From a virus, in IMG/VR virus record IMGVR_UViG_3300007540_000034, positions 1 through 37,747 of that record: a stretch of 37,747 nucleotides of DNA; one strand, written 5' to 3'. The translations under genes and the position numbers were made by a program. Below the pieces are notes generated by a model. That model saw only the letters and a program-made list of their open reading frames with translations, was not told the origin of the DNA and searched no databases. Every line of letters starts with the position of its first letter. Within the stretch, counting starts at the first letter, position 1. This document shows positions 1 to 37,747 of this stretch, piece after piece.

Positions 1-224
1 ACAAAGAAATCAGAACCACTTGGTCCTGCACATATGAAGTGCTGATACGCATCAATGTTAGCGCGTTTCATCCAACCACTCCAAGTCCAAGTCTTACGGT
101 TACCAGCAACAGATGGTGTGCGGTTTAGAAATGCGCTGTCGCCGTCGTTAAACAGTAACGATTGCTCAATGAGGTACGCCGCAGCCGTGGAGCTTACGAT
201 GCCAAGTGGAATGGTGTGGAGCAT
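1..224 (-). CDS. LamG-type tail fibre/appendage protein, N-terminal part (runs off left edge)
   Basis: An open frame starts with ATG at 224 and stays open to base 1, giving 74 codons. The start overlaps the stop of the upstream fibre gene as TAATG, the tight coupling used all along this operon. The product contains the stretch NRKTWTWSGWMKR, the opening strand of the concanavalin/LamG-like domain common in phage tail proteins. Such domains act in virion appendages, probably in receptor or glycan contact. The continuation expected of this domain (IGA...DG...DGAALDATSFGE, then W-P) is found at the other end of the window, in the reading frame entering at 37747. The two pieces are therefore probably one gene cut by the window edges. 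The domain match is from memory of the family; the open frame is seen directly. Confidence 0.8.
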   Translation of the reverse strand, partial: MLHTIPLGIVSSTAAAYLIEQSLLFNDGDSAFLNRTPSVAGNRKTWTWSGWMKRANIDAYQHFICAGPSGSDFF

Positions 225-1891
225 TACGCTACCCCGCCATGGTTCCCCATCAACAGCCATGTGTCAGTAGCAATCTTGAGGCAAGATACTGCGCCATATT
301 GCGCTGCGATAGCGCCTGTTCCCGTGCTGACGCCGTTGACTGTGACGCCTGACCCGCCTACCACGCTCGTTACTCCTGCGGCCAACATCACAATGTCGAC
401 GCGATCTCCAACGGCAAAGGCAACAGAAGAGTTGGGTGGGATCGTTAAAGTGTTTGCCGACCCGTTGCTCATGGTAACAGTTTTAAATGCATCACCAATC
501 ACTAGAGTGTATGTCGTGCCTGTCTGAGCATTGACCGTGCCTTGTACCATCGATGGCACGATTGCATTGTCTCCAATGCTGACAACGCTGCCTACTTTCG
601 TCAGACCAGCGCCAACAGTAATCTGTGACATTTGAACGCCAACCCAGTTGTCTGGGCTGTTGTCATCTGCAACAAATTGTATCTGTGCGTTAACGTCAGT
701 GATCGTGATGTCTGACGCTGAACCGTTTAATGTGTCAGAGCCGCTGCGCTGAAAGATCAGGCTGTTGGAAGCAGATGTCTTTTGAAAAGCATACTTTGTA
801 CCTTCGGCAGTGCCGATTGCTGGCAGTGTAACCGTGATATCGTTAGACGATGTGTCGCACAGATAATACGTACCGTCGGCTGACAATGCTGGAGATAACG
901 CCGCACCAGTTTGGTTTACGACAGTTGAGTATATTTGACCGCTAGCAGCTTGTGCCGCAGACGCCGCAGCGTTCGCAGCGTATTTCTTAGCGGAGAACAC
1001 ACCACCCGCAACAACTGTATCTACGTCGAATGACGCACCGCCTAGCGCCCATTGCTTGGCTGACCCTGTACTAACCGTAGTACCTTGGCTGTATTCTTTA
1101 GAAGAGAACTCTGATGTGTCAACTGCCCCGCCTGTCGTTGTAGCCCATTCTTTAGCAGCACCGCGAGCGCTTGTCGTTGTTACACCTGTGCCGCCAATAG
1201 CCCAAGCCTTAGAGGCGTAATCTGAGCCTGTTACCGCGCCGTCAATTTTAGTGGCGTAGTTGGTTGAAAGTGTTGCACTCGCCGCCGTAGAAACTACGTC
1301 TGCGTTAGTCAGTGCAAGATCAGCCGCCGCTGCGTTCTCGCTGACAAGTGCCGCCGCTGCACTGGCCGCCGCTGCGTCAACTGCCGTGTCTACATCGTTT
1401 GTTGAGTTTTCTAAAGCATTACCAGCAGCATTCCATTTTAATGCCTTATTAGCGCTAGGCTCAGGCACCTCTGTAGATGCTCCACCAGAATATGTTGCAG
1501 GATATTGAAAAGAATCTCCCAGATCACGCTCTTGTTCCTGAGAAATCATTGTTAATCGGTCAAGCGCAGACTCATGTGTCTCTGCCGGGAATGCATCGTT
1601 CTCAACGTAATCAGTCCCTTGTGTTTGAGCAGTGTTTCGGCGGATAACCCACTGCACAGTATCGGCAGGTGCGGTTGCCGCAGTTACCGTGCCTGTTGCA
1701 TTGCTGCCCCCAGATACTGTAAAGTCAGAGCCATTGGTTTTAGTGGCTTCTGCGCCTGTAGCAATAGTGCGCTCAATGACCTCTAGCTCTGCCCCCGTGC
1801 CAGTGCCAAAAAAGGCAAACGTCACAGGGAAAGCAACGGTGCTGCCATTGCCTGTGTACGATACTTCAGTAGTTGTGCTAGATAAAGTCAT
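224..1891 (-). CDS. Tail fibre protein with podovirus-type N-terminal attachment domain
   Basis: 555 residues. The first 150 or so (beginning MTLSSTTTEVSYTGNGSTVA, with VIRRNTAQTQGTDY and then FPAETHESALDRLTM) match the N-terminal domain that anchors fibres of T7-like and related podoviruses to the tail. A long Ala/Ser/Thr-rich, probably coiled or collagen-like shaft follows (about 155-330), with repeated ASKAWAIGG / SAKQWALGG-like units. The C-terminal third is Gly/Ser/Thr/Val-rich with ITVTLP and TLTIPPNSSVAF segments, as in trimeric beta-structured fibre tips. It lies between the ejection proteins and a second appendage gene, as expected of a host-range module. GC content is visibly higher than in the ejection genes next door. 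The receptor cannot be inferred. Confidence 0.88.
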   Translation of the reverse strand: MTLSSTTTEVSYTGNGSTVAFPVTFAFFGTGTGAELEVIERTIATGAEATKTNGSDFTVSGGSNATGTVTAATAPADTVQWVIRRNTAQTQGTDYVENDAFPAETHESALDRLTMISQEQERDLGDSFQYPATYSGGASTEVPEPSANKALKWNAAGNALENSTNDVDTAVDAAAASAAAALVSENAAAADLALTNADVVSTAASATLSTNYATKIDGAVTGSDYASKAWAIGGTGVTTTSARGAAKEWATTTGGAVDTSEFSSKEYSQGTTVSTGSAKQWALGGASFDVDTVVAGGVFSAKKYAANAAASAAQAASGQIYSTVVNQTGAALSPALSADGTYYLCDTSSNDITVTLPAIGTAEGTKYAFQKTSASNSLIFQRSGSDTLNGSASDITITDVNAQIQFVADDNSPDNWVGVQMSQITVGAGLTKVGSVVSIGDNAIVPSMVQGTVNAQTGTTYTLVIGDAFKTVTMSNGSANTLTIPPNSSVAFAVGDRVDIVMLAAGVTSVVGGSGVTVNGVSTGTGAIAAQYGAVSCLKIATDTWLLMGNHGGVA

Positions 1892-1924
1892 GTCATTTTC
1901 CTCTGTGGCATAATACCATCATTG

Positions 1925-4366
1925 CTATAAATTTGGAAGCATTGAAGACGGATCAGGCGCTCTGTATGGGGTTAACTCTCCCGGCCTCCACCAATATCCT
2001 CCGCCGCGCTCTTCTGCTTGTTCTTCCATTCGCATAAATCTTGTGTAGGCTTTTGGGTCAAATACTTTATAAAGTTCGTCAAACAACCTTCTTTTTATTA
2101 ATTGTATTGGGGCTGCGTTAACGGCGGGTGCGTAAGTATCGAGATAACGCACAAATTCTTTTGCAAAATTTGTATCTCCGTCTTCAAACAATTGGATAAA
2201 ATTGCCTATAGTAAGATCCCCAGTATCTTGCAAAAATTGCGCTACTGGCCCCCCTATTGATGCTTGCAATCCGCCGTATTTGTTAACAGCCCCGTATATA
2301 ATATCTGCAATAATCCCAACGCCGCCGCCCTTTAAGGAAGCTCTGCCCCAAAAATCTGAATCCATTTCTTCAAAATCTCTGCCTTGCGACAAAGATAATA
2401 ACTGCAAACTCATTGCCCCGCCCATTGTAAGCGCTGCGCCATACCCTCCTAAATACGCCGCTTTTCCCATTAAGCTCATATTTATTGTTCTTCTGTAGTG
2501 CGTGTTCCAAACTGTCATAGGAAACGATTTAAACATTTTAAATGACAGCGTAGCTTCTCCGGGAATTGTTCCCGCTCTAGCCCGCCCTTTAAGGGCAGTT
2601 TCGCCGCGCAAAGATTTGGTTGGTATAGAAAATTCTCTTTGAGTATACATCATTGATGAAAATTTTGCGAACAAGTTTGATTGTTGTTCCATTGAAAGAT
2701 CAGCGCGTTTAAACACATCTGCAATGCGAAGCATATTAAATGTGCCTTCACCAAACACTGGGCCAACCCTAAATTGATCCCAATCTGCCGGGGTAATGTC
2801 ATAGTCTTTCATAATTTCTACAAACGGCAAATCGTCAAATGCCTTGTTTGCGTTATCTGCCAACGTCCCCATAAACTCTAATGCATAAGCCCATTGAGCA
2901 GATTGCGTGTGAGGCGTTAAAAAGTTTAACCTCATTGCTACATCAGATATGCGCCTTGCCCACATTGGAGCAAAAATTTCCCCGTGATACCGCTCTGCAC
3001 CAGCAGCCATTTTAATTGCAGCGTCAAATCCAAGACCAGAACGTAAAGCTATTTTTCTGTCTGTGTCGCTTAAAGGGTTCATAAGGCGAAAATATTGCTT
3101 CATGTATTTGCCAGTGGCAGTCTTGTCGTAGTTTGACGAAAACGTGCGGCCCATATTGTCTGTGACAATGCTAAGAATACCTGTGCCGCCTAACCAAGAA
3201 GATACAATGCCAGTGCGAATAACTTGAAATGCTCTTGCCCATAAATTGCCGTATGAAGCGCTGTTGGCGTGTGTAATTTCATCGTACATTTCATCTGTTA
3301 ATTTAACAATAGTTGCAACTTCATCATACAAATTTGATTTTCTTAATTTATCTTCTGTAAAATATCCTCTAGCTTTTTCACCGCTGTCCATTAAATTAGA
3401 AGCGCGGCGTAACACATTATTAGTTATAAACTGAAACATACTTTTAGGGGCAGGTCCAAGTGCTTGGCTTAGTGCAATATCAAGAGCGGCACGATCTGCA
3501 TAATTAACGATAGACTGAAATGGGTCACCCTCACCATACAATCCTTGCATTTTTAACCATGAATCTGCGGTTTTATAACGCAAAAACCTTTGGTGAGAAT
3601 ATTTAGTAGAAAGCGCACCTCTTGTTGTGGCCCCGCTGTCTATTTTGTTAGCCCCGTCAGACCGAAGCGTTAACCACACTTCTTCTAAAACTCTAACTTT
3701 ATCAGCTTCTGTGTTAATTGGTTTTCCGTCATTAAAATCTGACATTTTGTCCCAATCAAGAACGTCATTTCCCATATGGTCATTTACCCATTGAGACTTG
3801 TTCTCCATTTTAGATTTGCTGTGTATTTGCGGAAGGCGAAAATCAGGGTCAACATCAATGTGAACGCCGTTAGCTTTCATTAATTGTACAATAAAATCGT
3901 TCATAGCTTTAACGCCGTCGGCCATAGCTTTTTCTTCCGCCGTTCCCTTGCCGTCATAAAGCGCACGAACAACACCGTCCATGTGTTCCATAGGGCGAAA
4001 CAACCCAGCAAATTTTGGATTAGAAGCTTCAATTACTTCGGCAATTTTTTGCAGTAACAAACCTTTATATGACTGATCTGCGTTTTTAGAAACAGTTTCT
4101 AAAAATCTTGGCAAAAATTCGTAAACGCCGTCTCTATCAAGACCTTTAATTTGTTCGTCTAATTGATACGCTAATTTAGCACGTTTAATTGCAGCAAATC
4201 TCTCTGCCGTCTTAGCCGACTTTACGGCAGTTTTCATTTTTTGAGCAGCGGCTGTTGGGTCCATTCCAGCGGCAACTAAATCGTCGTAAGCTTCTGTTGC
4301 TTCTTGGGCTTTTTCTTTGCTAATAAACCCGTCTTTAAGCGCTGATCTAATGCAATCTGTTATCAT
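1925..4366 (-). CDS. Large internal virion (ejection) protein, probably the second half of a gp16-like protein
   Basis: 813 residues, mostly alpha-helical and charged, with no signal peptide. Short hydrophobic glycine-rich stretches appear near residues 390-405 (SSWLGGTGILSIV) and 640-660 (YLGGYGAALTMGGAMSLQLL), which could touch a membrane. I recognise it by position and general character rather than by a domain. It follows gp14-like and gp15-like genes, overlaps the preceding 640-residue gene by 4 nt (ATGA), and precedes the tail fibre, which is where T7 has gene 16. T7 gp16 is about 1300 residues; here the role seems shared by two proteins (640 and 813). No lytic transglycosylase motif is visible. 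Expected role: leaves the head with the DNA and helps form the channel across the host envelope. Confidence 0.65.
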   Translation of the reverse strand: MITDCIRSALKDGFISKEKAQEATEAYDDLVAAGMDPTAAAQKMKTAVKSAKTAERFAAIKRAKLAYQLDEQIKGLDRDGVYEFLPRFLETVSKNADQSYKGLLLQKIAEVIEASNPKFAGLFRPMEHMDGVVRALYDGKGTAEEKAMADGVKAMNDFIVQLMKANGVHIDVDPDFRLPQIHSKSKMENKSQWVNDHMGNDVLDWDKMSDFNDGKPINTEADKVRVLEEVWLTLRSDGANKIDSGATTRGALSTKYSHQRFLRYKTADSWLKMQGLYGEGDPFQSIVNYADRAALDIALSQALGPAPKSMFQFITNNVLRRASNLMDSGEKARGYFTEDKLRKSNLYDEVATIVKLTDEMYDEITHANSASYGNLWARAFQVIRTGIVSSWLGGTGILSIVTDNMGRTFSSNYDKTATGKYMKQYFRLMNPLSDTDRKIALRSGLGFDAAIKMAAGAERYHGEIFAPMWARRISDVAMRLNFLTPHTQSAQWAYALEFMGTLADNANKAFDDLPFVEIMKDYDITPADWDQFRVGPVFGEGTFNMLRIADVFKRADLSMEQQSNLFAKFSSMMYTQREFSIPTKSLRGETALKGRARAGTIPGEATLSFKMFKSFPMTVWNTHYRRTINMSLMGKAAYLGGYGAALTMGGAMSLQLLSLSQGRDFEEMDSDFWGRASLKGGGVGIIADIIYGAVNKYGGLQASIGGPVAQFLQDTGDLTIGNFIQLFEDGDTNFAKEFVRYLDTYAPAVNAAPIQLIKRRLFDELYKVFDPKAYTRFMRMEEQAEERGGGYWWRPGELTPYRAPDPSSMLPNL

Positions 4367-6285
4367 ACCTTACACGCCTCTAAAACTTCTATTAATCGTT
4401 GATCTTCCGCCATCTCTTCTGCAAGTTCTCTTGCTGTAATTGTAACTGCTTCACCTTCTACAACATTAACGGGGATTGGTGTATCAGCGGGGATTGGCCC
4501 ATCACCAAAATCAACCATTCCGTCTTGTTCAACAGGATCGTCCCTAACGGATAATGCTTCTAATTCTAATTTTATTTCTTCAGTCGCGTCTTTTGCTGCT
4601 TGTGCAACGCCACGCCCGCGATAAGAATACGGGTCCATAACATCAGACAATGCTCTTGGGTTGCCAAACACATCCAAAATAGACGGTATTGGTTTGTTAG
4701 GGTTTTCTAGTATCTCATCAATTTGTTTTTGATCTGCACGTTTAGGAGCTTCTATGGCTTTGCGTTCTGCTTTTTGAATAGCTTTTGTTTTCTTTTGACG
4801 CAAAGAGCGCAGTTTCCTAGCATTTTCGTTTTTTTCCTTTAAAAGTGACGATTTTTTATTTTCTGCTTCTGCAATTTTCTGTGACCTTAATGCCTCAGAT
4901 TGAGCCAATACTTCCATTGCTCTGTCTTCGCGAGCATCAAGCTTTTTCTCTTTTCTTTTTGAAAGACCTTCCCTGTCTTTAAAAGAGATGTCATCTAAGT
5001 CTTTTTGTATATTGGGGTCAATTTCTGCGGCTAACCGTAATTGAGGTGTTTGCTCAAGTTCAATTATTTTTTCATCTATTGCTGTAACTTTTGCGCCTAT
5101 TTCATCTTGACGAGTTCCTAGCCCGTTAATCTGAACATCTAATTCAACAAGTCTAATCTGTTGCGTTGTTTCAAGTTTAAGGATAGACTCCGCAAACAAA
5201 TCATCGCTAATTGGCGGCATTTTAGGCATATTAACTGTAAGCGCTTCTAGTGAAACACCAAGTTTCATTTCATCTACGCTAGGCTCTGTAGCAACATTTC
5301 CAGCAGCCCTTTGCACAGAAGCCATAAACGCCTGTCTACCTGCAACAGTTTGTGAAAATTGATTTAGTTGGTTAGCAGTGTCAATTTTTTGAATGGCGTC
5401 TGCCGCAGATTTTACAGCGGGTGTTTGAGGCATATTGCTTAATGCCTCTAATTGTTTGTCTGTGCTAAGCTTGTCAAATGCGTCTACCAGTATTTCGTCT
5501 ACATTAAGGCGATCCCTAATAGCCCCAGACAACGCTTTAGGCGCTTCAATAACACCAGCGCGGAATGCTCCACTAAACGCTCCTGCCGCAAGCGCAGATT
5601 TTGTTTTTTCTTCCCACCCTTTTTCTAGCCCAGCTAATTTTCTGTTTGCGTCAATAGTAGTAAATTGCTCCATTCCTTCGACAAAAGTATTAATGCCAAT
5701 TTCTGAAGCTATGCGTTTTACAAATGTTTTTCCAGCGCCGCCAAACATTAAAGACACTGCCCTAACAGGATCGCTAGTTGCCCCAGCTAAATACCCTTCC
5801 ATGCTTCCTGCAAATTCTCCTACAAGCGCTGAAAACCCATGTTTTTCTCCAATTTGTTTTATTGCTTTGTCAGCGTCCACCATTTTAGTTTTTGTTTGTT
5901 CCCACAACTGCTTTAAGGTAGGAATAGACGGATCTTGTTGGTTTAATTGAAGTAAATTTTCTTCTAAATTGTCAAAGTATTCTAATTCTTCTGCTTGGAA
6001 AAGTTGCAACTTGTCATCCGCATTGCCATTTATTTTGTCAATAAGAAATGCAGATCGGTTAAGATCTAAATATGCAAAATCTTTTTTTCCGCTTGCTGCC
6101 AAACTGTCACGAAGCGCGTTAAAATTGCGTTCAAAATCGCTTGCAGCGCCAGTGCCATTTTCATTTAATACTGCATCGTCTAAAGCCGCTTGGTAAGACT
6201 CTAAATAACTTCCTTCTTCTGTAGTAGTTAAAGGTCCAGTACCTAATGGCAATGTAGAATTATCTGGGTTATTGCTTAAAAACAT
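4363..6285 (-). CDS. Internal virion protein with central coiled coil
   Basis: 640 residues. The N-terminal 330 are helical and contain a glycine-rich stretch around 155-185 (FAGSMEGYLAGATSDPVRAV, then LMFGGAGKTFVKR). That stretch has a GGAGKT string but no second NTPase motif, so I do not call it an ATPase. Residues about 375-530 form a long, very Lys/Glu-rich coiled coil (for example KRKEKKLDAREDRAMEVL, then SLLKEKNENARKLRSLRQK). The acidic tail is rich in Asp and Glu. It is coupled at both ends: the ATG overlaps the preceding stop and its own stop overlaps the next start by 4 nt. Position among ejection genes suggests a structural protein expelled with the DNA. No enzyme domain is recognised. 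The gene is markedly AT-rich. Confidence 0.6.
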   Translation of the reverse strand: MFLSNNPDNSTLPLGTGPLTTTEEGSYLESYQAALDDAVLNENGTGAASDFERNFNALRDSLAASGKKDFAYLDLNRSAFLIDKINGNADDKLQLFQAEELEYFDNLEENLLQLNQQDPSIPTLKQLWEQTKTKMVDADKAIKQIGEKHGFSALVGEFAGSMEGYLAGATSDPVRAVSLMFGGAGKTFVKRIASEIGINTFVEGMEQFTTIDANRKLAGLEKGWEEKTKSALAAGAFSGAFRAGVIEAPKALSGAIRDRLNVDEILVDAFDKLSTDKQLEALSNMPQTPAVKSAADAIQKIDTANQLNQFSQTVAGRQAFMASVQRAAGNVATEPSVDEMKLGVSLEALTVNMPKMPPISDDLFAESILKLETTQQIRLVELDVQINGLGTRQDEIGAKVTAIDEKIIELEQTPQLRLAAEIDPNIQKDLDDISFKDREGLSKRKEKKLDAREDRAMEVLAQSEALRSQKIAEAENKKSSLLKEKNENARKLRSLRQKKTKAIQKAERKAIEAPKRADQKQIDEILENPNKPIPSILDVFGNPRALSDVMDPYSYRGRGVAQAAKDATEEIKLELEALSVRDDPVEQDGMVDFGDGPIPADTPIPVNVVEGEAVTITARELAEEMAEDQRLIEVLEACKV

Positions 6286-8333
6286 TAACGAAATGCCCCT
6301 TCAACATTCAGCGTAAATGGTTTGCCGCTAGAAGTTTTTATGCTGTTGTCTCCTACATGAAATTGGTATTGATTAGGCGCTACTAAAACTGGCGTTGCGT
6401 ATTTTGTTAAAGCTGTTTCGGTTAAAGGTTTTCCGCTTACTAAGTCTACTGGAGTGCCATTTCCACGAGATACCCATTCATCTGGATTTTCTAAAATGTC
6501 TTCAAATTGATCTTTTGTTGCTGTTGGAGGCAAAATATACGTTTTGTTTTCTCCAGATTGTGTAAACATTGCCTCGCCTCTATCCCCTCCACCAACAACG
6601 GCAGATAACGATTTAATTATTTCTTTTTGATTTTGAACCACTGTAGCAAGCCCCCCTTTGCTAAGCGTTCCTACTGACCCACTGTTCCCAACATAATGAG
6701 CAAAAGCAGCGTCTCTAATTGTTTTGCCTTGTCCTGCCAATCTATTAAACGACCCCATATACGAAGTTAACGCTCTATCAAACGCTGGCCTAAATCCTTC
6801 TGAAATAGAAATATCTTTATTTTCAAGAATACGAGTACCTTTTTCTATAAGAAAAGCATCTGCTTTTGAATTTGGGTAAACAACTGCTAGCGCAGAACTG
6901 TGGGCAAGCGTTGGTTTTGTTTTGTGAAATTGAGACAATACTTGAAGTGCTGTATCTCTTGAATTTTCTGGGTCAGCAATAGCGGCAGCGCGTTGAATGC
7001 TTTCGCCAAATTCTACGTTTTGTTGCGCCGACCAACCCTTCATTTCCTCAACAATATCTTCAATTTCAGAATTAGAAAACGCACGAAATCCAATGCCATT
7101 ATCTCCAGATAGATTTTGCCCAAAAGTAATTCTTTCAGCCATGCTTAAAGAGTCAAGGTTGCCTTTAAGCATTGAAAAGGGTGGAGCTTTTTCTATGTTA
7201 ACGCCAATTGGGTCATTGTCTAATGCGTCTTTTTTGGCTTTATAGATCCTAACAGACATATCTAGTAAATCAAGCTCTTCGTCCGTTGTGCCATTTTCGT
7301 TAACATTTGTTATGTTTTGTTCAATTTGCCGAGATAATTCGGGCAAAAACATATTTTTGTATCTAGATGTTTCTTCTTTTATATTAGACAACGAATTAAA
7401 TTTGTTTATTAAATCTGCATCTCCAGAAGCCATAACTGTTGCTTCTACTTTAAACATTTCTTCTGCGGACACAGCGGCTCTTGGGTCAAGCATCCTTCCT
7501 TTTATAGAAGAAATTGAAGAACTTGCTGCACGGTTTAATTCAAGCTGTTGAGATTGCAATTCATTAAGACGCATAGATTTAAAACGATCCATATTTAAGA
7601 TCATTTTTTCCGTCATGCCGGGAAGAGATTTAGCTTCATTTATAAATGTCTCCATTTCTTCTTCTGAAGTTCCGCGCATAATTGTTTCATTTACAAATGA
7701 ATTAGTAAGCGAACTATTAATTTGGTTTCTCAATAAAGTGCGTTCTGTTTCTTGTTCTTGGTCTGGATATTGCCCAATAACATACGATTCAACGCCATTC
7801 ATAATGTCTTTGTATTGGTTAGGATCCGCACGTATTGATTGCGCGTTTGTGTCAATAAATGTTTCGGTTGCTAATTTTTGTTTTACGCCACGCCTTTGAG
7901 ATTGCGCTGACAATACTGAGCGAGCAAACGTTGATTTTTGCCCTAATAATTGAGCTTCGGCTAAACGAGAATAACTGTCAGGTATAACTGACATAACCTG
8001 TTTGCTATGGTTTGCCCATTCTTGATTAAAAGATTGGATGTCTTGGAACTCTCCTAATCTTTGGGTAAAATTAGCACGGCTCATAGCAACGGCTACTTGC
8101 CCATCTTGTTGCTCACTTTTTTCTTGTTGGCGAGCTAATTCATTCGCAGCTTTTTCTCGTTCTGCAATAGCTTTTTCTTCGCGTCCAGCAAGAAATTTAC
8201 CTATTCCCATTATTCCTGCTTTGGCTGTTTCTCCGCCAAAATCTTCACCTTTGAAAGAAGGAGTTATTAAAGATCCTTTTGTAGAAAATCCGGGGACTTC
8301 AGTGGTTGGTTGGTAAACCTTAATTCTAGCCAT
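6285..8333 (-). CDS. Internal virion protein, gp15-like by position
   Basis: 682 residues, almost wholly helical and polar. The N-terminus (MARIKVYQPTTEVPG) resembles the short beta-like lead of podovirus internal virion proteins. A charged helical segment at about 50-80 (GREEKAIAEREKAANELARQ) is probably coiled coil. No catalytic motif is visible. It sits directly after the gp14-like gene (2-nt gap) and before the two gp16-like genes, the place T7 gene 15 occupies, and its length is close to that of gp15 (about 750). Expected role: part of the internal core, ejected to form the DNA conduit across the periplasm. The identification rests mainly on gene order. AT-rich codon use matches its two downstream neighbours. 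Confidence 0.62.
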   Translation of the reverse strand: MARIKVYQPTTEVPGFSTKGSLITPSFKGEDFGGETAKAGIMGIGKFLAGREEKAIAEREKAANELARQQEKSEQQDGQVAVAMSRANFTQRLGEFQDIQSFNQEWANHSKQVMSVIPDSYSRLAEAQLLGQKSTFARSVLSAQSQRRGVKQKLATETFIDTNAQSIRADPNQYKDIMNGVESYVIGQYPDQEQETERTLLRNQINSSLTNSFVNETIMRGTSEEEMETFINEAKSLPGMTEKMILNMDRFKSMRLNELQSQQLELNRAASSSISSIKGRMLDPRAAVSAEEMFKVEATVMASGDADLINKFNSLSNIKEETSRYKNMFLPELSRQIEQNITNVNENGTTDEELDLLDMSVRIYKAKKDALDNDPIGVNIEKAPPFSMLKGNLDSLSMAERITFGQNLSGDNGIGFRAFSNSEIEDIVEEMKGWSAQQNVEFGESIQRAAAIADPENSRDTALQVLSQFHKTKPTLAHSSALAVVYPNSKADAFLIEKGTRILENKDISISEGFRPAFDRALTSYMGSFNRLAGQGKTIRDAAFAHYVGNSGSVGTLSKGGLATVVQNQKEIIKSLSAVVGGGDRGEAMFTQSGENKTYILPPTATKDQFEDILENPDEWVSRGNGTPVDLVSGKPLTETALTKYATPVLVAPNQYQFHVGDNSIKTSSGKPFTLNVEGAFR

Positions 8334-8335
8334 TG

Positions 8336-8974
8336 TTATATACCTATTATTCCGGGGGATACGTAGTTAAAGCGAGGGCCAAGGCCAACCCCCGGAGGAG
8401 CCGCTCCAAATGAGTTCGGCACATTCATGCCAAACGTAGAACTCCCACTTCCAAATCCAGTACCTGCTCCAGCGCTTGGGGCTGTTACTGTTGACGCAGC
8501 CGAGGCATATTGAGCAAACCCAGCCCCCATTAAAGAAACAGCGGCCCCAGCAAACGCTGCATTCTTCTGTTGTTTACCTCTCCATGCAGCCATTTCCCCC
8601 ATGTATTCTTGGTTTCTAGCTTGATTCTCTAACTCATATGCATTTAATTCGCCGCCGTAATATTTCATTAAGGCATCAAATTCTATGCTTGCTGCGTTAT
8701 CACCAAGAACTTGCAAAGGAGATCCAGCAATTTCTATTCCACTTTTAGATATTTGAGTACGGTTAGACGCTAATACTGATTTGCCTTTGTCCCGCAATAA
8801 ATCTGCTTCATACGCTGCACGTTTTAATTCGTTCTGTTTTTGCACACGAATGACACTAGCGTTATAATTGTGGATGCCTCTGTTTGCTTTACCAGCTTTT
8901 CCAGCGCCTATCCCTTGAGCGACAGAGCCAACCGCGCTAGCAATCAACATCATTGTTAATGGATCAGCACCCAT
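8336..8974 (-). CDS. Internal virion protein, gp14-like
   Basis: 212 residues. It opens with a hydrophobic, glycine-rich helix (MMLIASAVGSVAQGIGAGKAG), followed by a charged helical middle (YNASVIRVQKQNELKRAAYE, then LRDKGKSVLASNRTQISKSG) with the phrase SGIEIAGSPLQVLGDNA. A second hydrophobic segment lies at about 138-160 (AAVSLMGAGFAQYASAAS), and the tail is Gly/Ser/Pro-rich. This pattern is typical of the gp14-type internal virion proteins (T7 gp14 is about 196 residues), which after ejection sit in the outer membrane. It lies between the tail-tube B gene and the gp15-like gene, in conserved podovirus order. I am fairly confident of the family role; no enzyme activity is expected. Confidence 0.75.
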   Translation of the reverse strand: MGADPLTMMLIASAVGSVAQGIGAGKAGKANRGIHNYNASVIRVQKQNELKRAAYEADLLRDKGKSVLASNRTQISKSGIEIAGSPLQVLGDNAASIEFDALMKYYGGELNAYELENQARNQEYMGEMAAWRGKQQKNAAFAGAAVSLMGAGFAQYASAASTVTAPSAGAGTGFGSGSSTFGMNVPNSFGAAPPGVGLGPRFNYVSPGIIGI

Positions 8975-8978
8975 AATT

Positions 8979-11636
8979 CTATCCGTTCGTTTTCATGTGA
9001 GCAAATACGCCCAATACAGTTAGCGGCAAAGGTTGTGTCTGTTTAAAGTATACAGTACCTTTGCGATCTAATCCTTCAGAAAAATCAACGCGAAGATCTC
9101 CCGTAAATAAAATTGGAGATGCGTCCATTGGGTCAGAACTGTCTCTAAATGGAATTTGATCTATGTTTCCATCAAGCCTTCCAACAGTAATCCCTAACGA
9201 TCTGTACATCCGTAAAATAAGCTCGTGAATACGTTTGATCTTGCCTTGCGAAGTTCCATCGACCGAGCCGCCTTCTAAGCGTTGGGTTTCTAATTCACTA
9301 ACAAAATTTAACCCTGCGTGAACAATAGACGCCCTTGTTGGCAGCGTAATAGCGCCACTAGACACTGTTTGGCTAGACTGCACAGCACCATTGCCCAAGA
9401 TAGCTACAGACTCGCCTTCTAGGTGGTCTAAGCCGCTGATAGCGGTTACAGCCTCCCTAACAGTTCCGTCAGAAATATAAGTAGAAAATGCCGTACTGTT
9501 TGTGTTTAGGTGTATCCTGCCGCCGCTTGTAAAGGTACCATATGAAGAAGAATCAACTCCAATTGAAAATGTATCGTCGTTAATCTTAGTAACAGCGTAC
9601 CCGTTGCCGTTAAGTTGCGTCATGCCCCCAACACCAAGAAACCCTATTTGATCGTTGGTAGCAAACCCGTGACCCGGTGATGTAATAACACAGGGGTTGG
9701 CTTTTGTAGCCCCCGTTACAGGCTTTGACGCCTCTGCCATTATTTCAAATGTGTTAGTAGTTTTTTCTATAACGATGTAACGGTTACCATTTAACTCAGT
9801 CATGCCAGCTACGCCGCGAATGTCTACATAATCTCCATCACTATACCCGTGGGATGATGCTGTTATTACGGCAGGGTTGGCCTTAGTAGCTGCGGTTATT
9901 GCTGTTGAAACATCCAAAGTAAGCCCGCTGTCTACAAAAAATGCTTGCTCGCTAGAGTCTGCGTCATCAAGACCCAACTTTAGTCTTTCTACATACCTAA
10001 CTGTAGATCCGTCTACATATCGTTTAACAGCTACCCAAACTTCGTCTGCTTCAGAGCCGGGGATTGTAGCAACGCTTTCTATTTTAGCGGCTGCTCCGGC
10101 AGCATTAGAAGTTCCGCCTAACTCATGCTGGTGCCACGCCACTACCTTTTGGTCTCGTTGGTACGTTAGCGCAACAAGAACCCCTGTGTCTAAAACGCAC
10201 CATAGAATGCTGTCAGGCTCTTGCTGGTAAGCAATTTCTATAATCCCGCCTTGTGTAATATGTTCTGCTAACAAGGTTAAATCAGGGGACACGTAAGCAT
10301 CAGATGCAAATTCGTACACAAATTCACGTACTTTGCGCCCAGCCCTTTGTATAAATAACACAACAGACCCAATTCTTTGTGGCGTAATCTTAGCTGACCC
10401 AAAGTTTGTTTCTCGTACAACACGAACGTTTGTAGGAGTAAGCGCTTCTTCGTTTGTAGAAGCTGACACTTTAAATTCTCCACCAGCCGTACCAACTGCT
10501 AATACTTTGCCCGGAGATAGCCACTGAATAGCATTCACTTGGTCTGTAGCAATAGTGTACGTTACTGCATCGTCGTCTAGTGACCCCGGAGTAAAGTTAG
10601 TGTAATCTCCGCTTTTTGATCCCCACAGCGTTTGCGGGTTGTTTGTGGAGCCAGCAAAAAATAATCTTTGTTCGTAGAATGCTACTGAACCGGGATAGCT
10701 TCCGCCATAATACGCGCCAAGACGCCAAGATGTTTCAGCCGTGCTTCCAACAAAGTCGTCCAATACAGTTGCGTCTACGTTTGTTGTAGAGTTAATTGCA
10801 GTAATTGTAGCGTATCCGTATTTTACGCCGCCATCAGATTGGTATGCCCAAGTAACTCCATTATCGACAATAGCGTCTCCTTCGCCACTTGGTCCGGCAG
10901 AACTACTTGGGTCAGAAGTTCCTGCTCTAGTTGCCTCATAAATATTGTCGTTGTTCCTAACAATGTCGCCAACAGAATACGATGTGTTGTGAACCCAAGC
11001 AGTAGCTACGTGCGCAATGCTTACTAACCGCCCTACATCAGCAGCAACAAACCCAGAGCCACCGTTAATCCCTGTAACAGCAGACGCCGCAATAGTAATG
11101 CTACCTGTAACCCCGCTAGGGTTTAATGTTGTTTCTGTAATGTTTTCTTCAATGTATGGACCGTTTTCGTACACAATGTCGGCTAATGTCCACGATGTTG
11201 CAGACTGCCTAGACAGCAATGCCGCTGGGTGATTAGGGTGAGTAATGTAAAGAATGTCAGCAGATTGAGCAAATTGCAGGTCAAACAATTCAGCTTCAGT
11301 GTAAGTAGTAGACACTTCTAGCGGAGCAGACGGAGAGCCTGTCACTACTTGAGCTTGGTTAGCATAAAATCTAATGTAGTTTTCACCAAACTCTAAAACA
11401 TAAGCTTGCGTAACAGAAAACTCAAACGGGACCAGTCTTACTTTTTTAGATGCCGTTTTAACACTAGAAACGTATTCAGTTCCCCCGCGACGATAAACGC
11501 CGCCTTGCGGGTGGATTAAGAAATTCTTAACTGTGCGACAACCGTTTGCGTATTGGGCAAGATCTGCTCGCGCTTCCATAAGCGGAGATAGTTCACCTGC
11601 CGTAAAGTTTGTAAGAGCAACCGCTGCTTGTGGCAT
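8979..11636 (-). CDS. Tail tubular protein B-like (gp12-like) with two tandem FCCH-like modules
   Basis: 885 residues. The N-terminus (LTNFTAGELSPLMEARADLA, YANGCRTVKNFLIHPQGGV, RRGGTEYV) is the hallmark opening of the large gp12-like tail-tube/nozzle protein of many small podoviruses. An internal module near 215-270 (NTSYSVGDIVRNNDNIYEAT) looks like a small carbohydrate-binding-type beta domain. Two similar modules follow at about 577-632 and 638-695. Each begins T-x-ATKANP-x-VIT and contains HG and GM-x-LNGN; they resemble the repeats annotated as ubiquitin-activating E1 FCCH-like domains in phage proteins. It follows gp11-like with a TAATG overlap, as in T7 where gp11 and gp12 form the tube and nozzle. 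The added modules may be surface decorations. Confidence 0.85.
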   Translation of the reverse strand: MPQAAVALTNFTAGELSPLMEARADLAQYANGCRTVKNFLIHPQGGVYRRGGTEYVSSVKTASKKVRLVPFEFSVTQAYVLEFGENYIRFYANQAQVVTGSPSAPLEVSTTYTEAELFDLQFAQSADILYITHPNHPAALLSRQSATSWTLADIVYENGPYIEENITETTLNPSGVTGSITIAASAVTGINGGSGFVAADVGRLVSIAHVATAWVHNTSYSVGDIVRNNDNIYEATRAGTSDPSSSAGPSGEGDAIVDNGVTWAYQSDGGVKYGYATITAINSTTNVDATVLDDFVGSTAETSWRLGAYYGGSYPGSVAFYEQRLFFAGSTNNPQTLWGSKSGDYTNFTPGSLDDDAVTYTIATDQVNAIQWLSPGKVLAVGTAGGEFKVSASTNEEALTPTNVRVVRETNFGSAKITPQRIGSVVLFIQRAGRKVREFVYEFASDAYVSPDLTLLAEHITQGGIIEIAYQQEPDSILWCVLDTGVLVALTYQRDQKVVAWHQHELGGTSNAAGAAAKIESVATIPGSEADEVWVAVKRYVDGSTVRYVERLKLGLDDADSSEQAFFVDSGLTLDVSTAITAATKANPAVITASSHGYSDGDYVDIRGVAGMTELNGNRYIVIEKTTNTFEIMAEASKPVTGATKANPCVITSPGHGFATNDQIGFLGVGGMTQLNGNGYAVTKINDDTFSIGVDSSSYGTFTSGGRIHLNTNSTAFSTYISDGTVREAVTAISGLDHLEGESVAILGNGAVQSSQTVSSGAITLPTRASIVHAGLNFVSELETQRLEGGSVDGTSQGKIKRIHELILRMYRSLGITVGRLDGNIDQIPFRDSSDPMDASPILFTGDLRVDFSEGLDRKGTVYFKQTQPLPLTVLGVFAHMKTNG

Positions 11637-12217
11637 TATGTCACCGGATTAGTGTAAGACAATCTTGAACCAAGCCAGAGATCTGCTGTAATGTTATCTG
11701 GCGTACCTTCTTGGGCGTCAATGCTTCTTGCCTCTGCAACTTTAGATGCGTAAAGATTAAACAAATCTACTGACAATACTCTATTGTCTGTAATAGCAAT
11801 TGCCAACTCTGCGGCCATTCGTGCGGCTAAAGTTTCAATAAATAACCAGTCAAATTGGTTAGGGTCAATTACTTGAGATACATAACGGATTTTTACATTA
11901 GGTGAATGGGCTAGCAAAAACCTGCCTTCAATTTTATATTCTTCGTCGCCTAAGAGATCCGTTGAAATAATGCGGAGAAAATCTGACGGCAATGAAAATT
12001 GTGCCGTGTATTCATACGCTGGCGTTTCTGTTGAAAGGGCCAGAGCTATTCGTTTAATTGCAAAGTTCCACGGGTGCGCCCGCAATACAGAATCACGAAA
12101 AGGCTCGTACACAAGATTGCAGAGCCTAGCGGATTTAGAATTATCTGTTAAAGATGTAATTTGTTCATCGCCAATCTTAGCCAAAGCAAGATTGCAAATT
12201 TGTACTTCTGACGCCAT
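11636..12217 (-). CDS. Tail tubular protein A-like (gp11-like)
   Basis: 193 residues, the usual size of T7 gp11 relatives. The opening EVQICNLALAKIGDEQITSL is diagnostic of this family, as are LYEPFRDSVLR-type wording (here CNLVYEPFRDSVLRAHPWNF) and the later LSVDLFNLYASKVAEARSID. Gp11 forms a ring on the portal and joins head to tail. Its neighbours support this: capsid genes upstream and gp12-like downstream with a TAATG overlap. It is separated from the upstream decoration-like gene by 48 nt that hold a hairpin (12237-12258), which may set the relative amounts of capsid and tail transcripts. Confidence 0.88.
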   Translation of the reverse strand: MASEVQICNLALAKIGDEQITSLTDNSKSARLCNLVYEPFRDSVLRAHPWNFAIKRIALALSTETPAYEYTAQFSLPSDFLRIISTDLLGDEEYKIEGRFLLAHSPNVKIRYVSQVIDPNQFDWLFIETLAARMAAELAIAITDNRVLSVDLFNLYASKVAEARSIDAQEGTPDNITADLWLGSRLSYTNPVT

Positions 12218-12236
12218 TTACACCTCCAGAAAGAAT

Positions 12237-12258
12237 GGGGGAAGCAAAAGCTCCCCCC
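12237..12258 (-). terminator. GC-rich hairpin between capsid and tail genes (possible leaky terminator)
   Basis: On the minus strand a run of six G, then AGC, a TTTT loop, GCT and TCCCCC can fold into an eight-pair stem with one bulge. It is the only structure in the 48-nt gap after the capsid and decoration genes. The sequence downstream (ATTCTTTCT) is T-rich but not a clean T tract, so it could be a weak terminator or an RNA-processing site. T7 has its T-phi terminator in the same relative place, after the capsid gene. Confidence 0.5.
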
Positions 12259-12265
12259 AGTAACT

Positions 12266-12745
12266 TTAGTTTACAACATACTGGATAACATAACTTATGT
12301 CACCACCCGTGCCGCCAGCAGCAGCCATTGTTGCAGCAATGTAATAAAACCCGCCGGGGTCAGAAGAATCGCCAGCAAGTTCGTACATTTTTTGACCGCA
12401 AGTGTTAATGTTTGCAGCCTCAAAACGAACGTCAGCCATTGCACCTGCATCAGCTACCGCCGAAGCAAAAACGTCTTCGTCTTTTACTACGCCAGCCGTT
12501 GTGTAGATGCCTACGTTAAACGTGCAAGAACCTCCAAGAGTGTCAGAACCTACAGAAAGAGAAGGGACTGTAGCATTGGAAGGGATTGGAGCAAACATAA
12601 CAACATCATCGTTGTCACTATCTCCAGCCGCTAACGCGATTGTACCTTGAGCTACACGCAAAACGCCATCTAGCTCAGAGGCAGAGTTCGCAACTTGAGG
12701 GGTTGCCTCAAAATTGCTAACCAAAGTAGAGTTTTTAGTACCCAT
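12266..12745 (-). CDS. Decoration-like protein next to major capsid gene
   Basis: 159 residues, beta-rich with few charges. Phrases include VLRVAQGTIALAAGDSD, VMFAPIPSNATV, FNVGIYTT and ELAGDSSDPGGFYYIAATM. I recognise this layout from a common small protein encoded just after the major capsid gene in many phages: a gene of about 130-160 residues with a G-T-x-x-L-A start and a conserved SDPGG motif near the C-terminus. Its exact function is not established to my knowledge. A head decoration or capsid-stabilising role is inferred from position and beta-rich composition. It starts 14 nt after the capsid stop behind a good ribosome-binding site (AAGGAGG), consistent with high expression. Confidence 0.6.
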   Translation of the reverse strand: MGTKNSTLVSNFEATPQVANSASELDGVLRVAQGTIALAAGDSDNDDVVMFAPIPSNATVPSLSVGSDTLGGSCTFNVGIYTTAGVVKDEDVFASAVADAGAMADVRFEAANINTCGQKMYELAGDSSDPGGFYYIAATMAAAGGTGGDISYVIQYVVN

Positions 12746-12759
12746 GTCTTATAGCCTCC

Positions 12760-13644
12760 TTAGCTAGGGTCACAAGTAATGTAGCCGACTTTCTTCTCTT
12801 CCATGCGGGTTGCCCCGATACACATAGAATAGAAAACCTGAGTAGCATGGTTTTTGTCAGCACGTTCTGAAATGCGAGCCACTGGGTTTGAACCAACTGC
12901 AAGCTTGATACCGTCTTGACCAAAGAAAAGAACTTTCTGGTCAGCGTTGCTATCAACACCAATAAGCTCAGTGCGGATAAACTTAAAGCCCATGAAAGTA
13001 TCGACTTCGCCTTGAACTAGCGCCTTGACTACGTTGAAATCGGAGCTTGTAACTTCCGTTTCAGCTAACAGGTTTTTAAGCTGCTTTGCGTTCAAAACAA
13101 TAAAACGACTTTCTTCTGGGTCTACTTCGTTTGCATCTAAAATTTCTTTAGCTGCGCGAAGCTTGCCAACGTTAAGTCCTGTATCAGCCGCTGGGCTAAT
13201 TCCTTCTTGGACACCAACAATATTGTTAGAATCAAAAGCTGTAGATGTAGAACCGTCAACGCCCGTAAACGCTGTTCCATCAGCCGCGTCAATAATAAGC
13301 TGATCCATAGCGCGTCCCATTGCAAAACCAGCAGCTTGAGCATAAGGAGAAGTAGGATCAATCAACATACGAACACGATCTTCATTGTCGATCAAATCTG
13401 CCCAGTCATAGTCAACAAGGGAGACGCGGCGACGAGCGTGAGGTGTGTCAATCTGCGGAGTATCGGCGTGACGCGAAGGACGAACACGAGCGGCGGTTGC
13501 GCCAATCTGTTCAAAAAAAGCGTTTTTGCCAGTAACAGTTTCAGAGCTAACAGCGGGACGCAAACGCGAACCTTTCTGCTGCGAAAGATGCATAACGTTA
13601 GCAGAATACTGCTCAACGAATGCCGTAGTGATTTGAATGGACAT
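12760..13644 (-). CDS. Major capsid protein
   Basis: 294 residues from the ATG at 13644 (MSIQITTAFVEQYSANV). That start has GGAGGG four bases upstream; a TTG 15 bases earlier lacks such a site. Features of podovirus HK97-fold capsid proteins of this group are visible: an N-terminal arm with FVEQYSANVMHLSQQKGSRL, the FFEQIGAT segment (E-loop region), HARRRVSLVDYDWADLIDNED, and a mid-domain with GRAMDQLIIDAADG. The gene lies between scaffold and tail genes and carries the only really strong ribosome-binding site of this area, as expected for the most abundant virion protein. There is no sign of a protease domain or a fused scaffold; the scaffold is a separate gene upstream. Confidence 0.85.
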   Translation of the reverse strand: MSIQITTAFVEQYSANVMHLSQQKGSRLRPAVSSETVTGKNAFFEQIGATAARVRPSRHADTPQIDTPHARRRVSLVDYDWADLIDNEDRVRMLIDPTSPYAQAAGFAMGRAMDQLIIDAADGTAFTGVDGSTSTAFDSNNIVGVQEGISPAADTGLNVGKLRAAKEILDANEVDPEESRFIVLNAKQLKNLLAETEVTSSDFNVVKALVQGEVDTFMGFKFIRTELIGVDSNADQKVLFFGQDGIKLAVGSNPVARISERADKNHATQVFYSMCIGATRMEEKKVGYITCDPS

Positions 13645-13766
13645 TTGTCCCTCCATCAAAAGTTAAGACGAATTAAAAACAAAACCCGCTGGGTAGTAGG
13701 GTATCGGAATTAATCCGGCCTAACCTGATGCGAGACTAAAACGCTTGGGCGACAATAGCCGGTATC

Positions 13767-13970
13767 CTAGCCTTTTGAACTTTTACTTGGAGCTTTTACC
13801 GTTCTCCGCTCTAGCGGTTTAATGGTTCTTGCATCCATGCAGAAGTCAGAGAGTATTCTAACCTTTTCTGCAAGATTGTCAACATCCCTCCAATCAGTTG
13901 TGCTAGCGTGTCGTCCTAGTATATCAAGGACTCTTAGCCTTACCTCAGTAACGTCCAATGTTGTGCTCAC
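13767..13970 (-). CDS. Small hypothetical protein between scaffold and capsid genes
   Basis: 67 residues starting at a GTG (13970) with AAGGG nine bases upstream. It overlaps the end of the scaffold gene by 26 nt. The sequence (TEVRLRVLDILGRHASTTDW, then RDVDNLAEKVRILSDFCMDA) predicts three helices and a basic tail ending KAPSKSSKG. I do not recognise a family. The gene spacing and codon pattern look real and it fills a gap in a compact operon. It may be a small virion or assembly factor, but nothing in the sequence says which. Confidence 0.6.
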   Translation of the reverse strand: MSTTLDVTEVRLRVLDILGRHASTTDWRDVDNLAEKVRILSDFCMDARTIKPLERRTVKAPSKSSKG

Positions 13971-14790
13971 TGATTACATCCCTTCCATGCAACTCTTCCA
14001 TTAAGCCTTGCATTTTTTGCACCATAGCAGGGCGTTCAAGATTTTCAGCGTCATAGAAACCCGGATTACTTTGGATTTTGGCAATCTCAGCTTTTAAATC
14101 TGATGGAGTGCGGCTACCTTCACTGCTTCCTTCAAGCACAGTGTCTCCCATGATCCGGTTGCCAATATTTGAAAAAGCCTTGATTAAGTTAGTGTCATTA
14201 CCAACCCCAGCTTCTTCAAGTGAGTCAACAAGTTCTTGCCCCCCAAACTCTCTAACAGCCCGCATTGCTTGGCCTAGCTTTTCATCATAAGCATTGCCCC
14301 ATTCTTTCCGCAATTCGTTTTGAGCTTGAGTCATTTCATTCTCAGCATTAGTTACCATGCTTTCAAATTGCCCGCCCATTTGGCCGAAATACCATTTTTG
14401 CAATTCATTAGCTTGCTGCCCAGTAAGGCCAGCCGTATGCGCCATTTCTTTAAACTCTTTCATCATAGCGTCATCAACTGGCATTTCTGCTGGCATTTCT
14501 GTTGCCTCAAACTCGTAGCCGTCTGGCGACTCTGGCCGTCCTATTTTGTTGTAGAAATCACCCCACTCTTCGTCGCTTTTGGGAATATCTAATTTGTCGC
14601 GTCCCAGCATTGAAGATGCGTTAATGTAAGCTTTTGCCAAAGACTCGACAGAAGAATACTTTTCAAGGTTTGGATTCTTTTGAAGATCCTCAGATAAACT
14701 AGAACGCCAATCATCTTGTTCTGTTGTAGTAGAATCTGGAGTAAGTGTTGCTTCGGCAGGAGCCGCTTCTTGTTCAATTTCCTCAGACAT
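13945..14790 (-). CDS. Capsid assembly scaffolding protein
   Basis: 281 residues, strongly acidic and helical. The start is disordered (MSEEIEQEAAPAEATLTPD), followed by DWRSSLSEDLQKNPNLEKYS and VESLAKAYINASSMLGRDKL, the wording of many podovirus scaffold proteins. The motif PKSDEEWGDFYNKIGRPESP-DGYEF is equally typical. The C-terminal 60 residues hold a basic helical region that would bind the capsid protein. It is encoded between the portal/Bbp19-like genes and the major capsid gene, the standard place. It acts inside the procapsid and is lost on maturation. Its start overlaps the preceding Bbp19-like gene by 8 nt. Confidence 0.85.
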   Translation of the reverse strand: MSEEIEQEAAPAEATLTPDSTTTEQDDWRSSLSEDLQKNPNLEKYSSVESLAKAYINASSMLGRDKLDIPKSDEEWGDFYNKIGRPESPDGYEFEATEMPAEMPVDDAMMKEFKEMAHTAGLTGQQANELQKWYFGQMGGQFESMVTNAENEMTQAQNELRKEWGNAYDEKLGQAMRAVREFGGQELVDSLEEAGVGNDTNLIKAFSNIGNRIMGDTVLEGSSEGSRTPSDLKAEIAKIQSNPGFYDAENLERPAMVQKMQGLMEELHGRDVISEHNIGRY

Positions 14791-15034
14791 CAGTGTCTAT
14801 CTCCGTTGGTAAATGTAAAAAATCAGTTGGTGAGTAATGAAGGACGGACATAATCCGCAGCGCAGAGTTGCGCATTCCTTCATTAAATGCGGTAGCTTCG
14901 GGCGTTTCAGCTATAGTTGTATCCAAAACAAAACAGTGAGAAACAATGTCGTTTAAGACGCGCTTCCCCTCTGGTGTTCCAAATGCAGTGTTATAGTCTG
15001 CTGCCCGTTGCGTTAGCCTTGAGCGATTAGTCAT
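14783..15034 (-). CDS. Bbp19-like phage protein
   Basis: 83 residues. The pattern (YNTAFGTPEGKRVLNDIVSH, later EATAFNEGMRNSALRIMSVL) matches the Bbp19-like family, small proteins named after Bordetella phage BPP-1 and encoded beside the portal gene in many podoviruses: a TPEG-x-x-VL start, then an FNEG-x-R signature. The molecular role of the family is not known to me. The gene sits 5 nt after the portal stop and overlaps the scaffold start by 8 nt, so it is expressed with head-assembly genes. BPP-1 carries a diversity-generating retroelement; none is found here. Confidence 0.75.
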   Translation of the reverse strand: MTNRSRLTQRAADYNTAFGTPEGKRVLNDIVSHCFVLDTTIAETPEATAFNEGMRNSALRIMSVLHYSPTDFLHLPTEIDTDV

Positions 15035-15039
15035 GCACC

Positions 15040-16614
15040 CTATTGAAGTTTCTGGAGGACATCCGCACCCTGACCTGCGGCTTGTAACCCTTGCTGCAAT
15101 TGCATCATCTCTTGCTGTTGCTGCTTAATCTGCGCCATCTCTTCCGGCGATTTAAACAGACTGTTTGGAACTCCAAACAAATCTCCTAAATAGCGGATCG
15201 TGTCCTCTCCATTAATAATCTGGGCAGAATCGGGCTGCATCTGAATAATGGGACTTCCAATCTCAAACACACGAAGAAGTCCGTTAGCTTCAGACTGCCG
15301 CTGCGCTCTAGCAAGCGGCGATACATACTCAACGTCGTATTCAGCGCCGTCAAGAATATCTGGGGCGGGCGGAAACTTCCCTCCCCTGTTAAGAATATTA
15401 AACACTCGCTCAACCATTGGGCCAAGCATCTCAGATTGCAAACGTCCAAGTACTGGCCCCATCATGCGGAGCTTTTCTTCTTGGCGTTGTAGTACTTCAG
15501 TAGCCGTCATTTGCGGGCCTTGCTGAAGTTGCAGTTGGTCAATGTAAAACGCTTGGCGAATACGCATCCGCACTTCGTTCATCATCTCCATACCAATAGG
15601 AATATTGCCACCAGTTTGTAGCGGAGTAATAGGATCAGACCCAGAGCGGCGGAAATTAAGACCACCGGGAACAGTCCGAACTGGGTTTAATGCACCGTCG
15701 TCAGGGACTAAGAGCGGTGGGTCAACAATTTTTTGTGCAGCTTTGATGACAGTTTTAGCCATTTGCTGTAGCATCTTAACATCAGGCAAAGACGATATAC
15801 CGGGTCCGCGTCCATAAATTTCACCAGACACTTTAGCCCAGCGAGGCGCAACATACGGCATTTCTTCAAAGCCGCCTTCATCAAGAATAACTTCGCCCTT
15901 CGCCAAAAGATACACAGATGCAAACGGCATTTCAGAACGATCAAGAGAATTTCTATCTCTGTCTTTGCGAGGTTGAACGCAATGTATAACATCAAAGAGT
16001 TCATCATATTTCCCACTGTCATAACATTTTTGAACATCTTTTCCGGCTTTTTCGTATCCCCATTTTTGTACAATTTGACGGCTAGTGTATTCAAACTTTC
16101 GATACACCGTATCAATAAAGCCCTGCATATCTTCTGCAAGGTAACATTCTTTTAAATGCTTTGTTGAAAACAAAAGATCACCATTGTCTTTGTCTTCTCC
16201 AATAAACATAATCCCTGTTCCAAAAGCTGTAAGGTCTAAATACAACTCATGCATATGAGATGCAAAAGATGCCTTTGGAGAGTTAAGTGACATATAGATT
16301 AAACGTTCAACTTCTTCTAGCCAGATAACAACATTGTTATCAGCCATAAGGCTAGCGTCACTAAGGCGTAGCTTAAACCATTTAGATGCGGGGTTAGTCA
16401 GCATTCCATGAAGGCCAGCCCCAAGAAGCTCGTTAGCAAACACGGCGGTTGAATCAACAATCTTTGTGTTTTTTCTTTCGCCGCGAACAACAGACGTAAC
16501 AAAATCAGAACGACGAGGGAACACTACTTCTGCAATTTCTTGCCAGTGGTATTCCCAATTGCGCCTATCAGACTCAAGAGATTCTAATCTTGCTAAGTAT
16601 TGTTTTGGTTCCAT
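15040..16614 (-). CDS. Portal / head-to-tail connecting protein
   Basis: 524 residues, the normal size for podovirus connectors. Diagnostic parts are the N-terminal RRNWEYHWQEIAEVVFPRRS, ELLGAGLHGMLTNPASKWFK, the mid-region APRWAKVSGEIYGRGPGISS-LPDVK, and QLQQGPQMTATEVLQRQEEK with LGRLQSEMLGPMVERVFNIL. The C-terminal tail is Gln-rich (QIKQQQQEMMQLQQGLQAAG) as often seen in this family. Twelve copies form the ring through which DNA is packaged and ejected, docking the terminase and later the gp11-like ring. It is preceded by three tiny genes and followed by the Bbp19-like and scaffold genes. The family call is firm. Confidence 0.93.
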   Translation of the reverse strand: MEPKQYLARLESLESDRRNWEYHWQEIAEVVFPRRSDFVTSVVRGERKNTKIVDSTAVFANELLGAGLHGMLTNPASKWFKLRLSDASLMADNNVVIWLEEVERLIYMSLNSPKASFASHMHELYLDLTAFGTGIMFIGEDKDNGDLLFSTKHLKECYLAEDMQGFIDTVYRKFEYTSRQIVQKWGYEKAGKDVQKCYDSGKYDELFDVIHCVQPRKDRDRNSLDRSEMPFASVYLLAKGEVILDEGGFEEMPYVAPRWAKVSGEIYGRGPGISSLPDVKMLQQMAKTVIKAAQKIVDPPLLVPDDGALNPVRTVPGGLNFRRSGSDPITPLQTGGNIPIGMEMMNEVRMRIRQAFYIDQLQLQQGPQMTATEVLQRQEEKLRMMGPVLGRLQSEMLGPMVERVFNILNRGGKFPPAPDILDGAEYDVEYVSPLARAQRQSEANGLLRVFEIGSPIIQMQPDSAQIINGEDTIRYLGDLFGVPNSLFKSPEEMAQIKQQQQEMMQLQQGLQAAGQGADVLQKLQ

Positions 16615-16620
16615 AAATAT

Positions 16621-16770
16621 TTAACTCTTTGCTGTTTTTTTAAGGCCGCGTTTTTTGCCAGCTTTTCTGGCCGCAATGGCAATAGCTTGGTTTCGTTTAT
16701 AGCCTTCGCTCATTAAACTCTTAACATTACCCCACATAACCTTTTGAGTTGTGCCGCGCTTTAATGGCAT
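16621..16770 (-). CDS. Tiny basic protein upstream of the portal gene
   Basis: 49 residues from ATG at 16770. The sequence is MPLKRGTTQKVMWGNVKSLM followed by SEGYKRNQAIAIAARKAGKK and a Lys-rich tail. I recognise the pattern: many phages and prophages carry a 40-60 residue protein of the form MPLK-x-G-(S/T)-x-x-x-x-x-x-N-x-x-x-L-x-x-E-G-(Y/K)-x-x-x-Q-A-x-A-I-A, often near structural genes. Its function is unknown to me; the basic charge could suit DNA or RNA contact. It fits the 150-nt gap between the portal gene and the proline-rich small gene exactly, ending 6 nt before the portal start. Confidence 0.75.
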   Translation of the reverse strand: MPLKRGTTQKVMWGNVKSLMSEGYKRNQAIAIAARKAGKKRGLKKTAKS

Positions 16771-16771
16771 T

Positions 16772-16984
16772 TTAAGACCCTAGCAAAGTTTTCTTCTCTG
16801 TAGTTGGAGTGCCTGTGCCGGTAGGGCTAGTCAAAATAGTAGATTGACGCCCAGCAGCAGCAAGGCGACGTTTACGTTCGTTGTCTCGTGAAACTCTAAC
16901 GTCTTCGTCACTCTTAGTTGGAGCGACAGGCGCTGGTTCAATAGCCGGAGGCGGCGGAGCCGGGGATCCAAAAATTCCACCCAT
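16772..16984 (-). CDS. Small proline-rich phage protein (virion-associated, hypothetical)
   Basis: 70 residues: MGGIFGSPAPPPPAIEPAPV, then a charged helix with RVSRDNERKRRLAAAGRQST, and ILTSPTGTG. This is a widespread small phage protein of the type MGG-(L/I)-F-x-x-P-x-PPPP followed by RRR-LA-x-A-x-GR-x-STILT, usually found beside portal and terminase genes. No biochemical role is known to me. The gene is spaced 1 nt from the next tiny gene and 4 nt from the preceding one, so it belongs to the packaging/head part of the operon. Confidence 0.72.
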   Translation of the reverse strand: MGGIFGSPAPPPPAIEPAPVAPTKSDEDVRVSRDNERKRRLAAAGRQSTILTSPTGTGTPTTEKKTLLGS

Positions 16985-16988
16985 ATTT

Positions 16989-17207
16989 TTATGCCTTTCC
17001 TAGTAAGCTAGTGCCTTGTTGTTGCGGATTGCTTTTAACATTCTTTTGTTTTCGCGCCGTTTCTTTTTTGTCCAATTCCATAATTGGAGAAAGAGTAGAC
17101 GGATCTTTAATTGCCATTGCAACAGGGCTTAACCCAATAATCCCTTTATCGGCCACTCGGCCTATAGGAGAAAATGTTTTAAAGGCGCTTTTAGCAAACC
17201 CCCCCAT
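16989..17207 (-). CDS. Small hypothetical protein of the packaging cluster
   Basis: 72 residues beginning MGGFAKSAFKTFSPIGRVAD and ending in a Lys/Gln/Asn-rich tail (NPQQQGTSLLGKA). Its start overlaps the acetyltransferase stop as TAATG. The glycine-lysine opening is similar in style to the proline-rich neighbour, and both end in a short LLG motif (LLGS here versus LLGKA), which may mean common ancestry or a shared targeting signal. I know no function. The tight coupling on both sides argues that it is a real gene. Confidence 0.6.
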   Translation of the reverse strand: MGGFAKSAFKTFSPIGRVADKGIIGLSPVAMAIKDPSTLSPIMELDKKETARKQKNVKSNPQQQGTSLLGKA

Positions 17208-17653
17208 TACAATACCTTTCGTAGTTGTGTTGCAGTTGGAGTGTACCCTAATTTCTCATAAAGTCCAACAGTTCGTTTTGTTGCTATCCCGGCGGATACT
17301 CCAAGGCGTATTTCACTAGCACCCATGCTATTTGCCCATTGTTCAAAGGCATTAATCAAACGCTTTCCAATGACACCGCCTCTAATTGTTGGCTCTACAA
17401 AAACAAAAAGCTCAGAAGCCGTTAGCCCTTTAGAAAAAAATTGAGGGTAGATAGCGCCAGCTATTGCGCCTTTGATTCCGTCCTTGTCATAGCACAAGCC
17501 AACTTGCTCTGTACTTTTCATTACAGCAAAAAACGATTGCATGATCCTGTATGGGGAAAATTCAAAATTATTATAGGCCTCAGCTTCGTTATAAAACCTT
17601 TGCCCCATAGCTATAAGGGGATCAAGATCTTCTTCCGTCCACGGTCTAATCAC
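17207..17653 (-). CDS. GNAT-family N-acetyltransferase
   Basis: 148 residues if it begins at the GTG (17653) that overlaps the large-terminase stop as GTGA; a TTG at 17665 would add four residues. The GNAT fold is visible: an opening MIRPWTEEDLDPLIAMGQRF, the beta4 strand ELFVFVEPTIRGG with the acetyl-CoA loop R-GG-VIGKRL, and near the end TVGLYEKLGYTPT, the usual C-terminal signature. It would transfer an acetyl group from acetyl-CoA to an unknown amine, possibly a protein lysine or N-terminus. GNAT genes next to terminase and portal occur in several podovirus groups, where their target is not known. It is encoded within the packaging cluster, so it is made late. Confidence 0.85.
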   Translation of the reverse strand: MIRPWTEEDLDPLIAMGQRFYNEAEAYNNFEFSPYRIMQSFFAVMKSTEQVGLCYDKDGIKGAIAGAIYPQFFSKGLTASELFVFVEPTIRGGVIGKRLINAFEQWANSMGASEIRLGVSAGIATKRTVGLYEKLGYTPTATQLRKVL

Positions 17654-18984
17654 CAAGGCACCCAATCGTTAGATGACGCAAGACCTGTGTCTTCGCCTAA
17701 AGGATTAAAAATATCGTATTCTTGATCGGCAAATTTTGGCAAGGCCTTCTGGTCTACGGCCTCACGTAAAGACACTGCTAAGTAACGAAACGCATCACAC
17801 GGGTGAGATGTCCAGTCATGCAAAGGTCTTGCCCTAAAGGTTTGAGACTTTTGATCGTACTCAGTTCTGTATTGCCGCAAAGCTTCAATGCCTCTTGCGC
17901 ATTTCTTTTCGTCAAACCAGCATCTAGAAAGAATAGATCGTACAGCGTTAATGCCATCCTCAATGCCTAGCTTAGGGACAACAAACAAAGGGTTTAGTTG
18001 AAGAGACTTTAAAACGTCCATACGCGAACGGCCCGTCGAAAGTTCTTTAACCTTTACGTCATGTGGCAGGTGATGCTCACCATAAGTGTAGCCCCTTTCC
18101 CTTAAGACTTGCACATAATGTGGAAGCCCCGCACCGCTATTTTCGTAATAGTCTATAAGGCGAATTTCTTTGCCCGCAAGTTGATAGAACCAAATAGAGG
18201 TCATATCGTCTAGGCCCAAATCCCAAGCTGTGTTTACCGGGAGAGCCGACTCATAAGGCACAGAGCAAACTTGCCCTTCCTTAGTTAGGCGTTCCATCTG
18301 CTTAGAATAGTAAGCGCCTTGGATAGCAGCTTCAAAAGAACACTCGTATTCTTGGGCGTATTCTTCTTCTGACATATCATTCTGTGCAGAAAGAAGCTCG
18401 CCTTCGGCAACGTAACCAGTCTCAGAAGCTTTATAAAGATAGCCAGACCATTCTTCCGCTTTCTCGTCTTCGGCTCTTTTGTACAAATTATAAAAAGAAT
18501 TTTTGCCTTTTGGTGTACCAATAAACGCAGCAGAACCTTGTCTGTCTGAAAGTGCTGGGCGAATAATCTCCGTCCACATATTAGGCGACATTTGTGCGTA
18601 TTCGTCCATCACCACGAAATCAAGGTAGATGCCACGAGCGGCATCAGGATTGTCAGACCCGTACAGGTTAAGCCGACAGCCATCCAAAAAATCAATGTGC
18701 AGGTTGCCTTCATTAGGTTTATACCCCGGCAATTGAGACGTAAACTCTTTGGCGTAATCCCACGCCACTGTCCTTGCTTGTTTTAAAAGAGGAGCAATGT
18801 AAGCCACACGGGGTCTGGGTTTGTCCTCGCCCATAGACTTTATTGCTTTTAGTATTGCCTCGTTAATAGCCCAGACTGTTTTCCCTGCACGGCGGTGCCA
18901 GACCAAAACTTTAAAACGAGTAGGGTCATTGTGTAGCTCTTGTTGTAACACTCTTGGCTGGTAAGGAATAATTAACTCAGCCAT
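17650..18984 (-). CDS. terL: Terminase large subunit (DNA-packaging ATPase/nuclease)
   Basis: 444 residues. The ATPase domain has Walker A WHRRAGKT at 29-36 and Walker B FVVMDEY at 123-129 (D127, E128). PKGKNSFYNLYK shortly afterwards resembles the coupling motif region. The RNase H-like nuclease domain begins around 250 with NTAWDLGLDDMTSIW (first catalytic Asp) and ends with a conserved DWTSHPCDAFRYLA (last catalytic Asp in the HPCDAFRY context). It docks on the portal, pumps DNA into the procapsid and cuts the concatemer. The start overlaps the preceding stop as TAATG. Length and motifs are complete. The packaging mechanism (headful or otherwise) cannot be fixed from the sequence, but the fibre gene interrupted at both window edges fits circular permutation. 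Confidence 0.95.
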   Translation of the reverse strand: MAELIIPYQPRVLQQELHNDPTRFKVLVWHRRAGKTVWAINEAILKAIKSMGEDKPRPRVAYIAPLLKQARTVAWDYAKEFTSQLPGYKPNEGNLHIDFLDGCRLNLYGSDNPDAARGIYLDFVVMDEYAQMSPNMWTEIIRPALSDRQGSAAFIGTPKGKNSFYNLYKRAEDEKAEEWSGYLYKASETGYVAEGELLSAQNDMSEEEYAQEYECSFEAAIQGAYYSKQMERLTKEGQVCSVPYESALPVNTAWDLGLDDMTSIWFYQLAGKEIRLIDYYENSGAGLPHYVQVLRERGYTYGEHHLPHDVKVKELSTGRSRMDVLKSLQLNPLFVVPKLGIEDGINAVRSILSRCWFDEKKCARGIEALRQYRTEYDQKSQTFRARPLHDWTSHPCDAFRYLAVSLREAVDQKALPKFADQEYDIFNPLGEDTGLASSNDWVPW

Positions 18985-19340
18985 TAGCGCATCTTACTTG
19001 CGTCACGATCCATGATAGCGTGGATAGATTGGGAGCGGGCATTTAATTCTTGTCCACTTGGGTACATAGGCCATTGACCGCTGTCTATTTCTTTTTTCCA
19101 AAATTTGTAAGCTTCGCCCTCCCCCATAGGTTTCCCGGTTTTTCTATTCAAACCCGGCACAGAAACAAAAGAACCAGCAAACTTTTCTCCCGGCGGGATC
19201 TTAATACCCGTAGAAACTACAGTCATAGGCCTCCCGTCTTTGTCTTTTGGAATTTTTCCAGAAGCCATTGTGTCATTATGAAATTGCACAATCCGCATTT
19301 CTTGCGGAGTAAGCCCTAAACCTTCTTCTAGTTCAGCCAT
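18984..19340 (-). CDS. Hypothetical protein between terminase subunit genes
   Basis: 118 residues from the ATG at 19340 (MAELEEGLGLTPQEMRIVQF). A TTG 12 nt earlier is the only longer start and is less likely. Visible parts are HNDTMASGKIPKDKDGRPMT, VVSTGIKIPPGEKFAGSFVS-VPG, GEGEAYKFWKKEIDSGQWPM, and an Arg/Lys-rich end. I have a weak memory of small proteins of this kind beside large-terminase genes, but no function. It overlaps the 2OG-oxygenase stop by 8 nt and the terminase start by 1 nt. Co-translation suggests a role in packaging or in the step the oxygenase performs. Confidence 0.65.
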   Translation of the reverse strand: MAELEEGLGLTPQEMRIVQFHNDTMASGKIPKDKDGRPMTVVSTGIKIPPGEKFAGSFVSVPGLNRKTGKPMGEGEAYKFWKKEIDSGQWPMYPSGQELNARSQSIHAIMDRDASKMR

Positions 19341-19800
19341 CTTCACTCTCAAAAAACATTAACAATACAACTCTATCCCCTTTATGGGACGTTACCTTAT
19401 GTTCAAAGTCTGATGTATATGCTATCATACCCCTAAACATATGGAGCGGCCCCATGTCTCTAAAGTGGAAGTCTCCACCAGTATAGTCCTCTTTAGGAGA
19501 AAGTCCAACAGATGCAGAGTATCGACACCAAGGCATATGACTATTTGTCCCTACATCAGTATGCCATGGATGCCCGGATTTCATTTGCTCAACTACCGCA
19601 TAAGCGTTATCGCCGATTACCACAGGGAAGAAGGAGCGCATCCAATCCAACGGCTCCCGTATTCTAGGATCTTCCCAACTCAAGCGCCCGGTCTTCTTCC
19701 TCAAAGAAAGCGTACTATCATAAGAAATGGCATCGTCAACAAGTACCCTTTTACCACCATGGGTAATCAAAAGCCCGGAATCTAGGTTCCTTGCGTCCAT
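19333..19800 (-). CDS. 2-oxoglutarate/Fe(II)-dependent oxygenase
   Basis: 155 residues from the ATG at 19800, which has AGAGG nine bases upstream; a TTG three codons earlier is less likely. The double-stranded beta-helix ligands are all visible: the iron-binding H-x-D is HTD at 80-82 (in GHPWHTDVG), the distal His is H134 (in FEHKVTSHKGDR), and the 2OG-binding Arg is R143, nine residues later. GGDFHF at about 108-113 is the usual strand before the distal motif. The family hydroxylates proteins, nucleobases or small molecules with O2 and 2-oxoglutarate; closest in style are the prolyl-hydroxylase-like phage enzymes. The substrate is unknown. Its place between the terminase subunits, overlapping the next gene, suggests late expression and a virion protein or packaged DNA as target. 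Confidence 0.82.
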   Translation of the reverse strand: MDARNLDSGLLITHGGKRVLVDDAISYDSTLSLRKKTGRLSWEDPRIREPLDWMRSFFPVVIGDNAYAVVEQMKSGHPWHTDVGTNSHMPWCRYSASVGLSPKEDYTGGDFHFRDMGPLHMFRGMIAYTSDFEHKVTSHKGDRVVLLMFFESEDG

Positions 19801-19812
19801 AGAATACAACCT

Positions 19813-20166
19813 CTAGTGTTTGTCTCGTTTAGGATTGTCGGGGTCTAAATGGTTAATCACTTGCATATTAGCCTCCCTGATCCCTTTCAAAGTCTCTTCG
19901 GGCTTCATAAACCTAACCATAATCTCCTTTAAGTTAGGCCCAGCCTCAACCCCAACTAACTGCGTCTGCTGTGGTCTGCCATGTCCATAGGCTAGTACTA
20001 ACTCAATAGCTTTAAGCCTAGCCCCATGAGGTGTCTCAGGGTCTTCTAGCAAACGCTCTAACTGCTTCATAGACTTTTCAGTCATACGTCCAGCCATTAC
20101 GTCCTTCAAATCAAAGGATAATTTGTTCCTAGACCCTTTAGGCCTACCGCGCTTTTTATTTTCCAT
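19813..20166 (-). CDS. terS: Probable terminase small subunit
   Basis: 117 residues. The N-terminus KKRGRPKGSRNKLSFDLK is an AT-hook-like, DNA-binding opening, followed by a helical region with EDPETPHGARLKAIELVLAY-GHGRP. That combination (GRPKGS-x-NK, then A-x-LKA-x-x-x-x-x-x-YG-x-GRP) is common in proteins annotated as small terminase or DUF5681-type. The small terminase recognises viral DNA and feeds it to the large subunit. It is the first gene of the late operon and is separated from the large subunit by two genes. A promoter-like sequence sits immediately upstream. The identification rests on position plus the DNA-binding start and is less certain than that of the large subunit. Confidence 0.65.
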   Translation of the reverse strand: MENKKRGRPKGSRNKLSFDLKDVMAGRMTEKSMKQLERLLEDPETPHGARLKAIELVLAYGHGRPQQTQLVGVEAGPNLKEIMVRFMKPEETLKGIREANMQVINHLDPDNPKRDKH

Positions 20167-20171
20167 AACAC

Positions 20172-20199
20172 ACTATACCCCCATTTTTAAAAAATTCAA
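20172..20199 (-). promoter_or_regulatory. Possible promoter for the late operon
   Basis: On the minus strand TTGAAT (20199-20194), a 16-bp spacer and TATAGT (20177-20172) resemble a sigma70 promoter. The -10 box ends only five bases before the ATG at 20166, so transcription from it would give a leaderless or nearly leaderless message. A run of five G (20178-20182) is the only ribosome-site-like sequence and is 11 bases from the ATG. It could also be chance in an AT-rich stretch. Confidence 0.3.
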
Positions 20200-20640
20200 A
20201 AAAATTACACGTGGAGGACCGAAAGGTTTTATAGAAGCAAGCACGTTTGGGGGTACCCCCTCCGACAAGGCGAATGTGCAAATGTTTGCGCTGTAATAAT
20301 TTTTTGAGTTTAATCGGGTGATAAGAACATACCGTGAACGTTATGCATTCCGGGCGTTTGTTCACTCTTTGTCTTAAGGCGTGGATGCTTGTCTTGTCTT
20401 TTTATATAGTAAGGGTCCAGATTAACCGGATGCGCCTGTATGAGCTTTATATACCAGTATGAAAGCTTTCGGGTTTTTCTTATCGTTTGCGTATTTCTTT
20501 TATACGGGAACGGCGCTCCCCGACATTTGGATTATTTATAGCCATGGTTCTTTACCCTATACGTTGTAGCATTCCTGTATGATACGAAGGGATTTTGGTA
20601 CGTTGTTTTCACACGATCGATATCCCATGTAATATTATTA

Positions 20641-20670
20641 TTGACGGGCTTGGGTTGATTGTTTTAAGAT
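20641..20670 (+). promoter_or_regulatory. Sigma70-like promoter of the early plus-strand operon
   Basis: TTGACG at 20641-20646, an 18-bp spacer and TAAGAT at 20665-20670. It lies 34 bp upstream of the first start codon (20704). TTGATTG (20655-20661), TTGATT (20670-20675) and CAATCAA (20681-20687) form direct and inverted repeats overlapping the spacer, the -10 box and the transcript start, so a repressor or activator could act here. The -10 match is only moderate (4 of 6). Confidence 0.5.
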
Positions 20671-20703
20671 TGATTAGTTTCAATCAAACAAGGGATTTAT
20701 CAC

Positions 20704-20883
20704 ATGACGAAATATGAGTTAATTGAAGAAATGCTACATGATTGTAGCGCCGTTGGCGGGGGTTTTATAAGACAAGATAAAAAGCATATAACTTATGACC
20801 GGTTTGAGGCGTTGGCGTTAAGGGAAAACTTAAAGCGCCAATCTAAGCTTGTTAGTTTTACCGCAATCAATAACGATATTTAA
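20704..20883 (+). CDS. Small hypothetical early protein (59 aa)
   Basis: First gene of the plus-strand early operon. ATG at 20704 has AAGGGA eight bases upstream. The protein begins MTKYELIEEMLHDCSAVGGG, continues FIRQDKKHITYDRFEALALR and ends SFTAINNDI; it is predicted mostly helical and has no recognisable domain. The upstream sequence CAAGGGATTTATCACATG is nearly repeated before the next gene (AAAGGGATTAATCACATG), so the two genes share a translation-start cassette. First-gene position behind the promoter suggests early, high expression, as is usual for phage proteins that act on the host. No function can be assigned. Confidence 0.65.
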   Translation: MTKYELIEEMLHDCSAVGGGFIRQDKKHITYDRFEALALRENLKRQSKLVSFTAINNDI

Positions 20884-20896
20884 AGGGATTAATCAC

Positions 20897-21127
20897 ATGC
20901 TATATACTGATAAAGTAAAAATGTTATCCACTCTTAAAAACGCTCAAGAATATGACGCAACAGATGAAAAGTTTATATTTTGCGCAGACCTTTTGGAAAT
21001 AAGCGCTTGGCACCCAAACGTTGATGTTTATGTAGACGCCCTTGAATGTAATTTTGAAGAATTACTTGACCCAATCGACCGCGAAGATAGTTGTTTGCCA
21101 GACGATGCATGGGAAGCAAGCCAATGA
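20897..21127 (+). CDS. Small acidic hypothetical early protein (76 aa)
   Basis: Starts at the ATG at 20897 behind AAAGGGA; an upstream in-frame alternative at 20849 lies inside the previous gene and lacks a ribosome-binding site. The protein (MLYTDKVKMLSTLKNAQEYD, ATDEKFIFCADLLEISAWHP, then a strongly acidic half with CNFEELLDPIDREDSCLPDD) is net acidic with an Asp/Glu-rich C-terminus. Acidic, DNA-mimic-like small proteins are frequent in phage early regions, but no homology is recognised, so this is only a possibility. The stop overlaps the next ATG as ATGA, implying coupled translation. Confidence 0.65.
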   Translation: MLYTDKVKMLSTLKNAQEYDATDEKFIFCADLLEISAWHPNVDVYVDALECNFEELLDPIDREDSCLPDDAWEASQ

Positions 21128-21219
21128 TTAAGAAATATTGCGAGATCGGGATGGGGGCTGTCCTCATGGGGGCTTTTTGGTATGGTTTCATTCTTTTCTT
21201 TTCTTTTATAGGGGCTTAA
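21124..21219 (+). CDS. Very small single-pass membrane protein (31 aa)
   Basis: ATG at 21124 overlaps the preceding stop as ATGA. The 31 residues are MIKKYCEIGMGAVLMGAFWY followed by GFILFFSFIGA. A short positively charged start precedes one hydrophobic segment of about 22 residues, a clear single transmembrane helix. Proteins this short are usually missed by gene finders. The translational coupling and the clean fit before the next gene (stop to next ATG is 2 nt) support it. Possible roles include modifying a membrane protein or blocking superinfection; none can be shown. The alternative, that this is only a linker, is less likely given the perfectly hydrophobic run. Confidence 0.5.
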   Translation: MIKKYCEIGMGAVLMGAFWYGFILFFSFIGA

Positions 21220-21221
21220 AA

Positions 21222-21371
21222 ATGAATAGTTTACGCAATAGTTTACGAAACATGAAAACGGTTTTTATTGAAACCCGTAACAAAAATACTTTCGTTGTTT
21301 GGCATACTGGAAGGCCCATTAAATGTTACGGTTCACTCTCACAAGCCCAAGCATACGTGGACAGTCTTTGA
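21222..21371 (+). CDS. Small basic hypothetical early protein (49 aa)
   Basis: ATG at 21222 with AGGGG seven bases upstream. The protein begins MNSLRNSLRNMKTVFIETRN, continues KNTFVVWHTGRPIKCYGSLS and ends QAQAYVDSL. It is basic at the N-terminus with a tandem NSLRN-SLRN, followed by a compact alpha/beta-looking part with FVVWHTGRPIKCYGSLSQA-x-AYV. I do not recognise the family. A longer in-frame start at 21138 would overlap the membrane-protein gene and has no ribosome-binding site. A nested hairpin follows its stop (21374-21417). Confidence 0.6.
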   Translation: MNSLRNSLRNMKTVFIETRNKNTFVVWHTGRPIKCYGSLSQAQAYVDSL

Positions 21372-21373
21372 TT

Positions 21374-21417
21374 ATATCGCGCAAGCCGGGGGGCAATGGT
21401 CCCCCGTTTGTCGATAT
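21374..21417 (+). other. Nested intercistronic hairpin in the early operon
   Basis: ATATCG (21374-21379) pairs with CGATAT (21412-21417). Inside an internal loop, CGGGGGG (21387-21393) pairs with TCCCCCG (21400-21406) around a CAATGG loop. No T tract follows, so it is not a standard terminator. It may stabilise the upstream message end or partly block transcription. Both stems are exact apart from one G-T pair at the loop. Confidence 0.6.
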
Positions 21418-21446
21418 GATTAACATCAATGTAGAAAGGGAAAGTT

Positions 21447-21605
21447 ATGTTTAAGACGAATGCTTCGATGCGACGGTTTTTAATGCTTCAAAAATCAACC
21501 TATAAAGACGCCCCGCAGCGCGTTTGGGATCGCTATAGAATATACGTAGAATGCGTGGGTTTTTCCGAATACCCGAAAACATTTAACCAATGGTTAGACG
21601 ATTAA
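21447..21605 (+). CDS. Small hypothetical early protein (52 aa)
   Basis: ATG at 21447 directly after the linker GAAAGGGAAAGTT. The protein begins MFKTNASMRRFLMLQKSTYK, continues DAPQRVWDRYRIYVECVGFS and ends EYPKTFNQWLDD. It is rich in Arg, Tyr and Trp in its middle and is predicted helical; no family is recognised. The same 20-nt sequence around the start (21432-21451) occurs again before the GP88-family gene (21609-21628), so the two genes share a translation-start module. Composition and position suit a small host-interacting protein. Confidence 0.65.
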   Translation: MFKTNASMRRFLMLQKSTYKDAPQRVWDRYRIYVECVGFSEYPKTFNQWLDD

Positions 21606-21623
21606 TCTTAGAAAGGGAAAGTT

Positions 21624-22367
21624 ATGTTATTATCACAAGCAAAAGCAATTGCGACTAATCACGGCGTTAACGTCAAAAGCCGCCCGTTTTTATTATCTAA
21701 GCCCGATAGCAATCCGAAAGTCTTAAAAAACATGAAAAAGGGCGTTATGACATCGCCCTTGCATTTAGCGCCAGCAAATTTATCTGGCTTTAATGTTTGC
21801 GCCGGGTCATCGCCGGGTTGCGTTGATGCGTGTTTACATACCGCTGGCAACCCGGTTTATATGGCAGGTAAAGCTCGCGCCCGAATCGCGAAAACAAAGC
21901 TTTACTTTGAACAACGCGAAGCATTTCTCACATTACTATTTGAGGACATATTCTGGCTTGCATTGCGGGCGAACAAACAAGGGTTGATTTCTGGAATCCG
22001 TTTAAATGCGACAAGCGATATACCTTGGGAGCGCGTAAAGCATGAAGGCGAAACCGTCATAGAATATTGCGAGCGCTTGGGCGTTGTTGCGTATGATTAT
22101 ACTAAGATTAAAAAGCGAGCCATAAATCCGCGTTATAATATCACTTTTTCCCGAACGGAATCCAACGATCTAGATTGCGTTGAAGTTTTAAAAGCGGGCG
22201 GGAACGTTGCTGTCGTATTTGCGAAGGGCTTGCCCACGTCATGGCAAGGCTTTCCGGTCATTAACGGTGATGAATCGGATTGGAGGCCCGGTGATCAAAA
22301 GGGCGTTGTTGTTGGTTTAAAAGCAAAGGGCAAAGCCCGCAATGATACGAGCGGGTTTGTAGTTTAA
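21624..22367 (+). CDS. GP88-family protein
   Basis: 247 residues, the only mid-sized gene of the early operon. ATG at 21624 follows GAAAGGGAAAGTT. The centre contains the signature LHLAPANLSGFNVCAGSSPG then CVDACLHTAGN, with Cys at 59, 66 and 70. Later parts are IRLNATSDIPWERV and YNITFSRTESNDL-type wording, ending with PVINGDESDWRPGDQKGVVV-GLKAKGK. This matches the phage family named after mycobacteriophage gene product 88, in which a Cys cluster and the RLNATSDIPWE motif are conserved. The biochemical function is unknown to me; the Cys cluster and alpha/beta layout suggest a metal- or Fe-S-binding enzyme, which is inference. It is flanked only by small unknown early genes. Confidence 0.75.
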   Translation: MLLSQAKAIATNHGVNVKSRPFLLSKPDSNPKVLKNMKKGVMTSPLHLAPANLSGFNVCAGSSPGCVDACLHTAGNPVYMAGKARARIAKTKLYFEQREAFLTLLFEDIFWLALRANKQGLISGIRLNATSDIPWERVKHEGETVIEYCERLGVVAYDYTKIKKRAINPRYNITFSRTESNDLDCVEVLKAGGNVAVVFAKGLPTSWQGFPVINGDESDWRPGDQKGVVVGLKAKGKARNDTSGFVV

Positions 22368-22380
22368 GCTTTTTCGAATT

Positions 22381-22400
22381 GCTCGCGTGCAAGCGCGGGC
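22381..22400 (+). other. GNRA-tetraloop hairpin between early genes
   Basis: GCTCGCGT and GCGCGGGC pair over eight positions (two G-T pairs) around a GCAA loop, a GNRA tetraloop in RNA. A second short stem GAAGC/GCTTC with loop GCTTAA follows in the same 72-nt gap. There is no T tract, so an RNA stability or protein-binding element is more likely than a terminator. Confidence 0.45.
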
Positions 22401-22439
22401 AAGGGGAAGCGCTTAAGCTTCACAATGAAAGGGAATGTT

Positions 22440-22646
22440 ATGAGTTTACTAGCAAAATACACTGAATCGGCCAAGCATAAGCCAGCCGACGTTTTAAGGT
22501 TTGCAATACAAGACATTAAATCGGCATGGGATGCGAATCCAAGCTTTCAAGACACTCGCGGGCATAATGCGCAATATGCGCTTAAATTGTGGGCGGAATT
22601 CGACGCCTATGTAGTTGAATTGCAAAGTAGAAAGGGAATGCTATGA
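22440..22646 (+). CDS. Small hypothetical early protein (68 aa)
   Basis: Starts at the ATG at 22440 behind the linker GAAAGGGAATGTT; an in-frame ATG 15 bases earlier lies in the linker itself and is unlikely. The protein begins MSLLAKYTESAKHKPADVLR, continues FAIQDIKSAWDANPSFQDTR and ends with YALKLWAEFDAYVVELQSRK-GML. It is helical and Ala/Lys/Asp-rich with no family recognised. The final codons contain the next linker, so the stop overlaps the following ATG as ATGA: the C-terminal residues RKGM are encoded by the ribosome-binding sequence itself. Confidence 0.65.
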   Translation: MSLLAKYTESAKHKPADVLRFAIQDIKSAWDANPSFQDTRGHNAQYALKLWAEFDAYVVELQSRKGML

Positions 22647-22897
22647 GAAATATTTATATTGCGACTTATGTCGCGGGCAAGGGCTTGCATGAAATCAATG
22701 CGTTTCAAGGGCGCGTTGATTTTATGTCTTATGCCGATCAAGTACTTGGGTCTTGTGACCAGGTCATAAGATCACGCGATACAATTCGCGATATTTGCGA
22801 CAAGCTTCAAGATAAAGGGGTTGGTTTCGGATCACGTTATCATAGACGCATATTAAGCAATGAAAGGGAAAACAATGAACAAATTGTGGGTTTTTGA
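22643..22897 (+). CDS. Small hypothetical early protein (84 aa)
   Basis: ATG at 22643, behind GAAAGGGAATGCT and overlapping the previous stop as ATGA. The protein begins MRNIYIATYVAGKGLHEINA, continues FQGRVDFMSYADQVLGSCDQ and has a charged helical part VIRSRDTIRDICDKLQDKGV. The first 25 residues look like a beta strand-turn-strand, and the rest is helical. Three Cys are present without a metal-binding pattern. No known family. It overlaps the next gene by 23 nt, because the linker for that gene lies inside its 3' end. Confidence 0.62.
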   Translation: MRNIYIATYVAGKGLHEINAFQGRVDFMSYADQVLGSCDQVIRSRDTIRDICDKLQDKGVGFGSRYHRRILSNERENNEQIVGF

Positions 22898-23048
22898 TAC
22901 TCAAAACTATCTCGAAATTTATGCGCCCACATTAGAGGAGGCGGAAAAAGAAATGAGTGAGATGGAACAAATAACAGGTTTGGATTTTGTCTTGTCGCAC
23001 GATTGGCAAACATATCAAAATGATCACGAAAAGGAGTGCAAAAAATGA
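22875..23048 (+). CDS. Small acidic hypothetical early protein (57 aa)
   Basis: ATG at 22875 behind GAAAGGGAAAACA. The protein begins MNKLWVFDTQNYLEIYAPTL and continues EEAEKEMSEMEQITGLDFVL. It predicts a beta hairpin followed by an acidic helix and ends in ECKK. It overlaps the end of the preceding gene by 23 nt and couples to the next by ATGA. The last four residues are encoded by a 22-nt sequence that recurs 158 nt downstream. Function unknown. Confidence 0.62.
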   Translation: MNKLWVFDTQNYLEIYAPTLEEAEKEMSEMEQITGLDFVLSHDWQTYQNDHEKECKK

Positions 23049-23053
23049 CATAT
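23032..23053 (+). repeat. 22-nt direct repeat, copy 1 (gene-junction repeat)
   Basis: A perfect 22-nt sequence, beginning AGGAGTGC, then six A, then TGACATAT. It spans the end of one gene, a ribosome-binding site and the start of the next. The identical second copy is at 23190-23211. Confidence 0.85.
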
Positions 23054-23206
23054 ACCAAAGAAAAAACCGCTGAAATGTTTCGCGATTGGTTCAATAATTT
23101 TTTAACCGTTGAATGCTTTGCAGAATATTACGGTATTAGAAAACAGACCGCTGAATATATCATTAAATTCGGGCGCATTGCCCACGAGCAGGAGTGCAAA
23201 AAATGA
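23045..23206 (+). CDS. Small hypothetical early protein in a repeat-flanked cassette (53 aa)
   Basis: ATG at 23045, ATGA overlap with the preceding gene, ribosome-binding site GGAG. The protein begins MTYTKEKTAEMFRDWFNNFL, continues TVECFAEYYGIRKQTAEYII and ends KFGRIAHEQECKK. The middle (FAEYYGIRKQTAEYIIKFGR) reads like a helix-turn-helix: a helix, a glycine turn, and a polar recognition-like helix. It may therefore bind DNA. The gene is bracketed by two identical 22-nt sequences, each encoding the ECKK end of one protein and the MTY start of the next, so it could be gained or lost as a unit without harming its neighbours. Confidence 0.62.
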   Translation: MTYTKEKTAEMFRDWFNNFLTVECFAEYYGIRKQTAEYIIKFGRIAHEQECKK

Positions 23207-23211
23207 CATAT
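23190..23211 (+). repeat. 22-nt direct repeat, copy 2 (gene-junction repeat)
   Basis: Identical to 23032-23053. The two copies are 158 nt apart and exactly bracket the 53-residue gene. Both encode the C-terminal ECKK of the upstream protein and the N-terminal MTY of the downstream protein. Confidence 0.85.
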
Positions 23212-23394
23212 CACAATGTAAAAATTGAGGGCTATACTGGCAATGGCGAAACACGCTCAAAAGCTTTAAGCTTTAAATTGGACGGTCTTATAATTGACCA
23301 TGACGATTTGTATGCAATTCTAGATTGTTTCAATAACGCCTTTGCTTATGATCCTATCGAAATCGAAGTGAGTTTTGATACCAGCAACATTTAA
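23203..23394 (+). CDS. Small acidic hypothetical early protein (63 aa), last gene of operon
   Basis: ATG at 23203 overlaps the previous stop as ATGA and has GGAG upstream. The protein begins MTYHNVKIEGYTGNGETRSK, continues ALSFKLDGLIIDHDDLYAIL and ends with IEIEVSFDTSNI. It looks beta-rich with an acidic central helix (DHDDLYAILDCFNNAF). No family is recognised. A truncated copy of the operon linker (GAAAGGGATA, 23398-23407) and the terminator follow directly, so this is the end of the early transcript. Confidence 0.62.
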   Translation: MTYHNVKIEGYTGNGETRSKALSFKLDGLIIDHDDLYAILDCFNNAFAYDPIEIEVSFDTSNI

Positions 23395-23409
23395 GATGAA
23401 AGGGATAAG

Positions 23410-23434
23410 CGGGGCTGTAATGGCCCCGTTTTTT
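23410..23434 (+). terminator. Intrinsic terminator of the early plus-strand operon
   Basis: CGGGGC (23410-23415), loop TGTAATG, GCCCCG (23423-23428), then six T (23429-23434): a textbook rho-independent terminator for plus-strand transcripts. There is no T tract on the other side, so it should not stop minus-strand transcripts coming from the primase-helicase gene. Confidence 0.9.
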
Positions 23435-23455
23435 CGTGCCTGAGTGCCTAACTTG

Positions 23456-23480
23456 CCCATTGCCCTACCTACCCTACCCC
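23456..23480 (-). other. G-quadruplex motif at the 3' end of the primase-helicase gene
   Basis: On the minus strand GGGG-TA-GGG-TAGGTA-GGG-CAAT-GGG has four runs of at least three G with loops of 2, 6 and 4. It begins within the last codon and stop (GGG TAG) of the primase-helicase gene and runs into the short convergent gap. It could fold in RNA or single-stranded DNA. Confidence 0.6.
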
Positions 23481-25291
23481 AAAGTGTCACTTGGCTCTCT
23501 ATCCCTGTCAAAATCGACGTATCGACGGTTGTCTATTTTGTTGGACGAATATCGATAGGTTTCATTATTGAAGTGAACCTTGCGCTTGCCCTCAAAATCG
23601 CCATTACGTTGTTTTGTCACGTTCAGAGTCACGCCCGCTAAATCGCCAATTTGTGCCAATAAATCTAAATCGCCAGATATTCTGGCAACTGCTTTTTTGT
23701 CCTCCAGATCACGATCACGCCAAACGCCAATTATATTGAAAGCATTTGCGCCAATTTCACTGGTGCCTTTGACTGATTCAGTATCAGGAACATCCCTTGA
23801 ATCGCCAGCCTTTCTGGCATGGGCCACAAGGTGAAGATGAACAGGCCTAGAAACCGCCCAATCCGTTAACCGAAAAATCGCATTGTCTTGCGCCCTGTAG
23901 TCATCAACGCCAACGCCCAGACGCATAAACGAATCAATCACAAACGTATCAATTCCGTATCGTTTTCTGGCATACTCAAAACCGTCTAGTAAAACGTCAA
24001 TTGAGGCGCGTCCCACAAAATTGTACAGCCACAACTTACCGCTCATCCAATCCATACAGGCTCGCAGAAAAGGTTCAGTTGGCACATCAACATTGCCTAA
24101 CTGCTTAACCATGCGCTTGAGAGATTGATGCGGGACCATTTCCAAGCTGGCAAGACAAACCTTGGCGTCTTGGTGCATCATATCAACAATGGCATGGGAT
24201 AAAACCTGAGATTTCCCGGCACCACTGGCCCCCGTCCATAACGTCAATTCGTGCGGGCGAAATTTAAGCTTGTTTCTTAGATCGTCCCACGGGACGGTAT
24301 AGCCCTCTGCCGCCTTGTCAGTTGGTCTGAAAATCTCATTGACTGAATCAAAGAACTCAGACGCTGAAACCAGTTCGTCTGGATCTTCATGACTGGCATG
24401 GGCAAAACACTCATCTATTTCCGCCTTGGGACAGGACGCAACGAGGCATCCGTTGGCGTCTTTTTCTGGCAACTGCACAATTTTGCATCTGTGCCTACCA
24501 AGCCTTTCAACAATTTCACTAGCTGCCGCCTGACCCACTTGGTCAGTGTCCATGCAGATAAATATTGTTTCAAATCGGTCAAGGTTGTGAAATTCATGTT
24601 CAATCCATTGCTGCTTCGCGCCTGTGCCGCCACCAAACGGGACAGACAAAGCAGGATAGCCATATTCATAAAGGGAAAGGGCGTCAATTTCACCCTCACA
24701 TATTGTCACTATTCTATCAGAATCTTGGATGGCTTGCCACCCGAAAAGCACTGGTCTACAGCCTGATGATGTAGGTTTTGGTTTGCCTCCGTCGATGGCT
24801 TCTCTGACTTTGATTAGTGCAGCATCGTTGCCCCAAATAAACGGGAAGAACATATTGTTGCCACATTCACCAACCTTGTACGCGCTGATCGATTTCTCTG
24901 TCAGACCTCTGCCTGTAAGGTATTCAAGAACGGCACCTTTTGGCGCAGAACATTGAGGCTTATCCGGCAATGTGAAGGTCTGTTTTTTCGGTGCCATGGG
25001 TTCATTTCTGGTGACCCCAAGATAATCTGATATATCGTCCAAGGCCTCTACCATTGTCTGGCCCCGCGCTGACTTCCAAAGGTCAATTAGGTCACCGCCT
25101 TCACCACTGGCAAAGTCAGACCAGACGCCTTTCTTATCGCCGGACAAACAAACCTTTAACGACTTACCAGTCTCACCATTAATAGAGCCAACCTCGTACT
25201 GTTTGGCGTTACGTTTTCCGGCAGGTAAAAGTATATCGCACACGGCCTCAACACGGTCATTGAGTCGTGCCTTCAGTTCTGTGATTTCCAT
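23474..25291 (-). CDS. Primase-helicase, T7 gp4 / Twinkle type, lacking zinc-finger ligands
   Basis: 605 residues. The N-terminal part (GKSLKVCLSGDKKGVWSDFA then GEGGDLIDLW, residues 43-72) has the shape of a CHC2-type primase zinc domain but only C18 and C48 of the expected ligands. The polymerase/TOPRIM domain follows with EGEIDALS (199-206), then DTD (248-250). The RecA-like helicase has Walker A GASGAGKS (354-361), Walker B TFVIDS (about 449-454), and HLHLVAHARKAG (about 485-496) for the H3 region. It should unwind the replication fork as a ring; primer synthesis is doubtful without the zinc ligands. Last gene of the replication operon, 3 nt after the initiator gene. Length is normal for gp4-like proteins. 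Confidence 0.88.
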   Translation of the reverse strand: MEITELKARLNDRVEAVCDILLPAGKRNAKQYEVGSINGETGKSLKVCLSGDKKGVWSDFASGEGGDLIDLWKSARGQTMVEALDDISDYLGVTRNEPMAPKKQTFTLPDKPQCSAPKGAVLEYLTGRGLTEKSISAYKVGECGNNMFFPFIWGNDAALIKVREAIDGGKPKPTSSGCRPVLFGWQAIQDSDRIVTICEGEIDALSLYEYGYPALSVPFGGGTGAKQQWIEHEFHNLDRFETIFICMDTDQVGQAAASEIVERLGRHRCKIVQLPEKDANGCLVASCPKAEIDECFAHASHEDPDELVSASEFFDSVNEIFRPTDKAAEGYTVPWDDLRNKLKFRPHELTLWTGASGAGKSQVLSHAIVDMMHQDAKVCLASLEMVPHQSLKRMVKQLGNVDVPTEPFLRACMDWMSGKLWLYNFVGRASIDVLLDGFEYARKRYGIDTFVIDSFMRLGVGVDDYRAQDNAIFRLTDWAVSRPVHLHLVAHARKAGDSRDVPDTESVKGTSEIGANAFNIIGVWRDRDLEDKKAVARISGDLDLLAQIGDLAGVTLNVTKQRNGDFEGKRKVHFNNETYRYSSNKIDNRRYVDFDRDREPSDTLG

Positions 25292-25294
25292 CGT

Positions 25295-26071
25295 TCATCC
25301 CTTTATTTTCGTCATGTTAAACTGTGCCGCAACATCTGGCGTCACTTCTACAACATTTCCATCCCACAAATACTTGGCTTTTGGCTGAGGTTGGTAGTCA
25401 TCCCACATTTCTTCTTTGAGCCAATTCTCTGGACGTTTAATGTACTCTGTCGATGTTGTTTTGTTTTGTCGAGCATATTCCTCAGCGCCCCTGAGCAAGG
25501 TGGCGCAATCAGTCTTACGCATTGCCACCATGTAAGCTTGCTTGGCTTTCTTTTTCTGAAACTGGTTTGGGAATGCTGACCACCAGATCTCAAATGCGTC
25601 AAGATCCCATTCGTGGGTGGTATCTGCCGGTAGGTTGTTTTCTGTTTTATCAACCGTAACATCAATATCGGCAGTATATATTTGTTGATTAGTGGTTTGT
25701 TTAATAGTGGTGTGTTCTGTGTGGGTCTCAGACCCCTCCTCCCCGTGGGTGCTAGACCCCTCCCCCCTGTGGGTCTCAGACCCCTCCCCTCCAAAGTCAT
25801 GCATAACACAATAAAGCTTGGCTCTTTCGGAACCGTCTTGCCGGAATCTGCGGCTGGAAGTAACCCACCCCTTTTGTTCAATTAAACGAAGTCTCTTGTT
25901 AAGATCGTCCCGCCTTACGTTAAGTTGTTCCGCCATCGTTTGCTGGCTTGGAAAACATTCACCATTTTTATCGGCGTAAGAACACAGCAATGCGAGTACT
26001 CGCAACTCTGCGTTGGTAATATCTTTATCAAGGATTGCTAGTGTTGGAACGACGCCAAATTTACTGGCCAT
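25295..26071 (-). CDS. Helix-turn-helix replication initiator, lambda O-like arrangement
   Basis: 258 residues. The N-terminal domain (ITNAELRVLALLCSYADKNG, CFPSQQTMAEQLNVRRDDLN, then RLIEQKGWV) is a winged helix of the replication-initiator type (HTH_36 style). A hydrophilic linker (about 95-150) contains an octapeptide repeated three times (GEGSETHR, GEGSSTHG, EEGSETHT). The C-terminal domain (WDLDAFEIWWSAFPNQFQKK, AKQAYMVAMRK, YIKRPENWLKEEMW) is the usual helicase-loader-like end. The octapeptides are encoded by three 24-bp DNA repeats, as lambda O contains its own iterons. It presumably binds these and recruits the primase-helicase encoded next. A good AGGAG precedes the ATG. Overall similarity to lambda O is architectural, not sequence-level. 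Confidence 0.8.
   Translation of the reverse strand: MASKFGVVPTLAILDKDITNAELRVLALLCSYADKNGECFPSQQTMAEQLNVRRDDLNKRLRLIEQKGWVTSSRRFRQDGSERAKLYCVMHDFGGEGSETHRGEGSSTHGEEGSETHTEHTTIKQTTNQQIYTADIDVTVDKTENNLPADTTHEWDLDAFEIWWSAFPNQFQKKKAKQAYMVAMRKTDCATLLRGAEEYARQNKTTSTEYIKRPENWLKEEMWDDYQPQPKAKYLWDGNVVEVTPDVAAQFNMTKIKG
25721..25792. repeat. Three 24-bp iterons, candidate replication origin
   Basis: Repeat 1 is 25721-25744, repeat 2 is 25745-25768 and repeat 3 is 25769-25792, in perfect 24-bp register. Each starts GTGGGT and contains AGACCCCTCC; repeats 1 and 3 share 19 identical bases and contain the palindrome GGGTCT-C-AGACCC. An AT-rich stretch (25660-25720) adjoins them. Located inside the initiator gene, as in lambda. 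Confidence 0.75.
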
Positions 26072-26076
26072 ATCAA

Positions 26077-26121
26077 CTCTCCTATTATGCTCTCCAAATA
26101 AAGGCGCGACGGGCCGGAGAG
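26077..26121 (-). promoter_or_regulatory. Possible translation switch in the initiator-gene leader
   Basis: On the minus-strand message CTCTCC (26121-26116) can pair with GGAGAG at 26095-26090 or with the GGAGAG that is the ribosome-binding site at 26082-26077. The first pairing leaves the site free and the second hides it. Seen as exact 6-bp complements; the regulatory role is inference. Confidence 0.4.
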
Positions 26122-26256
26122 CGAAGCCGACGATAGGAGCTACCTACCGCTTTTTTCGCCGCACTACTTATATATCAAAAAAAAGAAGCGGGAGCAAAGG
26201 AAAAGGGATAAAACCTTGCTCAACCGCTTCAAGTGGCAAAAGGGAGTAAGCCACAA
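26122..26256. other. Short non-coding stretch between DUF6378 and initiator genes
   Basis: The 135 bp hold no gene. On the minus strand a TATATA box (26175-26170 region) with TTGCTC about 16 bp upstream could be a weak promoter for the initiator gene. GTGGC/GCCAC could form a loose stem near 26233-26254. Neither is strong. Confidence 0.3.
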
Positions 26257-26523
26257 TTAAGATTGTACCTGATCAAGTTCTGAACCGCAAGCGGCGTATC
26301 CAGCGATATCAACCCAATTGTCGTTTTTCTTGCCAGCCTTAACCCTTGCCACTTTCAATAAAATCATCAGTGCCGCTACGTCTCGCTCCCATACATCAAC
26401 GCCTAAATAATCTGACCATAAAGCAGCAACAGTTTTAAAGTTGTCCTCGACATTACCGTATGCTTCTGCCCTGTCGCCACACACGCACTCTATCGCTGTC
26501 TCTAGGCACTCAAGTCTGTTCAT
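26257..26523 (-). CDS. DUF6378 family protein
   Basis: 88 residues. The sequence RLECLETAIECVCGDRAEAY then GNVEDNFKTVAALWSDYLG, DVAALMILLKVARVKAG and DNWVDIAGYAACGSE matches the DUF6378 family, very common in phages. Its pattern is R-x-x-x-YG-x-x-x-x-N-x-x-x-(A/T)-x-LW followed by M-x-x-LK-x-AR and D-N-x-VD-x-AGY. The helix-turn pattern with conserved acidic residues resembles all-alpha NTP pyrophosphatases of the MazG kind, so a nucleotide clean-up role is possible, but that is inference. It overlaps the upstream resolvase-like gene by 14 nt in the replication operon. Confidence 0.82.
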   Translation of the reverse strand: MNRLECLETAIECVCGDRAEAYGNVEDNFKTVAALWSDYLGVDVWERDVAALMILLKVARVKAGKKNDNWVDIAGYAACGSELDQVQS

Positions 26524-26836
26524 TTTTTAATAGCCTTATCCATACTTCATGTGGCACCACGTAGAGCGGTTGCCTTCCGTTCTCCCTTAACACAAGAAAA
26601 TCGTTGTCGGCAAGGTATCCTGTTAGCCAGTCAGGGAATTTCTTTCGTGCTTTAATCTCACCACACAACGGAGCCTTGTCTTTGCCTTGCCAGTATACGT
26701 CAATGTCGTATGACCGTTCTGCACCGAATTGCCCACGGCGGGCGTCATATCTTTCAGCGTGAACGCCAGCTTCCTTGTGGCAGTTGACGATTTCTCGTTC
26801 GACGCGAGCGCCCTTATCTCTGCTCATCTTACCCAT
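26510..26836 (-). CDS. Hjc-like Holliday-junction resolvase / PD-(D/E)XK nuclease
   Basis: 108 residues starting at the ATG at 26836, which has GAGG six bases upstream and overlaps the HNH-gene stop. A longer in-frame version to 26896 lies inside the HNH gene. The archaeal-type Hjc layout is clear: SRDKGARVEREIVNCHKEAG (catalytic E13 or E15), then RRGQFGAERSYDIDVYW (D46), then LCGEIKARKKF (E60-x-K62), and near the end NDFLVLRENGRQPLYVVPHE. The enzyme would cut branched DNA made in replication and recombination, before packaging. Its partners are likely the Cas4-like nuclease and SSB of the opposite operon. The active site is complete. Confidence 0.8.
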   Translation of the reverse strand: MGKMSRDKGARVEREIVNCHKEAGVHAERYDARRGQFGAERSYDIDVYWQGKDKAPLCGEIKARKKFPDWLTGYLADNDFLVLRENGRQPLYVVPHEVWIRLLKNEQT

Positions 26837-27191
26837 TAAGCACCTCGTTTTCAGAGTGCCATCTCTGATGACAACCCCGGCACAACCATCTAACACTTAA
26901 CGGCTTGGCATAATCATCGTGATGTCCATCAAGGCGTGCTTTTGTTCCGCATTCTGAGCAATTTTCTAGAGCCACCATGGCACCCGATCTGATTGCATTT
27001 TTTACTGCGTGATGCGCTCTTCTACGAACGGGGTTCTCTTTAGCGTAAGCGCGAAGTTTATGGGTTCTTGTTTTATCGTTTTCACTTTTGCAGTGCTTGC
27101 AATACCGCTGAAGGCCGTCGGGTCTGCGGCTTTCTTTGTGAAATTCGTCGGCTGGCTTAATTACGTTACATTTTGAACACTGCTTTTCCAT
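26829..27191 (-). CDS. HNH endonuclease-like zinc protein
   Basis: 120 residues from ATG at 27191 (TGATG overlap with the upstream gene). The N-terminal part has a zinc pair CSKC then YCKHC with KPADEFHKESRRPDGLQRYC between them. The C-terminal part is CSECGTKARLDGHHDDYAKP followed by VRWLCRGCHQRWHSE. The DGHH motif plus CRGCH is the beta-beta-alpha metal (HNH) nuclease core, with two CxxC knuckles. Such genes are common as stand-alone phage nucleases or homing-type enzymes. Here it sits in the replication operon and overlaps both neighbours, so it looks domesticated rather than inserted. Confidence 0.83.
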   Translation of the reverse strand: MEKQCSKCNVIKPADEFHKESRRPDGLQRYCKHCKSENDKTRTHKLRAYAKENPVRRRAHHAVKNAIRSGAMVALENCSECGTKARLDGHHDDYAKPLSVRWLCRGCHQRWHSENEVLNG

Positions 27192-27520
27192 CAAATCATC
27201 CCCATCTGTGCTTTTTCAAACGACTGATTAGATCTCAGCATATCTATGTACACTTTCATAGTGTCATAGTTTACTTGCGCTATGAGATACGCACCACGGT
27301 GTTTCGCTTTTTCGTCTAGAAATTCCCTGTATTCGGTAGCAGCGCGGGCTGTCATCTCTGCTTCTGCAATAGATTTTGCCCCGTTATGCTTTGCTCTCTG
27401 AGTGTACTCAGCTAAGATAGACTTCTCACTGTCCTCTAACTGCTTATAGCTTGATTGGGCTGAAGCTAAAGTCTTCCCCCTCTCCGAAAGTTCCTGACTC
27501 AACTTGTTTGCGTCTAGCAT
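27191..27520 (-). CDS. Coiled-coil hypothetical protein in the replication operon
   Basis: 109 residues from the ATG at 27520, chosen because AGGGA lies about eight bases upstream; an earlier in-frame start (27565) would lie deeper in the previous gene without such a site. The protein is a continuous polar helix: LDANKLSQELSERGKTLASA, QSSYKQLEDSEKSILAEYTQ, RAKHNGAKSIAEAEMTARAA. Some stretches show a heptad-like pattern. No domain is recognised. It overlaps the upstream zinc-finger gene by 77 nt in another frame, an unusually long overlap. A DNA-replication accessory role is guessed only from position. Confidence 0.6.
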   Translation of the reverse strand: MLDANKLSQELSERGKTLASAQSSYKQLEDSEKSILAEYTQRAKHNGAKSIAEAEMTARAATEYREFLDEKAKHRGAYLIAQVNYDTMKVYIDMLRSNQSFEKAQMGMI

Positions 27521-27818
27521 TAAATTCTTCCCTTGCTTTTTCAATGTGGCTAATGGCTTCGTCATAACTTCCAGACGCTAACCATAGCTTTTCTGCCAGT
27601 GCGTGAGGCTCCCACTCTTCCCAGAATTTCGGCTCACTAATATGGTGCTGACAACGATGATGAGCGGAGCATAAAGGCAGCGAAAATGAATCGGATGGCT
27701 TCATTCCCATCCCGCCGTCTGTTCCCATGCGCAGATGTGCAGCCTCAACATATGGGCTGGCACATAGCACACATTCCAGACTGCGAATAAAATCCAAATG
27801 ACGCTTATCACGAATCAT
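27444..27818 (-). CDS. HNH/DUF968-like zinc-binding putative nuclease
   Basis: 124 residues; ATG at 27818 with AAGGGG nine bases upstream. The first 60 residues hold CVLC (17-20), VEAAHLRMGTDGGMGMKPSD, and LPLCSAHHRCQHH. This arrangement of CxxC, then AHLR-x-G, then LC-x-x-HH-x-x-QH is that of the DUF968/Ref-like HNH superfamily found in phage recombination regions. The C-terminal half is helical and Lys/Glu-rich. It probably binds zinc and may nick DNA. First gene of the minus-strand replication operon, facing the divergent control region. Confidence 0.7.
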   Translation of the reverse strand: MIRDKRHLDFIRSLECVLCASPYVEAAHLRMGTDGGMGMKPSDSFSLPLCSAHHRCQHHISEPKFWEEWEPHALAEKLWLASGSYDEAISHIEKAREEFNARRKQVESGTFGEGEDFSFSPIKL

Positions 27819-27849
27819 ATTGCTAAACCCCTTGGTTTCGCTCAGGATA

Positions 27850-27878
27850 ATGCTACATTAAAATCCTATGAGATACAA
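27850..27878 (-). promoter_or_regulatory. Possible promoter for the replication operon
   Basis: On the minus strand TTGTAT (27878-27873), a 17-bp spacer and TAGCAT (27855-27850) give a moderate sigma70 match with a 32-bp leader to the ATG at 27818. The spacing is right but the boxes are weak (4 of 6 each). Confidence 0.35.
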
Positions 27879-27893
27879 GGGATAAATAAAAAC

Positions 27894-27921
27894 TTGACAA
27901 TACTATCTCGTGTGATATGAT
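27894..27921 (+). promoter_or_regulatory. Strong sigma70 promoter for the plus-strand recombination operon
   Basis: TTGACA (27894-27899), a 16-bp spacer and TATGAT (27916-27921) nearly match the consensus. The first start codon is at 27979, leaving a leader of about 50 nt with AAGGGAG before it. It is the best promoter in the window and implies early transcription by host RNA polymerase. Confidence 0.8.
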
Positions 27922-27978
27922 GATGTTGTTAAAAGGGAAAATCTTTACAGCAATTTTTTACTAAAAAGGGAGACTACA

Positions 27979-28149
27979 ATGACAACTAATATTCAAGAAC
28001 ACATGAACACCCTTTCACCAGAGCAGATTGAACAAATTGAAGATCGGTTTGGAAAGGATGTTGTTGGGCAATGGAATAATTTCATTCAACGGCGCGTCCT
28101 TTGTTTAGAATTGTATCGCGCAGAACTGGAAAAGGCAGCGGCGCAATAA
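27979..28149 (+). CDS. Small hypothetical protein (56 aa), first gene after strong promoter
   Basis: ATG at 27979 with AAGGGAG about six bases upstream. The protein is MTTNIQEHMNTLSPEQIEQI, then EDRFGKDVVGQWNNFIQRRV, then LCLELYRAELEKAAAQ. It is helical and amphipathic with no family recognised. The place directly behind the best promoter of the window argues for very early and abundant synthesis. A structured, gene-free stretch of 126 nt separates it from the next gene, so it may be transcribed more than the downstream genes. Confidence 0.7.
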   Translation: MTTNIQEHMNTLSPEQIEQIEDRFGKDVVGQWNNFIQRRVLCLELYRAELEKAAAQ

Positions 28150-28152
28150 GCG

Positions 28153-28243
28153 CCCTGCCTACCTCAACAACGCAGGGGATCGCATCCCCAACAAGCCGAG
28201 GTGCCAGACCTCCCCTCCCCAGAGCCGGAAACGGTGGCTGGGG
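28153..28243 (+). ncRNA. Multi-hairpin leader/attenuator candidate
   Basis: Three exact stem-loops lie in a row: GGGGAT-CGC-ATCCCC (28175-28189), GAGGT-GCCAG-ACCTC (28198-28212), and CCCCAG...CTGGGG (28217-28243), the last with an inner GCCG-GAAA-CGGT stem closed by a GNRA loop. An alternative stem CCCTGC (28153-28158) with GCAGGG (28172-28177) would break the first hairpin. No T tract follows. It could be an RNA element controlling the genes from 28276, or a protein-binding site. No known riboswitch is recognised. Confidence 0.45.
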
Positions 28244-28275
28244 TTCTTGGGTAGTAACAAACAAGGGAGATTAAA

Positions 28276-28494
28276 ATGATTATTGATACACACTTTCCAA
28301 TGACTGAAGGCGTTACTTTTAACGTCAGAGCCAACATAGTATCTGGTGAAATTGATGAGCTAGAAATCACTAACTTTGACAATGAACCAGTAGACCTTCG
28401 TAAGATTGCGATATTCCCATGGGCAAGCTTTAAGCCTGTGCCAGCGGAAGACTTGGTTCGCGAGCACGTTATGGCGGCATATCGCAATGCTTGA
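28276..28494 (+). CDS. Small hypothetical protein (72 aa)
   Basis: ATG at 28276 with AAGGGAG upstream. The sequence IIDTHFPMTEGVTFNVRANI, then VSGEIDELEITNFDNEPVDL and FPWASFKPVPAEDLVREHVM reads as alternating beta strands followed by a helix, a compact alpha/beta fold with acidic surface. No family recognised. It ends overlapping the next gene by 8 nt. It lies directly behind the multi-hairpin leader, so it is the first gene that leader would control. Confidence 0.65.
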   Translation: MIIDTHFPMTEGVTFNVRANIVSGEIDELEITNFDNEPVDLRKIAIFPWASFKPVPAEDLVREHVMAAYRNA

Positions 28495-28672
28495 ATTTTC
28501 AGAAGAGCAAATGGAAGTTATAGCTGCGGAAATGGCAGTGCATGACTTTGTAGAAATTACGTCTGTTCTGATTGCGTTTCAACAAGATCGTCCTGAGCTA
28601 TTGTTGCCAGAAAAAGACGCTATTGTTGCCGCGCTCATGGAACTTGTTGATGAGATGGGGATAAAACAATGA
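28487..28672 (+). CDS. Small acidic hypothetical protein (61 aa)
   Basis: Taken from the ATG at 28487 (MLEFSEEQMEVIAAEMAVHD); an alternative in-frame start at 28406 lies within the previous gene. It is strongly acidic and helical throughout (FVEITSVLIAFQQDRPELLL, then PEKDAIVAALMELVDEMGIK). Couples to the nuclease gene through an ATGA overlap, which suggests equimolar expression with it. It could be a small partner of the nuclease, but there is no sequence evidence beyond position. Confidence 0.62.
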   Translation: MLEFSEEQMEVIAAEMAVHDFVEITSVLIAFQQDRPELLLPEKDAIVAALMELVDEMGIKQ

Positions 28673-29529
28673 AGATTACTAATAAGTTAAACTTGCCATG
28701 GCACCTCGTAGACGCCGTGGAAAACGATCCATACAACGCAGGTGCATCTGACATCTCTGTCACTCGCCTGATTGCACCGCCTCGCATGGTAGCTCTTAAC
28801 GCTACACATAAGGATGAATTAGAAGAGGACGCCGCAGACCGTTCGTTCTCTTTGATGGGGCAAGCTATTCACACTGTGTTGGAGCGCGTAACAGATCGTG
28901 AAGGTGATCGTGTTATTGAGCGCCGTATGTTTCAAGAGGTAGGTGGCTGGACGATATCAGGCCAGCTAGACTTGTGGGAAAACAACATTGTCTATGACCA
29001 TAAGTTTACTTCAGTCTGGGAAACGCTCAACGGGCTAAAGCCTGAGAAGATCCAGCAGTTAAATATTTTGGCATGGCTCTGTCGTAAAGACGGCCTTAAA
29101 GTTGATGGCGTTAAGATCTGCGCTATTTACAGAGATTGGTCTAAGACTAAAGCTAAAGGTGAGCGAGATTACCCCCAGCATTCTATTGGCATTATTGACG
29201 CGCCCCTTTGGACGGACGCTGAGTGCCAATCGTTTATTGAGGAAAGAGTTTACCTGCACCAGCAAGCTCGCATTGAGTTGCCATTGTGCAGTCCTGATGA
29301 CCAGTGGGAAAAGCCATCCAAGTACGCCTTAATGAAAGAAGGGCGCATCTCTGCCATTAAGTTAGAGAATAGCGAAGAAGACCTAATGGGTTACGCCGAA
29401 GCTAAAGGCCACACCACAGAAGGTAAGCTAAAGAAAGGCTGTTATATTGAGTTTCGTCCGGGGGAGAAGATGCGTTGCGAAAACTACTGCACCGCAGCGC
29501 CTTTCTGTTCGCAATTTAATGACGCCTAA
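28669..29529 (+). CDS. Cas4/RecB-like PD-(D/E)XK exonuclease with cysteine cluster
   Basis: 286 residues. Nuclease motifs appear in order: SLMGQAIHTVLER with H68, ISGQLDLW with D101, VYDHKFTS with D110 and K112, and IQQLNILAWL with Q130. A C-terminal cluster C270, C274, C280 (in CENYCTAAPFC), together with another Cys (in LPLCSPDDQW), is the kind of four-Cys set that holds a 4Fe-4S cluster in Cas4 and AddB-type nucleases. It would resect double-stranded ends for recombination, in the role lambda Exo plays elsewhere. The SSB gene follows closely; no annealing protein (Beta, Erf, Sak) is seen, so a partner may be among the unknown small genes. Starts by ATGA overlap. Confidence 0.83.
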   Translation: MKITNKLNLPWHLVDAVENDPYNAGASDISVTRLIAPPRMVALNATHKDELEEDAADRSFSLMGQAIHTVLERVTDREGDRVIERRMFQEVGGWTISGQLDLWENNIVYDHKFTSVWETLNGLKPEKIQQLNILAWLCRKDGLKVDGVKICAIYRDWSKTKAKGERDYPQHSIGIIDAPLWTDAECQSFIEERVYLHQQARIELPLCSPDDQWEKPSKYALMKEGRISAIKLENSEEDLMGYAEAKGHTTEGKLKKGCYIEFRPGEKMRCENYCTAAPFCSQFNDA

Positions 29530-29605
29530 AGAATTTCTCAGTGAAGTCCAGAAATACTTTCCCGGTGCTGAGATCATTGAAGTCAGAAAAACAGGAGATA
29601 CTGAC

Positions 29606-30076
29606 ATGACTACCCTTAACTTTACCATTGCCAATCTTTATGACCCAAAGCCGGGGAAGAAGACTGGTTCTATTAAAACTCAAACGGGAGAATGGGTTTC
29701 CTATTGGCCTTCAGACAAGCAGTTGTTTCAAGAGGGCGGCACTTATTCCGCTGTGTGTGATGCTCGTGACTGGGAAGGTAAGACCTACTACACCATTAAG
29801 TCTCCGGGCAAAGGCGGCAATGTCCAAAGCTCTGGGCCAGCGCCACAACCTGCCCAAACTGCGTCACCCCAGCCCAATCAAGGTGGTTCTAGAGACGATA
29901 CCATTACACGCATTGCCATTGCCAAGTCTTGCATTGAGGGACATGAGCCTATGCAGACGGCAGACGCATGGTACGCTTGGGTAATGCGTGAGGAAATTCC
30001 TCCTAGTGCTGGCCGTTTATTGCTGGGCGCTTCTACGGCGGAAGAAGATAAATTCAACGATGACATACCGTTCTGA
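29606..30076 (+). CDS. ssb: Single-stranded DNA-binding protein
   Basis: 156 residues from the ATG at 29606, chosen because AGGAG lies eight bases upstream. The same frame is open back to an ATG at 29519, adding 29 plausible residues (TPKEFLSEVQKYFPGAEIIE) without a ribosome-binding site. The OB-fold region TTLNFTIANLYDPKPGKKTG, then WVSYWPSDKQLFQEGGTYSA and YYTIKSPGKGG is followed by a Gln/Pro/Ser-rich linker. The protein ends KFNDDIPF, the acidic, Phe-terminated tip by which SSBs recruit partner proteins. A helical block (TRIAIAKSCIEGHEPMQTAD) lies between linker and tip. It would coat single-stranded DNA made by the adjacent nuclease and the helicase. Confidence 0.85.
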   Translation: MTTLNFTIANLYDPKPGKKTGSIKTQTGEWVSYWPSDKQLFQEGGTYSAVCDARDWEGKTYYTIKSPGKGGNVQSSGPAPQPAQTASPQPNQGGSRDDTITRIAIAKSCIEGHEPMQTADAWYAWVMREEIPPSAGRLLLGASTAEEDKFNDDIPF

Positions 30077-30318
30077 TGTCTCTTAAAAGCCAGTTGGTAA
30101 AAGACGTAAACGACTTTCTGAAGGTGGCTGGAAGGCCATCTCAGAAGGATCGTCTCACTGCTACCAAGCTTGGGTTGCGTGTGACGGGGAATCCTAACCT
30201 GATTTTCCGTCTGCGTAACGGCAAGGACATTCATCTCAATACCTATGACAAGCTTCTGGGCGAGATGGAGCGGTGGTATAGTCGAAATGGATATTACAGG
30301 GGAGAAGACGATGAATAA
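30076..30318 (+). CDS. Small helix-turn-helix regulator
   Basis: 80 residues; the start overlaps the SSB stop as TGATG. The core QLVKDVNDFLKVAGRPSQKD, then RLTATKLGLRVTGNPNLIFR and LRNGKDIHLNTYDKLLGEM has the pattern of a small phage DNA-binding protein: an alpha helix, then a glycine-containing turn with TKLGLRVTGNPN as recognition part, and the NLIFRLRNGKD-x-x-LNTYDK stretch typical of Cro-like and other XRE-type proteins. A role in switching early promoters is inferred. The end carries an acidic tail (RGEDDE). Confidence 0.65.
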   Translation: MSLKSQLVKDVNDFLKVAGRPSQKDRLTATKLGLRVTGNPNLIFRLRNGKDIHLNTYDKLLGEMERWYSRNGYYRGEDDE

Positions 30319-30466
30319 ATTATTGTTTAGCGCTGGAGCATTAACTTTTGCAGTGCTTGCTTGCATGGTTATCTACGATGGGGTCAACCGACACATGGTT
30401 GAATACCAAGAGTGTGGCTACAAATACTGCGAGCCACAAGATTTGCCAGTGAGGAATAAACAATGA
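30311..30466 (+). CDS. Small membrane or lipoprotein (51 aa)
   Basis: ATG at 30311 behind GGGGAGAAG, overlapping the previous gene by 8 nt. The sequence MNKLLFSAGALTFAVLACMV, then IYDGVNRHMVEYQECGYKYC starts with a basic residue and a hydrophobic stretch of 17 residues ending VLAC. It could be a lipoprotein signal (VLA-C) or a single membrane helix. The rest is polar with a C-x5-C pair that could form a disulphide if exported. Not recognised. Membrane proteins in early regions often modify the host envelope or exclude other phages. Confidence 0.55.
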   Translation: MNKLLFSAGALTFAVLACMVIYDGVNRHMVEYQECGYKYCEPQDLPVRNKQ

Positions 30467-30693
30467 TCAAAGGTCAACGGATGCCAGACAAATACGTGTG
30501 GAATGGGTCTGGAATGGCAGCTTTAACGCCGGGACAACGACGCAAAGCTATGGAGGGTGCAGCGGCTCGCGCTCGTGAACAGCGAACAGGATGGCCAAGC
30601 AGTGTCCAACGAGAAGGCGAGAAGAATAAACACACTTATCAACTGGCAGACGAAGAGTGGGCAAGGCGCATGGCTGAAAGTAAATCAAGATGA
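30463..30693 (+). CDS. Small basic hypothetical protein (76 aa)
   Basis: ATGA overlap with the preceding gene. The protein is very basic: KYVWNGSGMAALTPGQRRKA, then AAARAREQRTGWPSSVQREG, EKNKHTYQLADEEWARRMAE. Predicted helical with scattered Arg and Lys, ending in SKSR; no family recognised. It couples by ATGA to the next gene, a helix-turn-helix protein, and could bind nucleic acid or a regulator. Confidence 0.6.
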   Translation: MIKGQRMPDKYVWNGSGMAALTPGQRRKAMEGAAARAREQRTGWPSSVQREGEKNKHTYQLADEEWARRMAESKSR

Positions 30694-30899
30694 CTAACGA
30701 AATCTCAAAGATCATTGACGAGATTATCAACGAAGATCCGCGCACCGCAAGAGAAATAGCTGAAACAGCAAACATTTCCTCGCAGCTTCTATCGGCATAC
30801 CGCAACGCTCGTCCGTTTAACCATCGTAGTCAGCCATGGCAGAAGCTAGAAGCGGTGCTGTCTATTTTAGGATATGAACTGGAGATCGTAAAAAAATGA
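30690..30899 (+). CDS. Small helix-turn-helix DNA-binding protein (69 aa)
   Basis: ATGA overlap with the previous gene. The sequence EDPRTAREIAETANISSQLL, then SAYRNARPFNHRSQPWQKLE and AVLSILGYELEIVKK is an XRE/Cro-type helix-turn-helix. TAREIAETANIS is the first helix and turn, SSQLLSAYRNA the recognition helix, and LEAVLSILGYELE the C-terminal helix and strand typical of the family. It may repress or activate the divergent promoters. It is a regulator of unknown target. Confidence 0.72.
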   Translation: MTNEISKIIDEIINEDPRTAREIAETANISSQLLSAYRNARPFNHRSQPWQKLEAVLSILGYELEIVKK

Positions 30900-31006
30900 A
30901 ACATCCAATGGAAATTTGGACACGCTATGACGACGGCTCTATTGACTATATGTTAGTCGAGCCACCAGTCACGTTCTGGCAATTTTTAAAAGGGCTTTGG
31001 GAATGA
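30896..31006 (+). CDS. Very small hypothetical protein (36 aa)
   Basis: ATG at 30896, ATGA overlap. The peptide MKHPMEIWTRYDDGSIDYML then VEPPVTFWQFLKGLWE is rich in Trp and Phe (FWQF...W at the end). It could be a membrane-surface peptide. Support is the coupling and the clean fit between neighbours; the small size limits confidence. No family recognised. Confidence 0.45.
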   Translation: MKHPMEIWTRYDDGSIDYMLVEPPVTFWQFLKGLWE

Positions 31007-31007
31007 C

Positions 31008-31184
31008 ATGGTTTTGGACATCAAACTTTGTTTGCCTTGTGAGGCGATTAGTTGGACGGCTCGACAGTTGGTTGTGGTCAAAGCAGACGGCGGCTATAAA
31101 GGGCCGGAGAACGTCTACGCGGTCTACGCAAGGATCATCAATGCACAGAATAATCCTCGCCAAACGCCTCTTGCAGGTACGTAA
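31008..31184 (+). CDS. Small hypothetical protein (58 aa), end of plus-strand operon
   Basis: ATG at 31008, two bases after the previous stop-containing overlap. The protein MVLDIKLCLPCEAISWTARQ, then LVVVKADGGYKGPENVYAVY and ARIINAQNNPRQTPLAGT has a CLPC motif and balanced composition. The alternative frame through the same bases gives an Arg-rich peptide with unusual codons and is less likely. Its 3' end overlaps by 47 nt the 3' end of the minus-strand gene 31138-31362, so the two operons converge with no visible terminator. Confidence 0.52.
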   Translation: MVLDIKLCLPCEAISWTARQLVVVKADGGYKGPENVYAVYARIINAQNNPRQTPLAGT

Positions 31185-31362
31185 ATTTGGCAAGCTCAAG
31201 TAACAGCATTATGTTTGCGCTGTCATGTAGGTTGCCTCGCATATAGAGGCTTCCTTCGTGATCCCAGCCAACAATCATGCAAGATTCGTAAAGCCCTTTG
31301 GAGCCTTCTAGTATTTCATCAGCAGTTATGTCGGCTGGAAACTTTACTACGTTGTCATCCAT
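31138..31362 (-). CDS. Small conserved phage protein, last gene of the late operon
   Basis: 74 residues starting MDDNVVKFPADITADEILEG, then SKGLYESCMIVGWDHEGSLY and LLLELAKFTYLQ. The order DN-V-KFP, then ADEILEGSKG-L, then VIGWD-x-(D/E)G-x-LY and LLE-AK is a recurrent small phage and prophage protein, of no known function to me. The start overlaps the lysozyme gene by 16 nt and the 3' end overlaps the convergent plus-strand gene. Its position at the very end of the late operon is unusual, because the family is otherwise seen among early or moron-like genes. Confidence 0.7.
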   Translation of the reverse strand: MDDNVVKFPADITADEILEGSKGLYESCMIVGWDHEGSLYMRGNLHDSANIMLLLELAKFTYLQEAFGEDYSVH

Positions 31363-31793
31363 ATCATTCTCTCCTCCGCTCTACGTTTGACTAATCCGGC
31401 AAGCACCTTTCCCCCTGCCTTACGCCATTTGGGAAACTCATCTGCCGCTCCCTCATAGTCTAGCCTATTTATTTTGGCCCGCAAAGTGGATGATTGTAAG
31501 CGGCCTGAGCCTAGATTGAAGGTGAATGACGCGAGCGCATCAAATTGGTTTTGAGTAAGTGGAGCTTTAATGAGCCGGGGAACAGCCGACTCAATGTGAT
31601 GCAACTCCATCTGGAGCAAGCGCGTAGCGTCGTCTCTACTAATTGTGCGGCTATCCATAGTAATGCGATAACCATCAAACCAGCGAGTGCTACCGAAACC
31701 AATGGTAGGTACATTAGCAGGACATAAGTACGGTCTAGCAGAGAAGCCTTCATATTTCTTAATGAGTTCAACACCAACTTCTCCTGTCCTCAC
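31347..31793 (-). CDS. Lysozyme (GH24, T4-type endolysin) with Cys in the catalytic triad
   Basis: 148 residues starting at a GTG (31793) that overlaps the holin stop as GTGA. The GH24 fold is clear: IKKYEGFSARPYLCPANVPT then IGFGST, and ALTQNQFDALASFTFNLGSG-type wording, ending GLVKRRAEERMIW. The triad is E15, C24, T30 in the spacing E-x8-C-x5-T; T4 has Asp at the second place. It hydrolyses the glycan backbone of peptidoglycan at the end of infection. No signal peptide is visible, so it depends on the holin encoded just upstream. The C for D change is a known tolerated form, so the enzyme is probably active. Confidence 0.92.
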   Translation of the reverse strand: MRTGEVGVELIKKYEGFSARPYLCPANVPTIGFGSTRWFDGYRITMDSRTISRDDATRLLQMELHHIESAVPRLIKAPLTQNQFDALASFTFNLGSGRLQSSTLRAKINRLDYEGAADEFPKWRKAGGKVLAGLVKRRAEERMIWMTT

Positions 31794-32236
31794 GTCTGTT
31801 GCTTTCGATTAAAAGTGCGTGATCCAAACCAAAATGAAATTACTGCCGCCCAGATGCCGACGATCTCATCTGACCAGACCAGCGAATACATCTCGTTATC
31901 GATGTACCCGAACGCCAGCAACAATGTCAGCGCCATAAATTCTATAAAGAGAAGATACGTAATAAACGGGCGCACACTAGCAGCTAAGTCGGTGATCCAT
32001 TGTGACGATTGTTTCGTAAGAGATGTTTGACTTTTAAGCAGTGCCTCAGTCTCACGAATGTCTGCCTCAACGTGAACCATGTCTAGCTTCTGGTTGCCGA
32101 TCTGGATTTGTTGCTCCAGTTGTTTATCCATAAGCTGTAGCTCATGCGCCTTGTCCTGCTTGTCTTGGAAATACTCCATGACTTTAGGGAGAAACGACGT
32201 GCCAAAACCTAAGAGAGAACCTATAAGACTAATCAT
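31790..32236 (-). CDS. Holin of the 3TM type
   Basis: 148 residues. An N-terminal hydrophobic helix (ISLIGSLLGFGTSFLPKVME) is followed by a long charged coiled coil (DKAHELQLMDKQLEQQIQIG), then two membrane segments (RPFITYLLFIEFMALTLLLA and EIVGIWAAVISFWFGSRTF). This is the organisation of the 3TM phage and GTA holin family, including the ending FWFGSRTFNR. It makes the lesions in the inner membrane through which the lysozyme leaves. The gene is coupled to the lysozyme gene by GTGA. Family call is firm. Confidence 0.87.
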   Translation of the reverse strand: MISLIGSLLGFGTSFLPKVMEYFQDKQDKAHELQLMDKQLEQQIQIGNQKLDMVHVEADIRETEALLKSQTSLTKQSSQWITDLAASVRPFITYLLFIEFMALTLLLAFGYIDNEMYSLVWSDEIVGIWAAVISFWFGSRTFNRKQQT

Positions 32237-32260
32237 TTTGTACCTCTGTCAGTTGTGCTA

Positions 32261-33448
32261 TTACTCACACATCTCTGGTGTTACGTTAACGGTCGAAACA
32301 ATACCATAGTCTTTATGATATGTAACGCATTCGGCTTTTCGTTCTGAGAAATACCCGCCGCGAGCAGAGTAACTGTCCTTGGCTGTGAGCGTTCTGTGTT
32401 GCGTCACGGTGCAACCCATGTCCTCTTTCTCTTCCATCTTAATCTTGTGGTGATAATGCCCGGTGTGTGCGTAACGGTATTTTGTGCCACCCCAAGTCTC
32501 AGGAAACTGCGCTGCAAATACTCCCGGCACTTGCGGTAGCTTCTTTAAATGACCGTGGTGAAAGAACAAGGCTGTCGATCCATGCTTGTATTCATAGTAC
32601 GGCAGTGGTGACTTCTCGACAGTTATACGTGGTTCATTCTCGTATAGCGCACCAAATAGTGATCTAAGCCACACACTAGATGTAAGATCGTGATTGCCCT
32701 CTGCCATTAGGACAACGACTTCTTCATGTTTTGTTAACGCCATGTCCACGATCTGGCGCAATGCTTTGATGGCTGTTTCAATAACTTTTTCTGCGCGTCC
32801 ATCACTGTCCAAGATATGACCTGATTGTGTCGCAGCAACGAAAGCAGGGAAGTCTGTGTGTAGGAAGTCTCCAAGCTGGCATATGAATCCGACTTTACTA
32901 TCGGGGGCCATACTCATCATTGTTCCAAATGCCTTAACTAACAGAGCCTCACTAATATTTAGATCCCAATCATCTTGCTTTGTTTCTCTGGCCCAAGCTC
33001 GCATACCGTGATGGTAATCCGTAATGACATATAAACTTAATAAGTCTTCAGTTGTTTGTTTTGGGGCTTTGATTGGAGTAGCGCGAGGAATGTCCTCTGA
33101 CATGGCCTGTACAGCCACTCTGATAGCCATCTCTTGCTCTTGGGCATCTCTGGTTGTCTTCTCCCAAACCAGCTTGGCCTCGCCAGTCTGCATATCACGC
33201 AAGGTAGAAGTACCAGTTAACTTAAAACCTACAGGAGTTTCGTTAAGCCAGCCGTGTTCTGGTGCATAACCATGTTGCGCTGCGTTTCTTTGGATAGCTT
33301 GTTTGGCTCGTTGGATTGCTGACGCTGACCATTCTGTGTGTTCAGCCGCCGCTGTTCTAGACCCGTGTACACACCAAGCTATGTACTTGTTCCACTGCTC
33401 TTCAGTATTGGCGTATTTTCTTAGAGCTTCGTCAATGGCGTGAGCCAT
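32261..33448 (-). CDS. Calcineurin-like metallophosphoesterase with N-terminal helix-turn-helix
   Basis: 395 residues. The N-terminal 60 (EEQWNKYIAWCVHGSRTAAA then EHTEWSASAIQRAKQAI) look like a helix-turn-helix of the kind that reads DNA. The metal-binding motifs of calcineurin-like phosphoesterases follow: D144-x-H146 (ITDYHHG), G193-D194 (QLGDFLH), GNHD 251-254 (MAEGNHDL), HHGH 297-300 and GHYHH 330-334. The family includes nucleases (SbcD/Mre11) and protein or nucleotide phosphatases. The N-terminal DNA-binding domain favours a DNA substrate, perhaps debris or concatemer processing. Its location between lysis and appendage genes indicates late expression. A good AGGGAGA precedes the ATG at 33448. 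Confidence 0.83.
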   Translation of the reverse strand: MAHAIDEALRKYANTEEQWNKYIAWCVHGSRTAAAEHTEWSASAIQRAKQAIQRNAAQHGYAPEHGWLNETPVGFKLTGTSTLRDMQTGEAKLVWEKTTRDAQEQEMAIRVAVQAMSEDIPRATPIKAPKQTTEDLLSLYVITDYHHGMRAWARETKQDDWDLNISEALLVKAFGTMMSMAPDSKVGFICQLGDFLHTDFPAFVAATQSGHILDSDGRAEKVIETAIKALRQIVDMALTKHEEVVVLMAEGNHDLTSSVWLRSLFGALYENEPRITVEKSPLPYYEYKHGSTALFFHHGHLKKLPQVPGVFAAQFPETWGGTKYRYAHTGHYHHKIKMEEKEDMGCTVTQHRTLTAKDSYSARGGYFSERKAECVTYHKDYGIVSTVNVTPEMCE

Positions 33449-33459
33449 GCCCAGTCTCC

Positions 33460-33843
33460 CTAAATTTTTTGCGCCGGACCGTATGGCACCCCTTGAAGTA
33501 GCGCGGCCATTACTTGAACCGGAATCTTTTCTGTATTATCGATGCAGTCCCCAGAAATCCAAACAACCAGCATCCAAGGTGCCTGTGGAAAATACCATAT
33601 TGCAACTTTATCTGCTACCCTTTGAGACTGTGGCGGCGTTTCATTGTATGCAGAAACAAAGGCTTGGGCCTTACCGTTTTCCAAGACGCGCTCCAGTAAC
33701 TGATTTGAATTGCGCCGTATCGTGTCCTCACGCCAAGTCTCATATTTAGCCAGCGGCCCCTGTGCACATTGCGATTGCGCGTTTGCGACAGCACACAAAA
33801 TTAAGCCAAATAAAAAGACGATTATCGCGCAGACGTATTTCAT
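33460..33843 (-). CDS. Secreted small protein with signal peptide
   Basis: 127 residues. A signal peptide is evident: basic start MK, hydrophobic core VCAIIVFLFGLILCAVA, and an ANA|QS cleavage site at residues 20-23. The mature part (CAQGPLAKYETWREDTIRRN, later AQAFVSAYNETPPQSQRVAD, then KVAIWYFPQAPWMLVVWISG and CIDN) is soluble, with two Cys that could form a disulphide. No family is recognised. It starts by ATGA overlap with a small membrane protein. A periplasmic protein made late, near holin and lysozyme, might aid lysis (spanin-like or superinfection-related), but no lipobox or spanin pattern is visible. Confidence 0.7.
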   Translation of the reverse strand: MKYVCAIIVFLFGLILCAVANAQSQCAQGPLAKYETWREDTIRRNSNQLLERVLENGKAQAFVSAYNETPPQSQRVADKVAIWYFPQAPWMLVVWISGDCIDNTEKIPVQVMAALLQGVPYGPAQKI

Positions 33844-34010
33844 TTTCTTTTAGACTTCCACTCAGCCCACACGATCTTCAACCTAATTAACACAGCAATG
33901 AGCGTCACAATGCCCACTGCAATGCTAAGTGTCCCGTCAAACATATCGAGCCAAGTAACAGACACGGCGGGAATAAGAACCGCCGCATCTGCTATAATCT
34001 TGTCGTTCAT
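33840..34010 (-). CDS. Small membrane protein of the lysis-side cluster (56 aa)
   Basis: ATG at 34010; both ends are ATGA overlaps. The protein MNDKIIADAAVLIPAVSVTW, then LDMFDGTLSIAVGIVTLIAV and LIRLKIVWAEWKSKRK has two hydrophobic segments, the first about 9-20 and the second 28-45, with a strongly basic cytoplasm-facing tail (KSKRK). This looks like a small two-helix membrane protein, as some holins are. The main holin is elsewhere, so it may be a holin accessory or a partner of the secreted protein next to it. Confidence 0.65.
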   Translation of the reverse strand: MNDKIIADAAVLIPAVSVTWLDMFDGTLSIAVGIVTLIAVLIRLKIVWAEWKSKRK

Positions 34011-34117
34011 TTTTTCTTAGCCATCTTCATAGGCTTGCCAGTTTTTGCGCTAGCTTTCTTTGCCGCCGCTATACCTTTAGCACTGTATCCGTAACTCTTA
34101 CCACCGACTTTAGGCAT
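34007..34117 (-). CDS. Tiny lysine-rich protein (36 aa)
   Basis: ATG at 34117 and ATGA overlap at the end. The peptide MPKVGGKSYGYSAKGIAAAK then KASAKTGKPMKMAKKK is about one third Lys. Tiny phage proteins of the form MPKVGGK-x-(Y/F)-x-Y-(S/T)-x-KG are common beside virion genes; I know no function. DNA condensation or virion association would suit the charge. The coupling to both neighbours supports the gene. Confidence 0.6.
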   Translation of the reverse strand: MPKVGGKSYGYSAKGIAAAKKASAKTGKPMKMAKKK

Positions 34118-34262
34118 CTTTCTTCTCCTTATTCTTCGATTTAGGGAACCCAGCTTTCATATTGGCATAAGCTTTACCTGTAATAGTAGACTTAGACTTG
34201 GGCCGGGAAAGGCCAAGCCGTTTGCGACGATTAATGTTTGCGTATAGTCCGGGTTTGCTCAT
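34110..34262 (-). CDS. Small basic conserved phage protein (50 aa)
   Basis: ATG at 34262 with ATGA overlap. The protein MSKPGLYANINRRKRLGLSR, then PKSKSTITGKAYANMKAGFP and a Lys/Asn tail begins with the KPGLYANI-x-x-(R/K)(R/K)-x-R motif, a very common small phage and prophage protein found near structural genes. Function unknown; extreme basic charge. It overlaps the next tiny Lys-rich gene by 8 nt, and the ribosome-binding site of that gene (AAGGAG) lies inside its 3' end. Confidence 0.72.
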   Translation of the reverse strand: MSKPGLYANINRRKRLGLSRPKSKSTITGKAYANMKAGFPKSKNKEKKDA

Positions 34263-34597
34263 GTTATTGGTCCATGTTTTCCATTGTGCATTTTATACAT
34301 TCTATCAGAAGCTTCTCTTAAATGCGTTAATTCTTTCTTAACTTCTGCAATTTCTCTTGATTGTTTGTCGAGGTTGGCTGGTGATAGTATATGACCTAGT
34401 ACGCCTACTTGATGTTTAAACACCGCCGATCCACTCTCAATAGTATCAAGCCTCGTATTAATGGTTTCCATTTCTTTTTGAATAGCTTTTAGGTCTTCAA
34501 TGACACGCGAAAGCTGTGACTTCACAACAGCAAATGCCCCGGCCAATGTGGCAACGAGGCTTACAAACTGGACAAGTTCTCGTGTGCCAAGCTCCAT
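34259..34597 (-). CDS. Small coiled-coil membrane-anchored protein (112 aa)
   Basis: Starts at 34597 with a TGATG overlap and ends by ATGA overlap. Residues about 8-25 (VQFVSLVATLAGAFAVVKSQ) are a hydrophobic helix; the rest is a coiled coil (RVIEDLKAIQKEMETINTRL, later EIAEVKKELTHLREASDRMY). A membrane-anchored rod of this type is seen in DUF2730-like and spanin-like phage proteins. Here it sits between a helical gene and small basic genes on the way to lysis genes. It may be an inner-membrane spanin partner, but no outer-membrane lipoprotein partner is visible. Confidence 0.6.
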   Translation of the reverse strand: MELGTRELVQFVSLVATLAGAFAVVKSQLSRVIEDLKAIQKEMETINTRLDTIESGSAVFKHQVGVLGHILSPANLDKQSREIAEVKKELTHLREASDRMYKMHNGKHGPIT

Positions 34598-35157
34598 CAG
34601 ACATTCGCTCCTGCTCTATTCATCCAGATGACAGCACCAGCAATAATTGCCGCCGCAAGAACGCCTATCAGCTTACCAGCCTCAATAATGCACCTAATAA
34701 TTTTATCGTAAAACGCTTCATCTTCTAACGCTTGTGCAGCGGCAGCTTCTTTCGCCTTCTTACGTTTTTCTTTACGCTCTTCAAGCAGGTTATCTCTTGT
34801 TTGTATGATCTCATCCCACGTACCTTCGCCGAACTTGTTGTCGATCCTAATCCCAAGGTTAAGTATGTCCCTGTCGATCTTCTTCTGCTCCAGAACCATT
34901 GCGGCAACAGCACCGACGCTTAGCTCATCTTCCTCGTCTTCGCCTGTCTTCTTACTAAAGAACGAATGCAGTTTTGACTTAGGCTTAGATGTCTTCTGTT
35001 TCTTCTTCAGTTCTCTCGCAGCCGCATCACGATGATGAAACAGCGCATCAAGTCCAGAGCTAATACCCTGTACGTCTTGAGCAGTATCGACAGCCGCTTT
35101 TACTGCATCTATTGTGCCTTTAACTAAGGCAAATGCGGCCATGGATTCAGCGATCAT
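34597..35157 (-). CDS. Hypothetical helical protein with C-terminal membrane helix (186 aa)
   Basis: The protein begins AESMAAFALVKGTIDAVKAA, then a Lys-rich part (AAARELKKKQKTSKPKSKLH, SFFSKKTGEDEEDEL), a helix-rich middle (TWDEIIQTRDNLLEERKEKR then KKAKEAAAAQAL), and ends with KLIGVLAAAIIAGAVIWMNR, a clear membrane anchor near the C-terminus. It looks like a tail-anchored protein with a charged, partly coiled cytoplasmic domain. The gene is 2 nt after the LamG-type appendage stop. Many phages have such a protein downstream of the tail genes; none of the named families is certain. Confidence 0.6.
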   Translation of the reverse strand: MIAESMAAFALVKGTIDAVKAAVDTAQDVQGISSGLDALFHHRDAAARELKKKQKTSKPKSKLHSFFSKKTGEDEEDELSVGAVAAMVLEQKKIDRDILNLGIRIDNKFGEGTWDEIIQTRDNLLEERKEKRKKAKEAAAAQALEDEAFYDKIIRCIIEAGKLIGVLAAAIIAGAVIWMNRAGANV

Positions 35158-35159
35158 TG

Positions 35160-37747
35160 TTACTGCACCTCTATTGCCGTCACTAAGGCGCAGTAACTAG
35201 CTGTTGTTGATAAACCAGCGGGGGCTGTTACTGATGCAGCATCTGTCGAGGCTTTGATGTGCCATGAGTAACCTGAGCCACTTGGTGTGTACCTGAGATC
35301 ACCGTTGCTTGCTCCAATATCAAAGCCGACAACAAAGCCATCAGCACCATTATCAGACAACTCAACCCAGTCGCTCCATACAGAGCCACCAGTAGGAATG
35401 TTAAATGCTCCATCACCGTTCAACGTAAGTGCAACTTGAGTGCCTTGGTAGTCCCAAGCATTACCACTTGTTGCTTTAGCGTCGATGTAAATCGCGTCGA
35501 TATCAATGTCACCCGCTGTAGATGCTTCCATCTTTATACGTACTTTAGTGAAACTTTGAGTTGCTACCGCTGACGACGGTATCTGTGATCTAAAGGTGTA
35601 ATTCGTATTGCCACCACTATTCCCAGTAAGAGCAATGGATTGGATAGTTGCACCAGCCCGATACTGTGCCGCTGTACCTGTGTAGAGCGGGTGTGTGTCT
35701 GGTAGGTTCTGGGTTGCTAGTGCGTTGGCTTGCGTCAATGCCGTGTTAGCAAAGGGGCGCTGGCCAAAGTTGCACGTCATAGTGTGCTGCGCATTAACAG
35801 ACCTTAAACTCGGAGAGAACCACTCTGTCGTACTAATACCCGTTACGTCTGATCCGATCTGGGTGCCGCTGTCATCAAAGAATTGTAGTGTGCCGTTGTT
35901 ATACTTGACGCCGATTACATCGCCATTAGTCACAGAGCCAACCCCTGTCTGATCCGCAACATCATCAATGTATATTGCACCCTGTTGTGCATCATACACC
36001 CAATAGTTCGGAGCAATGCCAGTGGCGTCGTTTAAGTTTGCGTCTGCATTAGCAAAACCGAGTTGACAATAGTTAGTGGCTTTATTATCGACAGTAACTT
36101 CAAACTCTACATGCTGATCGCCCTTAAACCAGATAGTAGATCGAATACCACCATCAGTTAACCCAGACGGGGAAACCCACTTTGTATTCCCTTCTGACAG
36201 TGTGATTGTGTTAGTCGTAACGTCGTTAGGATTAAGCGTTGCAAAATTACCAATTCCATCATCAGCACTATCAGTTGGCGTGTCTTCTAGTTGATCGGAT
36301 GCGGTGAAGTTGTTGGCTGTGAAGTCATTACCGATAACGCCAACACTTTCGTCGGTCCACGAAATATCATCGAAGTTTGTATTCGTGTTACCAAACATGA
36401 TGTTCGTCGTGCCAGACCATGCAGCCGAGAATGTGTGTTTGATAGTTCCATCCGCTGCGTCAATAGCTAAGATCGTTGATCCGACACGTTTGATGGTGGC
36501 AGTTGTTCCGTTTGAGAAATCCGCATTTGGTGAACCGCTATCATTCGTGCTGCCGCTGTAGTAGTTGTTATTCCCACCATCGATCATTGCCGAGTTAGTC
36601 ATGGACTTTAGACCGCCATCTGCATCAGCAGAGTTGAACGTACCCTGTTCCGCAGCATCATAAACAGCAAAACGGAAACCTGTGGCGTTGTCTACTTGTA
36701 TGCCTGTAACCTCAAAGTCTCCGGTCAGCTCTTCTGCTGCGTAGATGGAAGTTGCAGCACCGTGGTCAAGATCGTCACCGCTAAATGTTGTATTACCTGT
36801 GTCACCAGCCCAAGCCCCCGAAGTGCTTGCCGTTGGTGTTGCGGTCGTAGCTGTATCCTTACCAAAGTCTGAACTATCTGCAAAGTCCAACTGGAAGCCG
36901 TTGGGACCAAATCCGTCTCGTCCTGATACATGAATGCAAGATAATGCCCTGTTGTTATTGCCGTTAGTGTTAATAACACCTGATATAGCAAGACTGCCGC
37001 TTGATACAGTCGCCGAACCAACAGCAAAGCCCTGTGAAGTGTCGTATGACAAGTCAGCGTCTTCTGTAACACCAGAGAATGTAACTGCTGCATCATTGCC
37101 GCCATCAGTCTGAGTAACGCAAGCTAATGCAAAGCCATTGCTAGTCGGAGTATTGAGTGTCGCACTGACCAGTGTTGTTGAACCACTGTCTTGAGCTGTT
37201 GCCCAGATAACAGGGTTTTCAATAACAGTTGTATAAACACCGATAGCACAAGTTTCTGAGTTTGAATTAAACGTAATAACAATGTCACCAGTTGTACCCG
37301 AAGGAACATTAGCAATTACAAAAGCCGATAACTGAGCATCAATACTATCTTCTTCAACAAGTACACGAGCCGCGACGCCGCCGATTGTGCAACTACTAAC
37401 AGCTAATCCAGCCCCCGCAGAACGCTTGCCATTAATCGCTAAGATAACTTGGCGATTGGCATGAGCAGTGCCGATGCTTTCACTTGAAAACGTGTAAACG
37501 CTATTGTTATTTGTATTGTCTGTATTCGTGCCAATAAATGTAACAGTTGGCGCTGCATCTGTTATTGTAGTCGCGTCAAACTCAATCGGGTTCCAAAATC
37601 CGTCGTCTAATTCACCGAAGCTGGTAGCATCAAGTGCAGCGCCGTCAACTAATATTGGGAGAGCCATGAGTCCATCTGTGTAAACGTTAGCGCCACTACC
37701 AGTGAGTGCGCCTATCTCATGTTTATATGAACTACTATTGATATGAG
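35160..37747 (-). CDS. LamG/SPRY-type tail appendage protein, C-terminal part (enters from right edge)
   Basis: The reading frame is open from base 37745 to the stop at 35160. An internal ATG at 37667 gives 835 residues but has no ribosome-binding site, and the 26 codons before it (SSYKHEIGALTGSGANVYTD) continue the LamG-like domain whose beginning is at 1-224. After LVDGAALDATSFGELDDG-FWNPIEFD the protein has beta-rich domains, including a SPRY/concanavalin-like one at about residues 460-615 counted from 37667 (ATLNPNDVTTNTITLSEGNT, then DVIGVKYNNGTLQFFDDSGT), and a C-terminal Gly/Ser-rich part with SSVNAQHTMTCNFGQRPF-type segments. It is probably a receptor-binding virion protein. It closes the appendage cluster before the small membrane genes. 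Confidence 0.83.
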   Translation of the reverse strand, partial: HINSSSYKHEIGALTGSGANVYTDGLMALPILVDGAALDATSFGELDDGFWNPIEFDATTITDAAPTVTFIGTNTDNTNNNSVYTFSSESIGTAHANRQVILAINGKRSAGAGLAVSSCTIGGVAARVLVEEDSIDAQLSAFVIANVPSGTTGDIVITFNSNSETCAIGVYTTVIENPVIWATAQDSGSTTLVSATLNTPTSNGFALACVTQTDGGNDAAVTFSGVTEDADLSYDTSQGFAVGSATVSSGSLAISGVINTNGNNNRALSCIHVSGRDGFGPNGFQLDFADSSDFGKDTATTATPTASTSGAWAGDTGNTTFSGDDLDHGAATSIYAAEELTGDFEVTGIQVDNATGFRFAVYDAAEQGTFNSADADGGLKSMTNSAMIDGGNNNYYSGSTNDSGSPNADFSNGTTATIKRVGSTILAIDAADGTIKHTFSAAWSGTTNIMFGNTNTNFDDISWTDESVGVIGNDFTANNFTASDQLEDTPTDSADDGIGNFATLNPNDVTTNTITLSEGNTKWVSPSGLTDGGIRSTIWFKGDQHVEFEVTVDNKATNYCQLGFANADANLNDATGIAPNYWVYDAQQGAIYIDDVADQTGVGSVTNGDVIGVKYNNGTLQFFDDSGTQIGSDVTGISTTEWFSPSLRSVNAQHTMTCNFGQRPFANTALTQANALATQNLPDTHPLYTGTAAQYRAGATIQSIALTGNSGGNTNYTFRSQIPSSAVATQSFTKVRIKMEASTAGDIDIDAIYIDAKATSGNAWDYQGTQVALTLNGDGAFNIPTGGSVWSDWVELSDNGADGFVVGFDIGASNGDLRYTPSGSGYSWHIKASTDAASVTAPAGLSTTASYCALVTAIEVQ

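Follow-up and report, generated by a model that had tools for sequence, protein, structure and literature searches.

A probable replication origin of palindromic 24-bp iterons inside the initiator gene of an uncultivated phage

Near the middle of a helix-turn-helix gene in an uncultivated phage lie three tandem repeats of 24 bp, raising the question of whether these are the iterons of a replication origin embedded in its own initiator gene, or whether they serve the protein, transcription, or copy control instead. The repeats are part of IMG/VR record IMGVR_UViG_3300007540_000034, of which positions 1 to 37,747 (the window) are considered. A first-pass annotation of this DNA had called them a candidate lambda-type origin, and we consider here the gene and its protein, the DNA adjoining the repeats, and the equivalent regions of both close relatives and a broad sample of phage initiator genes.

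The initiator gene and its neighborhood

The gene encodes a 258-residue protein in which a winged helix, a linker, and a C-terminal domain follow one another in that order (Table 1). Residues 18-70 match Pfam family HTH_36 (PF13730; E 3e-13, 49.8 bits vs. a cut-off of 25), the protein matches phrog_270, "replication initiation protein" (E 1e-32), and its C-terminal half matches phrog_9327, "primosomal protein." An AF2 model, which was built from a shallow alignment and reaches fair confidence only in the winged helix and the 30 C-terminal residues, gives a pLDDT of about 75 for the winged helix and below 50 for the linker. Fold matches found with Foldseek include the DnaD N-domain (2v79), a Rep-DNA complex (5kbj), and the N-domains of other initiators (4pql and 4pt7), with E values of 2e-3 to 8e-3, and RepA initiators are also among the fold matches of the winged helix. 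A Pfam scan at E up to 1 finds no RepA_N domain (PF06970) in the initiator, even though solved Rep initiators are among its best fold matches. We note that the part of the gene encoding the winged helix contains a perfect 14-bp palindrome, TGCGAGTACTCGCA, at 25991-26004, which may be a chance occurrence.

The first-pass annotation credited the phage with an initiator and a helicase, but with no polymerase of its own. The domain matches bear out the initiator, and a scan of large ORFs revealed no polymerase domain; the helicase, however, is not a plain one, as the neighboring gene, which starts 3 bp past the initiator stop codon, encodes a single protein combining a Toprim primase with a DnaB-like helicase. 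Similarly, the description "lambda-type" is apt for the layout and the presumed mechanism, but not for the protein family. Phage_rep_O (PF04492), which lambda O itself contains with an E value of 6e-36, is absent from the initiator in the Pfam scan, BLASTP of the initiator against lambda O gives no meaningful alignment, and there is no lambda P-type helicase-loader gene next to the initiator gene, where the primase-helicase gene is found instead. Membership of the lambda O protein family was rejected on these three grounds.

Table 1. Features of the initiator locus and of the leader element in relatives. Positions are those of the window unless a contig or residues are named.
Feature	Position	Strand	Remarks
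Toprim primase + DnaB-like helicase (fused)	23474-25291	minus	Next gene downstream of the initiator gene; Pfam and PHROG
Replication initiator gene, 258 aa	25295-26071	minus	777 bases; Pfam, PHROG, AF2 model, Foldseek
Initiator, winged helix	residues ~10-88		
Initiator, linker	residues 89-153		Predicted disordered
Initiator, C-terminal helical domain			phrog_270/primosomal type
Putative DNA unwinding element	25664-25716		Weakest 45 bp plus 15-bp repeat array
Candidate iteron 3	25721-25744	minus	Furthest downstream in gene sense, adjoins AT-rich stretch; perfect GGGTCTCAGACCC at 25723-25735
Candidate iteron 2	25745-25768	minus	Degenerate center GGGTGCTAGACCC at 25747-25759, 2 mismatches to dyad
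Candidate iteron 1	25769-25792	minus	Perfect GGGTCTCAGACCC at 25771-25783
Exchangeable cassette (winged helix, iterons, weak stretch)	25665-26105	minus	441 bp; unrelated 440 bp in L006
Leader element, ~65 nt, predicted structured	26102-26166	minus	Immediately precedes the initiator gene; forms the upstream boundary of the exchangeable cassette
Leader element in relatives	L006 3088-3153; L003 2102-2168; L094 3138-3201 (minus)		

The 24-bp repeats and their dyad

The repeats form three tandem copies in exact 24-bp register at 25721-25792, corresponding to bases 280-351 of the 777-base gene, and thus occupy the part encoding the linker between the DNA-binding and C-terminal domains, as had been annotated. 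The array has a TRF score of 108, whereas the highest score from 200 shuffled versions of the window (first-order Markov) is 64. The units share a 13-bp dyad, GGGTCTCAGACCC, which is perfect in the outer two, in agreement with the two palindromes reported at first pass, and has two mismatches in the middle one. A contiguous-arm dyad test against shuffles of the repeat unit gives a p of 0.011. Both the 24-bp repeats and the dyad are far above chance.

A rival explanation for such a structure is that it is a protein feature, a Gly/Glu/Ser/Thr linker having grown by in-frame duplication with no role for the DNA. The period of 24 is a multiple of 3 and could arise from a peptide repeat alone, which counts against the origin reading; the linker is also predicted to be disordered, and one copy differs by a whole codon. 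The encoded octapeptides (GGEGSETH, RGEGSSTH, and GEEGSETH) are three in number, although their triplication is less exact than first described. However, a dyad with 6-bp arms arises in only 0.125% of synonymous versions of the repeat unit drawn with the phage's own codon usage (a probability of 0.00125 given the peptide), and the palindrome is therefore not forced by the peptide; moreover, it requires codons that are rare in this phage (ACC, 9%; GGG, 17%).

The exact palindrome was rejected as a diagnostic motif, as many genomes contain tandem GGGTCTNAGACCC with no winged-helix gene in its vicinity; it is present in 2 viral and 39 genome stretches, and such a gene is close by only in L011 and, weakly, in L075. 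L011 is an otherwise unrelated viral contig in which GGGTCTCAGACCC palindromes with a degenerate middle site lie in an intergenic region (563-619) upstream of a weakly HTH_36-like gene. The palindrome alone is unspecific, and L011 is weak support. Metagenome-assembled genomes of Promineifilum, Roseiflexus, Synergistaceae, and Bacteroidetes (L043-L080) have pairs or triplets of GGGTCTNAGACCC at several places per genome, and these are apparently dispersed palindromic repeats.

A weak duplex adjoins the repeats

Directly downstream of the repeats in the gene sense is a stretch of low duplex stability. By nearest-neighbor calculation, no 45-bp segment of the initiator gene is weaker than 25664-25708, which ranks at the 99.1 percentile of the contig. 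The AT-rich stretch annotated earlier at 25660-25720 does adjoin the repeats and contains this weakest segment, but is less exceptional by composition, its 67% A+T (the window has 55%) placing it at only the 94th percentile. Overlapping it, at 25681-25716, is a 15-bp direct repeat, TTTGTTGAATAGTGG, present in 2.4 copies (TRF) and absent from the earlier annotation. The weakest segment and the 15-bp array together make up the putative DNA unwinding element (Table 1). The window has no DnaA box of sequence TTATCCACA, and two degenerate matches are located at 8838 and 33584.

Repeat arrays in other phage initiator genes

Initiators were gathered from phages of Lactococcus, Arthrobacter, Gordonia, Mycobacterium, Pseudomonas, Escherichia, Bacillus, Moorella, Propionibacterium, and others, giving a non-redundant set of 26 phage initiator genes; repeats were counted at a TRF score of 50 or more, with lambda O and TP901-1 rep as controls. 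We found that tandem repeats cover 25.9% of bases 251-450, the linker-coding region, with an array there in 18 of the 26 genes; the cover is 1.2% for bases 1-250, 1.0% for the remainder of the genes, and 0.14% for flanking phage DNA, where 1 of 392 200-bp windows has such repeats. The weakest 45-bp duplex adjoins the array in 12 of 17 array-bearing genes, including lambda O and TP901-1 rep. Across the family, perfect dyads show no significant enrichment (Fisher p 0.06, contiguous-arm test), and a wider dyad test was negative when using 10-pair arms, which suit short dyads poorly. The combination of a linker array and an adjoining weak duplex is a usable general signature for helix-turn-helix-type phage initiators.

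The periods of these arrays bear directly on the peptide explanation. Of 14 initiator arrays, 8 have a period that cannot be divided by 3 (14, 17, 22, and 23 bp, with many at 22 or 23), and one of these 8, in L003, is an AT-rich array; the copies are then read in different frames, so that the repetition is a property of the DNA, with no peptide constraint. That arrays with such periods lie at the same place in relatives, that the weak stretch is consistently next after the array, and that the pSK41 linker residues encoded by its origin are dispensable (PMC5703833) all argue against repeats that are solely a protein feature, which we regard as unlikely for the window.

Two further genes were noted in these comparisons. 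Next to a related primase gene, Vibrio phage 1.242.O encodes a protein whose gene has the order seen in the window, with a 23-bp array and then an AT-rich 9-bp one. An Azospirillum plasmid protein has the winged helix nearest to that of the window among those found (36% identity), and its 21-22-bp arrays are upstream of the gene and not inside it; in the Azospirillum megaplasmid AbAZ39_p3 (L088), two such arrays precede the HTH_36 gene, at 556-640 and 1025-1127, looking like an iteron-type plasmid origin.

Exchange of the winged helix and repeats as a block

The closest relative, L006 (the same contig as L002), has 83% DNA identity to the window over 24281-25664 and 74% over 26106-26839, and the two have in common the upstream genes, the C-terminal half of the initiator, and the primase-helicase. 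Between these regions, the window and L006 have unrelated blocks of almost equal length (Table 1), with that of L006 encoding a different winged helix and containing a palindromic 15-bp array (TACTGAAATTCAGGA, 2.5 copies, with dyad CTGAAATTCAG) and then its own weakest stretch. A further variant with a 15-bp array is found in L003, L005, L022, and L023. The first-pass annotation had reasoned that relatives keeping the linker but losing the repeats would speak against an origin; instead, every near relative has an array in the linker, of different sequence and accompanied by a different winged helix. Searches turned up no relative sharing the winged helix of the window and no close one in viral contigs; with the winged helix alone as query, they returned phage and plasmid matches at 19-39% identity.

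The winged helix, repeats, and weak stretch are thus naturally exchanged as a single block. Because the block is contiguous, the repeats could hitch-hike with the helix, and co-transfer alone is no proof of recognition. The window and L006 constitute a natural experiment, in which the same C-terminal half and helicase are combined with what appear to be two distinct origin specificities.

At its upstream junction, the block meets the leader element, which has the pattern GCGGCGAAAAAAGC-hairpin-GGCTT..GGCCCGYCGC, with GCGGCGAAAAAAGC invariant. L003-type phages and L006 retain this element, as does L094, a phage that is otherwise different and in which it also precedes an initiator-like gene, and the initiator genes behind it have different N termini. 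The fold is a predicted three-way junction with both-sided changes in 3 of 17 consensus pairs; single-sequence folding energies are unexceptional (z of -0.6 to -1.7), and there is no Rfam match. The element is possibly an unknown structured RNA or a regulatory hairpin, and with four distinct sequences, which are too few, we make no claim of an RNA family. Elsewhere in L006 (932-995, minus strand), we note a type II hammerhead ribozyme-like match (36.3 bits vs. a gathering score of 37, E 1.8e-4) that has no counterpart in the corresponding part of the window. A broader idea is that in this phage group the origin is a plug-in cassette of ~440 bp, swapped whole between the conserved leader, as a structured RNA or a DNA hairpin, and the C-terminal domain, which is likewise conserved, and that the leader takes part in initiation or regulates synthesis of the initiator; we find this doubtful.

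Alternative roles and a model for initiation

If not a protein feature, the repeats could be operators, with the winged-helix protein or some other regulator acting through them to repress the operon, and no origin involved. Winged helices of this kind resemble MarR and DnaD folds, and the similar palindrome triplet of L011, with its degenerate middle copy, is positioned upstream of a weakly HTH_36-like gene. In the window, however, the array is inside the gene, 280 bp past the start codon, with no promoter-like site found beside it in the gene direction, and an adjoining weak duplex is unexpected for an operator. Furthermore, for TP901-1, SPP1, and pSK41 it has been proven that the arrays within initiator genes of this kind are origins, and we consider an operator role very unlikely.

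GC skew, the check proposed at first pass, was rejected for mapping the origin; it follows the coding strand in every block and has no sign change at 25.7 kb, within a minus-strand block. Because the skew tracks gene orientation, it is evidence neither for nor against an origin at this position. A role of initiator-bound repeats in incompatibility or copy control, with the real origin elsewhere in the phage, would be compatible with this neutral skew and has a precedent in the second, distant origin that SPP1 has beside its intragenic one (PMC6316719), but is the least credible explanation, as the repeats adjoin the gene's weakest duplex, the usual mark of an opening site, and the window has no other array of comparable TRF score.

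We conclude that the 24-bp repeats are very probably iterons, belonging to a replication origin that lies within the gene of its own initiator, a reading supported by a layout that matches lambda ori, SPP1 oriL, TP901-1 and Tuc2009, and pSK41, and that recurs in the broad sample of phage initiators. In the mechanism we envisage, the N-terminal winged helix would bind each of the 24-bp units, where a dimer probably occupies the GGGTCT-C-AGACCC dyad, and two good sites with one degenerate site would give a nucleoprotein complex over about 70 bp. This complex would strain and then open the adjoining weak stretch at 25664-25716. The C-terminal domain, carried on the flexible linker incidentally encoded by the iterons, may then bring in the primase-helicase of the next gene, with a host polymerase presumably taking over the remaining synthesis.

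Comparison with known systems

For an uncultivated phage, the sequence by itself is enough to locate a probable origin. The principle is long known from lambda, SPP1, TP901-1, and pSK41/pPR9 and will not surprise a specialist; what is new is its occurrence in an only distantly related phage.

In lambda, the origin is in the middle of the O gene (PMC5043065, PMC7466680), and, as in the window, dyad-symmetric iterons midway through the initiator gene are followed by an AT-rich opening region (PMC5043065, PMC7466680). The systems differ in that the lambda DNA-binding domain is of the Phage_rep_O family, that there are four iterons of 18-19 bp rather than three of 24 bp, and that lambda has the P loader gene where the window has the Toprim primase-helicase gene. 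SPP1 oriL is within gene 38 and consists of initiator-bound direct repeats and an AT-rich element (PMC6316719), an arrangement that, by published description, is like that of the window; SPP1 differs in having separate loader (gp39) and helicase (gp40) genes, and a second origin, oriR. For the lactococcal phages TP901-1 and Tuc2009, direct repeats in their own rep genes have been shown to be the origin (PMC8965321). The TP901-1 Rep (ORF13) and BK5-T ORF49 have an HTH_36 or near-cut-off HTH_36 N terminus as in the window, and the replisome organizers of TP901-1, Tuc2009, and BK5-T likewise have AT-rich repeats directly downstream of the array, but in Gram-positive hosts and with different repeats; TP901-1 also has a DnaB_2 C-terminal domain.

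The chimeric rep genes of staphylococcal plasmids are similar in a further respect. By published description, genes of the pPR9 type have HTH_36 (pfam13730) and central origin repeats, together with a C terminus of the pSK41 type, and in pPR9, a block of about 500 bp comprising an HTH_36 N terminus and origin has replaced the RepA_N domain and origin of pSK41 (PMC5703833); the resulting replicon is functional and compatible with pSK41 (PMC5703833). The exchange between the window and L006 appears to parallel that between pPR9 and pSK41, as in both the C-terminal domain is kept while the helix and origin block are exchanged (PMC5703833), although pPR9 and pSK41 are plasmids rather than phages, with another C-terminal domain (DnaG-binding in pSK41). 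With its N-terminal winged helix, its iterons in the linker, and its adjoining weak stretch, the window gene fits this group of initiators with intragenic iteron origins.
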